Of a stretch of DNA of 64,000 bases, positions 1-64,000 are shown piece by piece (within the stretch, counting starts at the first letter, position 1; every line of letters begins with the position of its first letter). Source of the DNA: Cellulomonas sp. SG140. Its GTDB lineage: Bacteria; Actinomycetota; Actinomycetes; Actinomycetales; Cellulomonadaceae. The translations under genes were made by a program, and so were the position numbers. The stretch covers positions 62,001-126,000 of the forward strand of contig NZ_JANZLA010000001.1 of the NCBI RefSeq assembly GCF_025770785.1, read 5' to 3'. Under the pieces are notes generated by a model, which was not told the origin of the DNA, searched no databases, and was given only the letters and a program-made list of their open reading frames with translations.

Positions 1-1046
1 GACGTGCCGCGCTGCTCGGCGACGGTCCGCAGGGCAGCCGGCCGGAACATGGACGCCGTCCCGGTCAGCACGAAGACGCGCCCGCGGCGCCGCCCGATGT
101 CCCGGCTGTACCGGCTGTACTCGTTGCGCTGGAACTGGCCCAGCACGCCGGCACCTTCCTCGCCGTAGAACAGCCCACCGACCGCCATCAGGGCACGGTC
201 CGAGGTGAAGCGGGCGACCGCCGCCTCGAGGAATCCCTGGTCGAGCCGCGTGTCCGCGTCGACGACCATCACCACGTCGTTGTCGCCCTGACCCGGCAGC
301 AGCCCGCGCAGCACCTGGTTGAGCGCACCCGCCTTCTTCTGCGTGTTCCCGACGGTCTCGACCACCTCCACGCCCGCGCGACGGGCGACGTCGACGGTCG
401 CATCGGTGCAGTTGTCGGCGATCACCACGATCCGCTCGGGCGGATGCGGCTGGTCCACCAGTGAGGCGAGGGTCTGCGGCAGCGACGCCTCTTCGTCGTG
501 CGCCGGGATGAGCACGGTGACGGTCACGGGCCCGGCGAACACGCCTGCGGTCCGGGCCATCACCGGCTTCGGGGCGAGCGGGTGTCCCAGGCCGTCGGCG
601 GAGCGACGCGCTCGGTTGGCGATGCGCAGCTCGACGACCGCGACGCCCAGGGCCAGCAGCACGGCGAGCGCCACGGCCGCGAGCGCCACCGGCACGGACG
701 GCGCCTCGGTCGCGTAGAGCACCCGCCACAGGCCGAGCAGGTGACCCTCCATGGGCGCCATCTGCACCGGGTTGCCGATCGCGCTCGCCGTGAGCAGGAG
801 CAGCGTGCCGGCGATCGCGGCCAGCCCGAAGACCGTCAGCCCGGCCATCCGCGCGAACGCCCCGGTGCTCGCCGGCCCACCGGCTCGCGCGGCGTCCGCC
901 CGCTCGACGTCCTGCTGCGGACGCGGGGCCGGGACGACGGCGTCCGGCGGTTCGGTCGGTGACGTCTGCCCGCGCCGGGCCAGCACCGCCCGTCCGCGCG
1001 AGACGACGTCCCGCGGGACACCTGCTCCGGGCGCTGGCCGCTCCAC
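1..1046 (-). CDS. Family 2 glycosyltransferase, membrane-anchored, C-terminus cut by window edge
   Basis: About 348 codons are visible. From a possible GTG start at 1046 there is a basic cytoplasmic tail, a membrane helix (GLTVFGLAAIAGTLLLL), a second helix (VPVALAAVALAVLLALGVAV), then a GT-A catalytic domain. That domain shows VLIPAHDEEASLPQTLASL (nucleotide binding), VVMVVDADTRLD (a DxD-type metal site) and VFVLTGTASMFRP near the window start. This matches processive polysaccharide synthases of the BcsA/HasA type, which move sugars from UDP- or GDP-donors at the membrane. The QxxRW motif and C-terminal helices would lie outside the window. The start is uncertain: an in-frame ATG at 848 just before the first helix is also possible. 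The product cannot be told from sequence. Confidence 0.85.
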   Translation of the reverse strand, partial: MERPAPGAGVPRDVVSRGRAVLARRGQTSPTEPPDAVVPAPRPQQDVERADAARAGGPASTGAFARMAGLTVFGLAAIAGTLLLLTASAIGNPVQMAPMEGHLLGLWRVLYATEAPSVPVALAAVALAVLLALGVAVVELRIANRARRSADGLGHPLAPKPVMARTAGVFAGPVTVTVLIPAHDEEASLPQTLASLVDQPHPPERIVVIADNCTDATVDVARRAGVEVVETVGNTQKKAGALNQVLRGLLPGQGDNDVVMVVDADTRLDQGFLEAAVARFTSDRALMAVGGLFYGEEGAGVLGQFQRNEYSRYSRDIGRRRGRVFVLTGTASMFRPAALRTVAEQRGT

Positions 1047-1181
1047 GGCTTCCCCCCGTCCGGGGGCCGACGCGCGCAGACCCCTCGAACGAACCCATCG
1101 GCGGCCGTTCGCGCAGTTCAAGGAGTTCTGGACAAGTGACCAGGAATCGCCTCGCCGAGTGGTCGCGCGACCGCCGCGGCG

Positions 1182-1340
1182 TCAGCGGCGCAGCGCCAGG
1201 CGGATCCCCACGGCATGGGCGTGCTCGAGGTGCAGCCGCCCCAGCTCGGGTCGGCGCGATGCGGAGAACCGCGGCTCGATGCCGGTCAGGCTCAGGGCCC
1301 ACGCGCTCCTCGCGCAGCAGGCACTCGGTCTCGTCGCCCC
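1182..1340 (-). pseudogene. Possible decayed C-terminal fragment of an IclR-family regulator
   Basis: The gap 1047-1386 holds no convincing intact gene. Within it, one minus-strand frame ending at TGA 1182-1184 reads WALSLTGIEPRFSASR followed by ELGRLHLEHAHAVGIRLALRR. This loosely resembles the end of IclR effector domains (ALSxxGPxxR, then a helix ending in xxRL). The frame has no start or HTH upstream and overlaps the end of the VOC gene in another frame. The resemblance is by eye only, so this is a weak call. Confidence 0.2.
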
Positions 1341-1386
1341 GCCGTGCCGAGAAGGAGCGGGCACAACGGCCGGGGAATCGGCCCCG

Positions 1387-1767
1387 CTACTCCCAGCTGC
1401 GAGCGTGAGAGGCGAAGAACCCTGGCTCGGTGTGGACGGGGACGACACAGAGCAGGTGCCCGCCGGGAGCCCGCAGTGTTCTGCACTCGAGCCATTGCCC
1501 CACCTGGACCGCTCCGAGGGCGACCAAGCGCGCGGTCTCAGCCTCGACGTCGTCGGTCTCGATATCGAGGTGGAATCGGGGCGCATCGTCGACTGCCTGG
1601 ACGACGGTCGCCAGCCCCGGGATCGCATCATCCAACCGCGTGAACTGCGGCTCTGCGGGGATGGGGCGAACGGACGCACCTAGCGCCGCGGACCAGAAGG
1701 CTGTGGCGTCAGCAGCCTGCTGTTCCGGTGTGTCGAAGAGGAGCGCGAAGACACGGCTGCGATGCAT
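1387..1767 (-). CDS. VOC (glyoxalase/bleomycin-resistance) family protein
   Basis: The 126-residue product has the length of a single paired-beta-alpha-beta-beta-beta VOC protein. It starts MHRSRVFALLFDTP, continues with AFWSAALGA, and has the second-half motif APGGHLLCVVPVH, where the His lies in a usual metal-site position. HLDIETDDVEAETARL is the typical linker helix of actinobacterial VOC_6-like proteins. The substrate cannot be inferred, since the family covers lyases, epimerases and drug-binding proteins. It lies 67 bp from a second VOC gene on the same strand, but the two are not close paralogs. Confidence 0.8.
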   Translation of the reverse strand: MHRSRVFALLFDTPEQQAADATAFWSAALGASVRPIPAEPQFTRLDDAIPGLATVVQAVDDAPRFHLDIETDDVEAETARLVALGAVQVGQWLECRTLRAPGGHLLCVVPVHTEPGFFASHARSWE

Positions 1768-1834
1768 GGCGTGACACTAGGTGATCCGAGACCTCCGGGC
1801 GCGACCTCGGGCGCTGACACCACGGGGTCCCGCC

Positions 1835-2278
1835 CTAGACGCCGATCAGCCTCTGGGCCAGCATCACCAGGATGCTGCTGGGGCCGCGCAGGTAGGTGAG
1901 CTTGTAGACGTCCCCGTACGTGGCGATGCCCCGCAGCGGGTGGTACCCGAGCGTCGCCGCGACGGCGACCGCCCGCTCGAGGTCGTCCACCGAGAACGCG
2001 ACGCGGTGCATCCCGATCTCGTTGGGCAGGGTCGGCTCGGTCTCGATCGCGTCCGGGTGGAGGTACTCGAACAGCTCGAGACAGCCGTTGCCGTCGGGCG
2101 TCTGGAGCACGGCGATCTTGACGTGGTTCCCGTCGAGGCCGACCGCGGTGTCGGCCCATTCCCCGCTGACGGTGTCCCGGCCCACGACGCTCAGGCCGAG
2201 CGCCGTGAAGAAGGTGACGGCCTCGTCGAGGTCGCGCACCGCGATGCCGACGTTCTCGAACCTGACGGTCATGAGCAC
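1835..2278 (-). CDS. VOC family protein, methylmalonyl-CoA epimerase/glyoxalase-like
   Basis: The 147-residue product opens with VRFENVGIAVRDLDEAVTFF and has LELFEYLHPD, MHRVAFSVDDLERAV and GPSSILVMLAQ, the usual VOC layout of two beta-alpha-beta-beta-beta modules. FENVGIAVRDLD and the GLSVVG turn are like lactoylglutathione-lyase and epimerase-like members. The start is uncertain between ATG 2278 and ATG 2272. The cluster of two VOC and two SRPBCC proteins suggests detoxification or small-molecule handling, but the substrate is unknown. Confidence 0.82.
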   Translation of the reverse strand: MLMTVRFENVGIAVRDLDEAVTFFTALGLSVVGRDTVSGEWADTAVGLDGNHVKIAVLQTPDGNGCLELFEYLHPDAIETEPTLPNEIGMHRVAFSVDDLERAVAVAATLGYHPLRGIATYGDVYKLTYLRGPSSILVMLAQRLIGV

Positions 2279-2345
2279 CCGCTCCTCTGCATCGTGCGGC
2301 CGCCGCGCGCGACCTCTCGGTCCTGATGCCGGACGCCGGCAAGCA

Positions 2346-2816
2346 TCACGCTCCGCGGACGACCCCGTCCAGGTTGGCCAGCTCGTTGGCGCGACCCTCG
2401 AGGAGGCGCAGGGTCCAGACCTCGTCGTGCAGCTCCTCGACCGTCATCACCACGTGGGTACCGTCGTCGGTCGGCGTGAGCACGACCTCGGTGCCGAACT
2501 CGTACGGGTCGTGGCCGGGCACGAAGTCGACCAGGGACTGGTACGCCAGGCGCCTCGGCTCCTCCACGCCGGTGAACCACTTGCGGGACACGGTCGCCAG
2601 CGGCATGCCGGCGGCCTGCATGAAGGCGACGGCCTCGGGTGCGGTGGCGGTCATCGTGTAGACGAGCTCGCCACCCTCCCTCAGGTCGAGGACGCCGACG
2701 GCCGTGGTGAACCCGTCGGGTGCCCACCAGCGGGCGATGCCGCTCGGCGTTGTCCACAAGGTCCAGATGGTCGCGGGGTCGGTCGGGTAGCTGTGCTCGA
2801 GTCGATGTGTCGTCAT
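2346..2816 (-). CDS. SRPBCC (AHSA1-like) domain protein
   Basis: The 156-residue single-domain START/AHSA1 fold protein starts at ATG 2816 (MTTHRLEHSY). An upstream in-frame TTG is less likely. Typical signatures are PTDPATIWTLWTTPSGIARWWAP near the N-terminus and LREGGELVYTMTA in the middle. It is transcribed divergently from the ArsR-SRPBCC fusion at 2868, with 51 bp between the starts and a palindrome in the gap. The likely reading is that it is a target of that regulator. The ligand is unknown. Confidence 0.82.
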   Translation of the reverse strand: MTTHRLEHSYPTDPATIWTLWTTPSGIARWWAPDGFTTAVGVLDLREGGELVYTMTATAPEAVAFMQAAGMPLATVSRKWFTGVEEPRRLAYQSLVDFVPGHDPYEFGTEVVLTPTDDGTHVVMTVEELHDEVWTLRLLEGRANELANLDGVVRGA

Positions 2817-2827
2817 GACGGCCAACG

Positions 2828-2845
2828 TATTCTTGTTCGAGAATA
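2828..2845. promoter_or_regulatory. Inverted-repeat operator between SRPBCC and ArsR-SRPBCC genes
   Basis: TATTCT (2828-2833) and AGAATA (2840-2845) form perfect 6-bp arms around a 6-bp spacer. This is an AT-rich island in very GC-rich DNA, centred between two divergent starts (2816 and 2868). Size and symmetry fit a winged-helix ArsR dimer site. Binding is inferred from position only. Confidence 0.55.
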
Positions 2846-2867
2846 TGAGTCAAGGCAGACTAGGGCC

Positions 2868-3641
2868 GTGGACGTGACCGTGCTCGTGGCGCTCGCCGAG
2901 CCGAACCGGCTGCGCATCGTCGAGCTGCTGCGCCGCCGGCCCCACACGGTCGGCGAGATCGCCGCCGCTCTTGCGCTGCGTCAGCCGCAGGTGACCAAGC
3001 ACCTGCAGACCCTCGAACGCGCGGACGTGGTCCAGGTGCACCGGCTCGGCCGGCGCAAGGTCTGCGCGCTGGACCGGTCCACCCTCGCCGACGTGGCCCG
3101 CTGGGCCGACGAGCTCGCCGTCCCCGGTCCGGACGACGCCGCACTCGCCCGCTACGGCGCTGCGATCGCCGCGGCCGCAGCGCCGGCGCCCGTCACGGTC
3201 CGGCGCACGGTTCCCACCGACCCGGCCACCGTCTGGCGCGCCTTCACCGACCCCGCGCTCGCCACCCGGTGGTGGCACCCGCGGCACTTCACCGTCGCAC
3301 GGTTCCGCCTCGAGACCCGCCCAGGCGGGGCCGTCGAGCTGGTGCTCCAGGAAGGTGACGGCGCCCTGCACCGGGCCACCGGTCAGGTCGTGACCGCGGA
3401 CGAGCCACGGCGGCTCGGCTTCACGCTCGACCCGATCGGTCCGGACGACGAGCCCCTGTTCGTCGCGCGGCACGACGTCCGCCTGTCCGTGGTCCCCGGC
3501 GGCACCGACGTGCAGCTCACCGTCACCCCGGAGGACGTGCGCGCCGGCGCCGAGGCGGCGATCGGTGGCCTCGGCGTCGGCTGGGAACAGCTGCTCGACA
3601 ACCTCGTCACCCTGGCGCGGCACGACGAAACCCTTCCTTGA
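2868..3641 (+). CDS. ArsR-family transcriptional regulator fused to SRPBCC domain
   Basis: The 257-residue product starts at GTG 2868; an upstream ATG at 2845 runs into a stop within 11 codons. Residues 1-85 are an ArsR winged helix: LAEPNRLRIVELLRRRPHTVG, then QPQVTKHLQTLERADVVQ as recognition helix and RKVCALD as wing. Residues about 105-255 are an SRPBCC/AHSA1 domain (RRTVPTDPATVWRAFTDPALATRWW). The C-terminal domain is homologous to the product of the divergent neighbour. No metal-binding CxC motif is visible, so it probably senses an organic ligand through the SRPBCC pocket rather than a metal. That sensing role is inference. Confidence 0.85.
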   Translation: MDVTVLVALAEPNRLRIVELLRRRPHTVGEIAAALALRQPQVTKHLQTLERADVVQVHRLGRRKVCALDRSTLADVARWADELAVPGPDDAALARYGAAIAAAAAPAPVTVRRTVPTDPATVWRAFTDPALATRWWHPRHFTVARFRLETRPGGAVELVLQEGDGALHRATGQVVTADEPRRLGFTLDPIGPDDEPLFVARHDVRLSVVPGGTDVQLTVTPEDVRAGAEAAIGGLGVGWEQLLDNLVTLARHDETLP

Positions 3642-3692
3642 CCCGCAGCGGCGCGGCCGAGAAGCGGACCGTGCCCTCGGTACGGTGAGGTC

Positions 3693-3719
3693 ATGACGAC
3701 GACCCTCAGCTCCCGATGA
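3693..3719 (+). CDS. Possible 8-residue upstream peptide overlapping the HAD gene start
   Basis: ATG 3693 preceded by GGTGAGG opens a reading frame MTTTLSSR whose TGA (3717-3719) overlaps ATG 3716 of the HAD gene as ATGA. This arrangement allows translational coupling. It could equally be chance, or the GGTGAGG could serve the HAD start at a long distance. Confidence 0.2.
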   Translation: MTTTLSSR

Positions 3720-4537
3720 GGCGGGCCGTCTTCCTCGACATCGACGGCACGTACGCGCACCACGGGGTGGTGCCGCCCGCGCACGAGGCGGCCGTCCGCG
3801 CCGTCCGCGCCGCGGGACACCTCGTGGTGCTCTGCACCGGCAGACCCAAGGCGATGGTGCCCCCGGCCATCGCGGCGGCGGGGTTCGACGGGCTCGTCGG
3901 CGGGGCCGGCGCCTATGTCGAGATCGACGGCCGCGTCCTCGCGGACGTCCGCTTCCCGGTGGACCTCGCGGCGCGCGCGGTCGAGGTCCTCGATGCGCAC
4001 GGAGCGGCCTACATCCTCGAAGGGCCGGAAGCGCTCTTCGCACCGCCCGGGACCGATGCGCGCCTCGCGCGGCTCTTCGAGGCCCGGGTGCCCGGCATGG
4101 CGCGCGCGGGCGCCGGCGGCGGCGACATCCTCGCGCGCCTGCAGATGCCGGGCGACCTGCGCGGCGCGTCGTTCGGCAAGGTGACGTGCTTCGACGGCGG
4201 CCTGCCGATCGACGCCCTCGCCGCCGAGATCGGCCCGGAGGTCACGGCCCTGCCGAGCTCGATCGTCGAGCTCGGCGAGGCCGCGGGCGAGGTGTTCCTC
4301 GTCGGGATGGACAAGACCGTGGGCCTGCGGATCGCGGCGGAGGCGCTGGGCGTCGCGCTCGCGGACGTCGTCGCGGTGGGCGACGGCCTCAACGACCTCG
4401 AGATGCTCGAGGTCGCCGGCACGGGCGTCGCGATCGAGGGCGCCGACCCACGGCTGCTCGCCGTCGCGGACCGCACCGCCGCGGGACCGCAGCACGAGGG
4501 GCTGGTCCCGCTCTTCGCGGAGCTCGGCCTGCTCTGA
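3716..4537 (+). CDS. HAD-superfamily hydrolase, Cof type
   Basis: The 273-residue product starts FLDIDGTYAHHG, where Asp8 and Asp10 are the nucleophile and acid/base of HAD motif I. VLCTGRPKAM is motif II, a Lys lies in the GMDKTVGLRIAAEALGV region (motif III), and VAVGDGLNDLEMLEVAG is motif IV with the Mg-binding Asp residues. Length and the large C2-type cap between motifs II and III fit Cof/YbhA-like sugar or cofactor phosphatases. The substrate is unknown. It is convergent with ptsI, with 24 bp between the stops. Confidence 0.9.
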   Translation: MRRAVFLDIDGTYAHHGVVPPAHEAAVRAVRAAGHLVVLCTGRPKAMVPPAIAAAGFDGLVGGAGAYVEIDGRVLADVRFPVDLAARAVEVLDAHGAAYILEGPEALFAPPGTDARLARLFEARVPGMARAGAGGGDILARLQMPGDLRGASFGKVTCFDGGLPIDALAAEIGPEVTALPSSIVELGEAAGEVFLVGMDKTVGLRIAAEALGVALADVVAVGDGLNDLEMLEVAGTGVAIEGADPRLLAVADRTAAGPQHEGLVPLFAELGLL

Positions 4538-4561
4538 CGCCGGCCACGAGGTCCGCCCTCC

Positions 4562-10362
<5,801 letters not shown>

Positions 10363-10460
10363 GCACAGCACTTCTGGAGGTCGCGCCCGCGGAGCACGCG
10401 GGGGTAGGACGAGGCGTGTCCGGGGCAGCGCCGCACTCTCAGCGTGGAGAGGAGGGTCAC

Positions 10461-11357
10461 GTGCAGGTCGTCAAGGTCTTCAACAACAACGTCGTGCTCG
10501 GCGTCGACGACCACGGCGTCGAGGTCGTCCTGCTCGGCCGGGGCCTCGGGTTCCAGGCGTTCCCGGGCAGCGGGGTGGACGCCGCACGCGTCGAGCGGCG
10601 GTTCGTGCCGTCCGGGTCGGCCTCGGCGGAACGGATCGCGTCGCTGGTCGGCGAGATCCCGCTGCCGGACCTCGAGCTCACCGAACGTGTGGTGGCCCTC
10701 GCGCGCAGTCGGCTGCGCGGCGACCTGGCCGACCACGTGCTGCTGCCGCTGGCCGACCACCTCAGCTTCGCGCTGCGGCGCGCAGCCGAGGGTGCCGCCG
10801 AGATCGACTACCCGCTGCGCTGGGAGGTGCAGCACCTCTACCCCGACGAGGTCGCCGTCGCGCGCGAGGCGCTCGACCTGGTCGCCGCCGAATGCGGCGT
10901 CCGGCTCCCGGCGGTCGAGGCGGTGCCGCTCGCGCTGCACCTGGTCAACGCCCAGTTCGGAGGGGTCGGCGACCTCGACGCGACGGTGCAGATGACGCAG
11001 GTCCTGCGTGAGGTCCTGGCGATCATCGGCGAGGAGTACGACGTCCAGATCGACGAGAACTCGGTCGACGTGGCGCGCTTCGTCACGCACCTGCGCTACC
11101 TCTTCCTGCGCGAGCGCACCGGCGCAAAGCTGCGCCAGACGCCCGCCGAGCTGCACGCCGCGCTGCGCAGCTCACGGCCGCGGGAGTACACGTCGGCGGG
11201 GCGGATCGGCGAGCTTCTCGCCGCGCGCTTCGGCTGGGAGGTCTCGACCGACGAGATCCTCTACCTCGCCCTGCACGTCAGCCGGCTCGCAGACGGCGAC
11301 GGCGTCGCAGCGACAGGGGCGGCCGGGGCCGACCCGCGCGAAGGGGCCGCGACGTGA
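10461..11357 (+). CDS. bglG: BglG/LicT-family transcriptional antiterminator
   Basis: The 298-residue product starts at GTG 10461 after GAGAGGAGG. The N-terminal CAT RNA-binding domain (about 1-55) reads VFNNNVVLGVDDHGVEVVLLGRGLGFQ. PRD1 and PRD2 follow with all four conserved regulatory histidines: His100 (ADHLSFAL), His160 (ALHLVNA), His210 (THLRYLFLRE) and His272 (LALHVSRL). These match LicT His100, His159, His207 and His269. It should bind the RAT at 6788 and allow read-through when inducer is present, under control of EIIB and HPr phosphorylation. It is the third gene of its own target operon, so it would be autoregulated. Confidence 0.94.
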   Translation: MQVVKVFNNNVVLGVDDHGVEVVLLGRGLGFQAFPGSGVDAARVERRFVPSGSASAERIASLVGEIPLPDLELTERVVALARSRLRGDLADHVLLPLADHLSFALRRAAEGAAEIDYPLRWEVQHLYPDEVAVAREALDLVAAECGVRLPAVEAVPLALHLVNAQFGGVGDLDATVQMTQVLREVLAIIGEEYDVQIDENSVDVARFVTHLRYLFLRERTGAKLRQTPAELHAALRSSRPREYTSAGRIGELLAARFGWEVSTDEILYLALHVSRLADGDGVAATGAAGADPREGAAT

Positions 11358-11659
11358 CCGAGGTGGACGCCGCACGCGTGGCCGACGCGCTGCTCGCTGC
11401 GGTTGGTGGCGTGGGGAACATCGCGCTGCTCACGCGCTGCTGGGCCCGGCTGCGGTTCGAGCTGGTGAACCCCGACGCCGTCGACCGCGACGCCGTCTCG
11501 GCCGTTCCGGAGGTCGTGCTCGGCGTGCACCAGCACGGGCAGTTCCAGGTGGTGCTGCGCGCCGGGCTGCTCGAGACGTTCGCAGCCCTCGAGAACCTGC
11601 TGCTCCAGCCGCGTCCGGCCCAGGACCGGCGCGACGAGGACGCCCCGTACGAGCGGTAG
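11354..11659 (+). CDS. Stand-alone PTS EIIB domain protein
   Basis: This 101-residue protein is homologous to the EIIB domain of glucose-family permeases: VADALLAAVGGVGNIALLTRCWARLRF, then VLGVHQHGQFQVVLRAGLLETFAAL. The phospho-Cys29 is kept, but the usual CATRLR is CWARLR. No EIIC or EIIA is attached. It overlaps the bglG stop by 4 bp (GTGA), so translation is coupled to the antiterminator. It may relay phosphate to or from the PRDs, or replace EIIB of another permease; both are inference. It ends with a charged tail rich in Asp and Arg. Confidence 0.85.
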   Translation: MTEVDAARVADALLAAVGGVGNIALLTRCWARLRFELVNPDAVDRDAVSAVPEVVLGVHQHGQFQVVLRAGLLETFAALENLLLQPRPAQDRRDEDAPYER

Positions 11660-11759
11660 CCGGAGAAGGCCCCGATGCAGATCGACCGGGGAGGCCCTGG
11701 CCGGTGACGTCCCGGCGCGGCAGGTCCCTCCCCGGTCGCCCGGCGCAGCTGGGGCACGC

Positions 11760-13625
<1,866 letters not shown>

Positions 13626-13663
13626 CTACCTGGAGCCCGTGCCGGTCGCCGTCCCTGCACCGG

Positions 13664-14911
13664 TCAGCTCGCCGCGGCCTTCGCCGGGTCGAGCTGAGCC
13701 TGCAGACCGTTGAGGTCGTCGACGAGGCCCTGGATCCGGACGCGCTCCTTGGCCGCTGCCGCTTCAGCGGCCGCGGTCGCGGTCGCCCGCTGGGACAGGG
13801 CGGCGTGGTCGCGCGCCAGCAGGGCTGCAGCGGCGGACAAGGTCTGCGCGGCCGGCGCCATCGGCAGCTTCGTGCCGTCCCACCACGTCCACGACAGCTG
13901 GAGCCCGTTGCGGGTCGTGGCGGGCATCGCGGCGACCTCGGCCACCTTCGCGTCGTACGCCCGTTGGTAGAAGGCGACCGACGCGGTGTCCGCCGCCTGC
14001 TGCGCGCGGTCCTGCGCGTTCTTCGTCTCACTGGCCGACAGTGCCGTCGACGCCTGCTGGATGGTGGCGTTCATGCCGTCGAGCAGCGCCGTGTCGGCGG
14101 TGTTCACGGCCACGAGCGCGGCCCGGTCCGCGATGAACCGGGCGTAGACGGCCTCCAGCACAGGGTCGACGCCGCTGCCAGGCGCGACGAGGGTGCCGAC
14201 GTAGGCGAACATCTCCGTCGGACGGTTCTGCGGGTGCGAGCCCACGGAGCCGGCCAGTTCCTTCTGCAAGGTGCTGGCCGCCGGGAACGGCGCCACGGCC
14301 GCCTCGAGAAGAGGCACCAGCCGGTCCCGCTCCCCCACCGAGAGCGTCTCCCACGCCGCGTGCAACGTCTCGTGGGCAACGGTCTGCACAGCGAACCCGC
14401 GCAGCCGCGGGTCGGCGGGCTCGTAGACGACGATCTTGTTGAGACCGATCAGGTAGCAGCCGACCGCCCCGTCCGCGTGGACCGCCATCGTGGGGGCATC
14501 CGCGCACTGGCCCGCAAAGCCCTTGGCGTCCAGCACGCGCGGAGCTGTGGCGTAGAAGATCGCACGGCCCTGGGACGACAGGTGCGCCGCGTCAGCCAGC
14601 TGCACCGCGGTCGCCGAAGGCGCGGGAATCCCACCGACCGCTCCGGGACGTGAGGCGGCGGACGTCAGCACTGCCGCCACGTGGTCGCCCGTCGCCAGCC
14701 ACCAGCCGCCGCCCACGACGGCGAGGAGCACGAGTGCTGCGACGGCTGCCCGGAACCCACGGCGACCGGGCCGGCGGGACGGCTCCACGGGGAACGGTTC
14801 GGCCGTCCGCCACCCGGTGGGCTGCGTCGCGTTCCCTGCTGCCTCGTCGATCACCCACTGCGGGATGCGACCGCTGGGCGAGCGGGGCAAGTCGTCCGGG
14901 ATCGGCGCCAC
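13664..14911 (-). CDS. Membrane-anchored HExxH putative zinc metallopeptidase
   Basis: The product has 415 residues. Residues 1-50 are a Pro/Arg-rich cytoplasmic tail, then one helix (AAVAALVLLAVVGGGWWLA), then an extracytoplasmic region with CADAPTMAVHADGAVGCYLIG (two Cys, possibly a disulfide) and TVAHETLHAAWETL. The latter carries an HExxH zinc motif. TEMFAYVGTLVAP downstream, with an upstream acidic residue, could give the third ligand. The C-terminal third is Ala/Gln-rich helix, likely coiled coil. No family name can be given with confidence. Peptidase activity is inferred only from HExxH. Confidence 0.7.
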   Translation of the reverse strand: MAPIPDDLPRSPSGRIPQWVIDEAAGNATQPTGWRTAEPFPVEPSRRPGRRGFRAAVAALVLLAVVGGGWWLATGDHVAAVLTSAASRPGAVGGIPAPSATAVQLADAAHLSSQGRAIFYATAPRVLDAKGFAGQCADAPTMAVHADGAVGCYLIGLNKIVVYEPADPRLRGFAVQTVAHETLHAAWETLSVGERDRLVPLLEAAVAPFPAASTLQKELAGSVGSHPQNRPTEMFAYVGTLVAPGSGVDPVLEAVYARFIADRAALVAVNTADTALLDGMNATIQQASTALSASETKNAQDRAQQAADTASVAFYQRAYDAKVAEVAAMPATTRNGLQLSWTWWDGTKLPMAPAAQTLSAAAALLARDHAALSQRATATAAAEAAAAKERVRIQGLVDDLNGLQAQLDPAKAAAS

Positions 14912-15060
14912 ATCGTCACCATCGGCTCGTGACGACCCGCCGTTGAGGCCGCCGGCGTGGCCGCACCCGATCGAGCGTGCCGACGCGGGTGCACGTCAGC
15001 GAGACGATGTGCCGGGCGTCAGTCCTCGGTCGGCGGCTGTGGACGGCCTCGGCTCCTCGG

Positions 15061-15954
15061 TCACTCCACCCCGTGCGGACCGACGCCCGCGAGGAGCTCC
15101 CGGACGGACCCCGCGACGACCTCCGGCCGCTCGGCCTGCACGAGGTGGGCCGAGTCCACCGCCTCGAACCGCCCGTTGGCCAGGCCCTGCGCGTACCGCC
15201 GGTCGTGGTCCTGGGCGGACGCGACGAACGCGATCTCGTACGCCTTCTGCCGCACAGGGCGAGTGGCCGCGAGCACGATCACCGGACACGCCGGCGGCGC
15301 CGGCGGCCGTCCACGGAAGTCGCGGATCCCGTCGGCCACCGCCCTCAGCTCCTTGCGCGTCTGCGCCGTCCCGGCCGGGGTGAAGTCCTCGTCGAGGATC
15401 GCCTGGCAGGTCTCGGGCGAGTAGCCGGTGCGCAGGTTGCCGAGGAACAGTCCACGCAGCGGCCGGACGTAGGTCAGAACCTGCATCACGGCCATCATGC
15501 GGTCGGCCTCCGCCACTCTCGCGTCCCAGTCGTCGTACACCGGTGAGGTCTCGGGTGTGGGATCGACCAGGAGCAGGGCGCGCAGCCGCGGGCCGAGGCG
15601 CTCGGCCGCCCGGCGCGCGACGAGGCCTCCCATGCTGTGCGCGACGAGCACGAAGGGACGGGGGACGACCGCCTCGGTCATGGCAACGAGGTCGTCCGCC
15701 ATCTCCTCGATGCTCAACCTCCCGGCGACCGGTTCGGTTCGTGGGCGCCCCGCTCGGTCGTAGGTGACCAGGTGAGCCGTGTCCGTGAGGAAGGGCAGGA
15801 CGGGATCCCAGGAGGTCCGGCCGGCGCCCGCTCCGGACTCGAAGACCACCCAGTCGTCACCCTCCCCCGACTCCTCGACGTACACGCTGCGGCCGTTCAC
15901 CGCCACCCGCCGGCCTGGGACGTCGCGCACAGCCGCCTCCCCGATTAGTTTCAT
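15061..15954 (-). CDS. Alpha/beta-fold hydrolase
   Basis: The 297-residue product starts at ATG 15954 (MKLIGEAAVRDVPG). It has VVFESGAGAGRTSWDPVLPFL as oxyanion loop, VTYDRAGR, the nucleophile elbow VAHSMGGLVARRAAE, LLLVDPTPE, and the likely catalytic His in VDSAHLVQAERPEVV. These form a complete hydrolase triad. No signal peptide is seen. Its start faces the winged-helix regulator gene at 15991, only 36 bp away, so it is a natural target of that regulator. The substrate is unknown. Confidence 0.87.
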   Translation of the reverse strand: MKLIGEAAVRDVPGRRVAVNGRSVYVEESGEGDDWVVFESGAGAGRTSWDPVLPFLTDTAHLVTYDRAGRPRTEPVAGRLSIEEMADDLVAMTEAVVPRPFVLVAHSMGGLVARRAAERLGPRLRALLLVDPTPETSPVYDDWDARVAEADRMMAVMQVLTYVRPLRGLFLGNLRTGYSPETCQAILDEDFTPAGTAQTRKELRAVADGIRDFRGRPPAPPACPVIVLAATRPVRQKAYEIAFVASAQDHDRRYAQGLANGRFEAVDSAHLVQAERPEVVAGSVRELLAGVGPHGVE

Positions 15955-15973
15955 GTTCGATACCGGTCGCAAC

Positions 15974-15979
15974 TATGAC
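15974..15979 (+). promoter_or_regulatory. Candidate -10 box of the winged-helix regulator gene
   Basis: TATGAC lies 11 bp before GTG 15991, so transcription would start within a few bases of the start codon, giving a leaderless or near-leaderless mRNA. The -35 match (TTCATG at 15950-15955, 18-bp spacer) is poor and overlaps the start of the divergent hydrolase gene. Confidence 0.35.
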
Positions 15980-15990
15980 ACCATTGGGCG

Positions 15991-16566
15991 GTGAACGCCA
16001 CGGAGGTCCTGCTGCATCCTGTGCGGCTCCGGATCGTCGCTGCCCTGTCGGGCGCGTCGGAGCTGACCACCAAGCAGCTGTGCGAGCGCATCAGCGACGT
16101 CTCGCGCGTCACCGTGTACCGGCAGCTCGCGCTGCTGCTGGAGACCGGCTACATCGAGGTGGCCGGCGAGGACCGGGTCCGGGGCGCAGTCGAACGCCGG
16201 TACCGACTGCTCCCGGAGCGTCCGCGCATCGGCGCCGACCTCGCAGCGGAGATGACGATCGAGGACCACCGGCGCGGGTTCGCCGCCGCGATGGCCGTCC
16301 TGATCGCCGAGTTCAACGCCTACCTGGACCGCGGGGACGCCGATCCCGTCGCCGACCAGGTCGGCTACCGCCAGGCGGTGCTCTGGCTCAGGCCCACCGA
16401 GCTCGCCGAGCTGCTGCGCCAGATGGTCGACGTGCTGCGTGGCTCGATGGACAACGAGCCCACGTCCGACCGACGGCCCTACGTGCTCAGCCCGGTCCTG
16501 TTCCCCCACGATCCGCCCACGCCGCCGCGTCCTCGAAACGACGCGACGGCACGGGGCGCGCACTGA
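15991..16566 (+). CDS. Winged-helix (ArsR-like) transcriptional regulator
   Basis: The 191-residue product has an N-terminal winged helix at about 1-70: LLHPVRLRIVAALSGASELTTKQL, then ISDVSRVTVYRQLALLLETGYIEV and VRGAVERRYRLL as wing. The remainder is helical, with LWLRPTELAELLRQMVDVL, and a disordered Pro-rich tail. It resembles HTH_20 helix-turn-helix proteins of actinobacteria. No metal ligands are seen. It is divergent from the alpha/beta hydrolase and probably controls it and itself. Confidence 0.83.
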   Translation: MNATEVLLHPVRLRIVAALSGASELTTKQLCERISDVSRVTVYRQLALLLETGYIEVAGEDRVRGAVERRYRLLPERPRIGADLAAEMTIEDHRRGFAAAMAVLIAEFNAYLDRGDADPVADQVGYRQAVLWLRPTELAELLRQMVDVLRGSMDNEPTSDRRPYVLSPVLFPHDPPTPPRPRNDATARGAH

Positions 16567-16610
16567 CCGACCACCGACAACCCGAGCCCTGCGGCCGCCG
16601 AGAAGCAAGA

Positions 16611-16640
16611 AGGCCGCCTCTCCATCCGGAGAAACGGCCT
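16611..16640 (-). terminator. Hairpin terminator after tRNA-Ala
   Basis: AGGCCG (16611-16616) pairs with CGGCCT (16635-16640), extended inward by TCTCC/GGAGA across a two-base mismatch. On the minus strand it is followed by TCTTGCTT. It lies 14 bp past the tRNA and may also stop the regulator transcript coming from the left. Confidence 0.6.
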
Positions 16641-16654
16641 CTGACCTGCGGTGA

Positions 16655-16730
16655 TGGTGGAGCTGAGGGGACTCGAACCCCTGACCCCCTGCATGCCATG
16701 CAGGTGCGCTACCAGCTGCGCCACAGCCCC
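16655..16730 (-). tRNA. tRNA-Ala (anticodon GGC)
   Basis: A full cloverleaf is seen on the minus strand: acceptor GGGGCTG/CAGCTCC (one G-U), anticodon loop ATGGCAT closed by CCTGC/GCAGG giving anticodon GGC, and T-loop GGTTCGAGTCC. The body is 16658-16730. CCA appears encoded at 16657-16655. Confidence 0.96.
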
Positions 16731-16799
16731 TCGGCCCGCAACCGCGAGCCGCGCCCCGGAGGGCGCCTGGAGAGTCTAGGACGATCCCCCGCCGGAACG

Positions 16800-17492
16800 C
16801 TAATCCGGGTTCCGGGTCTGCGACTCGGCTTCGGCGGGCGCGTCGGGGCCCGCGTCCCAGTCCCGGGAGGCGTCCGTCGGTCCGAGGTTGAAGCCGTGCA
16901 GCCGCCAGTCCGGTGCCACCGGCCCGTGCGAGGGGCTGAGGTCGGCCCAGTGCGCGTTCTGCAGACCGATCACCCCGCGCCACGCCGGGACCTGCCCCAG
17001 CAGCTCGCCGACTGCGAGGGCGATGGCCGCCCCGTGCGACACCAGCACGAGGGTGTCCGCCGGTCCGAGCGCCGCCGCATGGGCACGGATCGCGGCGCCG
17101 AGGCGTGCCGCGACGTCGGCCCGCGACTCGGCACCGACCCCGGCCGGGTCACCACCGGCACGCCAGACGGCGAACTCGTCCGGCCAGCGGTCGTCGATCT
17201 GCTCGCCGGTCAGCCCCTCCCACTCCCCGAAGCTGCGCTCGCGCACCTGCGGGTCCACCGTGAGCGGCAGGCCGGTACCGCGCGCCAGGTACTCGGCCGT
17301 GGCCCGCGCCCGCGACAGGTCCGAGGACACGATCGCCGTCGGCTCGTACCGGGCGAGGATCGTCGCGGCGGCGGTGCGAGCCTGCCAGCGGCCGACGTCG
17401 TCGAGCGGGACGTCGATCTGACCCTGCAGCCGTCCGCTCGCGTTCGCCGCCGTGCGGCCGTGCCGCCACAGGAGCACGCGTCCGGCGGTCAC
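16800..17492 (-). CDS. Histidine phosphatase family protein
   Basis: The 230-residue phosphoglycerate-mutase-like fold starts RVLLWRHGRTAANASGRLQGQ, carrying the phospho-His in RHG. SSDLSRARATAEYLA and SHGAAIALAVGELL supply the second Arg and second His. ERSFGEWEGLTGEQI is the conserved acidic segment. It overlaps rsfS by 4 bp, an order common in actinobacteria (nadD-rsfS-phosphatase). The substrate is unproven; family members include phosphoglycerate phosphatases. Confidence 0.9.
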   Translation of the reverse strand: MTAGRVLLWRHGRTAANASGRLQGQIDVPLDDVGRWQARTAAATILARYEPTAIVSSDLSRARATAEYLARGTGLPLTVDPQVRERSFGEWEGLTGEQIDDRWPDEFAVWRAGGDPAGVGAESRADVAARLGAAIRAHAAALGPADTLVLVSHGAAIALAVGELLGQVPAWRGVIGLQNAHWADLSPSHGPVAPDWRLHGFNLGPTDASRDWDAGPDAPAEAESQTRNPD

Positions 17493-17920
17493 TCCCCGAG
17501 GTCCTCGTGCTCCTGGCCTTCGTTCGACGGACCCGCGTGCTCCTGCTGCTCGACGCCCCGCGAGTCAGCCGGCAGCTCGATCACCGGGCAGTCCTTCCAC
17601 AGCCGCTCGAGGGCGTAGTACACGCGGTCCTCGGCGTGCTGGACGTGCACGACGACGTCGCCGAAGTCGATCAGCACCCACCGGCCCTGACCCTTGCCCT
17701 CTCGCCGCAGCGGCTTGGCGCCGAGCTTGAACAGGGCCTCCTCGACGGCGTCGACGATCGCGCCGACCTGCCGCTCGTTGGTGCCGGAGGCGATGAGGAA
17801 CACGTCGGTGAGCACCAGCTGGGCGCTCACGTCCAGGGCGATGATCTCCTGCGCCTTGCGGTCGGCGGCGGCGTGCGCAGCGGCGTAGGTCAGCTGCAGG
17901 GCACGGTCGGATGCGGGCAC
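17489..17920 (-). CDS. rsfS: Ribosomal silencing factor RsfS
   Basis: The 143-residue product has the Iojap core LDVSAQLVLTDVFLIASGTNERQVGAIVDAVEEAL and GRWVLIDFGDVVVHVQ. RsfS binds L14 on the large ribosomal subunit and blocks subunit joining when nutrients run low. A C-terminal Glu-rich tail is extra and probably disordered. It overlaps the downstream phosphatase by 4 bp. The Pro/Ala-rich membrane protein and nadD lie upstream. Confidence 0.94.
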   Translation of the reverse strand: MPASDRALQLTYAAAHAAADRKAQEIIALDVSAQLVLTDVFLIASGTNERQVGAIVDAVEEALFKLGAKPLRREGKGQGRWVLIDFGDVVVHVQHAEDRVYYALERLWKDCPVIELPADSRGVEQQEHAGPSNEGQEHEDLGE

Positions 17921-17939
17921 GGGGCTCCTCGGTGGCGCG

Positions 17940-19442
17940 TCAGAGCGCGGTGGTGGGGTCTGCGACGGCGGTGGCCAGCACAGAGACGACAGAGTGCGAC
18001 GAGGGTCCCTCGGCGCCGGACGACCCGGACGGGCGCCCGTGGTTCCACAGTGCGACGACGAGGAAGCCGAGCACGAACGCCACGATGACCAGGACGATCA
18101 GGTGCAGCCACGTGTAGGGGTGGCGGCGCACGACCGGCTCGTCGTCCTCGTCGTCCAGGTCCGCGCGTGGAGCCGTCCGCGGCGACGGGAAGGGTGCGCC
18201 AGAGACCGCGGGCGACGCCGCGACCGGACCGGCCGACCGGGCTGCCGGGGTCGGGCTCGGGGCGGGAGCCGCACCGGGCTCCGCGACGGCCCAGGAGCCG
18301 CGACGCGGCTCCGCCGGAGGCGTGGGGACCGCCTGCGCAGGCGCAGGCGCCTGGATGGTCGGTGCGGCCTCCGCACGAGCCGGTGTCCAGGCCGCCGAAC
18401 GCTGGCCGGCGACCTGCTCCGGCGCCGCCGTGGCCGAGCCGTAGGACGGCCACGCCTGGCTGGTGCCCTGCGGGGCGTCCGCCGGCCGTCCCGGTGCAGC
18501 CGTACGGCCCTCGGGCGCCCACGCCGGTGCGCTCTGCGCCCGTGGTCCGCGTGCAGCGGCGTCAGCGGCTGCGCCCGGGGCCCACGTCGGCGCGCCGCCG
18601 CGACCGGGCTGGAACCCGTCGCTCGACCTGCCCTGGGGCGTGCTGCCGTTCGACGGCGCGAAGGCGGCGCGGGAGGTGGGCGCCGGCGGAGCAGGGGCCT
18701 CGCGCGGCACCGGGTTGCGGGCCGGCGGCGCCGCCGACGGACCTCGGGACGGATCGGCCGACGACGGGGAGCTCGTCGCCGGTGCCCAGCCGGTCGCCGC
18801 AGCGGGGCGTCCGGCGAGGCCGGGCGTCGGCGCGGCACCCGCCGCGGGCGCCCCACCCTGCGGGGCACCGGCCGACGCACCCGACGGTGCGATCGACGAG
18901 CGGGGGCCCGCCGTGGGGTCGAGCGTGTCGCGTGTCGCGCGCCGAGAGCGGTAGGCCGCGTCGGAGATGACCGGCGGACGAACGCCGCCCTGCGTCGGGC
19001 CGGCGGGCGGCGCGACGGACCCCTGCGCGGGTACGGGCGGCGGCACCCGGCCAGGTGTCGCGGTGCTCCGGGGCGTCGGGCCCAACGTCGAACGTCCGGG
19101 GACGGCATCCGGGGCCGAGGGCGCGGGCCGCGAGCCTGACGTCGGACCCGACGTCGGCCGTGGCGCCGCCCACACGGGCGTCCCCCCGGAGGCCGGCTGA
19201 CCGGACGTCGGCTGCTCGCGCAGCGCACGGCGGGACGCCGTCGGAGGCCGCGCATCCGTCCGAGCAGGCTGCTCCGTCCCGGACGGTGCTTGCGGACGGG
19301 TCCGCTCCGACCAGGACGATGGCGACGGCGCCCACTGGGGCGCACGTGCGGCGCCCGTGGCGGTCTCCTCCGCGGGGACGGCGGCCTCGGCGGCCGCACG
19401 CTCCCTCTCGCGGCGCCGCCGGCGCTCTCCGGGTTCACTCAT
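17940..19442 (-). CDS. Large Pro/Ala-rich tail-anchored membrane protein, function unknown
   Basis: The 500-residue product starts at ATG 19442 ([18 protein letters not shown]) and overlaps the nadD end by 8 bp. Residues 1-430 are low-complexity Pro/Ala/Ser/Gly, with scattered short aromatic motifs of the type WAP or WxP (QWAPSP, GWAPATS, TWAPGA, AWAPEG, AWTPAR). Then comes an acidic patch ([13 protein letters not shown]), one helix ([18 protein letters not shown]) and a short C-terminal tail of about 40 residues. It is probably cytoplasmic with the C-terminus outside. The family is not recognised. The position between nadD and rsfS is typical of actinobacteria with an LCP or hypothetical gene there. 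Confidence 0.75.
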
Positions 19443-20031
19443 CAGGACCTCGATACAACCTGTGCTTGCCGATGTACTGGACCACGCCGTCCGGCACGAG
19501 GTACCAGACCGGCATGCCGGTCCGCGCCCGTGCCCGGATGTCCGACGAGGAGATGGCCAGCGCAGGGATCTCGAGCACGCTGACGCGATCCCCCGGCAGC
19601 CCGTCCACCGACAGCGTGTGCCCCGGCCTGGTGACCGCGACGAAGTGCGCCATGGTGAACAGCTCGTCGGCATCCTTCCACGTGAGGATCTGCGCGACGG
19701 CGTCCGCTCCCGTGATGAAGTACAGATCGGCACCCGGACGCTGAGACTTCAGGTCCCGCAGCGTGTCGACCGTGTACGTGAGGCCGGGCCGGTCGACGTC
19801 CACCCGGCTCACCCAGAACCGCGGGTTCGAGGCTGTCGCGATCACGGTCATCAGGTAGCGGTGCTCCGCCTCGGACACCGGCTGGTTCTGCTTGAACGAC
19901 GGCTTGCCGGTGGGGACGAAGATCACCTCGTCCAGGTCGAACCGCGCGGCCGCCTCGCTCGCCGCCACCAGGTGACCGTGGTGCACGGGGTCGAACGTCC
20001 CGCCCATGACGCCAACGCGTGGTCGAGACAT
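19435..20031 (-). CDS. nadD: Nicotinate-nucleotide adenylyltransferase NadD
   Basis: The 198-residue nucleotidyl transferase makes deamido-NAD from nicotinate mononucleotide and [19 protein letters not shown] is the (H/T)xGH-type active site and [17 protein letters not shown] the C-terminal ATP-binding ISSTxxR motif. The length is normal. It lies in the proB-proA-small protein-nadD run and overlaps the next gene by 8 bp. Confidence 0.95.
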
Positions 20032-20054
20032 GGGCGGCGCGACGACGCCGGAGG

Positions 20055-20201
20055 TCAGTGCTTCGAGCCCGCGTGACGGAACGCGGACGTGATCAGCAGC
20101 AGGGCGACGAGCCCCACGAACGCGCCGATGCCGAACACGGGTGCGGGGAACGGCAACGTGGCGCCTGCGGCCTCCTGGGCGGCGATCAGCGCAGCCTGCA
20201 C
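20055..20201 (-). CDS. 48-residue single-helix membrane protein
   Basis: GTG 20201, with GGAGG about 7 nt upstream, opens a frame reading [14 protein letters not shown], then a membrane helix [21 protein letters not shown] and a short basic tail RHAGSKH. It fills the gap between proA and nadD on the same strand. Codon use is strongly GC3-biased, as in real genes here. No known family can be named, and function is unknown. Confidence 0.65.
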
Positions 20202-20256
20202 GGGAACCTCCAGCGGTCGGGACGGGACGGCCAGTCTCTCACGGGTGCGGCACGGG

Positions 20257-21570
20257 TCACGGGCGGACGTGCCCGTCGCCGTGCACCACCCACTTGGTGG
20301 TGGTGAGCTCCGCGAGGCCCATGGGCCCCCTGGCGTGCAGCTTCTGGGTGGAGATGCCGATCTCGGCGCCCAGCCCCAGCTGGCCGCCGTCCGTGAACCG
20401 CGACGAGGCGTTGACCATCACGGCGGCCGAGTCGACCTCCGCGACGAACCGCTCGGACGCCGCGAGGTCGCGCGTGCAGATCACCTCGGTGTGGCCCGTG
20501 CTCCACGTGCGGATGTGCTCGAGCGCCTCGTCGAGCGAGTCGACCACGCGCACGGCGATGTCCAGCGAGAGGTACTCGGTGGCCCAGTCGACGTCCGTCG
20601 CCGGGACCGCCGTGACACCGTCCGGCACCAGCGCGAGCGTGCGCTCGTCCCCGTGCACCGTCACACCGGCCTGCCCCAGCGCGGCGAGCGCCGACGGCAG
20701 GAACGTCACAGCCGCGTCGGCGTGCACCAGGAGCGTCTCGAGCGCGTTGCAGACGCCGACGCGCTGCGTCTTGCCGTTCAGCAGGATGGCGGTCGCCGCC
20801 TGCGCGTCCGCCGTCGCGTCGACGTACAGGTGACAGTTGCCCACGCCGGTCTCGATCACCGGGACGCTGGCCTCCCGCACCACGGTGGCGATCAGGTCCG
20901 CACCGCCACGCGGCACCAGGACGTCGACCAGGCCCCGCGCGTGCATCAGCGCGACCGCACCCTCGCGCCCGTACCGGTCGATCGACTGCACCAGGTCGGC
21001 CGGCAGCCCCTGACCCTCCAGCGCCTCGCCGAGCACCCGGACGATCACCTGGTTGCTGTGCGCCGCGGCGCCCCCGCCACGCAGCACCACCGCGTTCCCG
21101 CTCTTCAGAGCCAGGCCGGCGGCGTCCACGGTCACGTTGGGCCGCGCCTCGTAGATCATGCCGACCACGCCCATCGGCACGCGCACCTGCCGCAGCCTCA
21201 GACCGTTGGGCAGCGTGGAGCCGCGGACCACCTCACCGACGGGGTCCGGCAGACCGGCGAGCTCGCGCAGCGCGTCGGCGATGCCTGACAGGCGAGGCGC
21301 CGTCAGCGTGAGCCGGTCCAGCAGACCGGCGCTGAGTCCGGCAGCACGACCAGCGGCCAGGTCCAGCTCGTTGGCCGCCAGGATCTCGTCCGTCGCGGTG
21401 AGCACGGCGTCCGCCATCGCGTGCAGCGCCGCGTCCTTGGTGGACCGGGTCGCAGTGGCCAGCGCCCGGGAGGCCGTCTTGGCACGCCGCGCGATCTCAC
21501 GGACCTGGGCGTCCACGTCGCCGGTACGCCCGGCCGGCGCCACGGCAGCGGCGTCGAGGGAGAGGGTCAT
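20257..21570 (-). CDS. proA: Gamma-glutamyl phosphate reductase ProA
   Basis: This 437-residue aldehyde-dehydrogenase-fold enzyme reduces gamma-glutamyl phosphate to the semialdehyde in proline synthesis. The catalytic Cys is in [47 protein letters not shown] is the family cofactor region, quoted here only by its ends [11 protein letters not shown] and AVVLRGG. The start overlaps the proB stop as ATGA (4 bp), so the pair is translationally coupled. Confidence 0.96.
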
Positions 21571-22733
21571 CGGTCCAGGGTAGCCCGGGCCCGACGGCGC
21601 ATCAGGATCAGGTCGTCCCGATGGACGAGCTCGCGGTCGTACCCCGGTCCGAGCTCGGCCCGCAGGTCCTTGGTGCTGCGTCCCAGCAGGTCAGGGACCT
21701 CTTCGGCGGAGTAGGCGACGAGCCCCCGCCCGACGAGCGTGCCGTCCGGGCCGACGAGCTCGACCGGGTCGCCGGCCTCGAACTCGCCCTCGAAGCCGGT
21801 CACCCCGGCCGGGAGCAGCGACTTGTGCCGCTCCACCAGCGCCCGTACGGCTCCGTCGTCCAGCACGAGCCGGCCCCGGGTGCGCGCGGCGTGCGCCAGC
21901 CACAGCAGTCGCACGGACGAGCGCCGCCCGGTGGCGGCGAACCACGTGCCGACGTCCTCGCCGTCGAGCGCCGCCGCCGCCTGCGCCGCCGAGGTGAGCA
22001 GCACGGGGATCCCCGACTGGGTCGCGATCGCCACCGACTCGAGCTTGGTCACCATGCCGCCGGTGCCCACCGCGCTCCCCCGGCTGGTCACGTCGACGCC
22101 CTCGACGTCGGCGGGACCGGTGACCAGGGGGATGCGGACGCTGCCGTCTCGGTCGGGCGGGCCCGTGTAGAGCCCGTCCACATCCGTGAGCAGCACCAGC
22201 GCGTCGGCGTGCACCAGGTGCGACACCAGGGCGGCCAGGCGGTCGTTGTCGCCGAACCGGATCTCGTCGGTGGCGACGGCGTCGTTCTCGTTGATCACCG
22301 GTACGACGCCGAGGTCCAGCAGCCGGGCCAGGGCGCGGTAGGCGTTGCGGTAGTGGCCGCGGCGCACCGTGTCGTCGGCCGTGAGCAGCACCTGGGCGAC
22401 GCGGTGCTGGTGGGCCGCGAACGCCCGCGTGTAGTGGGCGATCAGCAGGCCCTGTCCGACGGAGGCGGCCGCCTGCTGGGTGGCCAGGTCGCGCGGGCGC
22501 GCGACGAGCCCCAACGGCCCCATACCGGCGGCGATGGCGCCCGACGACACCAGCACCACCTGTCCCCCGGCACCGAGCCGGGCGGCCAGCACGTCGACGA
22601 GGGCGCGCAGCCGTTCCGGCTCGAGATGGCCGGTGCCGTCCGTCAGGGACGACGAGCCGACCTTCACCACGATCCGGTGGGCGGCGGGCAGCTGGGCCCT
22701 GGTCTGCAGCGAGGCGGCGCTCACGGCGGGCAT
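21567..22733 (-). CDS. proB: Glutamate 5-kinase ProB with PUA domain
   Basis: The product has about 388 residues from ATG 22733 with GGGAGA just upstream; an in-frame GTG at 22724 is also possible. The amino-acid-kinase domain has [31 protein letters not shown] and [21 protein letters not shown]. The C-terminal PUA domain (about 285-388) contains [19 protein letters not shown]. It catalyses the first committed step of proline synthesis and is normally feedback-inhibited by proline. obgE lies 34 bp upstream. Confidence 0.95.
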
Positions 22734-22767
22734 TCTCCCGCGCACCGGCGCGCCGCCGCGCCGGCGG

Positions 22768-24285
22768 TCACCGGTCGGGATCGGTCCAGACGCCGGCCTC
22801 GCGCTCGGCCCACAGCTCGTCGCGCGCGGCGGTCTTGGCGTCCATCCGCTCCTTGAACTCGGCGCGCTTCTGGCCGCGCGTCGGTCGCGAGTGGTCGTCC
22901 AGCCGCATGTCGGTGCCGCGCGGCCCGCCCAGCAGCTCCGTGCCGGTCAGCAGCGTCGGCTCCCAGTCGAACACGACGGCGTTCGTCTCCGGTCCGATCC
23001 GCACCTCGTCGCCCGCCACGGCGCCGGCCTCGTACAACGCCTCCTCGACGCCGAGCCGGGCGAGCCGGTCCGCCAGGTAGCCGACGGCCTCGTCGTTGCT
23101 GAAGTCCGTCTGCCGCACCCAGCGCTCGGGCTTCCCGCCGCGCACGGCGAACCACACCTGACCGGCCGCCTCGCGGCGCGTCACGGTGAAGCCCGCCTCG
23201 TCCACGGCGCGCGGGCGCAGCACCACGCGGGTCGCCTCCGGCTCGGGCGCCGCGGCACGCGCGGCCTCGACCCGCTCGGCGAGAGCGAACTCGAGCGACC
23301 GCAACCCTTCGTGGCTCGCCGTGGAGACCTCGAACACGGGCAGGCCGCGGTCGACCAGGATCGGCCGCACCAGCTCGGCGAGGTCACGCGCCTCCGGCAC
23401 GTCGATCTTGTTCAGCACGACCACCCGCGGCCGCTGCATCAGCGGCACGCGGCCACCCTCGATGCCGAGGTCGCCGGCGTAGGCGCCGAGCTCGGACTCG
23501 ATCACGTCGAGGTCGCTGACCGGGTCGCGCCCGGGCTCGAGCGTGGCGCAGTCGAGCACGTGCACCACCACGGCGCACCGCTCGATGTGCCGCAGGAACT
23601 CCAGACCGAGGCCCTTGCCCGCCGACGCACCGGGGATCAGCCCCGGCACGTCCGCGACGGTGTACCGGGAGGCGCCGGCCTGCACGACCCCCAGGTTGGG
23701 CACCAGCGTGGTGAAGGGGTAGTCGGCGATCTTGGGGCGCGCCGCGGACATCGCCGCGACCAGGGAGGACTTGCCCGCGCTGGGGAAACCGACCAGCGCG
23801 ACGTCCGCGATCGACTTCAGCTCGAGCACCACGTCGGCCGTCTCGCCCGGCTCGCCCAGCAGCGCGAACCCCGGCGCCTTGCGGCGCGGCGAGGCCAGCT
23901 TCTCGTTGCCCAGACCCCCACGGCCCCCGGCGGCGACGACGTAGCGCGAGCCGACGCCGACCAGGTCCGCCAGGACCTGCCCGTCCGTCGACTTCACCAC
24001 GGTGCCGTCCGGCACCCCGATCACCAGGTCCGGAGCCGTGCTGCCGTCGCGGTAGTCCCCCATGCCCTGCGACCCCGGCTGCGCGCGCCGGTGCGGCTGG
24101 CGGTGCAGGTCGAGCAGCGTGGTCACCTGCGGGTCGACCACGAGGACGACCGAGCCGCCGCTGCCGCCGTCACCCCCGTCTGGTCCGGCCAACGGCTTGA
24201 ACTTCTCCCGGCGGATGGAGGCGCAGCCGTTGCCACCGTCACCGCCCGTCGCGTGCAGCACGACGCGGTCCACGAACGTGGTCAT
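22768..24285 (-). CDS. obgE: GTPase Obg/CgtA
   Basis: This 505-residue ribosome-associated GTPase has a Gly-rich Obg fold (1-160), as in [21 protein letters not shown] and [20 protein letters not shown]. The G domain has P-loop [14 protein letters not shown], switch [22 protein letters not shown] and VLNKID. The C-terminal OCT domain contains [21 protein letters not shown]. It acts in large-subunit maturation and growth control. It is placed after rplU-rpmA, as in most bacteria, with a strong terminator between. Confidence 0.97.
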
Positions 24286-24350
24286 CGCTCACTCCTCCCT
24301 GGTCCGTCGGTGCACCGGAACCCCGGTGCGGGTCGAGCTCGATGGTCACA

Positions 24351-24389
24351 CGACGAAGGGGCGCACCGAAGCGGTGCGCCCCTTCGTCG
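24351..24389 (-). terminator. Strong hairpin between rpmA and obgE
   Basis: There is a perfect 18-bp stem (24351-24368 with 24372-24389) around the 3-nt loop AAG. It lies 19 bp after the rpmA stop on the minus strand, so it should end or attenuate the rplU-rpmA transcript before obgE. There is no clear U-tract, as is common in high-GC actinobacteria. Confidence 0.8.
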
Positions 24390-24407
24390 ACGACGGTGTG
24401 CCGGACG

Positions 24408-24665
24408 TCAGACCTCGGCCGTGACGACGTCGATCACCTTGCGGCCGCGCCGCGTGCCGAACGCCACAGCGCCCTCGGCCAGCGCGAACAGGGTGTCGTC
24501 CCCGCCGCGGCCGACGTTCACGCCGGGGTGGAAGTGGGTGCCGTGCTGGCGGACGATGATCTCGCCGGCCTTGACGACCTGACCGCCGAAACGCTTGACG
24601 CCGAGGCGCTGGGCGTTGGAGTCGCGACCGTTGCGCGAGGAGCTCGCGCCCTTCTTGTGTGCCAT
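24408..24665 (-). CDS. rpmA: Large ribosomal subunit protein bL27
   Basis: This 85-residue protein begins [28 protein letters not shown], the highly conserved N-terminal tail that reaches the peptidyl transferase centre. It has no N-terminal extension, so no Firmicutes-type cleavage is needed. It is cotranscribed with rplU 44 bp upstream. Confidence 0.98.
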
Positions 24666-24709
24666 GACGAACCTGCTCTCGTACGACGAATGGTGACCGA
24701 GCGCGGGGC

Positions 24710-25030
24710 TCAGCCGATGGCGGTGACCTTCAGGCGGGTGAGGTCCTGACGGTGGCCCTGACGGCGGCGGTAGCCGGTCTTGTTCTTGTACCGCAGGATG
24801 TCGATCTTCGGCCCGCGCTCGTCGCGCACGACCTCGGCGGTCACGGTGACCTTGGCCAGCGCCTTGGCGTCGGCCGTCACCTTCTCACCGTCGACCAGCA
24901 GCAGCGCCGGCAGCTCGACGGTCGCACCCGCCTTGGCGGCGAGACGGTCCACGACGACGACGTCGCCGACGGCGACCTTCTCCTGGCGGCCGCCAGCCTT
25001 CACGATCGCGTACACCACGTTGCTGCTCAT
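24710..25030 (-). CDS. rplU: Large ribosomal subunit protein bL21
   Basis: The 106-residue product starts at ATG 25030 ([19 protein letters not shown]). It has [20 protein letters not shown] and the RNA-binding end [21 protein letters not shown]. Longer in-frame starts upstream lack homology to L21. It is the first gene of rplU-rpmA(-obgE). Confidence 0.97.
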
Positions 25031-25232
25031 CTCTGCTCGTCGTCCTGCGTCCTGTACCTGCATGCCCCCGGAGCCCGCGCACACCCGTGGCCGCAGGCCT
25101 GGGGGTTCGCGTCGGCGTCCGCCGCTTGGATCCGGGCGCCGCGGACAACCGCGACACGGAACGAGCGAAGGCACGCACGGTCGGCACGCTGAGCGCGCCG
25201 ACACACCAGGGTACGGACCGCGGGAGCGGTGG

Positions 25233-28200
25233 TCAAACCTGCTCGGGGCCGGTGTCAGCGCCCGTGTCAGCACCCGTCTCGGCGCCCGTCTCGGCCTCGG
25301 TGTGAGCGTCCGTCTGGCCGTCGGCCGCGAACACCTCCGGTGCGACCGGGGTCAGCGCGAGCGCCTCGGCGTCGCCCTGCTCGGTGCCAGCCGTCGGCTC
25401 GGCCACGACCGACGTCCCCGACGGCGGCTGCGGATCGGTGGTGACACCGCGCGCCGCGAGCTCGGCGAACACGTCGAGCACAGGGGTTGCGGCGGGCTCG
25501 ACGTCCCCGGCCTCGACCACGGCCACCTCGACGGGAGCCGACGACGGCTCGTCCGACGCGGGCATCTCCGGCACGGCCGGGACGCCCTCCGCCCCCGGGT
25601 GCCCCTCCTGGGGTGCGTGCTCGTGCGCGTGCGCCGCGGCTGCGGCGATCGTCGCCAGCGTCGCCTTGACGGCCTCGCGCGCCTCGGGGAGGACGGGCAC
25701 CACAGGCACCGCCGGCGTGGCCACGGGCTCGCCCGCGCCGCGCTTGCGACGCGAACGCTTCGCGGTGCCCTCGCTCGGCGCCGGCTGCTGCTGGCCGGCG
25801 TCCGGGCGCACGTTCCGCTCGATCGGGTCGGTGTGCACGATGAACCCGCGCCCGTGGCAGTGCTCGCAGGTCTCGCTGAACGCCTCGACCAGGCCCTGAC
25901 CCACGCGCTTGCGGGTCATCTGGACCAGACCGAGCGACGTGACCTCGGCCACCTGGTGCTTGGTGCGGTCGCGCCCGAGGCACTCGACCAGCCGACGGAG
26001 CACCAGGTCCCGGTTCGACTCGAGCACCATGTCGATGAAGTCGACGACGATGATGCCGCCGATGTCCCGCAGCCTCAGCTGGCGCACGATCTCCTCGGCC
26101 GCCTCGAGGTTGTTGCGGGTCACCGTCTCCTCGAGGGTGCCGCCGGCACCGGTGAACTTTCCGGTGTTCACGTCGATGACGGTCATCGCCTCGGTGCGGT
26201 CGATCACCAGGGAGCCGCCGGACGGCAGCCACACCTTGCGGTCCATGCCCTTGGCCAGCTGCTCGTCGACGCGGTGCGCGGCGAACACGTCACCGGTGCC
26301 GGTCCACCGGCTGACCTTCGCGGCCAGGTCGGGCGCGAGCTCACCGATGTAGCCGGAGATCGTCGACCACGCGTCGTCGCCCTGGACCACCAGCGACGAG
26401 AAGTCGTCGTTGAAGATGTCGCGGACCACGCGGATCGCCATGTCCGGCTCGCCCTGCAGCAGCGCGGGGGCGGAGGCGCTGGCGGACTTCTTCTCGATCG
26501 CCTCCCACTGACCACGGAGCCGGGCGATGTCCGCGCGGAGCTCCTCCTCGCTGGCGCCCTCGGCCGCCGTCCGGACGATCACGCCGGCGGAGTCCGGCAC
26601 GATGTCCCGCAGGATCTTCTTCAGCCGCGCACGCTCGTTGTCCGGCAGCTTGCGGCTGATGCCGGTCATCCCGCCGCCCGGCACGTACACCAGGTACCGG
26701 CCGGCCAGGGTGACCTGGCTCGTCAGGCGGGCACCCTTGTGCCCGATCGGGTCCTTGGTCACCTGCACCAGCACCGCGTCGCCCGACTTCAGCGCCTGCT
26801 CGATGCGGCGCGGCTGACCCTCGAGCCCGGCCGCGTCCCAGTTGACCTCACCGGCGTAGAGCACGGCGTTGCGACCCTTGCCGACGTCGACGAACGCGGC
26901 CTCCATGCTGGGCAGCACGTTCTGCACCCGGCCGAGGTACACGTTGCCGACCATCGACGCCTGCGCCTGGTTGGACACGTAGTGCTCGACGAGCACGCCG
27001 TCCTCGAGCACCGCGATCTGCGTGCGGCCGTTGGCCTCGCGCACCACCATCGCGCGGTCCACCGACTCGCGGCGGGCGAGGAACTCGGCCTCGCTGATGA
27101 TCTGGCGGCGACGTCCGGCGTCGCGGCCCTCACGCCTGCGCTGACGCTTCGCCTCCAGGCGTGTGGAGCCGCGCAGCGCCGTCACCTCGTCGCTGCGGGT
27201 GCGCGACCGAGGCTCGCTCTCGGCGGAGTCCGTCCGGGCCCCGCGGCGACGACGGCGACGGCGACGGCTCGACGCGCCCTGCTCGTCCTCGGCGCCGTCC
27301 TCCTCGCCGACCTCGGCGGCCGGCTCCTCCTCGTCCTCGGACGGCTCGTCGGTCGCGCCGGCGAGCGGCTCACCGACCTCCGAGCGCGAACGCCGACCAC
27401 GGCCGCCACGGCGTCGACGACGACGGGGTGCGCCCTGCTCGTCCTCCGGGGCCTCGGTGTCCAGGTCGTCCTCCGAGACGTCGAGGGCCTCGTCGCCGAC
27501 GCCCTCCAGCTCGACGACCCCCACGGCCTCGTCGACGACAGCCAGCTCGGGCGTCTGCTCGCCTCGCCCACGACCACGGCGGCGACGGGAGCGGCCACCC
27601 TGCTGGCCCTCCTCGGCCGCCGGCGCCTCGGCGGCGGTCTCGATCTCGGCGACGGCCGCGTCGGCGCGCTCGGCGCGGCGCGCGGCCTCGGAGATCTCCT
27701 CGGGCGAGCCGGCACCCACCTGGGCCCGGCGGCGGCGCTGACGCGTCGCGGCGAGATCGGGCGCCTGGAACAGGAGCGCGGTCGTCGCCAGCCGAGGCGG
27801 CTGAGGCGCTTCGTACGATGCGGTGGACGGTGCCGCCGGCGTGGTCACCGCGGGCTCGGCCGCCGTCGGTGCCGCCTGCGAGTCCTCCTCGAGCTCCTCC
27901 GCGACGGTCTCGGGCCCGGCGGTCTGGACCGGCTCGACCTCCGCCGCCTCGTCCGGCGCTGCCGAGCGCGCACGGCCACCGGCCGGCCGACGGCTCGAAC
28001 GGCGACGACCGGCGGGAACCTCCTCCGCCTCGGGCGCCACCGGCGCCTCGACATCGGGTGCGGACGGCTCGGCGGCCGCCTCCGGGGCGCCGGCCGCCGC
28101 GGTCCGGCGGACCGCTCGGCGGCGACGCGGTGCCGCGGACGGCTCCGCAGGGAGGTCGGACGCGGGAACGCTCGCCGTCCCGCTCGGGATCGCGGCCGCC

Positions 28201-28394
28201 TCGGCGGTCGGTGCGGCGTCAGCCGGCACGGCGGTGGCCGCGACGGGGACCTCCTGCTCGGCTCCCGCAGCTGTCGGGGTCGTCACCGGCGTCGGCGCCG
28301 CGACGGAGCGAGTGGCCCGGCGCCGACGCGGTCGGACCGTCTCACCCCCGCCAGCCTGGCCGTCGACGGGTTCGGGGGTGGTCTGCTCGGTCAC
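25233..28394 (-). CDS. rne: Ribonuclease E/G family endoribonuclease
   Basis: The 1053-residue product starts at GTG 28394 ([13 protein letters not shown]). The first ~450 residues are disordered, with alternating acidic and Arg-rich blocks such as [16 protein letters not shown], typical of actinobacterial RNase E. The S1 domain has [21 protein letters not shown]. The catalytic DNase-I-like part has [11 protein letters not shown] and [14 protein letters not shown] with the Mg-binding Asp residues. The zinc-link CEHCHGRG follows. The C-terminal tail is again disordered and may scaffold a degradosome. It processes rRNA and starts mRNA decay. Confidence 0.95.
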
Positions 28395-28958
28395 GCGATG
28401 TGCTCCTGGGTACCCAGCAGCCCCGTGCCCACACGTCACGGTGCTGGTCGGGCGGTCGGTCGTCCTTCGGCACGGTGGCCGGGACGGAAGTCGGCGGTCG
28501 GGTCGCGGCCTCGCACGTCGGCGCCATCGCCTGCTGGCCCGGCTGGGCCCCGGTCTGGGGCGTCCTGCCTGGCCGAGCGGCGGCTGGCACGCGGGACGCG
28601 CCGGACTGCGAGCTCGGTGGACGGGAGGGCGGTGTGGGCGCCCGATGTCCGCCCCAAGTATCGCACAGCAGCCCTCCGGAGACGGGAGCGACGAGGCTGG
28701 TCCGCCCGACGAGGACACCCCGGGCCGCGTACGGGGCGTCCTCCCGTGGTCCGCCGCCGCCCGCACAGGAGGGTGCCGCGACACGCCGACGCCACGCCGT
28801 CAGGAAGACGACACCGCGTCGGCATACGTGACCTAGGTCCTAGGACCTCGGCCCTAGGAGCCCTAGCGTTCCGAACGGGCCCCGACCCCGCCGCGCGATC
28901 AGGTGCGACGGGCGCAGGGCCTGCCCCGCCGCCCGATCCTGGACCCCCGGAGACCTGC
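28395..28958. other. 564-bp intergenic region between rne and cydA
   Basis: No gene with coding character was found here. It must hold the divergent promoters of rne and cydA. A 12-bp palindrome CTGGGTACCCAG (28406-28417) sits in the rne leader 12 bp before its start. A cluster of CTAG palindromes (28830-28866) lies about 100 bp before cydA. No confident -10/-35 pair could be assigned. Confidence 0.7.
28830..28866. promoter_or_regulatory. Nested CTAG palindromes upstream of cydA
   Basis: Four CTAG tetramers occur within 34 bp (28833, 28840, 28854, 28863). Two overlapping perfect palindromes are present: GACCTAGGTC (28830-28839) and AGGTCCTAGGACCT (28835-28848). CTAG is rare in such genomes, so this density is unlikely by chance and fits a regulator binding site for the cyd operon. 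The protein is not known. The site does not match the Rex or published DosR consensus. Confidence 0.5.
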
Positions 28959-30440
28959 GTGGACGCGCTGACCCTGGCCCGCTGGCAGTTCGGTATCACC
29001 ACCGTCTACCACTTCATCTTCGTACCGCTGACGATCGGTCTCTCGACCCTCGTCGCGATCATGCAGACGCTGTGGGTCCGCTCGGGCAAGACGGAGTGGC
29101 TACGCCTGACCAAGTACTTCGGCAAGCTGCTGCTGATCAACTTCGCGATCGGCGTGGCCACCGGCATCGTCCAGGAGTTCCAGTTCGGCATGAACTGGAG
29201 CGAGTACTCCCGGTTCGTCGGCGACATCTTCGGCGCACCGCTCGCGATGGAGGCCCTCGCGGCCTTCTTCATCGAGTCCACGTTCCTGGGCCTGTGGATC
29301 TTCGGCTGGGACAAGCTGCCGAAGCGGGTCCACCTCGCGACCATCTGGCTCGTGGCCGGGTCCACCACGCTGTCGGCGTTCTTCATCCTCTCGGCCAACT
29401 CCTGGATGCAGCACCCGGTCGGGGCGACCTTCAACCCCGCGACGGGCCGTGCCGAGATGCACGACCTCGCCGCCGTGGTGACCAACCCGACGGTGCTGGC
29501 GGCCTTCCCGCACACGATCGCGGCAGCCTTCCTGACCGCCGGCACCTTCGTCGCGGCGGTGTGCACGCTGTGGATGGTCCGGCTGGTGCGCCGGGGCGAC
29601 GCCGACCGGGCGCGCAGCGTCTACCGGCCGGGCCTGCGCCTCGGCCTGGTGGCCATCGTGATCTCGGGCATCGTCGTCGCCGGATCCGGGCACTGGCAGG
29701 CGCAGCTGATGTTCCGCCAGCAGCCGATGAAGATGGCCGCGGCAGAGGGCTTGGTCAACACCGAGACCCGCGTCCCGCTGTCCCTGCTGACGGTCGGCAG
29801 CCTGAACAACGACCCGGCCAGCGTGCAGCACCTGGTGCAGATCCCCTGCCTGACGTCGATCCTCGCCGACAACACCTGCAACTCCACGCTGAAGGGCGTC
29901 GCGGACCTGCAGAAGCAGTACGAGCAGAAGTACGGCACCGGCGTGGACTACATCCCCAACCTCGCGGTGACCTACTGGTCGTTCCGGCTGATGATGGCGT
30001 TCGCCGCATTCGCGGCGCTGCTGGCCCTGATGACGCTGTGGCTGACGCGCAAGGGCCGGGTCAGCGACAACGTCTGGTTGCGTCCCGTCGCCATGGCGGC
30101 ACTGCCGACGATCTTCCTGGCGTCGAGCGCCGGCTGGATCTTCACCGAGATGGGCCGCCAGCCCTGGGTCGTCGCGCCGAACCCCAACCCCGAGGGTGCG
30201 GACATGGTGTGGCAGCTGACGATGCGGGGCGTCTCGACGCAGGTGAGCGCCGGCTCCGTGGTGACCTCACTGGTGCTGTTCACCCTGCTGTACGGAGTGC
30301 TCGCCGTCGCGTGGTACCGGCTGATGCGCCGGTACGTCGCGGGCGGCGTCGACGACGCCGGCCTCGGCGCCGAGACCCCCGCGGACGGTGGCGAGGGAAC
30401 GACCACCGACGTCGACCGCCCGTTGTCCTTCGCGTACTGA
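28959..30440 (+). CDS. cydA: Cytochrome bd quinol oxidase subunit I
   Basis: This 493-residue membrane protein holds hemes b558, b595 and d and oxidises quinol while reducing oxygen to water. GTG 28959 gives VDALTLARWQFGITTVYHF, where the His in YHF is the conserved N-terminal heme ligand. EFQFGMNWSEYSRFVGDIFG and TEMGRQPWVV are hallmark CydA segments. The periplasmic Q-loop is of the short type. It is the first gene of cydABDC, 21 bp before cydB, and is preceded by the CTAG palindromes. Confidence 0.97.
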   Translation: MDALTLARWQFGITTVYHFIFVPLTIGLSTLVAIMQTLWVRSGKTEWLRLTKYFGKLLLINFAIGVATGIVQEFQFGMNWSEYSRFVGDIFGAPLAMEALAAFFIESTFLGLWIFGWDKLPKRVHLATIWLVAGSTTLSAFFILSANSWMQHPVGATFNPATGRAEMHDLAAVVTNPTVLAAFPHTIAAAFLTAGTFVAAVCTLWMVRLVRRGDADRARSVYRPGLRLGLVAIVISGIVVAGSGHWQAQLMFRQQPMKMAAAEGLVNTETRVPLSLLTVGSLNNDPASVQHLVQIPCLTSILADNTCNSTLKGVADLQKQYEQKYGTGVDYIPNLAVTYWSFRLMMAFAAFAALLALMTLWLTRKGRVSDNVWLRPVAMAALPTIFLASSAGWIFTEMGRQPWVVAPNPNPEGADMVWQLTMRGVSTQVSAGSVVTSLVLFTLLYGVLAVAWYRLMRRYVAGGVDDAGLGAETPADGGEGTTTDVDRPLSFAY

Positions 30441-30461
30441 GACCGCCGGAGCCTTCAGACC

Positions 30462-31568
30462 ATGAGCCACGAGACCCTGCAGATCCTTTGGTTCGTCCTC
30501 ATCGCCGTCCTCTGGACCGGGTACCTGGTCCTCGAGGGGTTCGACTTCGGCGTCGGGATGCTCCTGCCCTTCCTGCCGCGCGACGAGCGTGAGCGCCGCG
30601 TGATGATCAACACCGTCGGCCCTGTGTGGGACGGCAACGAGGTGTGGCTGCTCACTGCGGGCGGCGCGACGTTCGCCGCCTTCCCGGAGTGGTACGCCAC
30701 CCTGTTCTCCGGCGCGTACCTGCCCCTGCTGCTGATCCTGCTCGCCCTGATCGCGCGCGTCGTGTCCTTCGAGTGGCGCGGCAAGATCAGCACCCCGAGG
30801 TGGCAGCGCAGCTTCTACTGGGGCCTGGTGCTCGGCTCGTGGGTCCCGGCCGTGCTGTGGGGCGTCGCGTTCGGCAACCTCGTCGCGGGCCTGAAGATCT
30901 CGCCCGTCACCAGCACGGTGAGCAACCCGGGCGCTGCCCAGGACATCACCCGGACCACGCTGCAGTACACCGGCGGGTTCTTCGACCTGCTGGGTGCCGG
31001 GCACGGCTTCGCCCTGCTGACCGGCGTGCTGACCGCCACCGTCTTCCTGGCCCACGGCGCGATCTTCCTGTCGCTGAAGACCGCCGGAGACCTCCAGTCG
31101 CGAGCCGCCGTGCTGGCGAAGCGGCTGTCCCTCGCCGCGCTCGGCGTCGGGGCCGTGTGGGCGATCTGGCTGCAGCTGGCCTTCTCGCGCAACGCCTGGA
31201 CGTGGGCGGCGCTCGTGCTCGCGGCCCTCGCCCTCGCGGCATCTGCCTGGTTCGCGTGGGTCGGGACCCACGGGCGAGCGTTCGCCGCCTCGGCGGTGGC
31301 GATCGTGGCGGCCGTGGTGCTGATCTTCGGCGCGATGTTCCCCGACGTGATGCCGTCCAGCATCGACCCGGCGTACTCGCTGACCATCCACAACGCCTCG
31401 TCCAGCGCCTACACGCTCACCATGATGTCGTGGGTGGCGCTGATCCTGACGCCGCTGGTGCTGGCGTACCAGGCGTGGACGTACTGGGTGTTCCGCAAGC
31501 GCATCGGCGTGCACCACATCCCCGAGCAGGTGGACGTGACCTTCGAGAACGCCCCGTCGCTACGGTGA
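30462..31568 (+). CDS. cydB: Cytochrome bd quinol oxidase subunit II
   Basis: The 368-residue integral membrane partner of CydA has about eight helices. It begins LQILWFVLIAVLWTGYLVLEGFDFGVGMLLPFL and has the signature GPVWDGNEVWLLTAGGATFAAFP, quoted in part as VWDGNEVWLL. GGAG lies 9 nt before the ATG. The cydD start is 7 bp downstream, so the genes are cotranscribed. Confidence 0.96.
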   Translation: MSHETLQILWFVLIAVLWTGYLVLEGFDFGVGMLLPFLPRDERERRVMINTVGPVWDGNEVWLLTAGGATFAAFPEWYATLFSGAYLPLLLILLALIARVVSFEWRGKISTPRWQRSFYWGLVLGSWVPAVLWGVAFGNLVAGLKISPVTSTVSNPGAAQDITRTTLQYTGGFFDLLGAGHGFALLTGVLTATVFLAHGAIFLSLKTAGDLQSRAAVLAKRLSLAALGVGAVWAIWLQLAFSRNAWTWAALVLAALALAASAWFAWVGTHGRAFAASAVAIVAAVVLIFGAMFPDVMPSSIDPAYSLTIHNASSSAYTLTMMSWVALILTPLVLAYQAWTYWVFRKRIGVHHIPEQVDVTFENAPSLR

Positions 31569-31575
31569 CGGCCGC

Positions 31576-33237
31576 GTGAGGCCGCTCGACCCGCGGCTGC
31601 TGCGCTACGCCCGCTCCGCGCGGGGCTACGTCGCGCTGACCGTCGGCCTCGGTCTCGCGATGGGCGCCCTGGTGGTCGCGCAGGCGCTGCTGCTGGCCCA
31701 CGCGCTCGGGGGTGCGGTGCAGCACGGCGCCACGCTCGCATCGCTCTCGGGGACCGTCCTGGCCCTGGTCGGCGTCGTCGTCGGTCGCGGCCTGGTCACC
31801 ACGGTGCAGGAACGGTTCGCGCACCGTGCGGCCACACGCGCGGTGGCCGAGCTGCGCAGCGGCGTGGTGGCCCGGGCAGCGGACCTCGGGCCGCGATGGC
31901 TCGCCTCGGGGCAGGGGCCCGCGGTGGTGACCCTCTCGACGCGCGGTCTGGACGGCCTCGAGCCGTACTTCGTCCGGTACCTGCCCCAGCTGGTGCTCGC
32001 GGCGACGCTGACGCCGGGCACGCTGCTGGTGGTGCTCGGCCTGGACTGGGTGTCGGCGGCGATCCTGGTCGGCACGCTCCCGCTGATCCCGCTGTTCATG
32101 GTGCTGATCGGTCAGCTGACGCAGGGGCGCTCCGCCCGCGGCCTCGAGGCGATGCAGCGGCTCGGCGCCCAGGTGCTCGACCTGCTCGCGGGGTTGCCCA
32201 CGCTGCGCGCGTTCGGTCGGCAGCGCGGGCCTGCCGCACGCGTACGGGCACTCGGCGACGCGCACCGGCGGTCGACCATGGCGACGTTGCAGATCGCGTT
32301 CCTGTCCGGGATGGTGCTCGAGCTGCTGACCACCCTGTCCGTCGCGCTCGTCGCGGTGGCGATCGGGCTACGCCTGGTGAGCGGCCGGCTGGACCTGGTG
32401 ACGGGCCTGGCGGTGCTGATGCTCGCCCCGGAGGTGTTCTGGCCGCTGCGGCAGGTCGGGGCACAGTTCCACGCGGCCGCCGACGGGGTGGCCGCGGCCG
32501 AGGCGGCGTTCGCAGTCCTCGACACCCCGGTGCCCGCTCGCGGCACCCAGGCCTGCCCGGACCTGTCCCGCTCGACGCTGCGGCTCTCCGACGTGGGCGT
32601 GCGGTCCGCCGGGGGTCTGACACCGGCCCGCCTCGACCTGGAGCTGGTCCCGGGCACCGTGGTGGCCCTCGTCGGGCCCTCCGGCGTGGGCAAGACGAGC
32701 ACCGTCGAGGTCCTGCTGGGCCTGCTGGCGCCCGACCACGGCACCGCGCGCGTCCAGACGCCCGACGGCGGCTGGCTGGACCTGTCCGACGTCGACCGGC
32801 GCAGCTACTGGGACCAGGTGAGCTGGCTGCCGCAACGGCCGGTCCTCGAACCCGGCACCGTGCGGCAGCTCGTCGGCGGTCACGACGACGACGCCCGGTC
32901 GCGCGCTGCGGCTCTCACGGGACTCGATGCCGTCGTGGCAGCCCTTCCCCACGGATGGGACCAACCGCTCGGGACAGGGGGCTCCGGCCTGTCCGTCGGT
33001 CAGCGGCAGCGCGTCGCGCTGACCGCCGCGCTGCTCGCGGACGCGCCGCTGGTGGTGCTCGACGAGCCGACGGCGCACCTCGACGCGGCCGGCGAGCAGG
33101 TGGTCCTCGCAACCGTCGCCGCGCTGCGCGCCGCGGGCCGCACGGTGCTGCTCGTCGCCCACCGGCCCTCGCTGGTGGCCGGCGCCGACCACGTCGTCAC
33201 GGTGCACGCCGAACGCGCCGCCGAGGTGGTGGCGTGA
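31576..33237 (+). CDS. cydD: ABC exporter subunit CydD (bd oxidase assembly)
   Basis: This 553-residue half-transporter has an N-terminal six-helix membrane domain (about 1-300) and an ATPase with Walker A GPSGVGKTS, signature LSVGQRQRVAL and Walker B LVVLDEPTAHLD. CydDC exports thiols or heme-related compounds needed for cytochrome bd maturation. The start is GTG 31576. The end overlaps cydC by 4 bp (GTGA). Confidence 0.94.
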   Translation: MRPLDPRLLRYARSARGYVALTVGLGLAMGALVVAQALLLAHALGGAVQHGATLASLSGTVLALVGVVVGRGLVTTVQERFAHRAATRAVAELRSGVVARAADLGPRWLASGQGPAVVTLSTRGLDGLEPYFVRYLPQLVLAATLTPGTLLVVLGLDWVSAAILVGTLPLIPLFMVLIGQLTQGRSARGLEAMQRLGAQVLDLLAGLPTLRAFGRQRGPAARVRALGDAHRRSTMATLQIAFLSGMVLELLTTLSVALVAVAIGLRLVSGRLDLVTGLAVLMLAPEVFWPLRQVGAQFHAAADGVAAAEAAFAVLDTPVPARGTQACPDLSRSTLRLSDVGVRSAGGLTPARLDLELVPGTVVALVGPSGVGKTSTVEVLLGLLAPDHGTARVQTPDGGWLDLSDVDRRSYWDQVSWLPQRPVLEPGTVRQLVGGHDDDARSRAAALTGLDAVVAALPHGWDQPLGTGGSGLSVGQRQRVALTAALLADAPLVVLDEPTAHLDAAGEQVVLATVAALRAAGRTVLLVAHRPSLVAGADHVVTVHAERAAEVVA

Positions 33238-35072
33238 GCACGGACCAGCCGCTCTCGGCGCGCCGTGCACCCGTTGACGGCGTCGGGGCCGACCGCCCGC
33301 CCCGCGGCACCCTGCGTCGCGCCCTCCGGCTGCTGGAGGTGCCGCGCGGCCGCGCGCTGCTCGCGGTGCTGGTCGGCACGCTGGCCCTGGGCTGCGCCGT
33401 CGCGCTGGCGGCGGTCTCGGCCTGGCTGATCGCGCGAGCCTCTCAGATGCCTCCGGTACTGCTGCTGTCCGTCGCCACGGTCGCCGTGCGGACCTTCGGC
33501 ATCGGCCGCGGGGTGCTGCGCTACTGCGACCGGCTGGTGTCGCACGACGTGGCGCTGCGCGGCATGACGACGCTGCGCACGACGCTGTACGACCGCCTGG
33601 CCGAGGGACGCGCCGACGCCACCCTCGGCCTGCGTCGTGGCGACCTGCTCGCCCGGGTCGGTGCCGACGTCGACGCCGTCGGCGACGTGGTGGTGCGCGG
33701 CCTGCTGCCCGCCGGCGTGGCACTGACGCTCGGTGTCGGCACCGTCACCGCCATGGCCTTCTTCTGGCCGCCGGCCGCCCTGGCGCTGGCCGTGTGCCTG
33801 CTGCTGGCCGGCGTGGTCGCCCCGGCGCTGACGGTCCGGGGCGCACGCGCCACCGAGCGGCGGGCGGCGCACGCCAGGGCCGACTCGTCCGCCGCGGCGC
33901 TGTCGGTCCTGGACGACGCCGGTCCGCTGCTGGTGTCCGGCCGCCTCGAGGCCCGCCTGGGCGCGGTGCGCGCGGCGGACGCCCGCGTGGCCACGGCCGT
34001 CGACGCCGGTGCGCGACCGACGGCCCTGGCGGCCGGGATCGGCACCGCCGCCACGGTCCTGGCAGCGGTGGCGGCGCTGGTGACCGGCGTGCCCGCGCTG
34101 CGCGCCGGGCTGCTCGCGCCCGTGGAGCTGGCGGTGATCGTGCTGACACCGCTCGCGGCGTTCGAGGCGACTGCGCTGCTGCCGGCAGCGGCCGTGCAGG
34201 TGCAGCGGTCCCGGGTCGCAGCAGCGCGCATCCTCGCGCTGCTGGACGCCGCAGAGGCCCCGGTCGTGGACGCAGGCGACGCCGTGCCGGCGGGGACGAG
34301 CGGCGGCCCGCACGTGCTGCGCGCGCGCGACCTGGCCGTCGGCTGGCCCTCGCGGTCGCCTGCGCTGACCGGCGTCGACCTCGACCTCCGGCCGGGCCGC
34401 ACCGTCGCCGTCGTCGGACCGAGCGGCATCGGCAAGACGACCCTGCTGCTGACGCTCGCCGGTCTCCTCGATGCCCGCCACGGTTCCGTCGTGCTCGACG
34501 GGACGCCGCTGCGGATGCTCGGCGACGCGGACCGGGCGGCCGGCGTCGTCGTCACCACGGAGGACGCGCACGTGTTCGGCACCACCGTCCTGGAGAACCT
34601 CCGCGTCGCCCGTGGCGACGTGACACCGGACCAGGCCCGGGCGGCGTTGCAGCGTGTCGGTCTGGGCACGTGGCTCGCCGGCCTTCCGGACGGGCTCGAC
34701 ACGCTGCTCGGCCCCGATGCGCGCACCGTCTCCGGCGGCGAGCGTCGTCGGCTGCTCCTCGCCCGTGCGCTGCTCGCCCCGGCACCCCTGCTGCTCGTCG
34801 ACGAGCCCGCCGAGCACCTCGACCCCGCGACGGCGGACGCCCTGGTCCACGAGCTGCTCGACCGGCCGACGGGCTGGGACGGCAGCCCGCGCGGGGTGGT
34901 CGTCGTCACCCACCGCCTGGCGCCCCTCGCCGCCGCCGACGAGGTGCTCTGGCTCGCCGACGGCACCGTGGCGGCGCGTGGCACCCACCAGCAGCTCCTC
35001 GACGGGACCCCGGGCTACCGTGAGGCGGTGGACCGCGAGCGGGTCGCGGTCGAGCCACAGGAGCGTGCATGA
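33234..35072 (+). CDS. cydC: ABC exporter subunit CydC (bd oxidase assembly)
   Basis: This 612-residue second half-transporter of CydDC starts at GTG 33234 (VSTDQPLSARRAP). Its membrane domain begins LLAVLVGTLALGCAVALAAVSAWL and has FGIGRGVLRYCDRLVSHD, a CydC hallmark. The ATPase has GPSGIGKTT, VSGGERRRLLLARAL and LLLVDEPAEHLD. The 4-bp overlaps with cydD before it and the kinase gene after it imply tight coupling. Confidence 0.94.
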   Translation: MSTDQPLSARRAPVDGVGADRPPRGTLRRALRLLEVPRGRALLAVLVGTLALGCAVALAAVSAWLIARASQMPPVLLLSVATVAVRTFGIGRGVLRYCDRLVSHDVALRGMTTLRTTLYDRLAEGRADATLGLRRGDLLARVGADVDAVGDVVVRGLLPAGVALTLGVGTVTAMAFFWPPAALALAVCLLLAGVVAPALTVRGARATERRAAHARADSSAAALSVLDDAGPLLVSGRLEARLGAVRAADARVATAVDAGARPTALAAGIGTAATVLAAVAALVTGVPALRAGLLAPVELAVIVLTPLAAFEATALLPAAAVQVQRSRVAAARILALLDAAEAPVVDAGDAVPAGTSGGPHVLRARDLAVGWPSRSPALTGVDLDLRPGRTVAVVGPSGIGKTTLLLTLAGLLDARHGSVVLDGTPLRMLGDADRAAGVVVTTEDAHVFGTTVLENLRVARGDVTPDQARAALQRVGLGTWLAGLPDGLDTLLGPDARTVSGGERRRLLLARALLAPAPLLLVDEPAEHLDPATADALVHELLDRPTGWDGSPRGVVVVTHRLAPLAAADEVLWLADGTVAARGTHQQLLDGTPGYREAVDRERVAVEPQERA

Positions 35073-36820
35073 CCGCAGTCCCTGCGCCCGGTCGCCAGGT
35101 GGGCGCCCCGTTCGAGCACGGTGTGCTCACGGAGGCCGGCACGCATCCCGCGACCCTCACCGGCGACGGCCTGACCGACCTGATGCAGGCGATCCTCTCG
35201 GTGGCCGGCGAGCTGGAGCTGTCGGCCGTCCTCGAGCGGTTCGTCCAGGTCAGCGCCGAGCTGACCGGTGCGCGCTTCGGTGCGATCAACGTGCTGGACA
35301 ACCGCGGGGCCTCGACCACGTTCGTCTACACCGGCGTCCCCACGGCGATCGCCCGGATGCTCGCGCGGCCGCCGCACGCCCAAGGCGTCCTCGGCCAGAT
35401 CCCCGACGAGGGGGCCCTCCGGCTGACCGACCTCACCAAGCACCCGGCGTTCCGCGGCTGGCCGGCCAACCACCCGCCGATGGGCTCGTTCCTCGGCGCC
35501 TCCGTGCGGGTGCGCGACCGCGTGTTCGGCCAGCTCTACCTGTCCGAGAAGCTGGACGGCAGTGCCTTCACGCAGCAGGACGAGGACACCGTGATCGCCC
35601 TCGCCGCCGCCGCCGGTGTCGCCGTCTCCAACGCCCAGCTGTACGCCGAGTCCGGTCGGCGGGAGCACTGGCTGCGCGCCGGTCAGGAGATCACGACGAT
35701 GCTGCTCGAGGGCATCGACGAGGAGGAGGCCCTCGAGCACATCACCCGCACCGCGCGCGACGTGGCCGGTGCCGACACCGCGGCGCTCGCGCTGCCGGGC
35801 CTCGCCGGCGAGCTGCTGATCGAGCTGGCCGACGGGCACGACGCCGACAAGCTGCTCGGCCAGGTCATGCCGGAGGGCGGCCGTGCGTGGACGGTGATGA
35901 AGGAGGGCAAGGGGCTGATGACACCGTCCCTGTCCGCCTCCCGCACCGTGACGCTCGCGGCGATGCGCGCCTTCGGGCCGGCGATGTTCGCCCCGTTGCA
36001 GACGTCCGGACGTGGCGTCGGCGTGCTGATCCTGCTGCGCCGCGTGGCCTCCCTACCGTTCGACGAGGGCGACCTGGTGACCGCCGAGTCGTTCGCGTCC
36101 CAGGCCGCGCTGGCGTACGTGCTGGCGGAGGCCCGTCACGCCCAGGACGTCGCGGCGCTGCTCGACGAGCGCGAGCGGATCGCCCGGGACCTGCACGACC
36201 TGGCGATCCAGCAGCTGTTCGCCACCGGCATGCAGCTGGAGACGGTGCGCCGGCGCTCCGCCCGCGGTGTCGACGCGCACGAGCTGACCGCCATCGTCGA
36301 GGAGGCCCTCGACAACGTCGACGAGTCGGTGCGGCAGATCCGTCACATCGTGCACGAGCTGCGCGACCCGGACGCCGCCACCGGTCTGGTGGAGCGCCTG
36401 CGCCGCGAGGCGTCGCTCGCCCGGACCGGCCTCGGCTTCGCCCCGTCCCTGGTCATCTCCCTCGAGGGCGCCATGCTGGGCGCGGACGACGTCGAGGCCG
36501 AGGACCTGCTGGACGAGCGGCTCGACGCGCAGCTGACCGACGACGTGGTCGCCGTCGTGCGTGAGGGGCTGGCCAACGCCGCCCGGCACGCGCACGCCTC
36601 GTCGGTGACCGTGTCGGTGTCCGTGCGCGGCAGCGGACCGCAGGGCACGGTGCTGGTGGAGGTGCAGGACGACGGCATCGGCATGCCGACGCGTCGCGAC
36701 CGCACCTCCGGCACCGGCAACCTCGCGGCCCGTGCCCGTCAGCACGGCGGGACGTTCTCCCTCAGCACGCCGCCGGACGGGCGCGGGACGCTGCTGACGT
36801 GGCAGGCGCCGCTCCCCTGA
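35069..36820 (+). CDS. DevS/DosT-type GAF sensor histidine kinase
   Basis: The 583-residue soluble kinase overlaps cydC by 4 bp. GAF-A (about 30-180) has TKHPAFRGWPANHPPMGSF and FGQLYLSEK. His135 and Tyr157 match DevS His149 (proximal heme ligand) and Tyr171 (distal pocket) in sequence and spacing. GAF-B (about 205-345) follows. The HisKA_3 helix RIARDLHDLAIQQLFATG carries phospho-His376. The ATPase domain has EGLANAARHAHAS, DDGIGMP and GTGNLAARARQHGG. It probably senses O2, NO or CO, or redox, through heme and phosphorylates the DevR-like regulator encoded just downstream on the other strand. Confidence 0.9.
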   Translation: MTAVPAPGRQVGAPFEHGVLTEAGTHPATLTGDGLTDLMQAILSVAGELELSAVLERFVQVSAELTGARFGAINVLDNRGASTTFVYTGVPTAIARMLARPPHAQGVLGQIPDEGALRLTDLTKHPAFRGWPANHPPMGSFLGASVRVRDRVFGQLYLSEKLDGSAFTQQDEDTVIALAAAAGVAVSNAQLYAESGRREHWLRAGQEITTMLLEGIDEEEALEHITRTARDVAGADTAALALPGLAGELLIELADGHDADKLLGQVMPEGGRAWTVMKEGKGLMTPSLSASRTVTLAAMRAFGPAMFAPLQTSGRGVGVLILLRRVASLPFDEGDLVTAESFASQAALAYVLAEARHAQDVAALLDERERIARDLHDLAIQQLFATGMQLETVRRRSARGVDAHELTAIVEEALDNVDESVRQIRHIVHELRDPDAATGLVERLRREASLARTGLGFAPSLVISLEGAMLGADDVEAEDLLDERLDAQLTDDVVAVVREGLANAARHAHASSVTVSVSVRGSGPQGTVLVEVQDDGIGMPTRRDRTSGTGNLAARARQHGGTFSLSTPPDGRGTLLTWQAPLP

Positions 36821-36877
36821 GCCGCGCCGGAGACGCCGGTGGCCGACCCGCCCGGTCGGGTGGCCGGCGCCCGGCCG

Positions 36878-37555
36878 TCAGTGACCGGGCTCGGCCCGCC
36901 AGCCGGAGTGCTTGCGCGCCGCCACCCAGGCGGCCACCTGCGTGCGCCGCTGCAGGCCCATCTTGGCGAGCAGCGACGTGATGTGGTTCTTGATCGTCTT
37001 CTCGGCGACACCGAGCCGGTCGGCGATCTCGCGGTTGGACAGACCGTCGCCGATCAGGTCCAGCACCCGCAGCTCGCTCGGCGTGAGGTTCTCGGTCGGG
37101 TCCTCGTGGCCGGCCCGCCGGCGGGTGACCGTCCGCTCGTCCAGCAGCGTCCTCCCGGCCGCGACGGCGCGGATCACGTCGGTGATCTCGGCGCCTCGCA
37201 CGCTCTTCAGCAGGTAGGCCGCTGCGCCGGCGTCGAGCGCCTGCGCCACCGCGTCGTCGTCGTCGAACGACGTCAGCACGATGGCCTTGCTGTCCGGCAG
37301 CGTCTCGCGCACCGCGCGCATCAGGTCGATGCCCGTCCCGTCCGGCAGCTGCAGGTCCACGAGCAGCACCTGCGGGCGCACCAGCGCGGCCCGGCGGGCG
37401 CCGTCGGCGACGGAGCCGGCCTCGGCGACGACGGTCATTCCGTCCGTGCGCTCGACGACCTCGGCTATGCCGCGGCGGACGACCTCGTGGTCGTCGACGA
37501 TCATGACGCTGATGGGGCGTTGGCGGTCGATGCCCGCAGTCCCGGGGGAACTCAC
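36878..37555 (-). CDS. NarL/DevR-type response regulator
   Basis: The product has about 225 residues from GTG 37555; longer starts lack homology. The receiver domain has SVMIVDDHEVVRRGI, phospho-acceptor Asp67 in LLVDLQLPDG and a Lys in YLLKSVRGAE. The C-terminal LuxR helix-turn-helix reads LTPSELRVLDLIGDGLSNRE, then KTIKNHITSLLAKMGLQ. The layout is like DosR/DevR. It is convergent with the GAF kinase gene (57 bp between the stops) and divergent from the dehydrogenase gene at 37575, so it does not share the kinase transcript. Confidence 0.92.
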   Translation of the reverse strand: MSSPGTAGIDRQRPISVMIVDDHEVVRRGIAEVVERTDGMTVVAEAGSVADGARRAALVRPQVLLVDLQLPDGTGIDLMRAVRETLPDSKAIVLTSFDDDDAVAQALDAGAAAYLLKSVRGAEITDVIRAVAAGRTLLDERTVTRRRAGHEDPTENLTPSELRVLDLIGDGLSNREIADRLGVAEKTIKNHITSLLAKMGLQRRTQVAAWVAARKHSGWRAEPGH

Positions 37556-37574
37556 CGTGGCATCGTAGCGACCT

Positions 37575-38519
37575 GTGACGATCGTCCTGCTCCCGGACAC
37601 ACTCGACCGCGAACCCGTCCTTCCGGCAGACGTCCGGTCCGTCCGCTACGCCGCCGACCGACCGCTGCCCCCCGAGGCCGACGAGGCGGAGGCGCTCGTG
37701 GTCTGGGGCAGCTCCCGTGCCTGGCTGACCGAGGCCGCCGGGCGCCTGCCCAAGGTGCGCTGGGTGCAGTCGTTGGCCGCCGGACCGGACGACGTGCTGG
37801 CCGCCGGGTTCGGTCCCGAGGTGGTGATCACGTCCGGCCGCGGCCTGCACGACCTGCCGGTCGCGGAGCACACCCTCGCCCTGACGCTGGCGCTAGTCCG
37901 CCGCGTGCCGGACCTGGTGCGCGCGCAGCAGCAGCACCGCTGGGCGGCCGAGCTCGGTGGGCTGCAGCCGCTGCACCCCGAGGGCTCGGTGCGCACGCTC
38001 CTGGACGCCCACGTGACGGTCTGGGGCTTCGGGTCGATCGCCGCCCGCCTCGCACCCGCCCTCGCGGCGCTCGGGGCGCACGTCACCGGGATCGCGACCG
38101 CGGCCGGCGTCCGGCACGGGTTCCCGGTGGTGACGCGCGCCGCGCTGAGCGAGGTGCTGCCCGACACGGATGTGCTCATCGGGCTGCTGCCCGCGACGGA
38201 CGCGACCCGGCACGCCATCGGCACCGGCGCGCTGGCCCTCCTGCCGCCGCGGGCGCTGCTGGTCAACGTCGGCCGTGGAGCGACGCTCGACGAGGAGGCG
38301 CTCGTCACCGCGCTCCGCGCAGGCCGTCTGACCGGCGCCGCGCTGGACGTGTTCGAGAGCGAGCCGCTGCCGTCCGACTCACCCCTCTGGGACGAGCCGT
38401 CGGTGCTGATCAGCCCGCACGCCGCGGGTGGGCGGCCCGTCGGCGCCGCCGAGCTGGTCGCGGACAACCTGGTGCGGTTCGTGTCCGGCAGCCCGTTGCG
38501 CAACGTGGTGCAGCGGTAG
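37575..38519 (+). CDS. D-2-hydroxyacid dehydrogenase family protein
   Basis: The 314-residue product has a Rossmann domain with VWGFGSIAARLAPALAALG (GxGxxA-type), LLVNVGRGATLDEEALVTAL with the catalytic Arg, FESEPLPSDSPLW with the catalytic Glu and LISPHAAGG with the catalytic His. The full triad supports NAD(P)H-dependent oxidoreductase activity. The substrate is unknown; the family includes phosphoglycerate and glyoxylate/hydroxypyruvate reductases. GTG 37575 lies 20 bp from the divergent response-regulator start, so the promoters overlap the coding ends. Confidence 0.88.
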   Translation: MTIVLLPDTLDREPVLPADVRSVRYAADRPLPPEADEAEALVVWGSSRAWLTEAAGRLPKVRWVQSLAAGPDDVLAAGFGPEVVITSGRGLHDLPVAEHTLALTLALVRRVPDLVRAQQQHRWAAELGGLQPLHPEGSVRTLLDAHVTVWGFGSIAARLAPALAALGAHVTGIATAAGVRHGFPVVTRAALSEVLPDTDVLIGLLPATDATRHAIGTGALALLPPRALLVNVGRGATLDEEALVTALRAGRLTGAALDVFESEPLPSDSPLWDEPSVLISPHAAGGRPVGAAELVADNLVRFVSGSPLRNVVQR

Positions 38520-38537
38520 CGGCGGGCGCGGCTCCCG

Positions 38538-39443
38538 TCAGAGGTGCGGCTGCCTCGGTCGCGGCTGGCAGCGGGGGCAGAGGTACGACGAGCGGTTCAT
38601 GAACTCCTCGCGGCGTACCGGTGTGCCGCACCGGGGGCACGGGCGACCCGCCTGGCCGTAGACCGCCAGAGACCGGTCGAAGTACCCCGAGGCGCCGTTC
38701 ACCGCGACGTAGAGCGCGTCGAAGCTGGTTCCCCCCGCCGCCAGCGCCTCGCGCATCACCTCGGCCTCCGCGGCCAGCAGGCGCAGGCCGTCGGCTCGGC
38801 GCAGCCCTTCCGTGGGCCGGGCGTAGTGCAGCCGCGCACGCCACAGGCCCTCGTCCGCGTAGATGTTGCCGATACCGGACACCAGCGTCTGGTCCAGGAG
38901 CGCCCGCTTCAGCCCCGTGCGGCGGGAGCGGATCGCGCGCACCACCGCCTCCGGGTCCAGCACGGGGTCCAGCACGTCGCGGGCGATGTGCGCCGCCGGC
39001 GCGGGTATGGCGGGCAGGGCGGAGCCGAGGCCCCCGGCACCACCGTCGGACGTCGGGACGAGGTCGGGCACGGACAGGTGGCCGAAGGTGCGCTGGTCGA
39101 CGAAGTCGAGCCGCGACCCGTCGTCGAGCTCCAGCCGCACGCGCAGGTGCGGGTGCTCGACGGCCTCGTCGTCACCCGGCGGGTGCACCCGCAGCTGCCC
39201 GCTCATCCCGAGGTGGGCCATCAGGGCGTCGTCGTCGGAGCCCAGCAGCAACCAGAGGAACTTGCCCCGCCGGACCGCCGCCGTCAGCGGCCGTCCGGCC
39301 AGTCTCGCGGCGAAGTCCAGCGGTCCCCCGTCGTGCCGCCGGACGCTGTAGTCGCGGTGCACCTGCACCCCGGTGACGGTGCGGCCGACGACGTGCCACG
39401 CCAGGCCCTCGCGGACCGTCTCGACCTCGGGCAGCTCCGGCAA
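38538..39443 (-). CDS. mutM: Formamidopyrimidine-DNA glycosylase MutM
   Basis: This 301-residue base-excision enzyme removes 8-oxoguanine and FaPy. [14 protein letters not shown] carries the catalytic Pro2 and Glu3 after Met removal. [13 protein letters not shown] and [19 protein letters not shown] (H2TH region) are intact. The C-terminal zinc finger is [10 protein letters not shown] ... YLCPRC. It lies 6 bp after rnc in the DUF177-rpmF-rnc-mutM run. Confidence 0.96.
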
Positions 39444-39449
39444 GCGGTC

Positions 39450-40187
39450 TCAGCCGGCCCGGCCGTCGGCCACGGCCTGCGCCTCGGCCTCGTCCTGGGC
39501 GTCCCGCAGCGCACCCAGCGCGAGGTAGCCCGCCTCGGCCGCCTCCTGCTCGGCGATCTTCTTCGCCGAGCCGACACCCGTGCCGCGCACCTCGCCGCCC
39601 ACCACCACCTGGGCGGTGAACACCCGGGCGTGGTCCGGGCCCTCGCCCGTGACCAGGTACTCCGGCGCGCCCATGCCGAGCGCGGCCGCGAGCTCCTGCA
39701 GGGAGGTCTTCCAGTCCAGCCCGGCCCCGAGGTCCGCCGCTCGCGCGAGCGTCGGCCCCACCAGCCGGTCCACCAGCACCCGCGCCGTCTCCAGGCCGTG
39801 GGTGAGGTAGACGGCGCCGAAGATCGCCTCGAGGGTGTCCGAGAGGATCGAGTCCTTGTCCGCACCACCGGTGGCGAGCTCGCCCTTGCCGAGCAGCACG
39901 AAGCGGCCGAGGTCCAGCTCCCGGGCGACCCCCGCGAGCGCGCGCTGCGACACCGTCGCCGCGCGCATCTTGGCGAGATCGCCCTCCGGGTGGTCGGGGT
40001 GCTCCCGGTAGAGCCGCTCCGTGACGACCACGCCGAGCACCGAGTCGCCGAGGAACTCGAGGCGCTCGTTGGTCGGCAGGCCCCCCGCCTCGTGGGCGAA
40101 CGACCGGTGGGTCAGGGCAAGCACGAGAAGCTCGGGGTCCAGGTGGACCCCGAGCTTCGTCAGCAGCTGATCGGCCGCGGTGCTCAT
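39450..40187 (-). CDS. rnc: Ribonuclease III
   Basis: This 245-residue dsRNA endonuclease starts at ATG 40187 ([17 protein letters not shown]); GTG 40190 is also possible. The RNase III signature [16 protein letters not shown] and the second acidic cluster [12 protein letters not shown] form the metal site. The C-terminal dsRBD (about 165-235) begins [20 protein letters not shown] and ends [18 protein letters not shown]. It processes rRNA precursors. rpmF lies 20 bp upstream. Confidence 0.96.
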
Positions 40188-40207
40188 CACGAGATCACCG
40201 CGCGAGG

Positions 40208-40405
40208 TCAGACGCCCTCGAACTCGCTGCGCACGGCCTGGGCGTACTGCCGGCCGTTGTAGGTGCCGCAGGAGGGGCACGCGACGTGCGGCTGCTTGTC
40301 AGCCTTGCACTGCGGGCAGGTGGTGAGCGGCGTGGCAGTGGTCTTCCACTGCGAGCGGCGCGCCCGGGTGTTGCTGCGCGACATCTTGCGCTTCGGAACA
40401 GCCAC
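40208..40405 (-). CDS. rpmF: Large ribosomal subunit protein bL32, zinc-binding form
   Basis: The 65-residue product starts [38 protein letters not shown] gives two CxxC pairs, so this is the zinc-binding (C+) paralog. It lies directly after the DUF177 gene (2 bp), the common yceD-rpmF pair. Confidence 0.97.
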
Positions 40406-40407
40406 GG

Positions 40408-41025
40408 CTAGCTCTCTTTCGTCTCGTCATCCTGGCCGACCAGGCCGCCCAGGGCAGCCCATCGGGGGTCAAGCGTCTCATGCGTGTGGTCCGGGTCGTC
40501 CGCCAGGTGCGCACCGCACTGCGGGCACAGGCCCGGGCAGTCCGGCCGGCACACCGGCTGGAACGGCAGCGCAGGCACCACCGCGTCCCGCAGCGCGGGT
40601 TCGAGGTCGATCAGATCGCCCTCGAGCTCCCGCACGTCCTCCTCGTCGTCACCGTCCTGGACCGCGACCGCCGCACGTTCGGGGTACACGTACAGCTCGG
40701 ACAGGTGCACCTCGACATCCTCGAGCACCCGGTCCAGGCAGCGCACGCACTCCCCGACGGCCTGGCCGCGAACCGTTCCGGAGACCAGGACCCCCTCGGT
40801 CACCGCCTCGAGCCGGAGGTCCAGCTCGAGTTCGGATCCTTCAGGGATGCCGATGACCACCGTGCCGAGGTCGGCGGGGGCCGCCACCGTCCGGCGCTCG
40901 GGTCGCATCGAACCCGGCGCCCGGCCCAGCTCGTGCGTGTCCAGCACCAGGGGCGAGCGGGGATCGAGCTGGCCAGGGCGCTGCACGGCAGGTGTCCCCT
41001 CGTCGATCTCGGTCCGGACCACCAC
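40408..41025 (-). CDS. DUF177/YceD family protein
   Basis: The 205-residue product has the core [26 protein letters not shown] and the C-terminal Cys-rich segment [16 protein letters not shown], a likely metal site. YceD proteins are tied to 23S rRNA or large-subunit assembly by gene order with rpmF. The exact role is not settled. The start is probably GTG 41025. Confidence 0.9.
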
Positions 41026-41082
41026 CGGCAGGACCAGCCGGCAACTCTACGGCACCCGGTAGGGCACGCCAAAACGCAGCGG

Positions 41083-41568
41083 CTACATGCCCGCGGCGCC
41101 CAGCCGCCCCGCGAGCTTCGCGCGACCGGCCTGCACCTGGCTCAGCACCTTGCCCAGGTCGATCTCGAAGTCCGCCAGGCGCCGGTCGCAGTAGTCGTCG
41201 GCATCGCGCCGGAGCGCATCGGCCTGCTCCTGCGCGTCGGCGAGCAGCTGCGCCGCACGGTCGCGGGCCTCGACCGTGATCGCCTCGGCCTCGACGAGCC
41301 GGTCGGCCTGCTCCCGAGCGCGGGCGAGGATCGCCTCGGCCTCCGATCGGGCGTCGGCACGCGCCGCGTCGGCGTCGGCCAGGAGGGCGTCGGCCCTCGT
41401 CAGCTGCGCCGGCAGGGCCGCGCGGGCCTGGTCGACGAGGTCGAGCAGCTCCGCCCGGTTCACCAGCACGGAGGACGACATCGGCATCGCGCGCGCCTGC
41501 TCCACCGCGGCCGCCAACGCCTCCAGCACGCCCTGCACACCGCCCGTGCGGTCGTCGATCTCGCTCAT
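41083..41568 (-). CDS. DivIVA-like coiled-coil protein
   Basis: The 161-residue product, from ATG 41568 overlapping the coaD stop as ATGA, is almost entirely helical with heptads (LVNRAELLDLVDQARAAL, then long Ala/Glu/Arg/Asp stretches). It resembles the coiled-coil parts of DivIVA/Wag31 and SepIVA-like proteins. The short conserved DivIVA N-terminal motif is not clear. In mycobacteria a similar gene (sepIVA) lies near coaD and acts in division, so a cell-wall or septum role is plausible but inferred. Confidence 0.75.
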   Translation of the reverse strand: MSEIDDRTGGVQGVLEALAAAVEQARAMPMSSSVLVNRAELLDLVDQARAALPAQLTRADALLADADAARADARSEAEAILARAREQADRLVEAEAITVEARDRAAQLLADAQEQADALRRDADDYCDRRLADFEIDLGKVLSQVQAGRAKLAGRLGAAGM

Positions 41569-42125
41569 CGCGTCACCTCCGTCGCTGCCGACACGCTCGA
41601 GCCGTCGGAGCCCGTCGCGACCCCCGCGCGGCCCCCGGCTCCGGCTCCCTCCGCTGCCACCGCCCGCAGGACCGCCTCGGCCACACCGGGCGGGACGAGG
41701 TCGTCGATCCGCCCACCGTGCCGGGCGACGTCCTTCACCAGGGACGACGCGATGTGCGCCAGCGCCGTGTCGCCGGGGACGAAGACCGTCTCGACACCGG
41801 ACAGGTGCCGGTTCATCAGAGCCATGGCGAGCTCGGCGTCGACGTCCGCGCCGCCGCGCAGGCCCTTGACCACGGCGTCCGCGCCCGTCTCGCGCAGGAA
41901 GTCGGCCAGCAGCCCGTCGGTGGCGGCCACCCGCACCCCCGGCAGGTCCGCCACGGCCTCGCGCACCAGCCGGACACGCTCCTCCACGCCGAGCAGAGGC
42001 CGCTTGGCGGAGTTGTGCGCGACGGCGACGACCACCTCGTCGAACATCGACCGCGCGCGCCGCACCACGTCCAGGTGGCCGAGGGTCACGGGGTCGAAGG
42101 ACCCGGGGCAGACGGCGAGGCTCAC
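41565..42125 (-). CDS. coaD: Phosphopantetheine adenylyltransferase CoaD
   Basis: The 186-residue protein carries out the fourth step of CoA synthesis. AVCPGSFDPVTLGHLDVVRRA holds the (T/H)xGH active site, EVVVAVAHNSAKRPLL and GLRGGADVDAELAMALMNRHL follow, and IASSLVKDVARHGG is the ISSTxxR-equivalent. A C-terminal Ala/Gly-rich tail of about 25 residues is longer than usual. Confidence 0.95.
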   Translation of the reverse strand: MSLAVCPGSFDPVTLGHLDVVRRARSMFDEVVVAVAHNSAKRPLLGVEERVRLVREAVADLPGVRVAATDGLLADFLRETGADAVVKGLRGGADVDAELAMALMNRHLSGVETVFVPGDTALAHIASSLVKDVARHGGRIDDLVPPGVAEAVLRAVAAEGAGAGGRAGVATGSDGSSVSAATEVTR

Positions 42126-42161
42126 GGTGCCAACCTACGCCGGGCCCGTGCGCGAACGCCG

Positions 42162-42713
42162 TCAGGACGTCGTGGCGAACCAGACGTGGGTCTCGCCGTA
42201 GCCGCGCTCGCCGTCCGCCACGAGACCGCCCGGCCACGTCGGCCCCGCTCCCCGGGCGGAGCGCTCCACGACGACCACGGCGTCCGGTGCCAGCGCCGGC
42301 ACCAGGGCGGCGAGGACGTCGTCGAGCGCGGCGGCCGGGACGTCGTACGGCGGGTCGAGCAGCACGAGGTCCCACGGCGCTGCGGCAGGGCGTGCGACGA
42401 ACCGTTCGACGCGCTCTGCCACCACCTGGACCCGCGCGGAGAGGCCCAGCGTGGTCGCGTTGCGGCGGCACACGTCCGCCGCGGCACGGGCCGCCTCGAC
42501 GAGGGTCACGGCGGCCGCCCCCCTGCTCGCCGCCTCGAGGCCCAGCGCACCAGAGCCGGCGTACAGGTCGAGCACGCGGGCACCCGCCACCGCGTCGCGG
42601 TGCTCCAGCCGGGAGAACAGCGCTTCTCGGACGCGTTCGCTGGTGGGACGGGTCCCGCGCGGAGGGACCTGGAGGGTGCGCCCGCCGGCCGAGCCGGCGA
42701 CGATCCGGGTCAC
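42162..42713 (-). CDS. rsmD: 16S rRNA (guanine966-N2)-methyltransferase RsmD
   Basis: The 183-residue product starts at GTG 42713 (VTRIVAGSAGGRTL). GTRPTSERVREALFSRLEH is the RsmD N-terminal signature, LDLYAGSGALGLEAASRGA is the SAM-binding motif I, and LLDPPYD the catalytic DPPY of N6/N2 methylases. It overlaps the stop of the upstream permease gene as GTGA. Confidence 0.94.
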   Translation of the reverse strand: MTRIVAGSAGGRTLQVPPRGTRPTSERVREALFSRLEHRDAVAGARVLDLYAGSGALGLEAASRGAAAVTLVEAARAAADVCRRNATTLGLSARVQVVAERVERFVARPAAAPWDLVLLDPPYDVPAAALDDVLAALVPALAPDAVVVVERSARGAGPTWPGGLVADGERGYGETHVWFATTS

Positions 42714-44350
42714 GGACGTCCCGTACGGGCGCCGGTCTTCTTCTTCTCCTCCTCGAGGAGCTCCTGCTGACGGGCCATCCAGTCCATGAAGCCGCCCGTC
42801 GCCAGGGACGACGAGATGAGCACGGCCACGACGGCCAGGGCGGCCTGGACCAGGAGCAGCGTGGGGCTCACGGTGCGCAGCAGGACGGCGATCCACGTCG
42901 GCAGCAGGCCGAGGAGCATCACGTCCGGCCCACGGGCGATCACGGCGGCGACCCCGGTCGGCAGAGCGCCCATCGGTGTGGACACGAGCGGCTTGTTCCA
43001 GTCGGGTGCCGGTCGGTAGGCCGCTCGGACGGCACCGGCGGCCCAGACGGGTGTCCCGGCCACGGCGAGCGCCAGCCAACCCGGCACGTCCGCCGCCCAA
43101 CGCCCGAGCCCGGCGAAGACGACGAGGTTCCAGACGAGCATCACCGCACCGGGCACCACCATCCGCAGCCGACGCACCGTCTTGGCCCCGAGCGGCAGCG
43201 CGCGGTCGAGCACGGGCGCCATCTCGCCGCGGCGAGCGCCTTCGGCCGTCGCGCTCTGCGCCACCATTCCCGACAGCAGCAGCGCGAGCAGGACGGCCGC
43301 GGGCGCCGCGAGCTGCGGCACGACGGTGGCGAGCAGCGGCACCAGCGCGGCGACGACGAGCTGGACCAGGTGCCGCGACGAGCGCCGCAGCAGCACGAGA
43401 TCGGCCGTGATCAGGGCGCTGGTGGCACCGCGGACGGTGCGCAGCCGCGAGACCCGCCGTCGGGCCGGCGACTCACCGCCGGCGGACAGCGCACGGCCGA
43501 GCTCCCGGGAGTCCATCGAGACGACCGCTCCGACCGCCTGCGTCACCACGGACCCGCTCTCGCGAAGCGTGCGGGCGGGCATGCGGTCCAACCGGCGGTC
43601 CACCACCGCGGCCAGCCCGACGACCACGACCGCAGCGACCACGAGCGACGCCCACGACGGGACGGGCAGCGCCCCGACGCGTGTGCCCGCGAGCGTCAGG
43701 CCGACCGCCACCAGCGGGGCGGCGGCCAGCACGAGGTCGCCGACCAGGGCGGTGTGCCGACGTGCGACGCCGAGCGACTGGCCGGCGGCGGCGAGCAGGA
43801 CCAGCAGCACCGAACCGAGGGCGCCCGCCGCGGCGGCTCGCAGCACGCGGCCACCGCCGTCGGCCAGCAGACCGGCGTCGAGCAGGGCCACGACCACGGC
43901 ACCCGCGGCGGCGGCCACCAGCGGCAGCCGCCGAGCCGCCGGCCGCAGCAGGCCGCGGCGCGCCACCGGCAGGCTCAGCCACCAGGACGCCTCGGCACCA
44001 CCGGCCGCGACCGGGCCGAGGCGGCCCGACAACGACACGAGCACTCCGACGAGTGCGGCGACCAGGACGGTCACCAGCGTCGGCAGGTTGAGCCCGTGCG
44101 GCGCCGCCACCGCCGGAGCGGGCGGCAGCGCCACGCGCAGCTGCTGGGCCACACCGAGCGCCACGCCGACGGCGATCGCCAGCATGATGACGGCGTAGTA
44201 GACGTCCGACAGCAGCGAACCGACGCCGGCGCCGGCCCTGGTGCGTCCTGCTGCCGCGGTGAAACGCCGGACAGCCTGCGCGGACGGCAGCTCCCCACGC
44301 TCCCCCGGCAGGACCGCCGGCGTGCCGTCGAACGCCTCGGACGAGGTCAC
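42710..44350 (-). CDS. Polytopic membrane protein, ABC exporter permease (DUF6297-like)
   Basis: The 546-residue product starts at GTG 44350 (VTSSEAFDGTPAV). About 10-12 hydrophobic helices are visible, for example YYAVIMLAIAVGVALGVA, LVTVLVAALVGVLVSL and SLVVAAVVVVGLAAVV. It overlaps the ATPase gene upstream by 4 bp, so the two form an ABC-2-like exporter. It resembles an actinobacteria-specific permease family that I recall as DUF6297; that name was not checked. The cargo is unknown. The end is strongly basic (EEEKKKTGARTG). Confidence 0.75.
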   Translation of the reverse strand: MTSSEAFDGTPAVLPGERGELPSAQAVRRFTAAAGRTRAGAGVGSLLSDVYYAVIMLAIAVGVALGVAQQLRVALPPAPAVAAPHGLNLPTLVTVLVAALVGVLVSLSGRLGPVAAGGAEASWWLSLPVARRGLLRPAARRLPLVAAAAGAVVVALLDAGLLADGGGRVLRAAAAGALGSVLLVLLAAAGQSLGVARRHTALVGDLVLAAAPLVAVGLTLAGTRVGALPVPSWASLVVAAVVVVGLAAVVDRRLDRMPARTLRESGSVVTQAVGAVVSMDSRELGRALSAGGESPARRRVSRLRTVRGATSALITADLVLLRRSSRHLVQLVVAALVPLLATVVPQLAAPAAVLLALLLSGMVAQSATAEGARRGEMAPVLDRALPLGAKTVRRLRMVVPGAVMLVWNLVVFAGLGRWAADVPGWLALAVAGTPVWAAGAVRAAYRPAPDWNKPLVSTPMGALPTGVAAVIARGPDVMLLGLLPTWIAVLLRTVSPTLLLVQAALAVVAVLISSSLATGGFMDWMARQQELLEEEKKKTGARTGRP

Positions 44351-45042
44351 GCCGGCACCTGGGCGATCAGCGCAGCCCCGTCCTCGGCCGACAGCAGCTC
44401 GCACCGCTCCTCGTCGACGTGCAGCGCCCGGTCGGCCACGCCACGCACGAGCGCGGGGTCGTGGGTCGCGACCAGGACCGCGCCGCCCGCGGCCTTCTCG
44501 GCGCGCAGACGCTCCATCAGGCGCGCGTGCATCCGCCGGTCGAGCCGCTGCTCCGGCTCGTCCAGCACCAGGAGAGACCGCGGACGCGCGAAGCCGGCGG
44601 CGAGCAGCAACCGACGCCGCTGACCGGACGAGAGGGCCACCGGCAGGGCCCGTGCGTGCTCGGTGAGGCCGAACTCCTCCAGCAGCTCGTCGACCCGGTC
44701 CCAGGCGTCTCGCACGCCGTGACCGCGTGCGACCAGGTACAGGTGCTCCGCGACGGACAGGGACGGGAAGTAGGCGTCGTCGTCGAGCACGCTGGACACC
44801 TGCGTGCGGAAGCCGATCTCGCGCTCGTCCACCTCGGAGCCGAAGACCTCCAGCCGGCCCTTCACCGGCTCCAGGAGCCCGATCACGGCGCGCAGCACGG
44901 TGGACTTGCCGGCGCCGTTCGCCCCGACGAGCGCAAGGGCACGGCCGGGCTGCAGGGTGAAGGTGACGGGTGCGCACACCGGGGCGCCGCCGTAGCCGAC
45001 GAGCAGGTCCTGGGCGCGGACGGCGGGCACGGGTTTCGGCAC
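44347..45042 (-). CDS. ABC transporter ATP-binding protein
   Basis: The product has about 231 residues from GTG 45042 (VPKPVPAVRAQDLLVGYGG); a longer basic N-terminal extension is open but unlike the family. Walker A is GANGAGKSTVLRAV, signature LSSGQRRRLLL, Walker B LLVLDEPEQRLD, and the switch His is in VATHDPAL. It pairs with the permease at 42710 through a 4-bp overlap. The substrate is unknown. Confidence 0.9.
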   Translation of the reverse strand: MPKPVPAVRAQDLLVGYGGAPVCAPVTFTLQPGRALALVGANGAGKSTVLRAVIGLLEPVKGRLEVFGSEVDEREIGFRTQVSSVLDDDAYFPSLSVAEHLYLVARGHGVRDAWDRVDELLEEFGLTEHARALPVALSSGQRRRLLLAAGFARPRSLLVLDEPEQRLDRRMHARLMERLRAEKAAGGAVLVATHDPALVRGVADRALHVDEERCELLSAEDGAALIAQVPA

Positions 45043-45136
45043 GACGGTCAGGGTAGACCGAGCCGACGGCCGTCCCGTGGGCCGGTCGGGCGGCGCCCGG
45101 GCGTGGGTGGCACGGGTGCCCTCCCGGCTGGCGCGC

Positions 45137-47407
45137 TCAGACCCGCTCGAGGAACTCCTCACGGTCACCGGTCAGCCGGTCGGCGATCGCGGAGTCGAGC
45201 GGTGGCCAGCTCCGCAGCTCCGGGTCGTCGGCCACGAACCGCGTCGCATCCGCGCGGGCGCGTTCGATCACGTCCACGTCGCGGGCGACGCGGAGCAGTC
45301 GCAAGGAGCTCGTCCCGCCGGACTGCGCCGCTCCGAGGACGTCTCCCTCGCGGCGCAGCTCGAGGTCGGCGGCCGCGAGGGCGAACCCGTCGGAGGTGGT
45401 GGTCAGCGTGGTCAGCCGGTCCCAGGCCGGTGTCCCCTCCGTCGCGTGCGAGACGAGCAGGCAGGTGCCGGGCGCGGTGCCGCGGCCTACCCGACCACGC
45501 AGCTGGTGCAGCTGGGACAGGCCGAACCGGTCGGCGTCGAGGACCACCATGACGGTGGCGGCCGGGACGTCGACGCCGACCTCGATGACGGTCGTGGTGA
45601 CCAGCACGGGCACCGTCCCGGCGGCGAAGTCGGCCAGCACCTGGTCCCGGGCCTCCGCCGGCAACCGGCCGTGCAGCAGGCCGACGCGCACGCCGGCCAG
45701 CTCAGGACGGTTGCCGAGGTCCTCCGCCACCTCGAGCACGGCACGCAGCGGTCGACGCGGACCGGCCGCGCCCTCGTCGTCGAGCAGGTCGGCGCCGTCC
45801 AGCTCCGCCTCCGGCGACGGGGCCGACGCGTCGTCGGGATCGATCCGGGGGCAGACGACGAACACCCTGCCTCCGGCGTCCACCTGCTCGCGCACCAGGG
45901 CCCACGTCCGAGCCATGTAGGCGGGTCGGTCCGCCGCCGCCATGAAGGTGCGCACGCCGCTGCGCCCGGCCGGCACCTCCGCCAGGACCGACGTCTCCAG
46001 GTCCCCGAACACCGTCATGGCGACGGTCCTGGGGATCGGCGTCGCGGTCATCACCAGCAGGTGCGGGGTCGCCTGCGCCTTGGCGCGCAGCAGGTCGCGC
46101 TGCTCGACGCCGAAGCGGTGCTGCTCGTCCACCACCACCAGCCCGAGGTCGGCGAACTGCACGGTGGAGGAGAGCAGCGCGTGCGTCCCGACGACGATCC
46201 CGGCCCGGCCTCCCGCCGCATCGGCGAGCGCCTCCCGTCGGACCGCCGCCGGCTGGGAACCCGTCACCAGCGTGACGCGGGTCGCCACGTCCGCGCCGCC
46301 GAGAAACCCTCCCTCCGCCAGGTCGCCGAGGAGGACCCGGAGGGTCCGGGCGTGCTGGACCGCCAGCACCTCGGTGGGAGCCAGCAGTGCCGCCTGCCCG
46401 CCGGAGTCGACCACCTGGAGCATCGCGCGGAGCGCCACCACCGTCTTGCCCGACCCGACCTCGCCCTGCAGCAGCCGCTGCATCGGGTGGTCGCCGGCCA
46501 GCTCACGCGACAGCACCTGGCCGACCTCACGTTGACCTGCCGTGAGGGTGAACGGCAGCCGGGCGTCGAATGCGTCGAGCAGACCCTCCGCGCGACCGGG
46601 GCGCCGCACGGCAGCCTGCTGCGCCGCCCGCACCCGCCGGCGGGCCAGCTCGGCCTGGAGGACGAACGCCTCCTCGTACCGGAGCCGGTCCTGCCCACGT
46701 CGCCAGTCGGCGTCCACGTGCGGCTCGTGCACGTCCGTCAGCGCCGAGCGCAGGGTCCCGAGGCCGTGGTCGGCCCGTACCCGCGGCGGCAGCGGATCGA
46801 GCACGTCGTCGTCGTCAAGACCGGCGAGCACCGCGCGGATCGCCTCCCGGATCTTCCACGACTCGATGCTCTTCGACGCCGGGTAGATCGGGATCGGCCA
46901 CGCCGCCTCCTCGCGATGCCGCTCCTCGTCCAGGTCGTCGCCCAGGAGCGTGAACGCCGGGTGCAGCAGCTGCAGCTTGGGGCCGTAACGGCTCACCGTG
47001 CCGGTGAACATCGCCCGCCGGCCCGGCAGCAGCACGCCCTCGTGGTACTTCAGGGCGCCCGGTCTGGCAGCGAAGAACCCGAGGTCGAGGCGACCGCGCC
47101 CGTCGGTGACCACCGCCTCCAGCAGTCCCCGGCCCTGTCGGGTGGTCCGCAGGGTCGCCTGGACCACCTGGGCGACCACCGTCACGTGCTCGCCCTCGCG
47201 GAGGCCAGTGAGGTCGGTCAGCTGCCCGGGTTCGGCGTACCGGCGCGGATAGTGCCGCAGCAGGTCCCCCACCGTGTGCAGGCCGAGTCCCCCCAGCGCC
47301 TTGGCCGGCCCCTTCGACACCACGGCCGTCAGCGGACGGTCCAACGGGCGGTCGGAGCGCACGGCCGACGCACCGATGCCCGATCCCCCGCTCGAACGGT
47401 CGGCCAC
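45137..47407 (-). CDS. recG: ATP-dependent DNA helicase RecG
   Basis: This 756-residue helicase restarts stalled forks. GTG 47407 begins 1 bp after the stop of the upstream DAK gene; earlier in-frame starts would overlap it. The wedge/OB domain (about 50-200) precedes Walker A GEVGSGKTVVAL, DEQH box VVVDEQHRFGV, motif III MTATPIPRT, and motif VI QLRGRVGRGTAPG. ERFGLVS-type C-terminal features are partly kept (EGDVLGAAQSG). The gene order rpmB-DAK-recG-rsmD-coaD is widely conserved. Confidence 0.96.
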   Translation of the reverse strand: MADRSSGGSGIGASAVRSDRPLDRPLTAVVSKGPAKALGGLGLHTVGDLLRHYPRRYAEPGQLTDLTGLREGEHVTVVAQVVQATLRTTRQGRGLLEAVVTDGRGRLDLGFFAARPGALKYHEGVLLPGRRAMFTGTVSRYGPKLQLLHPAFTLLGDDLDEERHREEAAWPIPIYPASKSIESWKIREAIRAVLAGLDDDDVLDPLPPRVRADHGLGTLRSALTDVHEPHVDADWRRGQDRLRYEEAFVLQAELARRRVRAAQQAAVRRPGRAEGLLDAFDARLPFTLTAGQREVGQVLSRELAGDHPMQRLLQGEVGSGKTVVALRAMLQVVDSGGQAALLAPTEVLAVQHARTLRVLLGDLAEGGFLGGADVATRVTLVTGSQPAAVRREALADAAGGRAGIVVGTHALLSSTVQFADLGLVVVDEQHRFGVEQRDLLRAKAQATPHLLVMTATPIPRTVAMTVFGDLETSVLAEVPAGRSGVRTFMAAADRPAYMARTWALVREQVDAGGRVFVVCPRIDPDDASAPSPEAELDGADLLDDEGAAGPRRPLRAVLEVAEDLGNRPELAGVRVGLLHGRLPAEARDQVLADFAAGTVPVLVTTTVIEVGVDVPAATVMVVLDADRFGLSQLHQLRGRVGRGTAPGTCLLVSHATEGTPAWDRLTTLTTTSDGFALAAADLELRREGDVLGAAQSGGTSSLRLLRVARDVDVIERARADATRFVADDPELRSWPPLDSAIADRLTGDREEFLERV

Positions 47408-47408
47408 C

Positions 47409-48983
47409 TCAGTCCACCCCGATCCGCCACGCCGGTCCGAAACCCACCGGACCGACCGGCACCGCGTCGAGGTCCGGGAACCGGTCCGCGAGCGCCCCGA
47501 GCACGGCGGCACCGTCCCGCAACGGGTGCGCGTGCTGGAGGGTGACGGCCTGCGCGGACGGCAGCTCGGCGACCAGCCGGTCCACGGCGCTCACCACGTC
47601 GTCGACGCCGTCCGCCGCCACGACGTCACAGCTGCGCAGCCGGAGCAGTGCGGCGCGCGCCTGCTCGGCCCGTCCCACCCCCACGCCGGCGTGGGTGCCG
47701 AGCAGTGCGAGCGACGCGACGGCCGTCCGCAGCACCCCCACCGCCGTGTCCACCACCTCCACCCGCACCCCGGGGAGGTCGCGGCCGCCGCCGGCCGGGT
47801 CGAGCAGGAGCCGGGCGGCTGCCGCGGCCTCCTCGGTCCCGGGGAGCACCACCACGTGGTCGGAACCGGTGTCGGCGGCCGCGCGGACCAGGTGCACCGC
47901 GTCCACGGGCGCCTCCGGGCACTGCACCACCACGACCGCGCCGCCGGTGGCGAACCAGCCCGCTGTCGCGGGTGACGCCGTACCGATCACCACCCCGAGG
48001 TCGTCACCCGCGGCCACCTGGGCGGCCGCCCCCTCGACGAGCCGCACCACCACCTGCTCCCGCGTCCCGGCCGTCCCGCCCGCCTCGATCGCGGCCGCCG
48101 GCAGGTCGGTGTGCACGTGCAGGTGCCACAGGTCGTCCGCGCCGACCACGGCGACCGAGTCGCCGACCTCGCCGAGCGCCGCTCGCAACCGGTCGCCCAC
48201 CGCGGCGTCCGGCTCCGAGGGGCGGACCAGCATCATCACCTCGAACGTGCCGCCGAACCCGGGTGCGTGCCGAGCACCCGTCCGTGGGCCGCCCACCGGG
48301 AGCCAGTCCGGCGCACCGGTCAGCGGAGCCGGCTGGTGGCCGGTGGGCGTCAGGAGTGCGCGCTCGAGCGCCTCGAGCAGCACCAGCAGGGCGCAGGCGC
48401 CTGCGTCGACCACACCGGCCTGCCGCAGGACCGGGTTCCCGGCGCTCACGTGGCGCAGCTCCGCTCGCGCCTCGCGAAGGGCGGCGCCGAGCACCTGGAC
48501 CGCCGGCCGGCCGTCCGCGGCCGAACGGCTCGCACGCTCGCCGACCAGGCGCGCGACGGTGAGCACCGTCCCCTCCTGCGGCAGCGCGACAGCGCGGGCG
48601 CTCTCGGCGGCTGCGCGCACCAGCGCCCGAGCCAGCAGCTCGCCGTGCGTGCGCGCGGCGCGGTCGGGTGCAGCGTCGGGGACGTCGCCGAGCCCGGCGG
48701 CGAACCCCTCGAGGTACTGGCTGAGGATGACGCCGGAGTTGCCGCGCGCCGAGCGCACGCATCCCAGGGCGAACGCGCGCGCGACCTGCTCCGCGTCCGC
48801 GGACTGCGGCGCCCGCGCTGCCGCGGCTGCACCCCCGGCCAGCGTCAGCCGGACGTTGGTGCCCGTGTCCGCGTCCCGCACCGGGAAGACGTTCACCGCG
48901 TCGATCCGGGCTGCCGACCACGCCATCGCGTCGACGGCAGCCACGGCCCAGGCCCGCACCGCGGTGCCGTCCAGCTCCTCCAT
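47409..48983 (-). CDS. DAK2-domain (DhaL/FakA-like) kinase-family protein
   Basis: The product has about 524 residues from ATG 48983 (MEELDGTAVRAW) after GAGGGAGG. The N-terminal DAK2 domain (1-200) has ARIDAVNVFPVRDADTGTN, SARGNSGVILSQYL and AGVVDAGACALLVLLE. The usual metal motif is NVFPVPDGDTGTN, so here Pro became Arg and Gly became Ala while the Asp residues stay. A DegV-like/FakA C-terminal part follows. FakA phosphorylates fatty acids bound to FakB; whether this protein does so is inferred from the domain. Confidence 0.86.
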   Translation of the reverse strand: MEELDGTAVRAWAVAAVDAMAWSAARIDAVNVFPVRDADTGTNVRLTLAGGAAAAARAPQSADAEQVARAFALGCVRSARGNSGVILSQYLEGFAAGLGDVPDAAPDRAARTHGELLARALVRAAAESARAVALPQEGTVLTVARLVGERASRSAADGRPAVQVLGAALREARAELRHVSAGNPVLRQAGVVDAGACALLVLLEALERALLTPTGHQPAPLTGAPDWLPVGGPRTGARHAPGFGGTFEVMMLVRPSEPDAAVGDRLRAALGEVGDSVAVVGADDLWHLHVHTDLPAAAIEAGGTAGTREQVVVRLVEGAAAQVAAGDDLGVVIGTASPATAGWFATGGAVVVVQCPEAPVDAVHLVRAAADTGSDHVVVLPGTEEAAAAARLLLDPAGGGRDLPGVRVEVVDTAVGVLRTAVASLALLGTHAGVGVGRAEQARAALLRLRSCDVVAADGVDDVVSAVDRLVAELPSAQAVTLQHAHPLRDGAAVLGALADRFPDLDAVPVGPVGFGPAWRIGVD

Positions 48984-49243
48984 GGACCTCCCTCTCGTCA
49001 CGGCCTACCCTGCCCGGGACCGCCGACATCGCGACCGCCCGCGCCATTTTGGACCCCACCGGACCGTGGGCTAGTCTTGTCCGGTTGTCCGGCCGGTCCG
49101 GACCACTGGTGGTGCCCGGCTCGGCTCCCATCGTCTTGTGACGGTGCCGGCGGCCGTGCGGAGCGCCCCACCTGGCGGACGGAGCTCGACCTCCGGCCCG
49201 TCCGGCCCTCGAACCATGCACCACTGAAGACCAGGAGAAGATC

Positions 49244-49435
49244 GTGGCTGCCAACTGCGACGTCTGCGCCAAGGGCCCGAGCTTCGGGCACTCCGTCTCG
49301 CACTCGCACATCCGCTCCAAGCGGCGCTGGAACCCGAACATCCAGCGCGTGCGCGTGGTCGTGGCCGGCACGCCGAAGCGGCTGAACGTGTGCACCTCGT
49401 GCCTCAAGGCCGGGAAGGTGCAGCGCGCGGTCTGA
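49244..49435 (+). CDS. rpmB: Large ribosomal subunit protein bL28, zinc-binding form
   Basis: This 63-residue protein starts at GTG 49244 after AGGAGAAG. CDVCAKGPSFGHSVSHSHIR, then RRWNPNIQRV and CTSCLKAG, give two CxxC pairs, so this is the C+ paralog. It is divergent from the DAK2 gene and followed by a strong terminator, so it is monocistronic. Confidence 0.97.
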   Translation: MAANCDVCAKGPSFGHSVSHSHIRSKRRWNPNIQRVRVVVAGTPKRLNVCTSCLKAGKVQRAV

Positions 49436-49454
49436 CCGACCGGTCGAACGTCGC

Positions 49455-49487
49455 CGAAGGCCCGTGGGCTCAGCCCGCGGGCCTTCG
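49455..49487 (+). terminator. Terminator of rpmB
   Basis: A 15-bp stem (49455-49469 with 49473-49487; one G-U) surrounds the loop TCA and ends in CCTTCG. It begins 20 bp after the rpmB stop. It is nearly symmetrical, so it may work on both strands. Confidence 0.85.
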
Positions 49488-49597
49488 TGCTGCCCGGGAA
49501 CGTCGATCCGGGCGCGTCGAGCCGCCCGTTCTCGTGCCTCAGCACTTCCCCGTGCCGAGGCTGCCACCGCCACAGGACGCTGTGGCATCGTGAGCCC

Positions 49598-50119
49598 ATG
49601 GAGCAGCCCGACGAGGTGGTCGTCCGCCCGGCCGACGTCCACGACGCGTCCGGAATCGCCGAGGTGCACGTCCGGTCCTGGCAGGAGGCCTACGCCGGCA
49701 TCGTCCCTGACTCGTACCTGGCGGACCTCGACCCGCACGAGCGCGCCCCGGTCTGGGCGGACCTGCTGAGCAGAGGCCCCGCCGACGACGTGCGGACCTG
49801 GGTCGCGGTGGTCGGCGACCGCATCGTGGGCTTCGCATCGCTGGGTCCCGGCCGCGACGAGGACAGCCGCCGCGCGGACCGCGAGATCTACTCCATGTAC
49901 CTGTCCCCCGAGCAGTGGGGCCGCGGGGTCGCACGGGAGCTGATGCGCACCGTGATCGCGGAGGCCGGCGCCGGCCGGCGCCTCGTCCTCTGGGTGATGG
50001 CGGACAACCAGCGTGCACAGCACTTCTGGCGCCGCCACGGGTTCCAGCCGGACGGCATCGAGAAGTACGAGGACGTCGGCGGTGCCGAGCTGCTCGAGGT
50101 GCGCTACCGCCGAGGCTGA
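49598..50119 (+). CDS. GNAT-family N-acetyltransferase
   Basis: The 173-residue product from ATG 49598 has VVVRPADVHDASGIAEVHVRSW at the N-terminus (motif C). Motif A, for acetyl-CoA binding, is MYLSPEQWGRGVARELMRTV, and LWVMADNQRAQHFWRRHGFQPDG is motif B. The fold is complete. The substrate is unknown. It is convergent with thiL, with 4 bp between the stops. Confidence 0.9.
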   Translation: MEQPDEVVVRPADVHDASGIAEVHVRSWQEAYAGIVPDSYLADLDPHERAPVWADLLSRGPADDVRTWVAVVGDRIVGFASLGPGRDEDSRRADREIYSMYLSPEQWGRGVARELMRTVIAEAGAGRRLVLWVMADNQRAQHFWRRHGFQPDGIEKYEDVGGAELLEVRYRRG

Positions 50120-50123
50120 CGGG

Positions 50124-51101
50124 TCAGCCGCCGAAGTGGTCCCACCCCGGCGCGACGTCGGGCACGGCGCCGGCGACGAGCACCCCGGGACGGCCGCCGT
50201 GCGGCACCGGGCGCACGTGACCGACCACGCGGAACGGCTCCGGGAGCACGGCGTCGGGCGGGAACGTCGCGAGCAGACCGTGGTCCTCGCCGCCACCCAG
50301 CACCCAGCTGCGGGCCGGCTTCCCGAGCGCGCCGGCGGCATCGGCCAGGCGGTCCAGGTCGTCTCCGAAGGCGTCCTCCGCGAGGTCGAGGTCGATCACC
50401 ACGCCGCTCGCGCGCCCGACCCGACCGGCATCGCGCAGCAAGCCGTCGGACACGTCGATCATGGAGCTGGCGCCCGCACGAGCCGCCGCCGGCCCGGCGT
50501 CCAGCGGTGACGTCGGCCGCAGGTAGGCCGCCACCAGCTCGTCGTCCAGGTGTCCCCGGCCCGCGAGCAGCAGGTCGAGGCCCGCCGCCGACCAACCGCG
50601 GACGCCGGCGTGCGCCACCACGTCGCCCGCCCGGGCACCGGACCGGCGCACCGGCGCCGCACCCTCGAGGTCACCGTGCGCCGTCACGCTCACCACCACG
50701 ACCGGACCACCGGACAGGTCGCCGCCCACGACACCCACCCCCAGCGGTGCGCACACGGCGGCGAGGCCCTCCGCCATGCCGACCGCCCAGTGCACCGGCA
50801 GGTCGCCCGGCATCACCAGGGCCACGACCAGGGCCGTCGGCCGCGCGCCCATCGCGGCGACGTCGGCGAGGTTCTGGACGGCGGCCCGCCGGCCGACGTC
50901 CATCCCGGACGACCAGTCGCGCCGGAAGTGCTGGTTCTCCACCAGCACGTCGGTGGTGACCACCACCCGGCCGTCCGGGGCGTTCACCACGGCGGCGTCG
51001 TCGCCGGCGGCGATCAGCGTCAGCCGACCCCGCGGGAGCACCGGGACGATGCGACGGAGCAGCGCCTCCTCGGAGAGGTCACGGACGAGCAGGTCAGCCA
51101 C
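50124..51101 (-). CDS. thiL: Thiamine-monophosphate kinase ThiL
   Basis: The 325-residue product has the AIRS/PurM-like fold: AAGDDAAVVNAPDGRVVVTTDVLVE, GRRAAVQNLADVAAMGARPTAL (metal and ATP site), GGDLSGGPVVVVSVTA and IDVSDGLLRDAGRV. It phosphorylates TMP to TPP, the ligand of the thiC riboswitch at 13.5 kb. It has no visible riboswitch of its own. It is divergent from the DUF3515 gene, 29 bp apart. Confidence 0.95.
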   Translation of the reverse strand: MADLLVRDLSEEALLRRIVPVLPRGRLTLIAAGDDAAVVNAPDGRVVVTTDVLVENQHFRRDWSSGMDVGRRAAVQNLADVAAMGARPTALVVALVMPGDLPVHWAVGMAEGLAAVCAPLGVGVVGGDLSGGPVVVVSVTAHGDLEGAAPVRRSGARAGDVVAHAGVRGWSAAGLDLLLAGRGHLDDELVAAYLRPTSPLDAGPAAARAGASSMIDVSDGLLRDAGRVGRASGVVIDLDLAEDAFGDDLDRLADAAGALGKPARSWVLGGGEDHGLLATFPPDAVLPEPFRVVGHVRPVPHGGRPGVLVAGAVPDVAPGWDHFGG

Positions 51102-51130
51102 GGCGGCCCACGCTAGCGCTACGGTGGCGT

Positions 51131-51661
51131 GTGCCCCTCCCGATGCCCGCCTGGCGGCGCCGTGCCGTCCTGCGGACCTCCGCTCTGCTGGGTGCCGCCG
51201 TTGCCGCCGGTTCCCTCGCGGGCTGTGCGAGCACCGTGCCCGTCGCCGTGGCGACGCACGCGACGGACCCGGTGTGCGCCGACGTCGTGCTCAGCACCCC
51301 GGACGTGCTCGGTCCGGGGCTGCACCGGCTTGCGACGTCCGCACAGGCCACCACGGCCTGGGGTACCAAGCAGGCGCCCGTCGTCCTGAGGTGCGGCGTC
51401 GAGCCGCCGGGGCCGACCACCGAGCGGTGCGAGACGATCCAGACGCCGAACGGTCCCAGCATCGACTGGCTCGTGATCCCGGCCGATGCCGCCGCCTCGA
51501 GCACGGGCGCGCCGACCGACTGGACGTTCGTCACCTACGGACGCGTGCCGGCGGTCGAGGTGCACGTGCCGGCCGAGGTCGCCGCACAGCGCTCGACGTC
51601 GTTCCTCGACGCGCTGGGACCGGCGATCGCGCGGACGACGAAGGAGCGTTCCTGCGTCTGA
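51131..51661 (+). CDS. DUF3515-family lipoprotein
   Basis: The product has 176 residues from GTG 51131; ATG 51143 is also possible. RRRAVLRTSALLGAAVAAGSLAGC is a twin-Arg-like signal ending in a lipobox (LAGC), shown here by its ends RRRAVLRTS and SLAGC. The mature part has paired Cys residues (VCADVVL, LRCGVEPPG, ERCETIQ, ERSCV), so disulfides are likely. DUF3515 proteins sit between thiL and ddl throughout actinobacteria. Function is unknown. Confidence 0.85.
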   Translation: MPLPMPAWRRRAVLRTSALLGAAVAAGSLAGCASTVPVAVATHATDPVCADVVLSTPDVLGPGLHRLATSAQATTAWGTKQAPVVLRCGVEPPGPTTERCETIQTPNGPSIDWLVIPADAAASSTGAPTDWTFVTYGRVPAVEVHVPAEVAAQRSTSFLDALGPAIARTTKERSCV

Positions 51662-51698
51662 CCGGCGCGACGGACGACCGCCCAGGGCGCGGCCGTGC

Positions 51699-52823
51699 TC
51701 AGCGCAGGCCGGTCGGCCGTTCGAGCGCGAGCCGCAGGAGCTCGTCGACCAGCGTCGGGTAGTCGGTGCCCGTCGCCGCCCACATCCGCGGGTACATCGA
51801 GAACGGGGTGAAGCCGGGCATCGTGTTGATCTCGTTGACCACCACGTCGCCGTCGGGCGTGACGAACACGTCGACGCGGGCCAGACCCTCGCAGCCCACG
51901 GCGTCGAACGCCTGCACCGCGATCGCCCGGACCCGCTCGATGACGTCCGCGGGCAGGTCGGCCGGGCACTCGAGGCGCACGCTCGCCTCGTCGAGGTACT
52001 TGGCCTCGAAGTCGTAGAAGGCGTGCCGGTGGTCGGTGACGACGATCTCCCCCGGCAGCGACGCCCGGGCCGGCCTGCCGTCCGCACCGCCCAGCACGCC
52101 GCACTCGATCTCGCGACCGACGATCGCCGCCTCGACGACGACCTTCGGGTCGTGCTCCGCCGCCGCGCGGATCGCCGTCTCCAGGTCCGCCCAGTCGTCC
52201 ACGCGGCTGATGCCGAGGCTGGACCCCGCACGCGCAGGCTTGACGAACACGGGCAGGCCGAGCTCCTGCACGCGCGCGACCACACCCGCGGGGTCCCGGT
52301 CCAGCTCGCCGGGACGCACGACGCGGTACGGCCCGACGGTCAGCCCCTGACCGGCGAAGACCAGCTTCATCATCTGCTTGTCCATGCCGACCGCGGAGGC
52401 GAGCACCCCGGCCCCGACGTACCGGACGTCGGCCAGCTCGAGCATCCCCTGCAGCGTGCCGTCCTCACCGAAGGGGCCGTGCAGCAGCGGGAAGACGACG
52501 TCCACGGTCCCCAGCGCCTCGGCGACCCCGCCGCGCAGCACCTGCAGCTCGCGGTCGTCGACCGCCTGGGGCAGCAGCACGCGCGCCGGCGCGTCCGTCA
52601 CCTCCGGCAGCCTGCCGCCGGTGATCACCCAGCGGTCCGGGTCGTCGTCCACCGGCACCCACCGACCGTCACGGGTGATGCCGACGGCGAGCACGTCGTA
52701 GCGGTCGCGGTCGATCGCGCGGAGCACGCCCCCTGCGGTGACGCAGCTGATGGGGTGCTCGCCGGACCGACCGCCGAACAGCACCATGACCCGGGGGCGG
52801 CGCGGGGCGGGAGTGGCGGACAT
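51699..52823 (-). CDS. ddl: D-alanine--D-alanine ligase
   Basis: This 374-residue ATP-grasp enzyme makes the D-Ala-D-Ala ending of peptidoglycan. VMVLFGGRSGEHPISCVTA, LHGPFGEDGTLQG, VFVKPARAGSSLGISRV (ATP site) and VVNEINTMPGFTPFSMYPR (metal and substrate site) are all intact. It is divergent from the PLP enzyme gene, 40 bp apart. Confidence 0.96.
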   Translation of the reverse strand: MSATPAPRRPRVMVLFGGRSGEHPISCVTAGGVLRAIDRDRYDVLAVGITRDGRWVPVDDDPDRWVITGGRLPEVTDAPARVLLPQAVDDRELQVLRGGVAEALGTVDVVFPLLHGPFGEDGTLQGMLELADVRYVGAGVLASAVGMDKQMMKLVFAGQGLTVGPYRVVRPGELDRDPAGVVARVQELGLPVFVKPARAGSSLGISRVDDWADLETAIRAAAEHDPKVVVEAAIVGREIECGVLGGADGRPARASLPGEIVVTDHRHAFYDFEAKYLDEASVRLECPADLPADVIERVRAIAVQAFDAVGCEGLARVDVFVTPDGDVVVNEINTMPGFTPFSMYPRMWAATGTDYPTLVDELLRLALERPTGLR

Positions 52824-52863
52824 CGCGCCGACCCTACCCCGAGCCGCGGGCTACCCTGCGCGG

Positions 52864-54021
52864 GTGAACGACACGTCGGAGCACCCGATCGACCTGTCCC
52901 CCGCCACGTTGGCGGTCACGGCCGGCAGGCCGCCCCGTGCGCAGGGCGCTCCGGTGAACCCCCCGATCGTGCTGTCCTCGACGTACGTGTCCCAGGGCGT
53001 GCCCGGGCCGGGCGAGCTCGTGTACACGCGCAGCGGCACCGAGACGTGGCAACCGTTCGAGGAGGCGCTCGGACGGCTCGAGGGCTCGGCCCGCCCCGGC
53101 CTGCTGTTCGGCTCCGGCATGGCGGCGGTCGCAGCGGCGCTCTCGCTCGTGCCCACCGGCGGCACGGTCGTCGTGCCCCGGCACGCCTACCAGGTCAGCC
53201 TCGGCCTGCTCGACGAGCTCGAGGCACGAGGCGCCCTCTCCGTCACCCGCGTCGACATCGCCGACACCGACGCGGTGGTCGGCGCCCTCACCGGGGCGGC
53301 GATGCTCTGGGTGGAGACGCCGACCAACCCGATGCTCGAGGTCGCCGACCTGCCGGCTCTGGCGACCGCGGCGCACGCGGCGGGTGCCCTGGTCGCCGTC
53401 GACAACACGTTCGCCACACCGCTGGGCCAGCGGCCCCTGACGCTCGGCGCCGACGTCGTCGTGCACTCGGTGACCAAGTACCTCGCGGGCCACAGCGACG
53501 TCGTCCTCGGTGCAGCGCTGGCGGACGACGAGGCGATCCATGCACGCCTGCTGGCGCACCGGACGGTCCACGGCGCCATCGCGGGGCCCTTCGAGGCATG
53601 GCTGGCGCTCCGCGGGCTGCGGACGCTGGCCCTGCGGGTCGAGCGGTCGCAGGCCACGGCCGCCGAGCTCGCGCGCCGCCTGGCGGACCACCCCGGCGTC
53701 GCCGAGGTGCGGCACCCGAGCCTGCCGGACGACCCGGGGCACCGGCGCGCCGCACAGCTGATGGAGGGCTTCGGCTCCATCCTCTGCATCCGGCCGACGG
53801 GCGGACCGGCCGTTGCGGACGCGGTGGTCGGCGCCGTCCGGCTGTGGGTGCCCGCGACCAGCCTGGGCGGGGTGGAGTCGTCGCTCGAGCGCCGTCGGCG
53901 CTACAGCACCGAGTCGCCCACCGTCCCGGAGGACTTGCTCCGGCTCTCCGTCGGCATCGAGGACGTGGAGGACCTCTGGACCGACCTCGACGCGGCGCTG
54001 CGCGTCGCGACGAACCGCTAG
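52864..54021 (+). CDS. PLP-dependent trans-sulfuration enzyme (cystathionine gamma-lyase/synthase family)
   Basis: The product has 385 residues from GTG 52864. VNPPIVLSSTYVSQG, YTRSGTETWQPFEEALGRLEG and FGSGMAAVAAALSLV are family N-terminal motifs. WVETPTNPML and VDNTFATPLGQRPL hold the PLP ring, and VHSVTKYLAGHSDVV carries Schiff-base Lys205. ATSLGGVESSLERRRRY is near the C-terminus. Whether it is a gamma-synthase, gamma-lyase or beta-lyase cannot be settled from sequence alone. The gene is plus-strand, inserted between minus-strand ddl and gpsA. Confidence 0.9.
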   Translation: MNDTSEHPIDLSPATLAVTAGRPPRAQGAPVNPPIVLSSTYVSQGVPGPGELVYTRSGTETWQPFEEALGRLEGSARPGLLFGSGMAAVAAALSLVPTGGTVVVPRHAYQVSLGLLDELEARGALSVTRVDIADTDAVVGALTGAAMLWVETPTNPMLEVADLPALATAAHAAGALVAVDNTFATPLGQRPLTLGADVVVHSVTKYLAGHSDVVLGAALADDEAIHARLLAHRTVHGAIAGPFEAWLALRGLRTLALRVERSQATAAELARRLADHPGVAEVRHPSLPDDPGHRRAAQLMEGFGSILCIRPTGGPAVADAVVGAVRLWVPATSLGGVESSLERRRRYSTESPTVPEDLLRLSVGIEDVEDLWTDLDAALRVATNR

Positions 54022-55065
54022 CTAGACGCCCTCGGCCTTCGTCGGCCGGCCCAGCAGCAGCGGGGCGAGCTCGTCCACCGGCAGGTCCTCGTAGAGGACG
54101 CGCACCACGGCCTCCGTGATGGGCATCTCGACGCCGCGGGAGCGGGCGAGGTCCAGCACGGGTCGGCACGTCTTGACGCCCTCGGCGGTGCCACCCGTCG
54201 CCGTGATCGCCTCCGCCAGCGACATCCCCGCGCCGAGGTGCACACCGAGCCGGTGGTTGCGGGAGTCGGGGGACGCGCACGTCGCCATCAGGTCACCCAT
54301 GCCCGCCAGACCGCCGAACGTGTCGGCGTCTGCGCCCAGGGCCAGCCCGAGCCGGGTGATCTCCACCAGACCCCGCGTGATCACCGTGGCCATCGTGTTG
54401 AACCCGAGGCCGCGACCCTGCGAGATGCCCACCGCGAGCGCGATGACGTTCTTCACGGCACCGCACAGCTCGACGCCGACCACGTCGGGGTTGGTGTAGG
54501 GCCGGAAGTACGACGACCGCACGGAGCGGGCGACGAACGCGGCGGTGTCCGGGTCCGTGCTGGCGACGACCGTGGCCGTCGGCTGCCGCTGGGCGATCTC
54601 GTGGGCGAGGTTCGGTCCGGAGACGACCGCGACCCGTCCCGCCGGCACGTCGAGCGCCTCGGCGACCACCTGGCTCATCCGCCGGTCGGAGGACAGCTCG
54701 ACGCCCTTCATCAGGGACACGACCACCGTGTTCGGACCGATGGCCGACCGGAGGGGTTCCAGCAGCGCGCGCGCACCCTGCGACGGCACGGCGACGGCCA
54801 CCAGGTCCGCCCCCCGCACCGCCTCGACGACATCGGCCTCCGCGGTCACGGCCGCGGGCAGGGTCACGCCGGGCAGGTAGGCCTCGTTGCGGTGCTCGTC
54901 GCGGATCTGCCGGCACACCTGCGGGTCCCGGCCCCACACGGTCACGTCACAGCCGGCGTCGGCCAGCACCATCGCAAACGTGGTGCCCCAGCTGCCCGCT
55001 CCCAGCACGGCTGCGCGGGTCGCCGCGCCGGCCGGGTGCATGCCCGACGTCGCGTCGTCCGTCAC
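54022..55065 (-). CDS. gpsA: Glycerol-3-phosphate dehydrogenase (NAD(P)+) GpsA
   Basis: The 347-residue product starts at GTG 55065 (VTDDATSGMHPAG) and makes sn-glycerol-3-phosphate for phospholipids. VLGAGSWGTTFAMVLADAG is the NAD motif, SLMKGVE, SGPNLAHEIA and LCGAVKNVIALAVGISQGRG hold the catalytic Lys and substrate site. It overlaps the upstream acyltransferase gene as GTGA, a logical lipid-synthesis pair. Confidence 0.96.
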   Translation of the reverse strand: MTDDATSGMHPAGAATRAAVLGAGSWGTTFAMVLADAGCDVTVWGRDPQVCRQIRDEHRNEAYLPGVTLPAAVTAEADVVEAVRGADLVAVAVPSQGARALLEPLRSAIGPNTVVVSLMKGVELSSDRRMSQVVAEALDVPAGRVAVVSGPNLAHEIAQRQPTATVVASTDPDTAAFVARSVRSSYFRPYTNPDVVGVELCGAVKNVIALAVGISQGRGLGFNTMATVITRGLVEITRLGLALGADADTFGGLAGMGDLMATCASPDSRNHRLGVHLGAGMSLAEAITATGGTAEGVKTCRPVLDLARSRGVEMPITEAVVRVLYEDLPVDELAPLLLGRPTKAEGV

Positions 55066-55805
55066 GACGCCGACGGCGTGCTGGTCGCCCCGCCCCGACC
55101 ACCCGGGGGCGGCACGAACCGGACGGCGGGGGCCTGCTCGCCACGGATGCCCTCGAGCAGCCGCGTGATCGCCTCCATCACGCGCTCCGTCGCCTCGCGC
55201 AGCGTCGCGGAGTCCATCGGTCGGTCGTACAGGTCGTCGAGCACCACCGGCGGGCCGGCGAGCACCTCGACGTGCGCCCGCGGGAACAGGTGCGGCACCT
55301 TGCCGTAGCGCGCGAGCAGGTGGTGCGCCCCCCACTGCGCCACGGGGATCACAGGGGCCCGGGTGGTCAGCGCGAGACGTGCCACACCGGTCTTGCCCTG
55401 CATCGGCCACATGTCCGGCTCGCGGGTCAGCGTCCCCTCCGGGAACACCACCACGCACTCACCGTCCCGGACGGCCTGGGCGCCCGCGTCCAACGACTGA
55501 CCGGCGGCGCTGCTGTTGCGCTGCACCGGGATCTGACCGGTCCCGCGCAGCGCCGCGCCGATCACGGGCGCCGTGAACAGCGACGCCTTCGCCAGGATCC
55601 GCGGCACCACCCCGTTGTCCCAGAGGAAGTGCGCCAGGGTCAGCGGGTCGGCCTGCGTGACGTGGTTCGCCGCGACGATGAACCCACCCTCCCGGGGCAG
55701 GTTCTCCACCCCCCGCCAGTCCCGCCGCGTCGTGGCGAAGAGGACGGGGCGCACGACGGCGGCCACACGGCGGTAGGCGCGGTTGGCGCGCGCGGGGCTC
55801 GGCAC
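55062..55805 (-). CDS. 1-acyl-sn-glycerol-3-phosphate acyltransferase (PlsC-like)
   Basis: The 247-residue product has the acyltransferase boxes NHVTQADPL (HX4D) and VVVFPEGTLTREPDMWPMQGKTG (glycerophosphate-binding FPEGT). VIPVAQWGAHHLL follows. It adds the second acyl chain to lysophosphatidate at the membrane. It is coupled to gpsA. The C-terminal 25 residues are a disordered Pro/Gly tail. Confidence 0.9.
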   Translation of the reverse strand: MPSPARANRAYRRVAAVVRPVLFATTRRDWRGVENLPREGGFIVAANHVTQADPLTLAHFLWDNGVVPRILAKASLFTAPVIGAALRGTGQIPVQRNSSAAGQSLDAGAQAVRDGECVVVFPEGTLTREPDMWPMQGKTGVARLALTTRAPVIPVAQWGAHHLLARYGKVPHLFPRAHVEVLAGPPVVLDDLYDRPMDSATLREATERVMEAITRLLEGIRGEQAPAVRFVPPPGGRGGATSTPSAS

Positions 55806-55827
55806 GGCGACGATGCTAGCCGCAGCG

Positions 55828-57153
55828 TCAGCGCGGCTCCTCCCGGCTGAACTGCGCGCCCAGCGCCTCGAGCTTGTCGGTGAACCGCTCGTACCCGCGG
55901 TCGATCAGGCTGATGCCCCGCACGGCCGACGTGCCCTTGGCGGTCAGCGCCGCGATCAGGTGGCTGAACCCGCCGCGCAGGTCCGGCACCTCGATGTCCG
56001 CTGCCGACAGGGGGGTCGGTCCGGAGATCACGGCGGAGTGGTAGAAGTTCCGCTGCCCGAACCGGCACGGCCGGCTGCCGAGGCACTCCTTGTACACCTG
56101 GATGGTCGCGCCCATCCCGACGAGCGCGTCCACGAACCCGAAGCGGTTCTCGTACACCGTCTCGTGCACGATCGACAGGCCCTTGGCCTGGGTGAGCGCC
56201 ACGACGAGCGGCTGCTGCCAGTCGGTCATGAACCCGGGGTGCACGTCCGTCTCGAGCTGGATGGAGTTCAGGTCGCCGCCCGGGTGGAAGAAGCGGATGC
56301 CGTCCTCCTCGACGGTGAACTCCCCGCCGACCTTGCGGAACGTGTTGAGGAAGGTGGTCATCTCCGGCTGCGTCGCACCGCGGACGAACACGTCGCCCCC
56401 CGTCGCCAGCGCCGCCGAGGCCCACGAGGCGGCCTCGATCCGGTCCGCCAGCGCGGTGTGGCTGAAGCCGACGAGCCGCTCGACTCCCTCGATCCGGATC
56501 ACGCGGTCGGTGTCGACGGAGATGATCGCGCCCATCTTCTGCAGGACGTTGATCAGGTCCATGATCTCGGGCTCGATCGCCGCGTTCGCCAGCTCGGTGA
56601 TGCCCTCGGCACGCACGGCCGTCAGCAGCAGCTGCTCGGTGGCGCCCACGCTCGGGTACGGCAGCGCGATCTTGGTGCCCTGGAGCCGCTGCGGGGCGAC
56701 GATGTGGATGCCGTTGGGCCGCTTGTCCACCACGGCGCCGAACTGCCGCAGGATGTCGAGGTGGTAGTTGATCGGGCGGTCGCCGATGCGGCAGCCGCCG
56801 AGGTCCGGGATGAACGCCTCGCCGAGGCGGTGCAGCAGCGGGCCGCAGAACAGGATCGGGATCCGGCTGGACCCGGCGTGCGCGTCGATGTCCGCGACGT
56901 GGGCGGACTCCACGTCCGTCGGGTCGATGCGGACCGTGCCCGCGTCGGCGTCGACGTCGACGCGGGCGCCGTGCAGGTCGAGGAGCCCCGTCACCACCTG
57001 CACGTCCCGGATCTCGGGGACGTTGCGCAGGACGCTGGGGGTCTCGCCCAGCAGGGCGGCGACCATCGCCTTGGACACGAAGTTCTTGGCGCCGCGGACG
57101 GTGATCTCACCGTTCAGCGGGTTGCCACCGTCGACGTACAGCAGGTCGGCCAT
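55828..57153 (-). CDS. murA: UDP-N-acetylglucosamine 1-carboxyvinyltransferase MurA
   Basis: The product has 441 residues from ATG 57153 (MADLLYVDGGNPLNGE), with GAGAGA 10 nt upstream; ATG 57171 adds six residues. The VRGAKN motif carries the Lys-Asn pair, and GGCRIGDRPINYH carries catalytic Cys121, the fosfomycin target. The Cys-to-Asp change of mycobacteria is absent, so the enzyme is predicted fosfomycin-sensitive. It commits UDP-GlcNAc to peptidoglycan. It is the first gene of murA-plsC-gpsA on this strand. Confidence 0.93.
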   Translation of the reverse strand: MADLLYVDGGNPLNGEITVRGAKNFVSKAMVAALLGETPSVLRNVPEIRDVQVVTGLLDLHGARVDVDADAGTVRIDPTDVESAHVADIDAHAGSSRIPILFCGPLLHRLGEAFIPDLGGCRIGDRPINYHLDILRQFGAVVDKRPNGIHIVAPQRLQGTKIALPYPSVGATEQLLLTAVRAEGITELANAAIEPEIMDLINVLQKMGAIISVDTDRVIRIEGVERLVGFSHTALADRIEAASWASAALATGGDVFVRGATQPEMTTFLNTFRKVGGEFTVEEDGIRFFHPGGDLNSIQLETDVHPGFMTDWQQPLVVALTQAKGLSIVHETVYENRFGFVDALVGMGATIQVYKECLGSRPCRFGQRNFYHSAVISGPTPLSAADIEVPDLRGGFSHLIAALTAKGTSAVRGISLIDRGYERFTDKLEALGAQFSREEPR

Positions 57154-57310
57154 CGCACCATCGTCTCTCATGGGTTCACGAGCCCCGGACCGCGGTCCCG
57201 GGTGCGGCGAGGATCCCACCCGAAACCCTCACAAGCCACCGGGGAGGTCCTCCGGTCGCGCACAGGGAGCCGTGCGCCGTTCCGTCGTGGTCACGAACAC
57301 GGAGTGCGCC

Positions 57311-57916
57311 TCAGTGCTTCCCCTTGGACGACTTCCTCGCCCCGCGGGACTTCGCAGAACCGGACGACCCCTTCGTCGTCGCGAGCTTCTTGCCCTTCTT
57401 GCCCTTCGCCGGCTTCGCGCTGTCCGCGTGCTTGGAGCTCGTCGGTTTGTCCTTCGGCTTCGACTTGCGCTGCGGCTTCGGCTCGACCTTGCCGGAGCCG
57501 GTCGACGCCGTGCCCGGCGTCCCGATCGAGGCCGCCTCGTCCGTCGCTCGCGGCCGCGACTCGGTCTCCGTGGGGACCGCTGCCGGTGCGGCCGGGCGTG
57601 CCGCTGCGGGGAGCCGTCCCGCCGGCGCAACGCCGGCGTCCCCGCTGACCAGCGCCTCGCGCAGCTGGACGCCCGGCCGGAAGCGGGCCACGGTGGTCGC
57701 GGCCACCTCGACCGCCGCCCCCGTCCGCGGGTTCCGGGCAGTTCGTGCGGACCGCGCGACGGGCTCGAACGTGCCGAAGCCCGTCAGCGCGACACGTTCA
57801 CCGGCGACGAGCGCCGCCGTGATCTCGTGCAGCACGGCGTCGACCGCGTGCGCCGCCTGCGCATGGCTCGCTCCGTCGCGTGCCAGCCGTGTCGCGAGCT
57901 CAGACCTGCTGACCAT
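57311..57916 (-). CDS. HU-family DNA-binding protein with Lys-rich tail
   Basis: Of 201 residues, 1-92 are an HU fold (MVSRSELATRLARDGASH, ALTGFGTFEPVARSARTARN with the beta-arm tip, ARFRPGVQLREAL). Residues 93-201 are Ala/Pro-rich and then strongly basic (KPQRKSKPKDKPTSSKH, AKGKKGKKLATTKG). This matches the actinobacterial HupB/MDP1 plan, where the tail compacts DNA and stores iron or is modified. The beta-arm ARNPRTG is intact. Confidence 0.92.
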   Translation of the reverse strand: MVSRSELATRLARDGASHAQAAHAVDAVLHEITAALVAGERVALTGFGTFEPVARSARTARNPRTGAAVEVAATTVARFRPGVQLREALVSGDAGVAPAGRLPAAARPAAPAAVPTETESRPRATDEAASIGTPGTASTGSGKVEPKPQRKSKPKDKPTSSKHADSAKPAKGKKGKKLATTKGSSGSAKSRGARKSSKGKH

Positions 57917-58025
57917 CGGACCCTCCTCGGTGTCGGACGTGCTCCCACGCTAGGTGGTGCACGCCCCTCCCGAGGCCGGCACGCGGGACCAGATCACGAA
58001 CGACGTCCGGTCCCGCGCCGGGCGT

Positions 58026-58694
58026 TCAGCTGGTGCGGGCGGCGCCCAGCTCGACGTGCACCACCGGCCGGGCCGCGACGATGGGCACAGGCGGCAGGTG
58101 CTTGGCCGGCAGGGTGGCGGGACGCCACGACTCACGACGGGCCTCGAACTCCGTGATCTCGGCCTCGTGCTGCAGCGTCAGGCCGATGTCGTCGAGACCT
58201 TCGAGCAGCCGCCAGCGCGTGTAGTCGTCCACCGTGAACGGCACCACGACGTCGTCGCACGTGACGGTCTTCGACTCGAGGTCGACCGTCACCTCGGTGC
58301 CGGGGTGCGTCTCGAGCACCTTCCACAGCAGCTCGACGTCCTCCTGGGCGACCTGTGCGGCGAGCAGCCCCTGCTTGCCGGAGTTGCCGCGGAAGATGTC
58401 CGCGAACCGTGCGGAGATCACCACGCGGAACCCGTAGTCCTTCAGCGCCCACACGGCGTGCTCGCGCGAGGACCCGGTACCGAAGTCCGGCCCCGCCACG
58501 AGCACCGAGCCGCTGCGGTAGGCGTCCTGGTTCAGCACGAAGGCCGGGTCGCCGCGCCAGGCGGCGAACAGCGCGTCCTCGAAGCCCGTGCGGGTGACCC
58601 GCTTGAGGTAGACCGCCGGGATGATCTGGTCCGTGTCGACGTTGCTGCGGCGCAGCGGGACGCCGACGCCGGTGTGCTGGGTGAACTTCTCCAT
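58026..58694 (-). CDS. leuD: 3-isopropylmalate dehydratase small subunit
   Basis: The 222-residue product has [42 protein letters not shown] (swivel loop) and [19 protein letters not shown], all hallmarks of LeuD. It completes the isopropylmalate isomerase of leucine synthesis with LeuC, encoded 16 bp upstream. Confidence 0.96.
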
Positions 58695-58710
58695 CGTCGT
58701 CGTCCTCGTC

Positions 58711-60168
58711 TCAGGCGGTCAGCAGGTCGGGGGTGAGGGGGGAGCCGTCCGGGGAGACGACGTCCGGCCCGAGGTCGGACACGGACGACAGCGTCCCGCG
58801 GATCGCGGTCGCGGCCGCCACGAGGGGCGAGACGAGGTGCGTGCGACCACCCTTGCCCTGCCGGCCCTCGAAGTTCCGGTTCGACGTCGACGCCGACCGC
58901 TCCCCCGGAGCCAGCTGGTCCGGGTTCATGCCGAGGCACATCGAGCAGCCGGCGTTGCGCCACTCCGCACCGAAGTCCAGGAAGATCTTGTCCAGGCCCT
59001 CCGCCTCGGCCTGCAGGCGGACGCGTGCCGACGACGGCACCACGAGCACGCGGACGCTCTCGGCCTTCTGCCGACCCTTGACGAGCTTGGCGACGGCGCG
59101 CAGGTCCTCGATGCGACCGTTGGTGCACGAGCCGATGAAGACCGTGTCCACCGCGATCTCGCGCAGCGGCTGCCCCGGCGTCAGACCCATGTACTCGATC
59201 GCCCGCTCGGCCGCCACGCGCTCGTTGGCGTCCGAGATCTGCTCGGGCACCGGCACGTTGCCGGACAGCGGCAGGCCCTGGCCCGGGTTGGTGCCCCACG
59301 TGACGAACGGCTCGAGGTCGGCCGCCTCGAGCACCACCTCGGCGTCGAACTGCGCGTCGTCGTCCGACCGCAGCGTGCGCCAGTACTCCACGGCGGCGTC
59401 CCAGTCGGTTCCCTCGGGAGCGTGCGGACGGCCCTTGAGGTACTCGAACGTCGTGTCGTCGGGTGCGATCATCCCGGCGCGGGCGCCCGCCTCGATCGAC
59501 ATGTTGCAGACGGTCATCCGGCCCTCCATCGTGAGGGACCTGATCGCCTCCCCCCGGTACTCCAGGACGTAGCCCTGGCCGCCGCCGGTGCCGATCTTGG
59601 CGATGATCGCCAGGATGATGTCCTTGGCGCCGGCTCCCTGCGGCAGCTGACCGTTCACCGTGATCGCCATGGTCTTGAACGGGGCGAGCGGCAGCGTCTG
59701 CGTGGCCAGGACGTGCTCCACCTCGCTGGTGCCGATGCCGAACGCGAGGGCGCCGAACGCGCCGTGGGTGGAGGTGTGCGAGTCGCCGCACACCACCGTC
59801 AGGCCCGGCTGCGTGAGGCCGAGCTGCGGACCGACCTGGTGCACGATCCCCTGGTCCGCGTCGCCGAGCGAGTGGATCCGCACGCCGAACTCGGCCGCGT
59901 TGCGCCGCAGCGTCTCGATCTGGGTGCGGCTGGTCGGGTCCGCGATCGGCAGGTCGATGTCGAGCGTCGGCGTGTTGTGGTCCTCGGTCGCGAGCGTCAG
60001 CTCCGGACGACGCACCCGCCGGCCCGCCAACCGCAGGCCCTCGAACGCCTGGGGGCTGGTGACCTCGTGCACCAGGTGCAGGTCGATGTAGAGCAGGTCC
60101 GGGGCGCCGTCCGTGCCGCGGCGCACCACATGTGCGTCCCAGACCTTCTCCGCCAGAGTGCCGGTCAT
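58711..60168 (-). CDS. leuC: 3-isopropylmalate dehydratase large subunit
   Basis: This 485-residue aconitase-family enzyme starts at ATG 60168 ([15 protein letters not shown]). Fe-S cluster Cys residues are in [13 protein letters not shown] and [30 protein letters not shown] and [17 protein letters not shown] are the other active-site segments. It is divergent from the IclR-family regulator at 60295, with 126 bp between. Confidence 0.96.
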
Positions 60169-60263
60169 AGGTGAGTCCCGTCTCGTCGTGCTGTCCCGTG
60201 TCGTCGTCGTCGGCGTCAGTCTCGGCACGAGCCGCTGCGCGACCCGCCGAACCTGCGGCTTGC

Positions 60264-60274
60264 ATCTCAGAGAT
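60264..60274. promoter_or_regulatory. Short palindrome between leuC and the IclR gene
   Basis: ATCTC (60264-60268), one base, then GAGAT (60270-60274) form a perfect inverted repeat; TCGAGAC follows at once. It lies 20 bp before the regulator start and about 96 bp before leuC, where an IclR-type operator would be expected. Binding is not shown. Confidence 0.35.
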
Positions 60275-60294
60275 CGAGACGCCAATATCGACCT

Positions 60295-61014
60295 ATGGAC
60301 AACTCTAGCGGAGTCGGCGTCCTCGACAAGGCCGCCTCCGTCCTCAGCGCCCTCGAGGCCGGCCCGGCGACGCTCGCACAGCTGGTCACCGCCACCCATC
60401 TTGCCCGTCCCACGGCGCACCGACTGGCCGTCGCGCTCGAGCACCACCGCCTCGTGGCCCGCGACCTGCAGGGACGCTTCGTGCTCGGACCCCGGCTGTC
60501 CGAGCTGTCGACCGCTGCGGGCGAGGACCGCCTCCTCGCGACCGCCGGCCCCGTGCTCGCCGCCCTGCGGGACCACACGGGTGAGAGCGCCCAGCTCTAC
60601 CGCCGCCAGGGCGACATGCGCATCTGCGTCGCCGCCGCGGAGCGTCCGGTCGGCCTGCGCGACTCGATCCCGGTCGGCGCGACGCTGACGATGCTCGCCG
60701 GGTCCGCCGCCCAGATCCTGCTCGCCTGGGAGGAGCCGGACCGGCTCCACCGCGGGCTCCAGGGCGCGAAGTTCACCGCAACGATCCTGTCCGGGGTGCG
60801 CCGCCGGGGCTGGGCGCAGTCGGTCTCCGAGCGCGAGGTCGGTGTCGCGTCCGTCTCCGCACCCGTGCGCGGACCGTCCGGGCGGGTCGTGGCGGCCGTC
60901 TCGGTGTCGGGCCCGCTCGAGCGGCTCTCCCGGCAGCCCGGCCGCCTCCACGCCGCCGCGGTCGTGTCCGCCGCGAACCGCCTCACCGAGGTGCTGCGCC
61001 GCACCGGCGACTGA
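60295..61014 (+). CDS. IclR-family transcriptional regulator (NdgR/LtbR-like)
   Basis: The 239-residue product has a winged helix (1-65) reading [20 protein letters not shown] and [21 protein letters not shown]. The effector domain (80-239) has [42 protein letters not shown] and [21 protein letters not shown]. In Streptomyces and Corynebacterium, homologs next to leuCD (NdgR, LtbR) control leucine synthesis. The same divergent layout here supports that role. The start is ATG 60295, close to an AT-rich segment, so the mRNA may be leaderless. Confidence 0.92.
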
Positions 61015-61053
61015 CCTCGAGGTCGACGTCCACCAGGCGGCGACAGCACGACG

Positions 61054-61083
61054 AAGGCCCGGTCACCTCGGTGACCGGGCCTT
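61054..61083. terminator. Shared terminator between the IclR gene and tRNA-Glu
   Basis: A perfect 13-bp stem (61054-61066 with 61071-61083) surrounds the loop CTCG. It lies 39 bp after the IclR stop and 5 bp past the 3' end of tRNA-Glu on the other strand, so it can serve both transcripts. Confidence 0.8.
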
Positions 61084-61088
61084 GTGCG

Positions 61089-61161
61089 TACCCCCGACCG
61101 GATTCGAACCGGCGCTACCGCCGTGAGAGGGCGGCGTGCTAGGCCGCTACACAACGGGGGC
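61089..61161 (-). tRNA. tRNA-Glu (anticodon CTC)
   Basis: The cloverleaf on the minus strand has acceptor GCCCCCG/CGGGGGT with discriminator A, anticodon stem CCGCC/GGCGG closing loop CTCTCAC (anticodon CTC), and T-arm GCCGGTTCGAATCCGGT. CCA is not encoded. Confidence 0.95.
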
Positions 61162-61250
61162 CTACGCCTGCGCGGCCGGAGCCGCACGTGCGGATGAACA
61201 CTCTACCCGATGCCCGGACTCAGCCGGACAGCGGACCAGCGGTGCTCACG

Positions 61251-61322
61251 CTGGGGTACCAGGACTCGAACCTAGACTAAGTGAACCAGAATCACTCGTG
61301 CTGCCAATTACACCATACCCCA
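61251..61322 (-). tRNA. tRNA-Gln (anticodon CTG)
   Basis: On the minus strand the acceptor TGGGGTA/TACCCCA is perfect, with discriminator G as expected for Gln. The anticodon stem AGTGA/TCACT closes loop TTCTGGT (anticodon CTG). T-arm is CTAGGTTCGAGTCCTGG. CCA is not encoded. It lies 89 bp upstream of tRNA-Glu on the same strand, probably cotranscribed. Confidence 0.95.
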
Positions 61323-61514
61323 TGGGGGTATGACCTCCGCGATCCCGACGCACCTCGGAGGAGAGCGACAGGAGCAGCCCGGGGGCCGTACCGGCGGTGA
61401 ACACTACCGGAGCCGCGGGGGCGGGTCCAACTCGGTGCCGGGACCGCCGGCGTGCGCCCGCTCACGCTCGCGGGGGACTCCCTGCCGGCCACCGGTACCG
61501 GTCGCCCGGCGAGG

Positions 61515-61970
61515 TCAGCGCGGGATGCGGCCGAACTCGCTCACGTCGTACCAGAGCAGGTCGCGGTCCTCCAGCCGCTGCACGGCCGCGTCGTCGCCGG
61601 CGACCGCGGCGCCGACGTCGGCCGCAGCGGACGGCTCGTCCACGTGCGCGCACACCACCGCGTCGGCAGGCACTCCCGAGCTGACCGTCACCGCGGTCAC
61701 CTCCGCGTCCGGGTCCGCATCCGGTACCACCGACTCGTCCGGCACGTCCGCCGCGAGCACCAGTCGCAGTCGCGGCACGCCGGGCCGGTCCGCCAGCAGC
61801 GCCAGGCTCTCGTCAGCGGCGACGAGCTGGGCGACGAACTCCCAGCCCTCGTCGTCCTCGTCCGGCAGAGCGGCGCGCAGTGCCGCTGTCACGGCGTGGG
61901 CGCGGCGTGGCCCACCATCGGCAGCGAGATGGTCGAGCTCGTCGAGGGTGGCCGGCAGGTAGACGCGCAC
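61515..61970 (-). CDS. Conserved actinobacterial protein (DUF6912-like)
   Basis: The 151-residue product begins MRVYLPATLDELDHLAADGG and ends DRDLLWYDVSEFGRIPR. Both ends are strongly conserved in a small actinobacterial family that I recall as DUF6912 (name not checked). ALRAALPDEDDEGWEFVAQLVAAD lies between. It is acidic and has no signal or membrane helix. Function is unknown. It follows the pilus-type ATPase gene by 24 bp on the same strand. Confidence 0.75.
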   Translation of the reverse strand: MRVYLPATLDELDHLAADGGPRRAHAVTAALRAALPDEDDEGWEFVAQLVAADESLALLADRPGVPRLRLVLAADVPDESVVPDADPDAEVTAVTVSSGVPADAVVCAHVDEPSAAADVGAAVAGDDAAVQRLEDRDLLWYDVSEFGRIPR

Positions 61971-61994
61971 GGCCCCAGTCTGCCGGGCCCGCGC

Positions 61995-63236
61995 TCAGCC
62001 GACGGCGACCGGCGCGGCGAGCCGCTCGACGACGGTCAGGAGCGCCTTGCGGAGCGCCGAGCCGGGGGCGCACTCCCGCAGCACCCGTCCGGCGAGCAGC
62101 GCGCCGTCCGCGGCCGCACGGTCCTCGGGGAGGGTGAGCACTCGGTGGACACCCGCATAGCGCGCGAGGGCATCGTGCACGGCGGCCTCCGGCCGAGCTC
62201 CCGAGGCGGAGGCCCGCAGCCGGTTGACGACGACGACCTGCGGGACGTCGAGGCGCAGGTCTGCCAGCTCCGAGAGGGCGCGGACCAGACGGGTCAGCCC
62301 GACCGGGTCGCCGGCACCGACCACCACGACCACGTCGGCGGCCCCGAGCGCGCTCAGCGTCGCGGCGTTGCGCTGCGGCGCGCGCGTGTCGTAGCTCAGC
62401 TGCTCGTCCTGCTCGAGGCAGAAGCCCGTGTCGACGAGCGTCCAGGCCGCGAGCTGACGTGCCGCTCCCCACACCGCGTCGAGGGCGGAGGCGGGCAGCT
62501 CGGGCCAGCGGTCCGCCCGGGAGATACCTGTCAGGACCCGCAGACGTTCGGCGATCGCCGGTGCGAGTCGCGCGAGCGACCGGAGGTCGAGGGAACCCTG
62601 CCCGGCAGCACGGGCGGCGGCCGCAAGACCGGGCGCCTCGTCCAGCAGGCCGACGACCTGGGCGACCGTGCCTCCGTAGGTGTCCGCGTCCACCAGCAGC
62701 GTCGTCTCCCCCCGAGCCGCGAGCTCGGCGGCCAGGTTCACGGCCACCGTCGTCCTGCCCGGTGCGCCGGTCGGTCCCCAGACCGCGACGAGGCGTCCCC
62801 GCCGCAGCGGCTCGTCGAGCTCGTCGTCGGCTCCCCCGAGGTCCGGATGATCCGGGACGGCGGCGTCGAGCAGCGCCGTCGCGCTCTCGAGCACGGTCCG
62901 CGCACCCGTCAGGCTGTCAGGTGTCGGCACGACGAGGTCCGCACCGCACGCCTGCACCCGGTCGAGGAGCCACGGACGAGCCGCGTCGGCGAGCGCCACG
63001 ACCTGCACCCCGGCGCGATGCAGCGTGAGGATCGCCTCCAGGTCGAGCCGGTCGAGCTCCGCGGAGACGATCGCAACCCGACCCAGGCCCGCCTCCGCCG
63101 CCGCGAGCAGCTCGGTCAGGTCCGCGCACCGGCGGGTCACCGTGAACCGTCCGGCGGAGGCCTCGGCCGCACGGACCACGAGGCTCTCCGCCGCACCGCG
63201 GACCGCGCACAGCACGCCGACGGCCACCTCAGCCAC
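61995..63236 (-). CDS. CpaE/TadZ-like ATPase with altered Walker A
   Basis: The 413-residue product from GTG 63236 overlaps the SAF gene by 8 bp. Residues 1-130 are a receiver-like domain (VAIVSAELDRLDLEAILTLH, VVALADAARPWLL). Residues 148-413 are a MinD/ParA-type ATPase: VWGPTGAPGRTTVAVNLA, TTLLVDADTYGGTVAQVVG and WTLVDTGF. The deviant Walker A KGGxGKT is replaced by GPTGAPGRTT; both lysines are lost, with Arg161 at the P-loop Lys site. That is characteristic of atypical TadZ/CpaE proteins, which place the Flp/Tad pilus apparatus. Further tad genes would lie outside the window. Confidence 0.8.
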   Translation of the reverse strand: MAEVAVGVLCAVRGAAESLVVRAAEASAGRFTVTRRCADLTELLAAAEAGLGRVAIVSAELDRLDLEAILTLHRAGVQVVALADAARPWLLDRVQACGADLVVPTPDSLTGARTVLESATALLDAAVPDHPDLGGADDELDEPLRRGRLVAVWGPTGAPGRTTVAVNLAAELAARGETTLLVDADTYGGTVAQVVGLLDEAPGLAAAARAAGQGSLDLRSLARLAPAIAERLRVLTGISRADRWPELPASALDAVWGAARQLAAWTLVDTGFCLEQDEQLSYDTRAPQRNAATLSALGAADVVVVVGAGDPVGLTRLVRALSELADLRLDVPQVVVVNRLRASASGARPEAAVHDALARYAGVHRVLTLPEDRAAADGALLAGRVLRECAPGSALRKALLTVVERLAAPVAVG

Positions 63237-63900
63237 CCGTCCCCGGCACTGCGACGACCGCCACCGCACCGTCCGTGGCCAGCGCCCCCAGCACCTTCGC
63301 CAGATCCGTGACCGGCACGAGCACGTGCACCGTCGTCGTCCCGCCGGCCGCGAACGCACCTGCCGGCTTGCTCACGTCCGCCACGGTGAGGCCCGAGGCC
63401 AGCTGCACCGGCACCGGCGCGGTGCTGCTCGAGGTGGCCGACCGCTCCACCGCGGCGGTGAACCACAGGTCGACCTGCGCGCCCGCCCGCACCGCCTCCG
63501 ACGGCACGCCCGTGACCGGCACCGAGACCGGCCGCACGGCGAGGTCGGCGGCGGAGCCGACCGCTGATTTCGGCAGCAGCTCTCCCGCCTGCACGACCCG
63601 GAGCGCGACCGCATCCGACGGCAGCTCCTGGTCCGCGCGCTGGTACCGCGCCAGATCGGCTCCCGAGAGCCGGACGTCGGCCACCGTCAGGCCGCCGGCA
63701 CCGAGACGCTGCCCGGGCACCGTCGTGGTCCGGGCGACGTAGACCGGGACCGAGTGCTGCGCCGCACGGACCACCCAGGAGCCGAGGGCCACCGAAGCGG
63801 CCACCATCGCGATGCCGGCCAGCAGCCGCGGGTCTCGCCAGCCGGGGCGACGCAGCCGGGCAGCGACCGGCAGTGGTAGCTCGTTGGACGCGGAATCCAC
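63229..63900 (-). CDS. SAF-domain protein, CpaB/RcpC-like pilus assembly
   Basis: The product has 223 residues from GTG 63900, with GAGGGGG 11 nt upstream. A cytoplasmic N-terminus precedes one helix (LLAGIAMVAASVALGSWVV), then an SAF domain: VYVARTTTVPGQRLGAGGLTVADVRLSG, shown here by its ends VYVARTTTVPGQ and LTVADVRLSG. VPSEAVRAGAQVDLWF is the RcpC-like C-terminal part. In Flp/Tad loci such proteins are periplasmic or wall-side channel components. The overlap with the CpaE-like gene supports a pilus locus. Confidence 0.83.
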   Translation of the reverse strand: MDSASNELPLPVAARLRRPGWRDPRLLAGIAMVAASVALGSWVVRAAQHSVPVYVARTTTVPGQRLGAGGLTVADVRLSGADLARYQRADQELPSDAVALRVVQAGELLPKSAVGSAADLAVRPVSVPVTGVPSEAVRAGAQVDLWFTAAVERSATSSSTAPVPVQLASGLTVADVSKPAGAFAAGGTTTVHVLVPVTDLAKVLGALATDGAVAVVAVPGTGG

Positions 63901-64000
63901 CCAATCCCCCTCATATCGATGTCGTGCCCGCCCATCTTGGCCGCGCCGGGGCCGCCTGCGGGCCGGTTCTGTGGACGAATCAAGGACGGCGCCGGCCCAT
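63901..64000. other. Window end, upstream of the SAF gene
   Basis: No gene could be supported in the last 100 bp. Minus-strand codons at the very edge (reading GRRRP then TGA at 63980-63982) may be the end of a gene that starts outside the window. Confidence 0.3.

Follow-up and report, generated by a model that had tools for sequence, protein, structure and literature searches.

Organisation of the cydABDC-kinase locus

The locus raises the question of whether a cytochrome bd operon can carry its own sensor and, if so, what that sensor would read and through which site it would act on the enzyme genes. In the window, the whole 64,000-nucleotide stretch of Cellulomonas sp. SG140 DNA that was analysed, four contiguous forward-strand genes form a cytochrome bd operon of the cydABDC type according to Pfam and NCBIfam: cydA (cytochrome bd subunit I; 28959..30440; Cyt_bd_oxida_I, 1e-153), cydB (subunit II; 30462..31568; TIGR00203, 1.7e-95), and the thiol exporter subunits cydD (31576..33237; TIGR02857, 2e-164) and cydC (33234..35072; TIGR02868, 5.9e-170). 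cydC overlaps cydD by 4 bp on one side and a kinase gene by 4 bp on the other, where the cydC stop (35070-35072) and the kinase ATG (35069-35071) share the letters ATGA. The original prediction of a GAF kinase joined to cydABDC through a 4-bp overlap is borne out by the domain assignments and coordinates, and its observations of gene order, overlap and motifs are confirmed.

The kinase gene (35069..36820, forward strand) encodes a DevS/DosT-type sensor of 583 aa, in which Pfam places GAF-A, GAF-B, HisKA_3 and HATPase_c in the order of the DevS/DosT kinases and for which no NCBIfam model scored above its cut-off. GAF-A (residues 49-186; 35213..35626; Pfam and DosT/DosS alignment) matches DosT with an E-value of 1.8e-35 and DosS with 1.7e-32, and a model of the domain superposes on the DosS and DosT crystal structures with TM scores of 0.81-0.91 by target length. 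His135 (codon 35471..35473), the predicted proximal heme ligand judging from sequence, lies under the heme histidine of DosS (His149) and DosT (His147), while Tyr157 (35537..35539), at a spacing of 22 residues, lies under their distal tyrosines (Tyr171 and Tyr169). A chance motif as the source of the two residues was rejected, as the full domain aligns and the model superposes. Both residues thus fall where the original prediction had placed them, but the tyrosine, which stands in an 'LYL' motif in most linked kinases without the histidine, is weak as a mark of heme and is not diagnostic of it. The predicted HisKA_3 phospho-acceptor, His376 (36194..36196), is kept in 126/126 aligned kinases.

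At the channel position, Glu87 in DosS and Gly85 in DosT (as given in the accessible part of PMC4082495), the window kinase has neither residue and instead possesses Asn74 (35288..35290). Across the 126-kinase alignment this position is Asn in 48/62 linked kinases and Gly in 58/64 others, with L232 (cut by a contig end) and L245 (cydC match ~1.9 kb off) counted as unlinked though probably linked. Since DosS and DosT differ from each other here, the residue separates subtypes and does not exclude membership of the family. In the same comparison L040, which lacks GAF-A, was scored as possessing the heme histidine through misalignment (it is counted as lacking GAF-A in the linked-genome tally below), and L235 has Gly or Ala at that position depending on the alignment, never His.

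A convergent DevR-like regulator

Convergent with the kinase, on the reverse strand, lies a gene for a DevR-like NarL-family response regulator (36878..37600, with an alternative GTG start at 37555), recognised by Pfam and by structure match. The phospho-acceptor identified by alignment (codon 37355..37357, reverse strand) is Asp82 counted from the GTG at 37600 and Asp67 from the shorter start, the number used when this regulator was first predicted. Among solved structures, DevR (3c3w, 1.2e-50) matches the regulator best, and no NCBIfam model passed the cut-off among the best 25 of 89 families. The protein combines a receiver with a LuxR-type HTH and keeps the DNA-contact residues of DosR, K179, K182 and N183, which are named in the available portion of PMC5999986. 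The genome of the strain has two DevS-like kinases and one close DevR-like regulator, the next best having 33% identity.

Conservation of the linkage

The original prediction had staked itself on the pairing being kept in related genomes, and the kinase directly follows cydC in 49/149 genomes of the order, from 8 families (scored by reading gene coordinates), and in 32/36 genomes of the genus. The linkage is beyond chance in the order, the association counts here and below taking no account of shared ancestry, and its confinement to one species is rejected by the genus and order surveys. A regulator occurs within the 1.5-kb flank of the kinase at 24/30 genus loci, and none was seen in the examined stretches of G037 and G047. 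Kinase and regulator are both absent from G005, G022 and G024, where cydC continues into the next gene. Family trees built with quick methods, without bootstrap, suggest that the pair was lost two or three times and the cydA box described below perhaps twice. The collection of linked genomes used from here on (n = 78) leaves out G089, the contig of which starts at cydC, and some named loci repeat G genomes (e.g., L235, G100).

A DevR-box-like palindrome at the cydA promoter

Upstream of cydA is a DevR-box-like palindrome, GTGACCTAGGTCCT (28828..28841), which corresponds to the genus consensus GGGACCTTnGTCCY and is followed 22 bp on by a predicted -10 element, TAGCGT (28864..28869, forward strand). 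Such palindromic boxes are characteristic of DevR target promoters, and the regulator is predicted to bind this one. By a rule of 12/14 matches at -170 to -60, fixed after the genus data were seen, the box is present in 58/72 linked genomes, as opposed to 21/5600 Markov controls, and absent from 14/72; the remaining 6/78 lack readable DNA upstream of cydA. Within the genus it occurs in 30/31 linked genomes and in 0/3 genomes without the pair, while G018 keeps the kinase-regulator pair and lacks the box. The absences from the three pair-less genomes are not a search failure, as their best 14-mers reach 10/14 in 350 bp. The conserved DevR-box-like site at the cydA promoter is new here.

In mycobacteria, DevR has a box at its own promoter. 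No box of at least 12/14 matches was found at the regulator's own promoter in any of 32 loci (some of which repeat a genome), and autoregulation by this route was rejected.

The box pattern is also in excess elsewhere, with 104 versus 26 occurrences in the genome of the strain and 144 versus 6, near respiratory genes, in 36 genomes of the genus. The same box stands at ctaC (aa3 oxidase), nrdD, ccsB and the second DevS-like kinase, and the set probably represents a respiratory regulon. The idea that the kinase tunes the bd oxidase is supported by the conserved cydA box, but boxes at other respiratory genes indicate that the system probably controls more than that enzyme.

Signal input and direction of control

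Taken together, a GAF-A domain with a heme-ligand histidine, a DevR-like partner, a kept pairing and the cydA box lend partial support to the original interpretation. The reading that we consider probable is a DevS/DevR-type pair, its kinase gene embedded in the cytochrome bd operon, that reads a signal through heme and activates the cydABDC-kinase genes. Heme in GAF-A, held by His135 with Tyr157 on the distal side, would read low O2 or the redox state; the kinase would autophosphorylate on His376 and pass the phosphate to the convergent regulator, which in turn would bind the box that immediately precedes the -10 element and switch the operon on. As the sensor shares a message with the oxidase, production of the enzyme would also yield the sensor, closing a feedback loop. 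The embedded sensor and the box before the enzyme genes suggest a self-contained loop for the control of respiration in Cellulomonas and several related families, and its control likely extends to a respiratory programme wider than the bd oxidase.

Heme cannot be the universal input, as the 78 linked kinases divide into 63 that keep the histidine, 12 in which it is replaced and 3 that lack GAF-A, and the 'heme sensor' reading holds for the majority and fails for the latter two groups. It is conceivable, though unlikely, that the pair controls cyd with a main input other than heme (GAF-B, quinone, redox or a partner protein) and that heme is an extra layer dropped by some lineages. The operon position is unchanged in the lineages without the histidine or GAF-A and all three GAF-A-less genomes keep the cydA box, as this would predict, whereas the histidine is retained in most linked kinases and in 32/32 genus members with a linked kinase (58-relative set; genus states entered by hand from the genus alignment). 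Further, the box accompanies 53/60 kinases with His and 2/9 with a substituted His (raw counts, kinship ignored), which favors heme as the input.

The proposed activation is drawn from the conservation and position of the box. Repression of cyd by the regulator, or a delay of cyd until heme or the aa3 branch has been served, appears quite improbable: direction cannot be read from sequence, and HrrA of C. glutamicum both activates oxidase genes and delays cyd by repressing sigC (accessible text of PMC7337898), but a -10-like TAnnnT follows the box after 22-25 bp (22 bp in 26/31 box-bearing genus genomes), and the box is centred near -42 relative to the estimated start site, a position that resembles that of an activator site. 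Very unlikely is that another NarL-family regulator reads the cydA box while the embedded pair, co-inherited, has another job, for although pair-less G005 and G024 retain the ctaC box (a site probably open to a different DevR), G005, G018, G022 and G024 encode classic regulators of the DevR type that carry an identical AEKTVKN stretch, and five unlinked genomes carry a cydA box, those four genomes lack the cydA box despite their classic regulator, no second close DevR-like regulator was found in the strain's own genome, within the genus only clades devoid of the box lack the pair (fragmented G013 aside), and the five unlinked genomes have a DevS-like kinase elsewhere (as does G042, without a box).

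An extension of the heme-reading, activating pair can be offered only tentatively: the cyd-linked pair may be a distinct, respiratory rather than dormancy, branch of DevSR, in which the co-translated sensor might use one box to adjust the two terminal oxidases as well as anaerobic DNA synthesis, and the lineages without His or GAF-A may be gas-blind and read the respiratory chain by another route.

Comparison with known systems

Most of what is known of DosS/DosT signalling comes from mycobacteria. The Mycobacterium DosS(DevS)/DosT-DosR(DevR) system resembles the one described here in its GAF-GAF-HisKA_3 kinases with aligned heme His and distal Tyr, in the DNA-contact residues of the regulator, in a similar palindromic box, and in having two kinases for one close regulator. 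It differs in that here the kinase lies in the cyd operon, the regulator is convergent, Asn occupies the Glu87/Gly85 position, and the targets appear to be respiratory genes. For M. smegmatis, the available part of PMC7739888 reports that hypoxic induction of cydA does not require DevR, and whether DosS-type kinases sense O2, redox or another signal is called contradictory in the accessible part of a mycobacterial review (PMC4082495). In other Actinobacteria, a related DevSR branch is linked to the bd oxidase through its operon, its promoter box and the pattern of losses. Its predicted regulon, the natural variation at the heme-channel residue and the kinases that naturally lack His or GAF-A allow this question to be asked outside pathogens.

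A search of the open-access literature found no description of a DevSR system embedded in a cyd operon. HrrSA is heme-regulated through another kind of kinase. In C. glutamicum this heme-linked two-component system likewise controls the aa3 and bd oxidases (accessible text of PMC7337898) but is not encoded in the cyd operon. We know of no case in which Rex, Crp or ArcBA/Fnr forms part of an oxidase operon. These regulators also target cyd operons, in Streptomyces, M. smegmatis and E. coli (available part of PMC7739888), through other sensors and sites. In S. coelicolor, the kinase SCO3948 presumably adjoins the cyd genes. The available portion of PMC5069765, which does not mention 'cyd', gives SCO3948 as the kinase that most resembles OsdK and describes OsdK/OsdR (SCO0203/SCO0204) of S. 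coelicolor as a non-mycobacterial DevSR relative with a palindromic GGGCC-type box, the sequence of which, AGGGCCGATCGGCCCT, differs from the box at cydA.

Organization and conservation of the cyd-linked kinase

Profile matches (Pfam/NCBIfam) place cydA, cydB, cydD and cydC in the window of Cellulomonas sp. SG140 (G000:C1:62001-126000; assembly size, 3.81 Mb), followed by a kinase (35069-36820, + strand) with GAF-A, GAF-B, HisKA_3 and HATPase_c domains (Pfam) and a convergent DevR-like regulator (36878-37600, - strand). The kinase ATG and the cydC stop overlap in the junction ATGA, with a 4-bp overlap also present at the cydD/cydC junction, and the original prediction of a DevS-type kinase running on from cydABDC stands as an observation. 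The nearest known systems are DosS/DosT-DosR, OsdK/OsdR and HrrSA, and searches of an open-access library turned up no description of DevSR genes lying within a cyd operon. In the OsdR paper, SCO3948 is given as the closest kinase to OsdK, and its text has no match to ‘cyd’ (PMC5069765). In M. smegmatis, hypoxic induction of cydA has been reported as independent of DevR (PMC7739888).

Among the 58 relatives compared (36 of them genus members), a close kinase homologue follows cydC in 32 of the 36 genus genomes, and 19 of 30 genus loci offer a start codon that would give the 4-bp overlap with cydC. Three genus genomes (G005, G022, and G024) have an intact cydABDC with both kinase and regulator missing and cydC adjoining the next gene of the window. 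No such kinase was seen in the fragmented assembly G013. The regulator lies inside the 1.5-kb flank at 24 of the 30 genus loci first examined; of the other six, two (L226 and L231) have it 2–3 kb further out and at one the contig stops. An order-wide sample of 149 genomes had a cydC match in 118 and a kinase match (E ≤ 1e-50) in 82, with the kinase directly after cydC in 49 genomes from eight families, as read by us from match coordinates. The pairing with cydABDC is kept in relatives, as the original prediction had required. In named records (80 of 518 loci), cyd genes followed by the kinase and convergent regulator occur in Cellulomonas, Demequina, Arcanobacterium, Actinomyces dentalis, and Bifidobacteriaceae MAGs; mutM or rnc frequently lies on the far side of the pair.

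In a quick kinase tree of 55 sequences, 31 of the 34 rows scored as cyd-linked sit in one group of 36; the three placed elsewhere are L037, which is basal on the opposite side, and the Streptomyces loci L276 and L299. The cyd-kinase association also occurs in Yinghuangia soli (L245) and these two Streptomyces loci, where the DevS-like kinase near or after the cyd genes belongs to a separate tree group; a DevR-like gene adjoins it at L245 and L276. At L036 (genome G037), the linked kinase adjoins a second cydDC-like transporter gene pair in opposite orientation, and a DevR-like gene was not seen within the 14-kb stretch. The cydB match of L032 (10523-12562; genome G004) is split into two pieces ~1 kb apart, which may be an insertion or an assembly fault.

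The GAF-A domain and predicted heme-ligand residues

Against solved structures, the top matches of the kinase are the heme GAF-A domains of DosT (2vzw, 1.8e-35) and DosS (2w3d, 1.7e-32), and the alignment places His135 and Tyr157 at the proximal heme His and distal Tyr, in agreement with the proposed match to DevS. A model built from 23 sequences (mean pLDDT, 83.3; pTM, 0.53) resembles the DosS/DosT GAF-A crystal structures (TM 0.81–0.91 by target length), though two bacteriophytochromes and a PDE5 GAF pair rank just ahead of DosS by Foldseek E-value because they cover a larger share of the chain.

The predicted heme-ligand His is present in all 32 linked genus kinases and in 64 of 64 kinases scored as unlinked; among 78 linked genomes it is found in 63, replaced in 12, and GAF-A is missing in three. 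Most proteins without the His retain the distal-position Tyr, which therefore adds little weight. Support for heme as a signal common to all members is weaker than originally proposed. The three kinases without GAF-A (L324, L329, and L040, from G128, G131, and G045, respectively) lie directly behind cydC, start at or near GAF-B, and have an available start codon −4 to +44 bp relative to the cydC stop. At the channel position occupied by Glu87 in DosS and Gly85 in DosT (PMC4082495), the window kinase has Asn74; Asn is found in 48 of 62 linked kinases, and the unlinked ones mostly have Gly (58 of 64).

A DevR-box-like palindrome upstream of cydA

The closest solved relative of the convergent regulator is DevR, and K179, K182 and N183, named as DNA-contact residues of DosR (PMC5999986), are all conserved. 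Upstream of cydA is a palindrome (window 28828-28841) with the genus consensus GGGACCTTgGTCCt, close to the DosR consensus TTSGGGACTWWAGTCCCSAA (PMC2275270); the version in the window, GTGACCTAGGTCCT, is among the weaker forms. With a threshold of 12 or more matches out of 14 to GGGACYWWRGTCCC, within −170 to −60 of cydA, the box is present in 58 of the 72 linked genomes whose cydA upstream sequence could be read, versus 21 of 5600 Markov controls. Of the 31 genus genomes with a box, 26 have a TAnnnT motif 22 bp after it, and beyond the genus the 33 box-bearing genomes gave 33 occurrences at offsets of 22–25. Within the genus, G018 is the one exception among 31 linked genomes that have sequence upstream of cydA; the other 30 have the box, as does G013, and all three genomes lacking the pair are without it. 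Five unlinked genomes with the box (G036, G039, G051, G052, and G057) each have a DevS-like kinase elsewhere, while G042 has such a kinase but no cydA box. The argument that the kinase-regulator pair controls cyd is stronger than originally proposed. A CRP-like GTGA-N6-TCAC site lies upstream of the box in one Cellulomonas subclade (L056, L060, L062, L063, L072, and L074).

A quick tree of cydA implies at least two losses of the box (one in G005 and Cellulomonas sp. URHD0024, one in G018, G022 and G024). The pair was lost three times by count, or twice should G022 and G024 be sisters, with every pair loss inside a box-less clade. URHD0024 retains the pair and has lost the His. All five box-less genomes possess a second DevR-like regulator (55–57% identical to DosR in the four compared), which suggests decay of the cyd-linked pair in some lineages where another DevSR exists; Root930 also has a second regulator and retains the box. 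Among linked genomes, 53 of 60 that keep the His have the box, as do two of nine with a substituted His and three of three without GAF-A (His versus substituted His, Fisher p 9e-5, and 0.008 outside the genus, both ignoring ancestry).

A second kinase and further box sites

The own genome carries a further DevS-like kinase (53% identical; one-mismatch box upstream) at G000:C14:109663-111297 and G000:C18:52567-54201, and no DevR-like regulator was found in the 13-kb stretch read there (L045). As these places and several box sites match each other, contig C18 is probably an assembly duplicate of part of C14. Among the matches listed, the second kinase (51–55% identical) occurs in 12 genus genomes, seven of which have an exact box close upstream. 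The Cellulomonas second kinase (L045, L046, L236, and L237) nests within the linked group of the tree, so a duplication of the cyd-linked gene is its probable origin.

The one-mismatch box pattern has 104 matches in the own genome versus 26 for the reversed pattern, though the 104 are not independent sites, as palindromes score on both strands and C14 and C18 mutually repeat. The exact pattern GGGACCTTNGTCCY has 144 matches versus 6 across the 36 genus genomes, with zero in one genome (G022). Neighbors, named by Pfam, were determined for 94 box sites, of which 24 came from the own genome, 30 were taken singly from each genome, and 40 were picked from the list, with several sampled twice. The recurring neighbors include ctaC (aa3 oxidase subunit II) with a divergent class-V aminotransferase (20 loci, 19 genus genomes; box between the two genes at L106:1501-1514 = G000:C11:390619-390632), also in G005 and G024, which lack the pair, and nrdD (anaerobic ribonucleotide reductase; box upstream in eight genus genomes; L103:1501-1514 = G000:C1:698470-698483). 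Less frequent are ccsB and a thiolase gene (four genomes each), a gene for a chemotaxis receptor (three) and one for a DUF305 protein (two), and at many further sites the neighbor was seen once. At one G008 site (L131 and L158), the box lies upstream of a PAS protein resembling an aerotaxis receptor.
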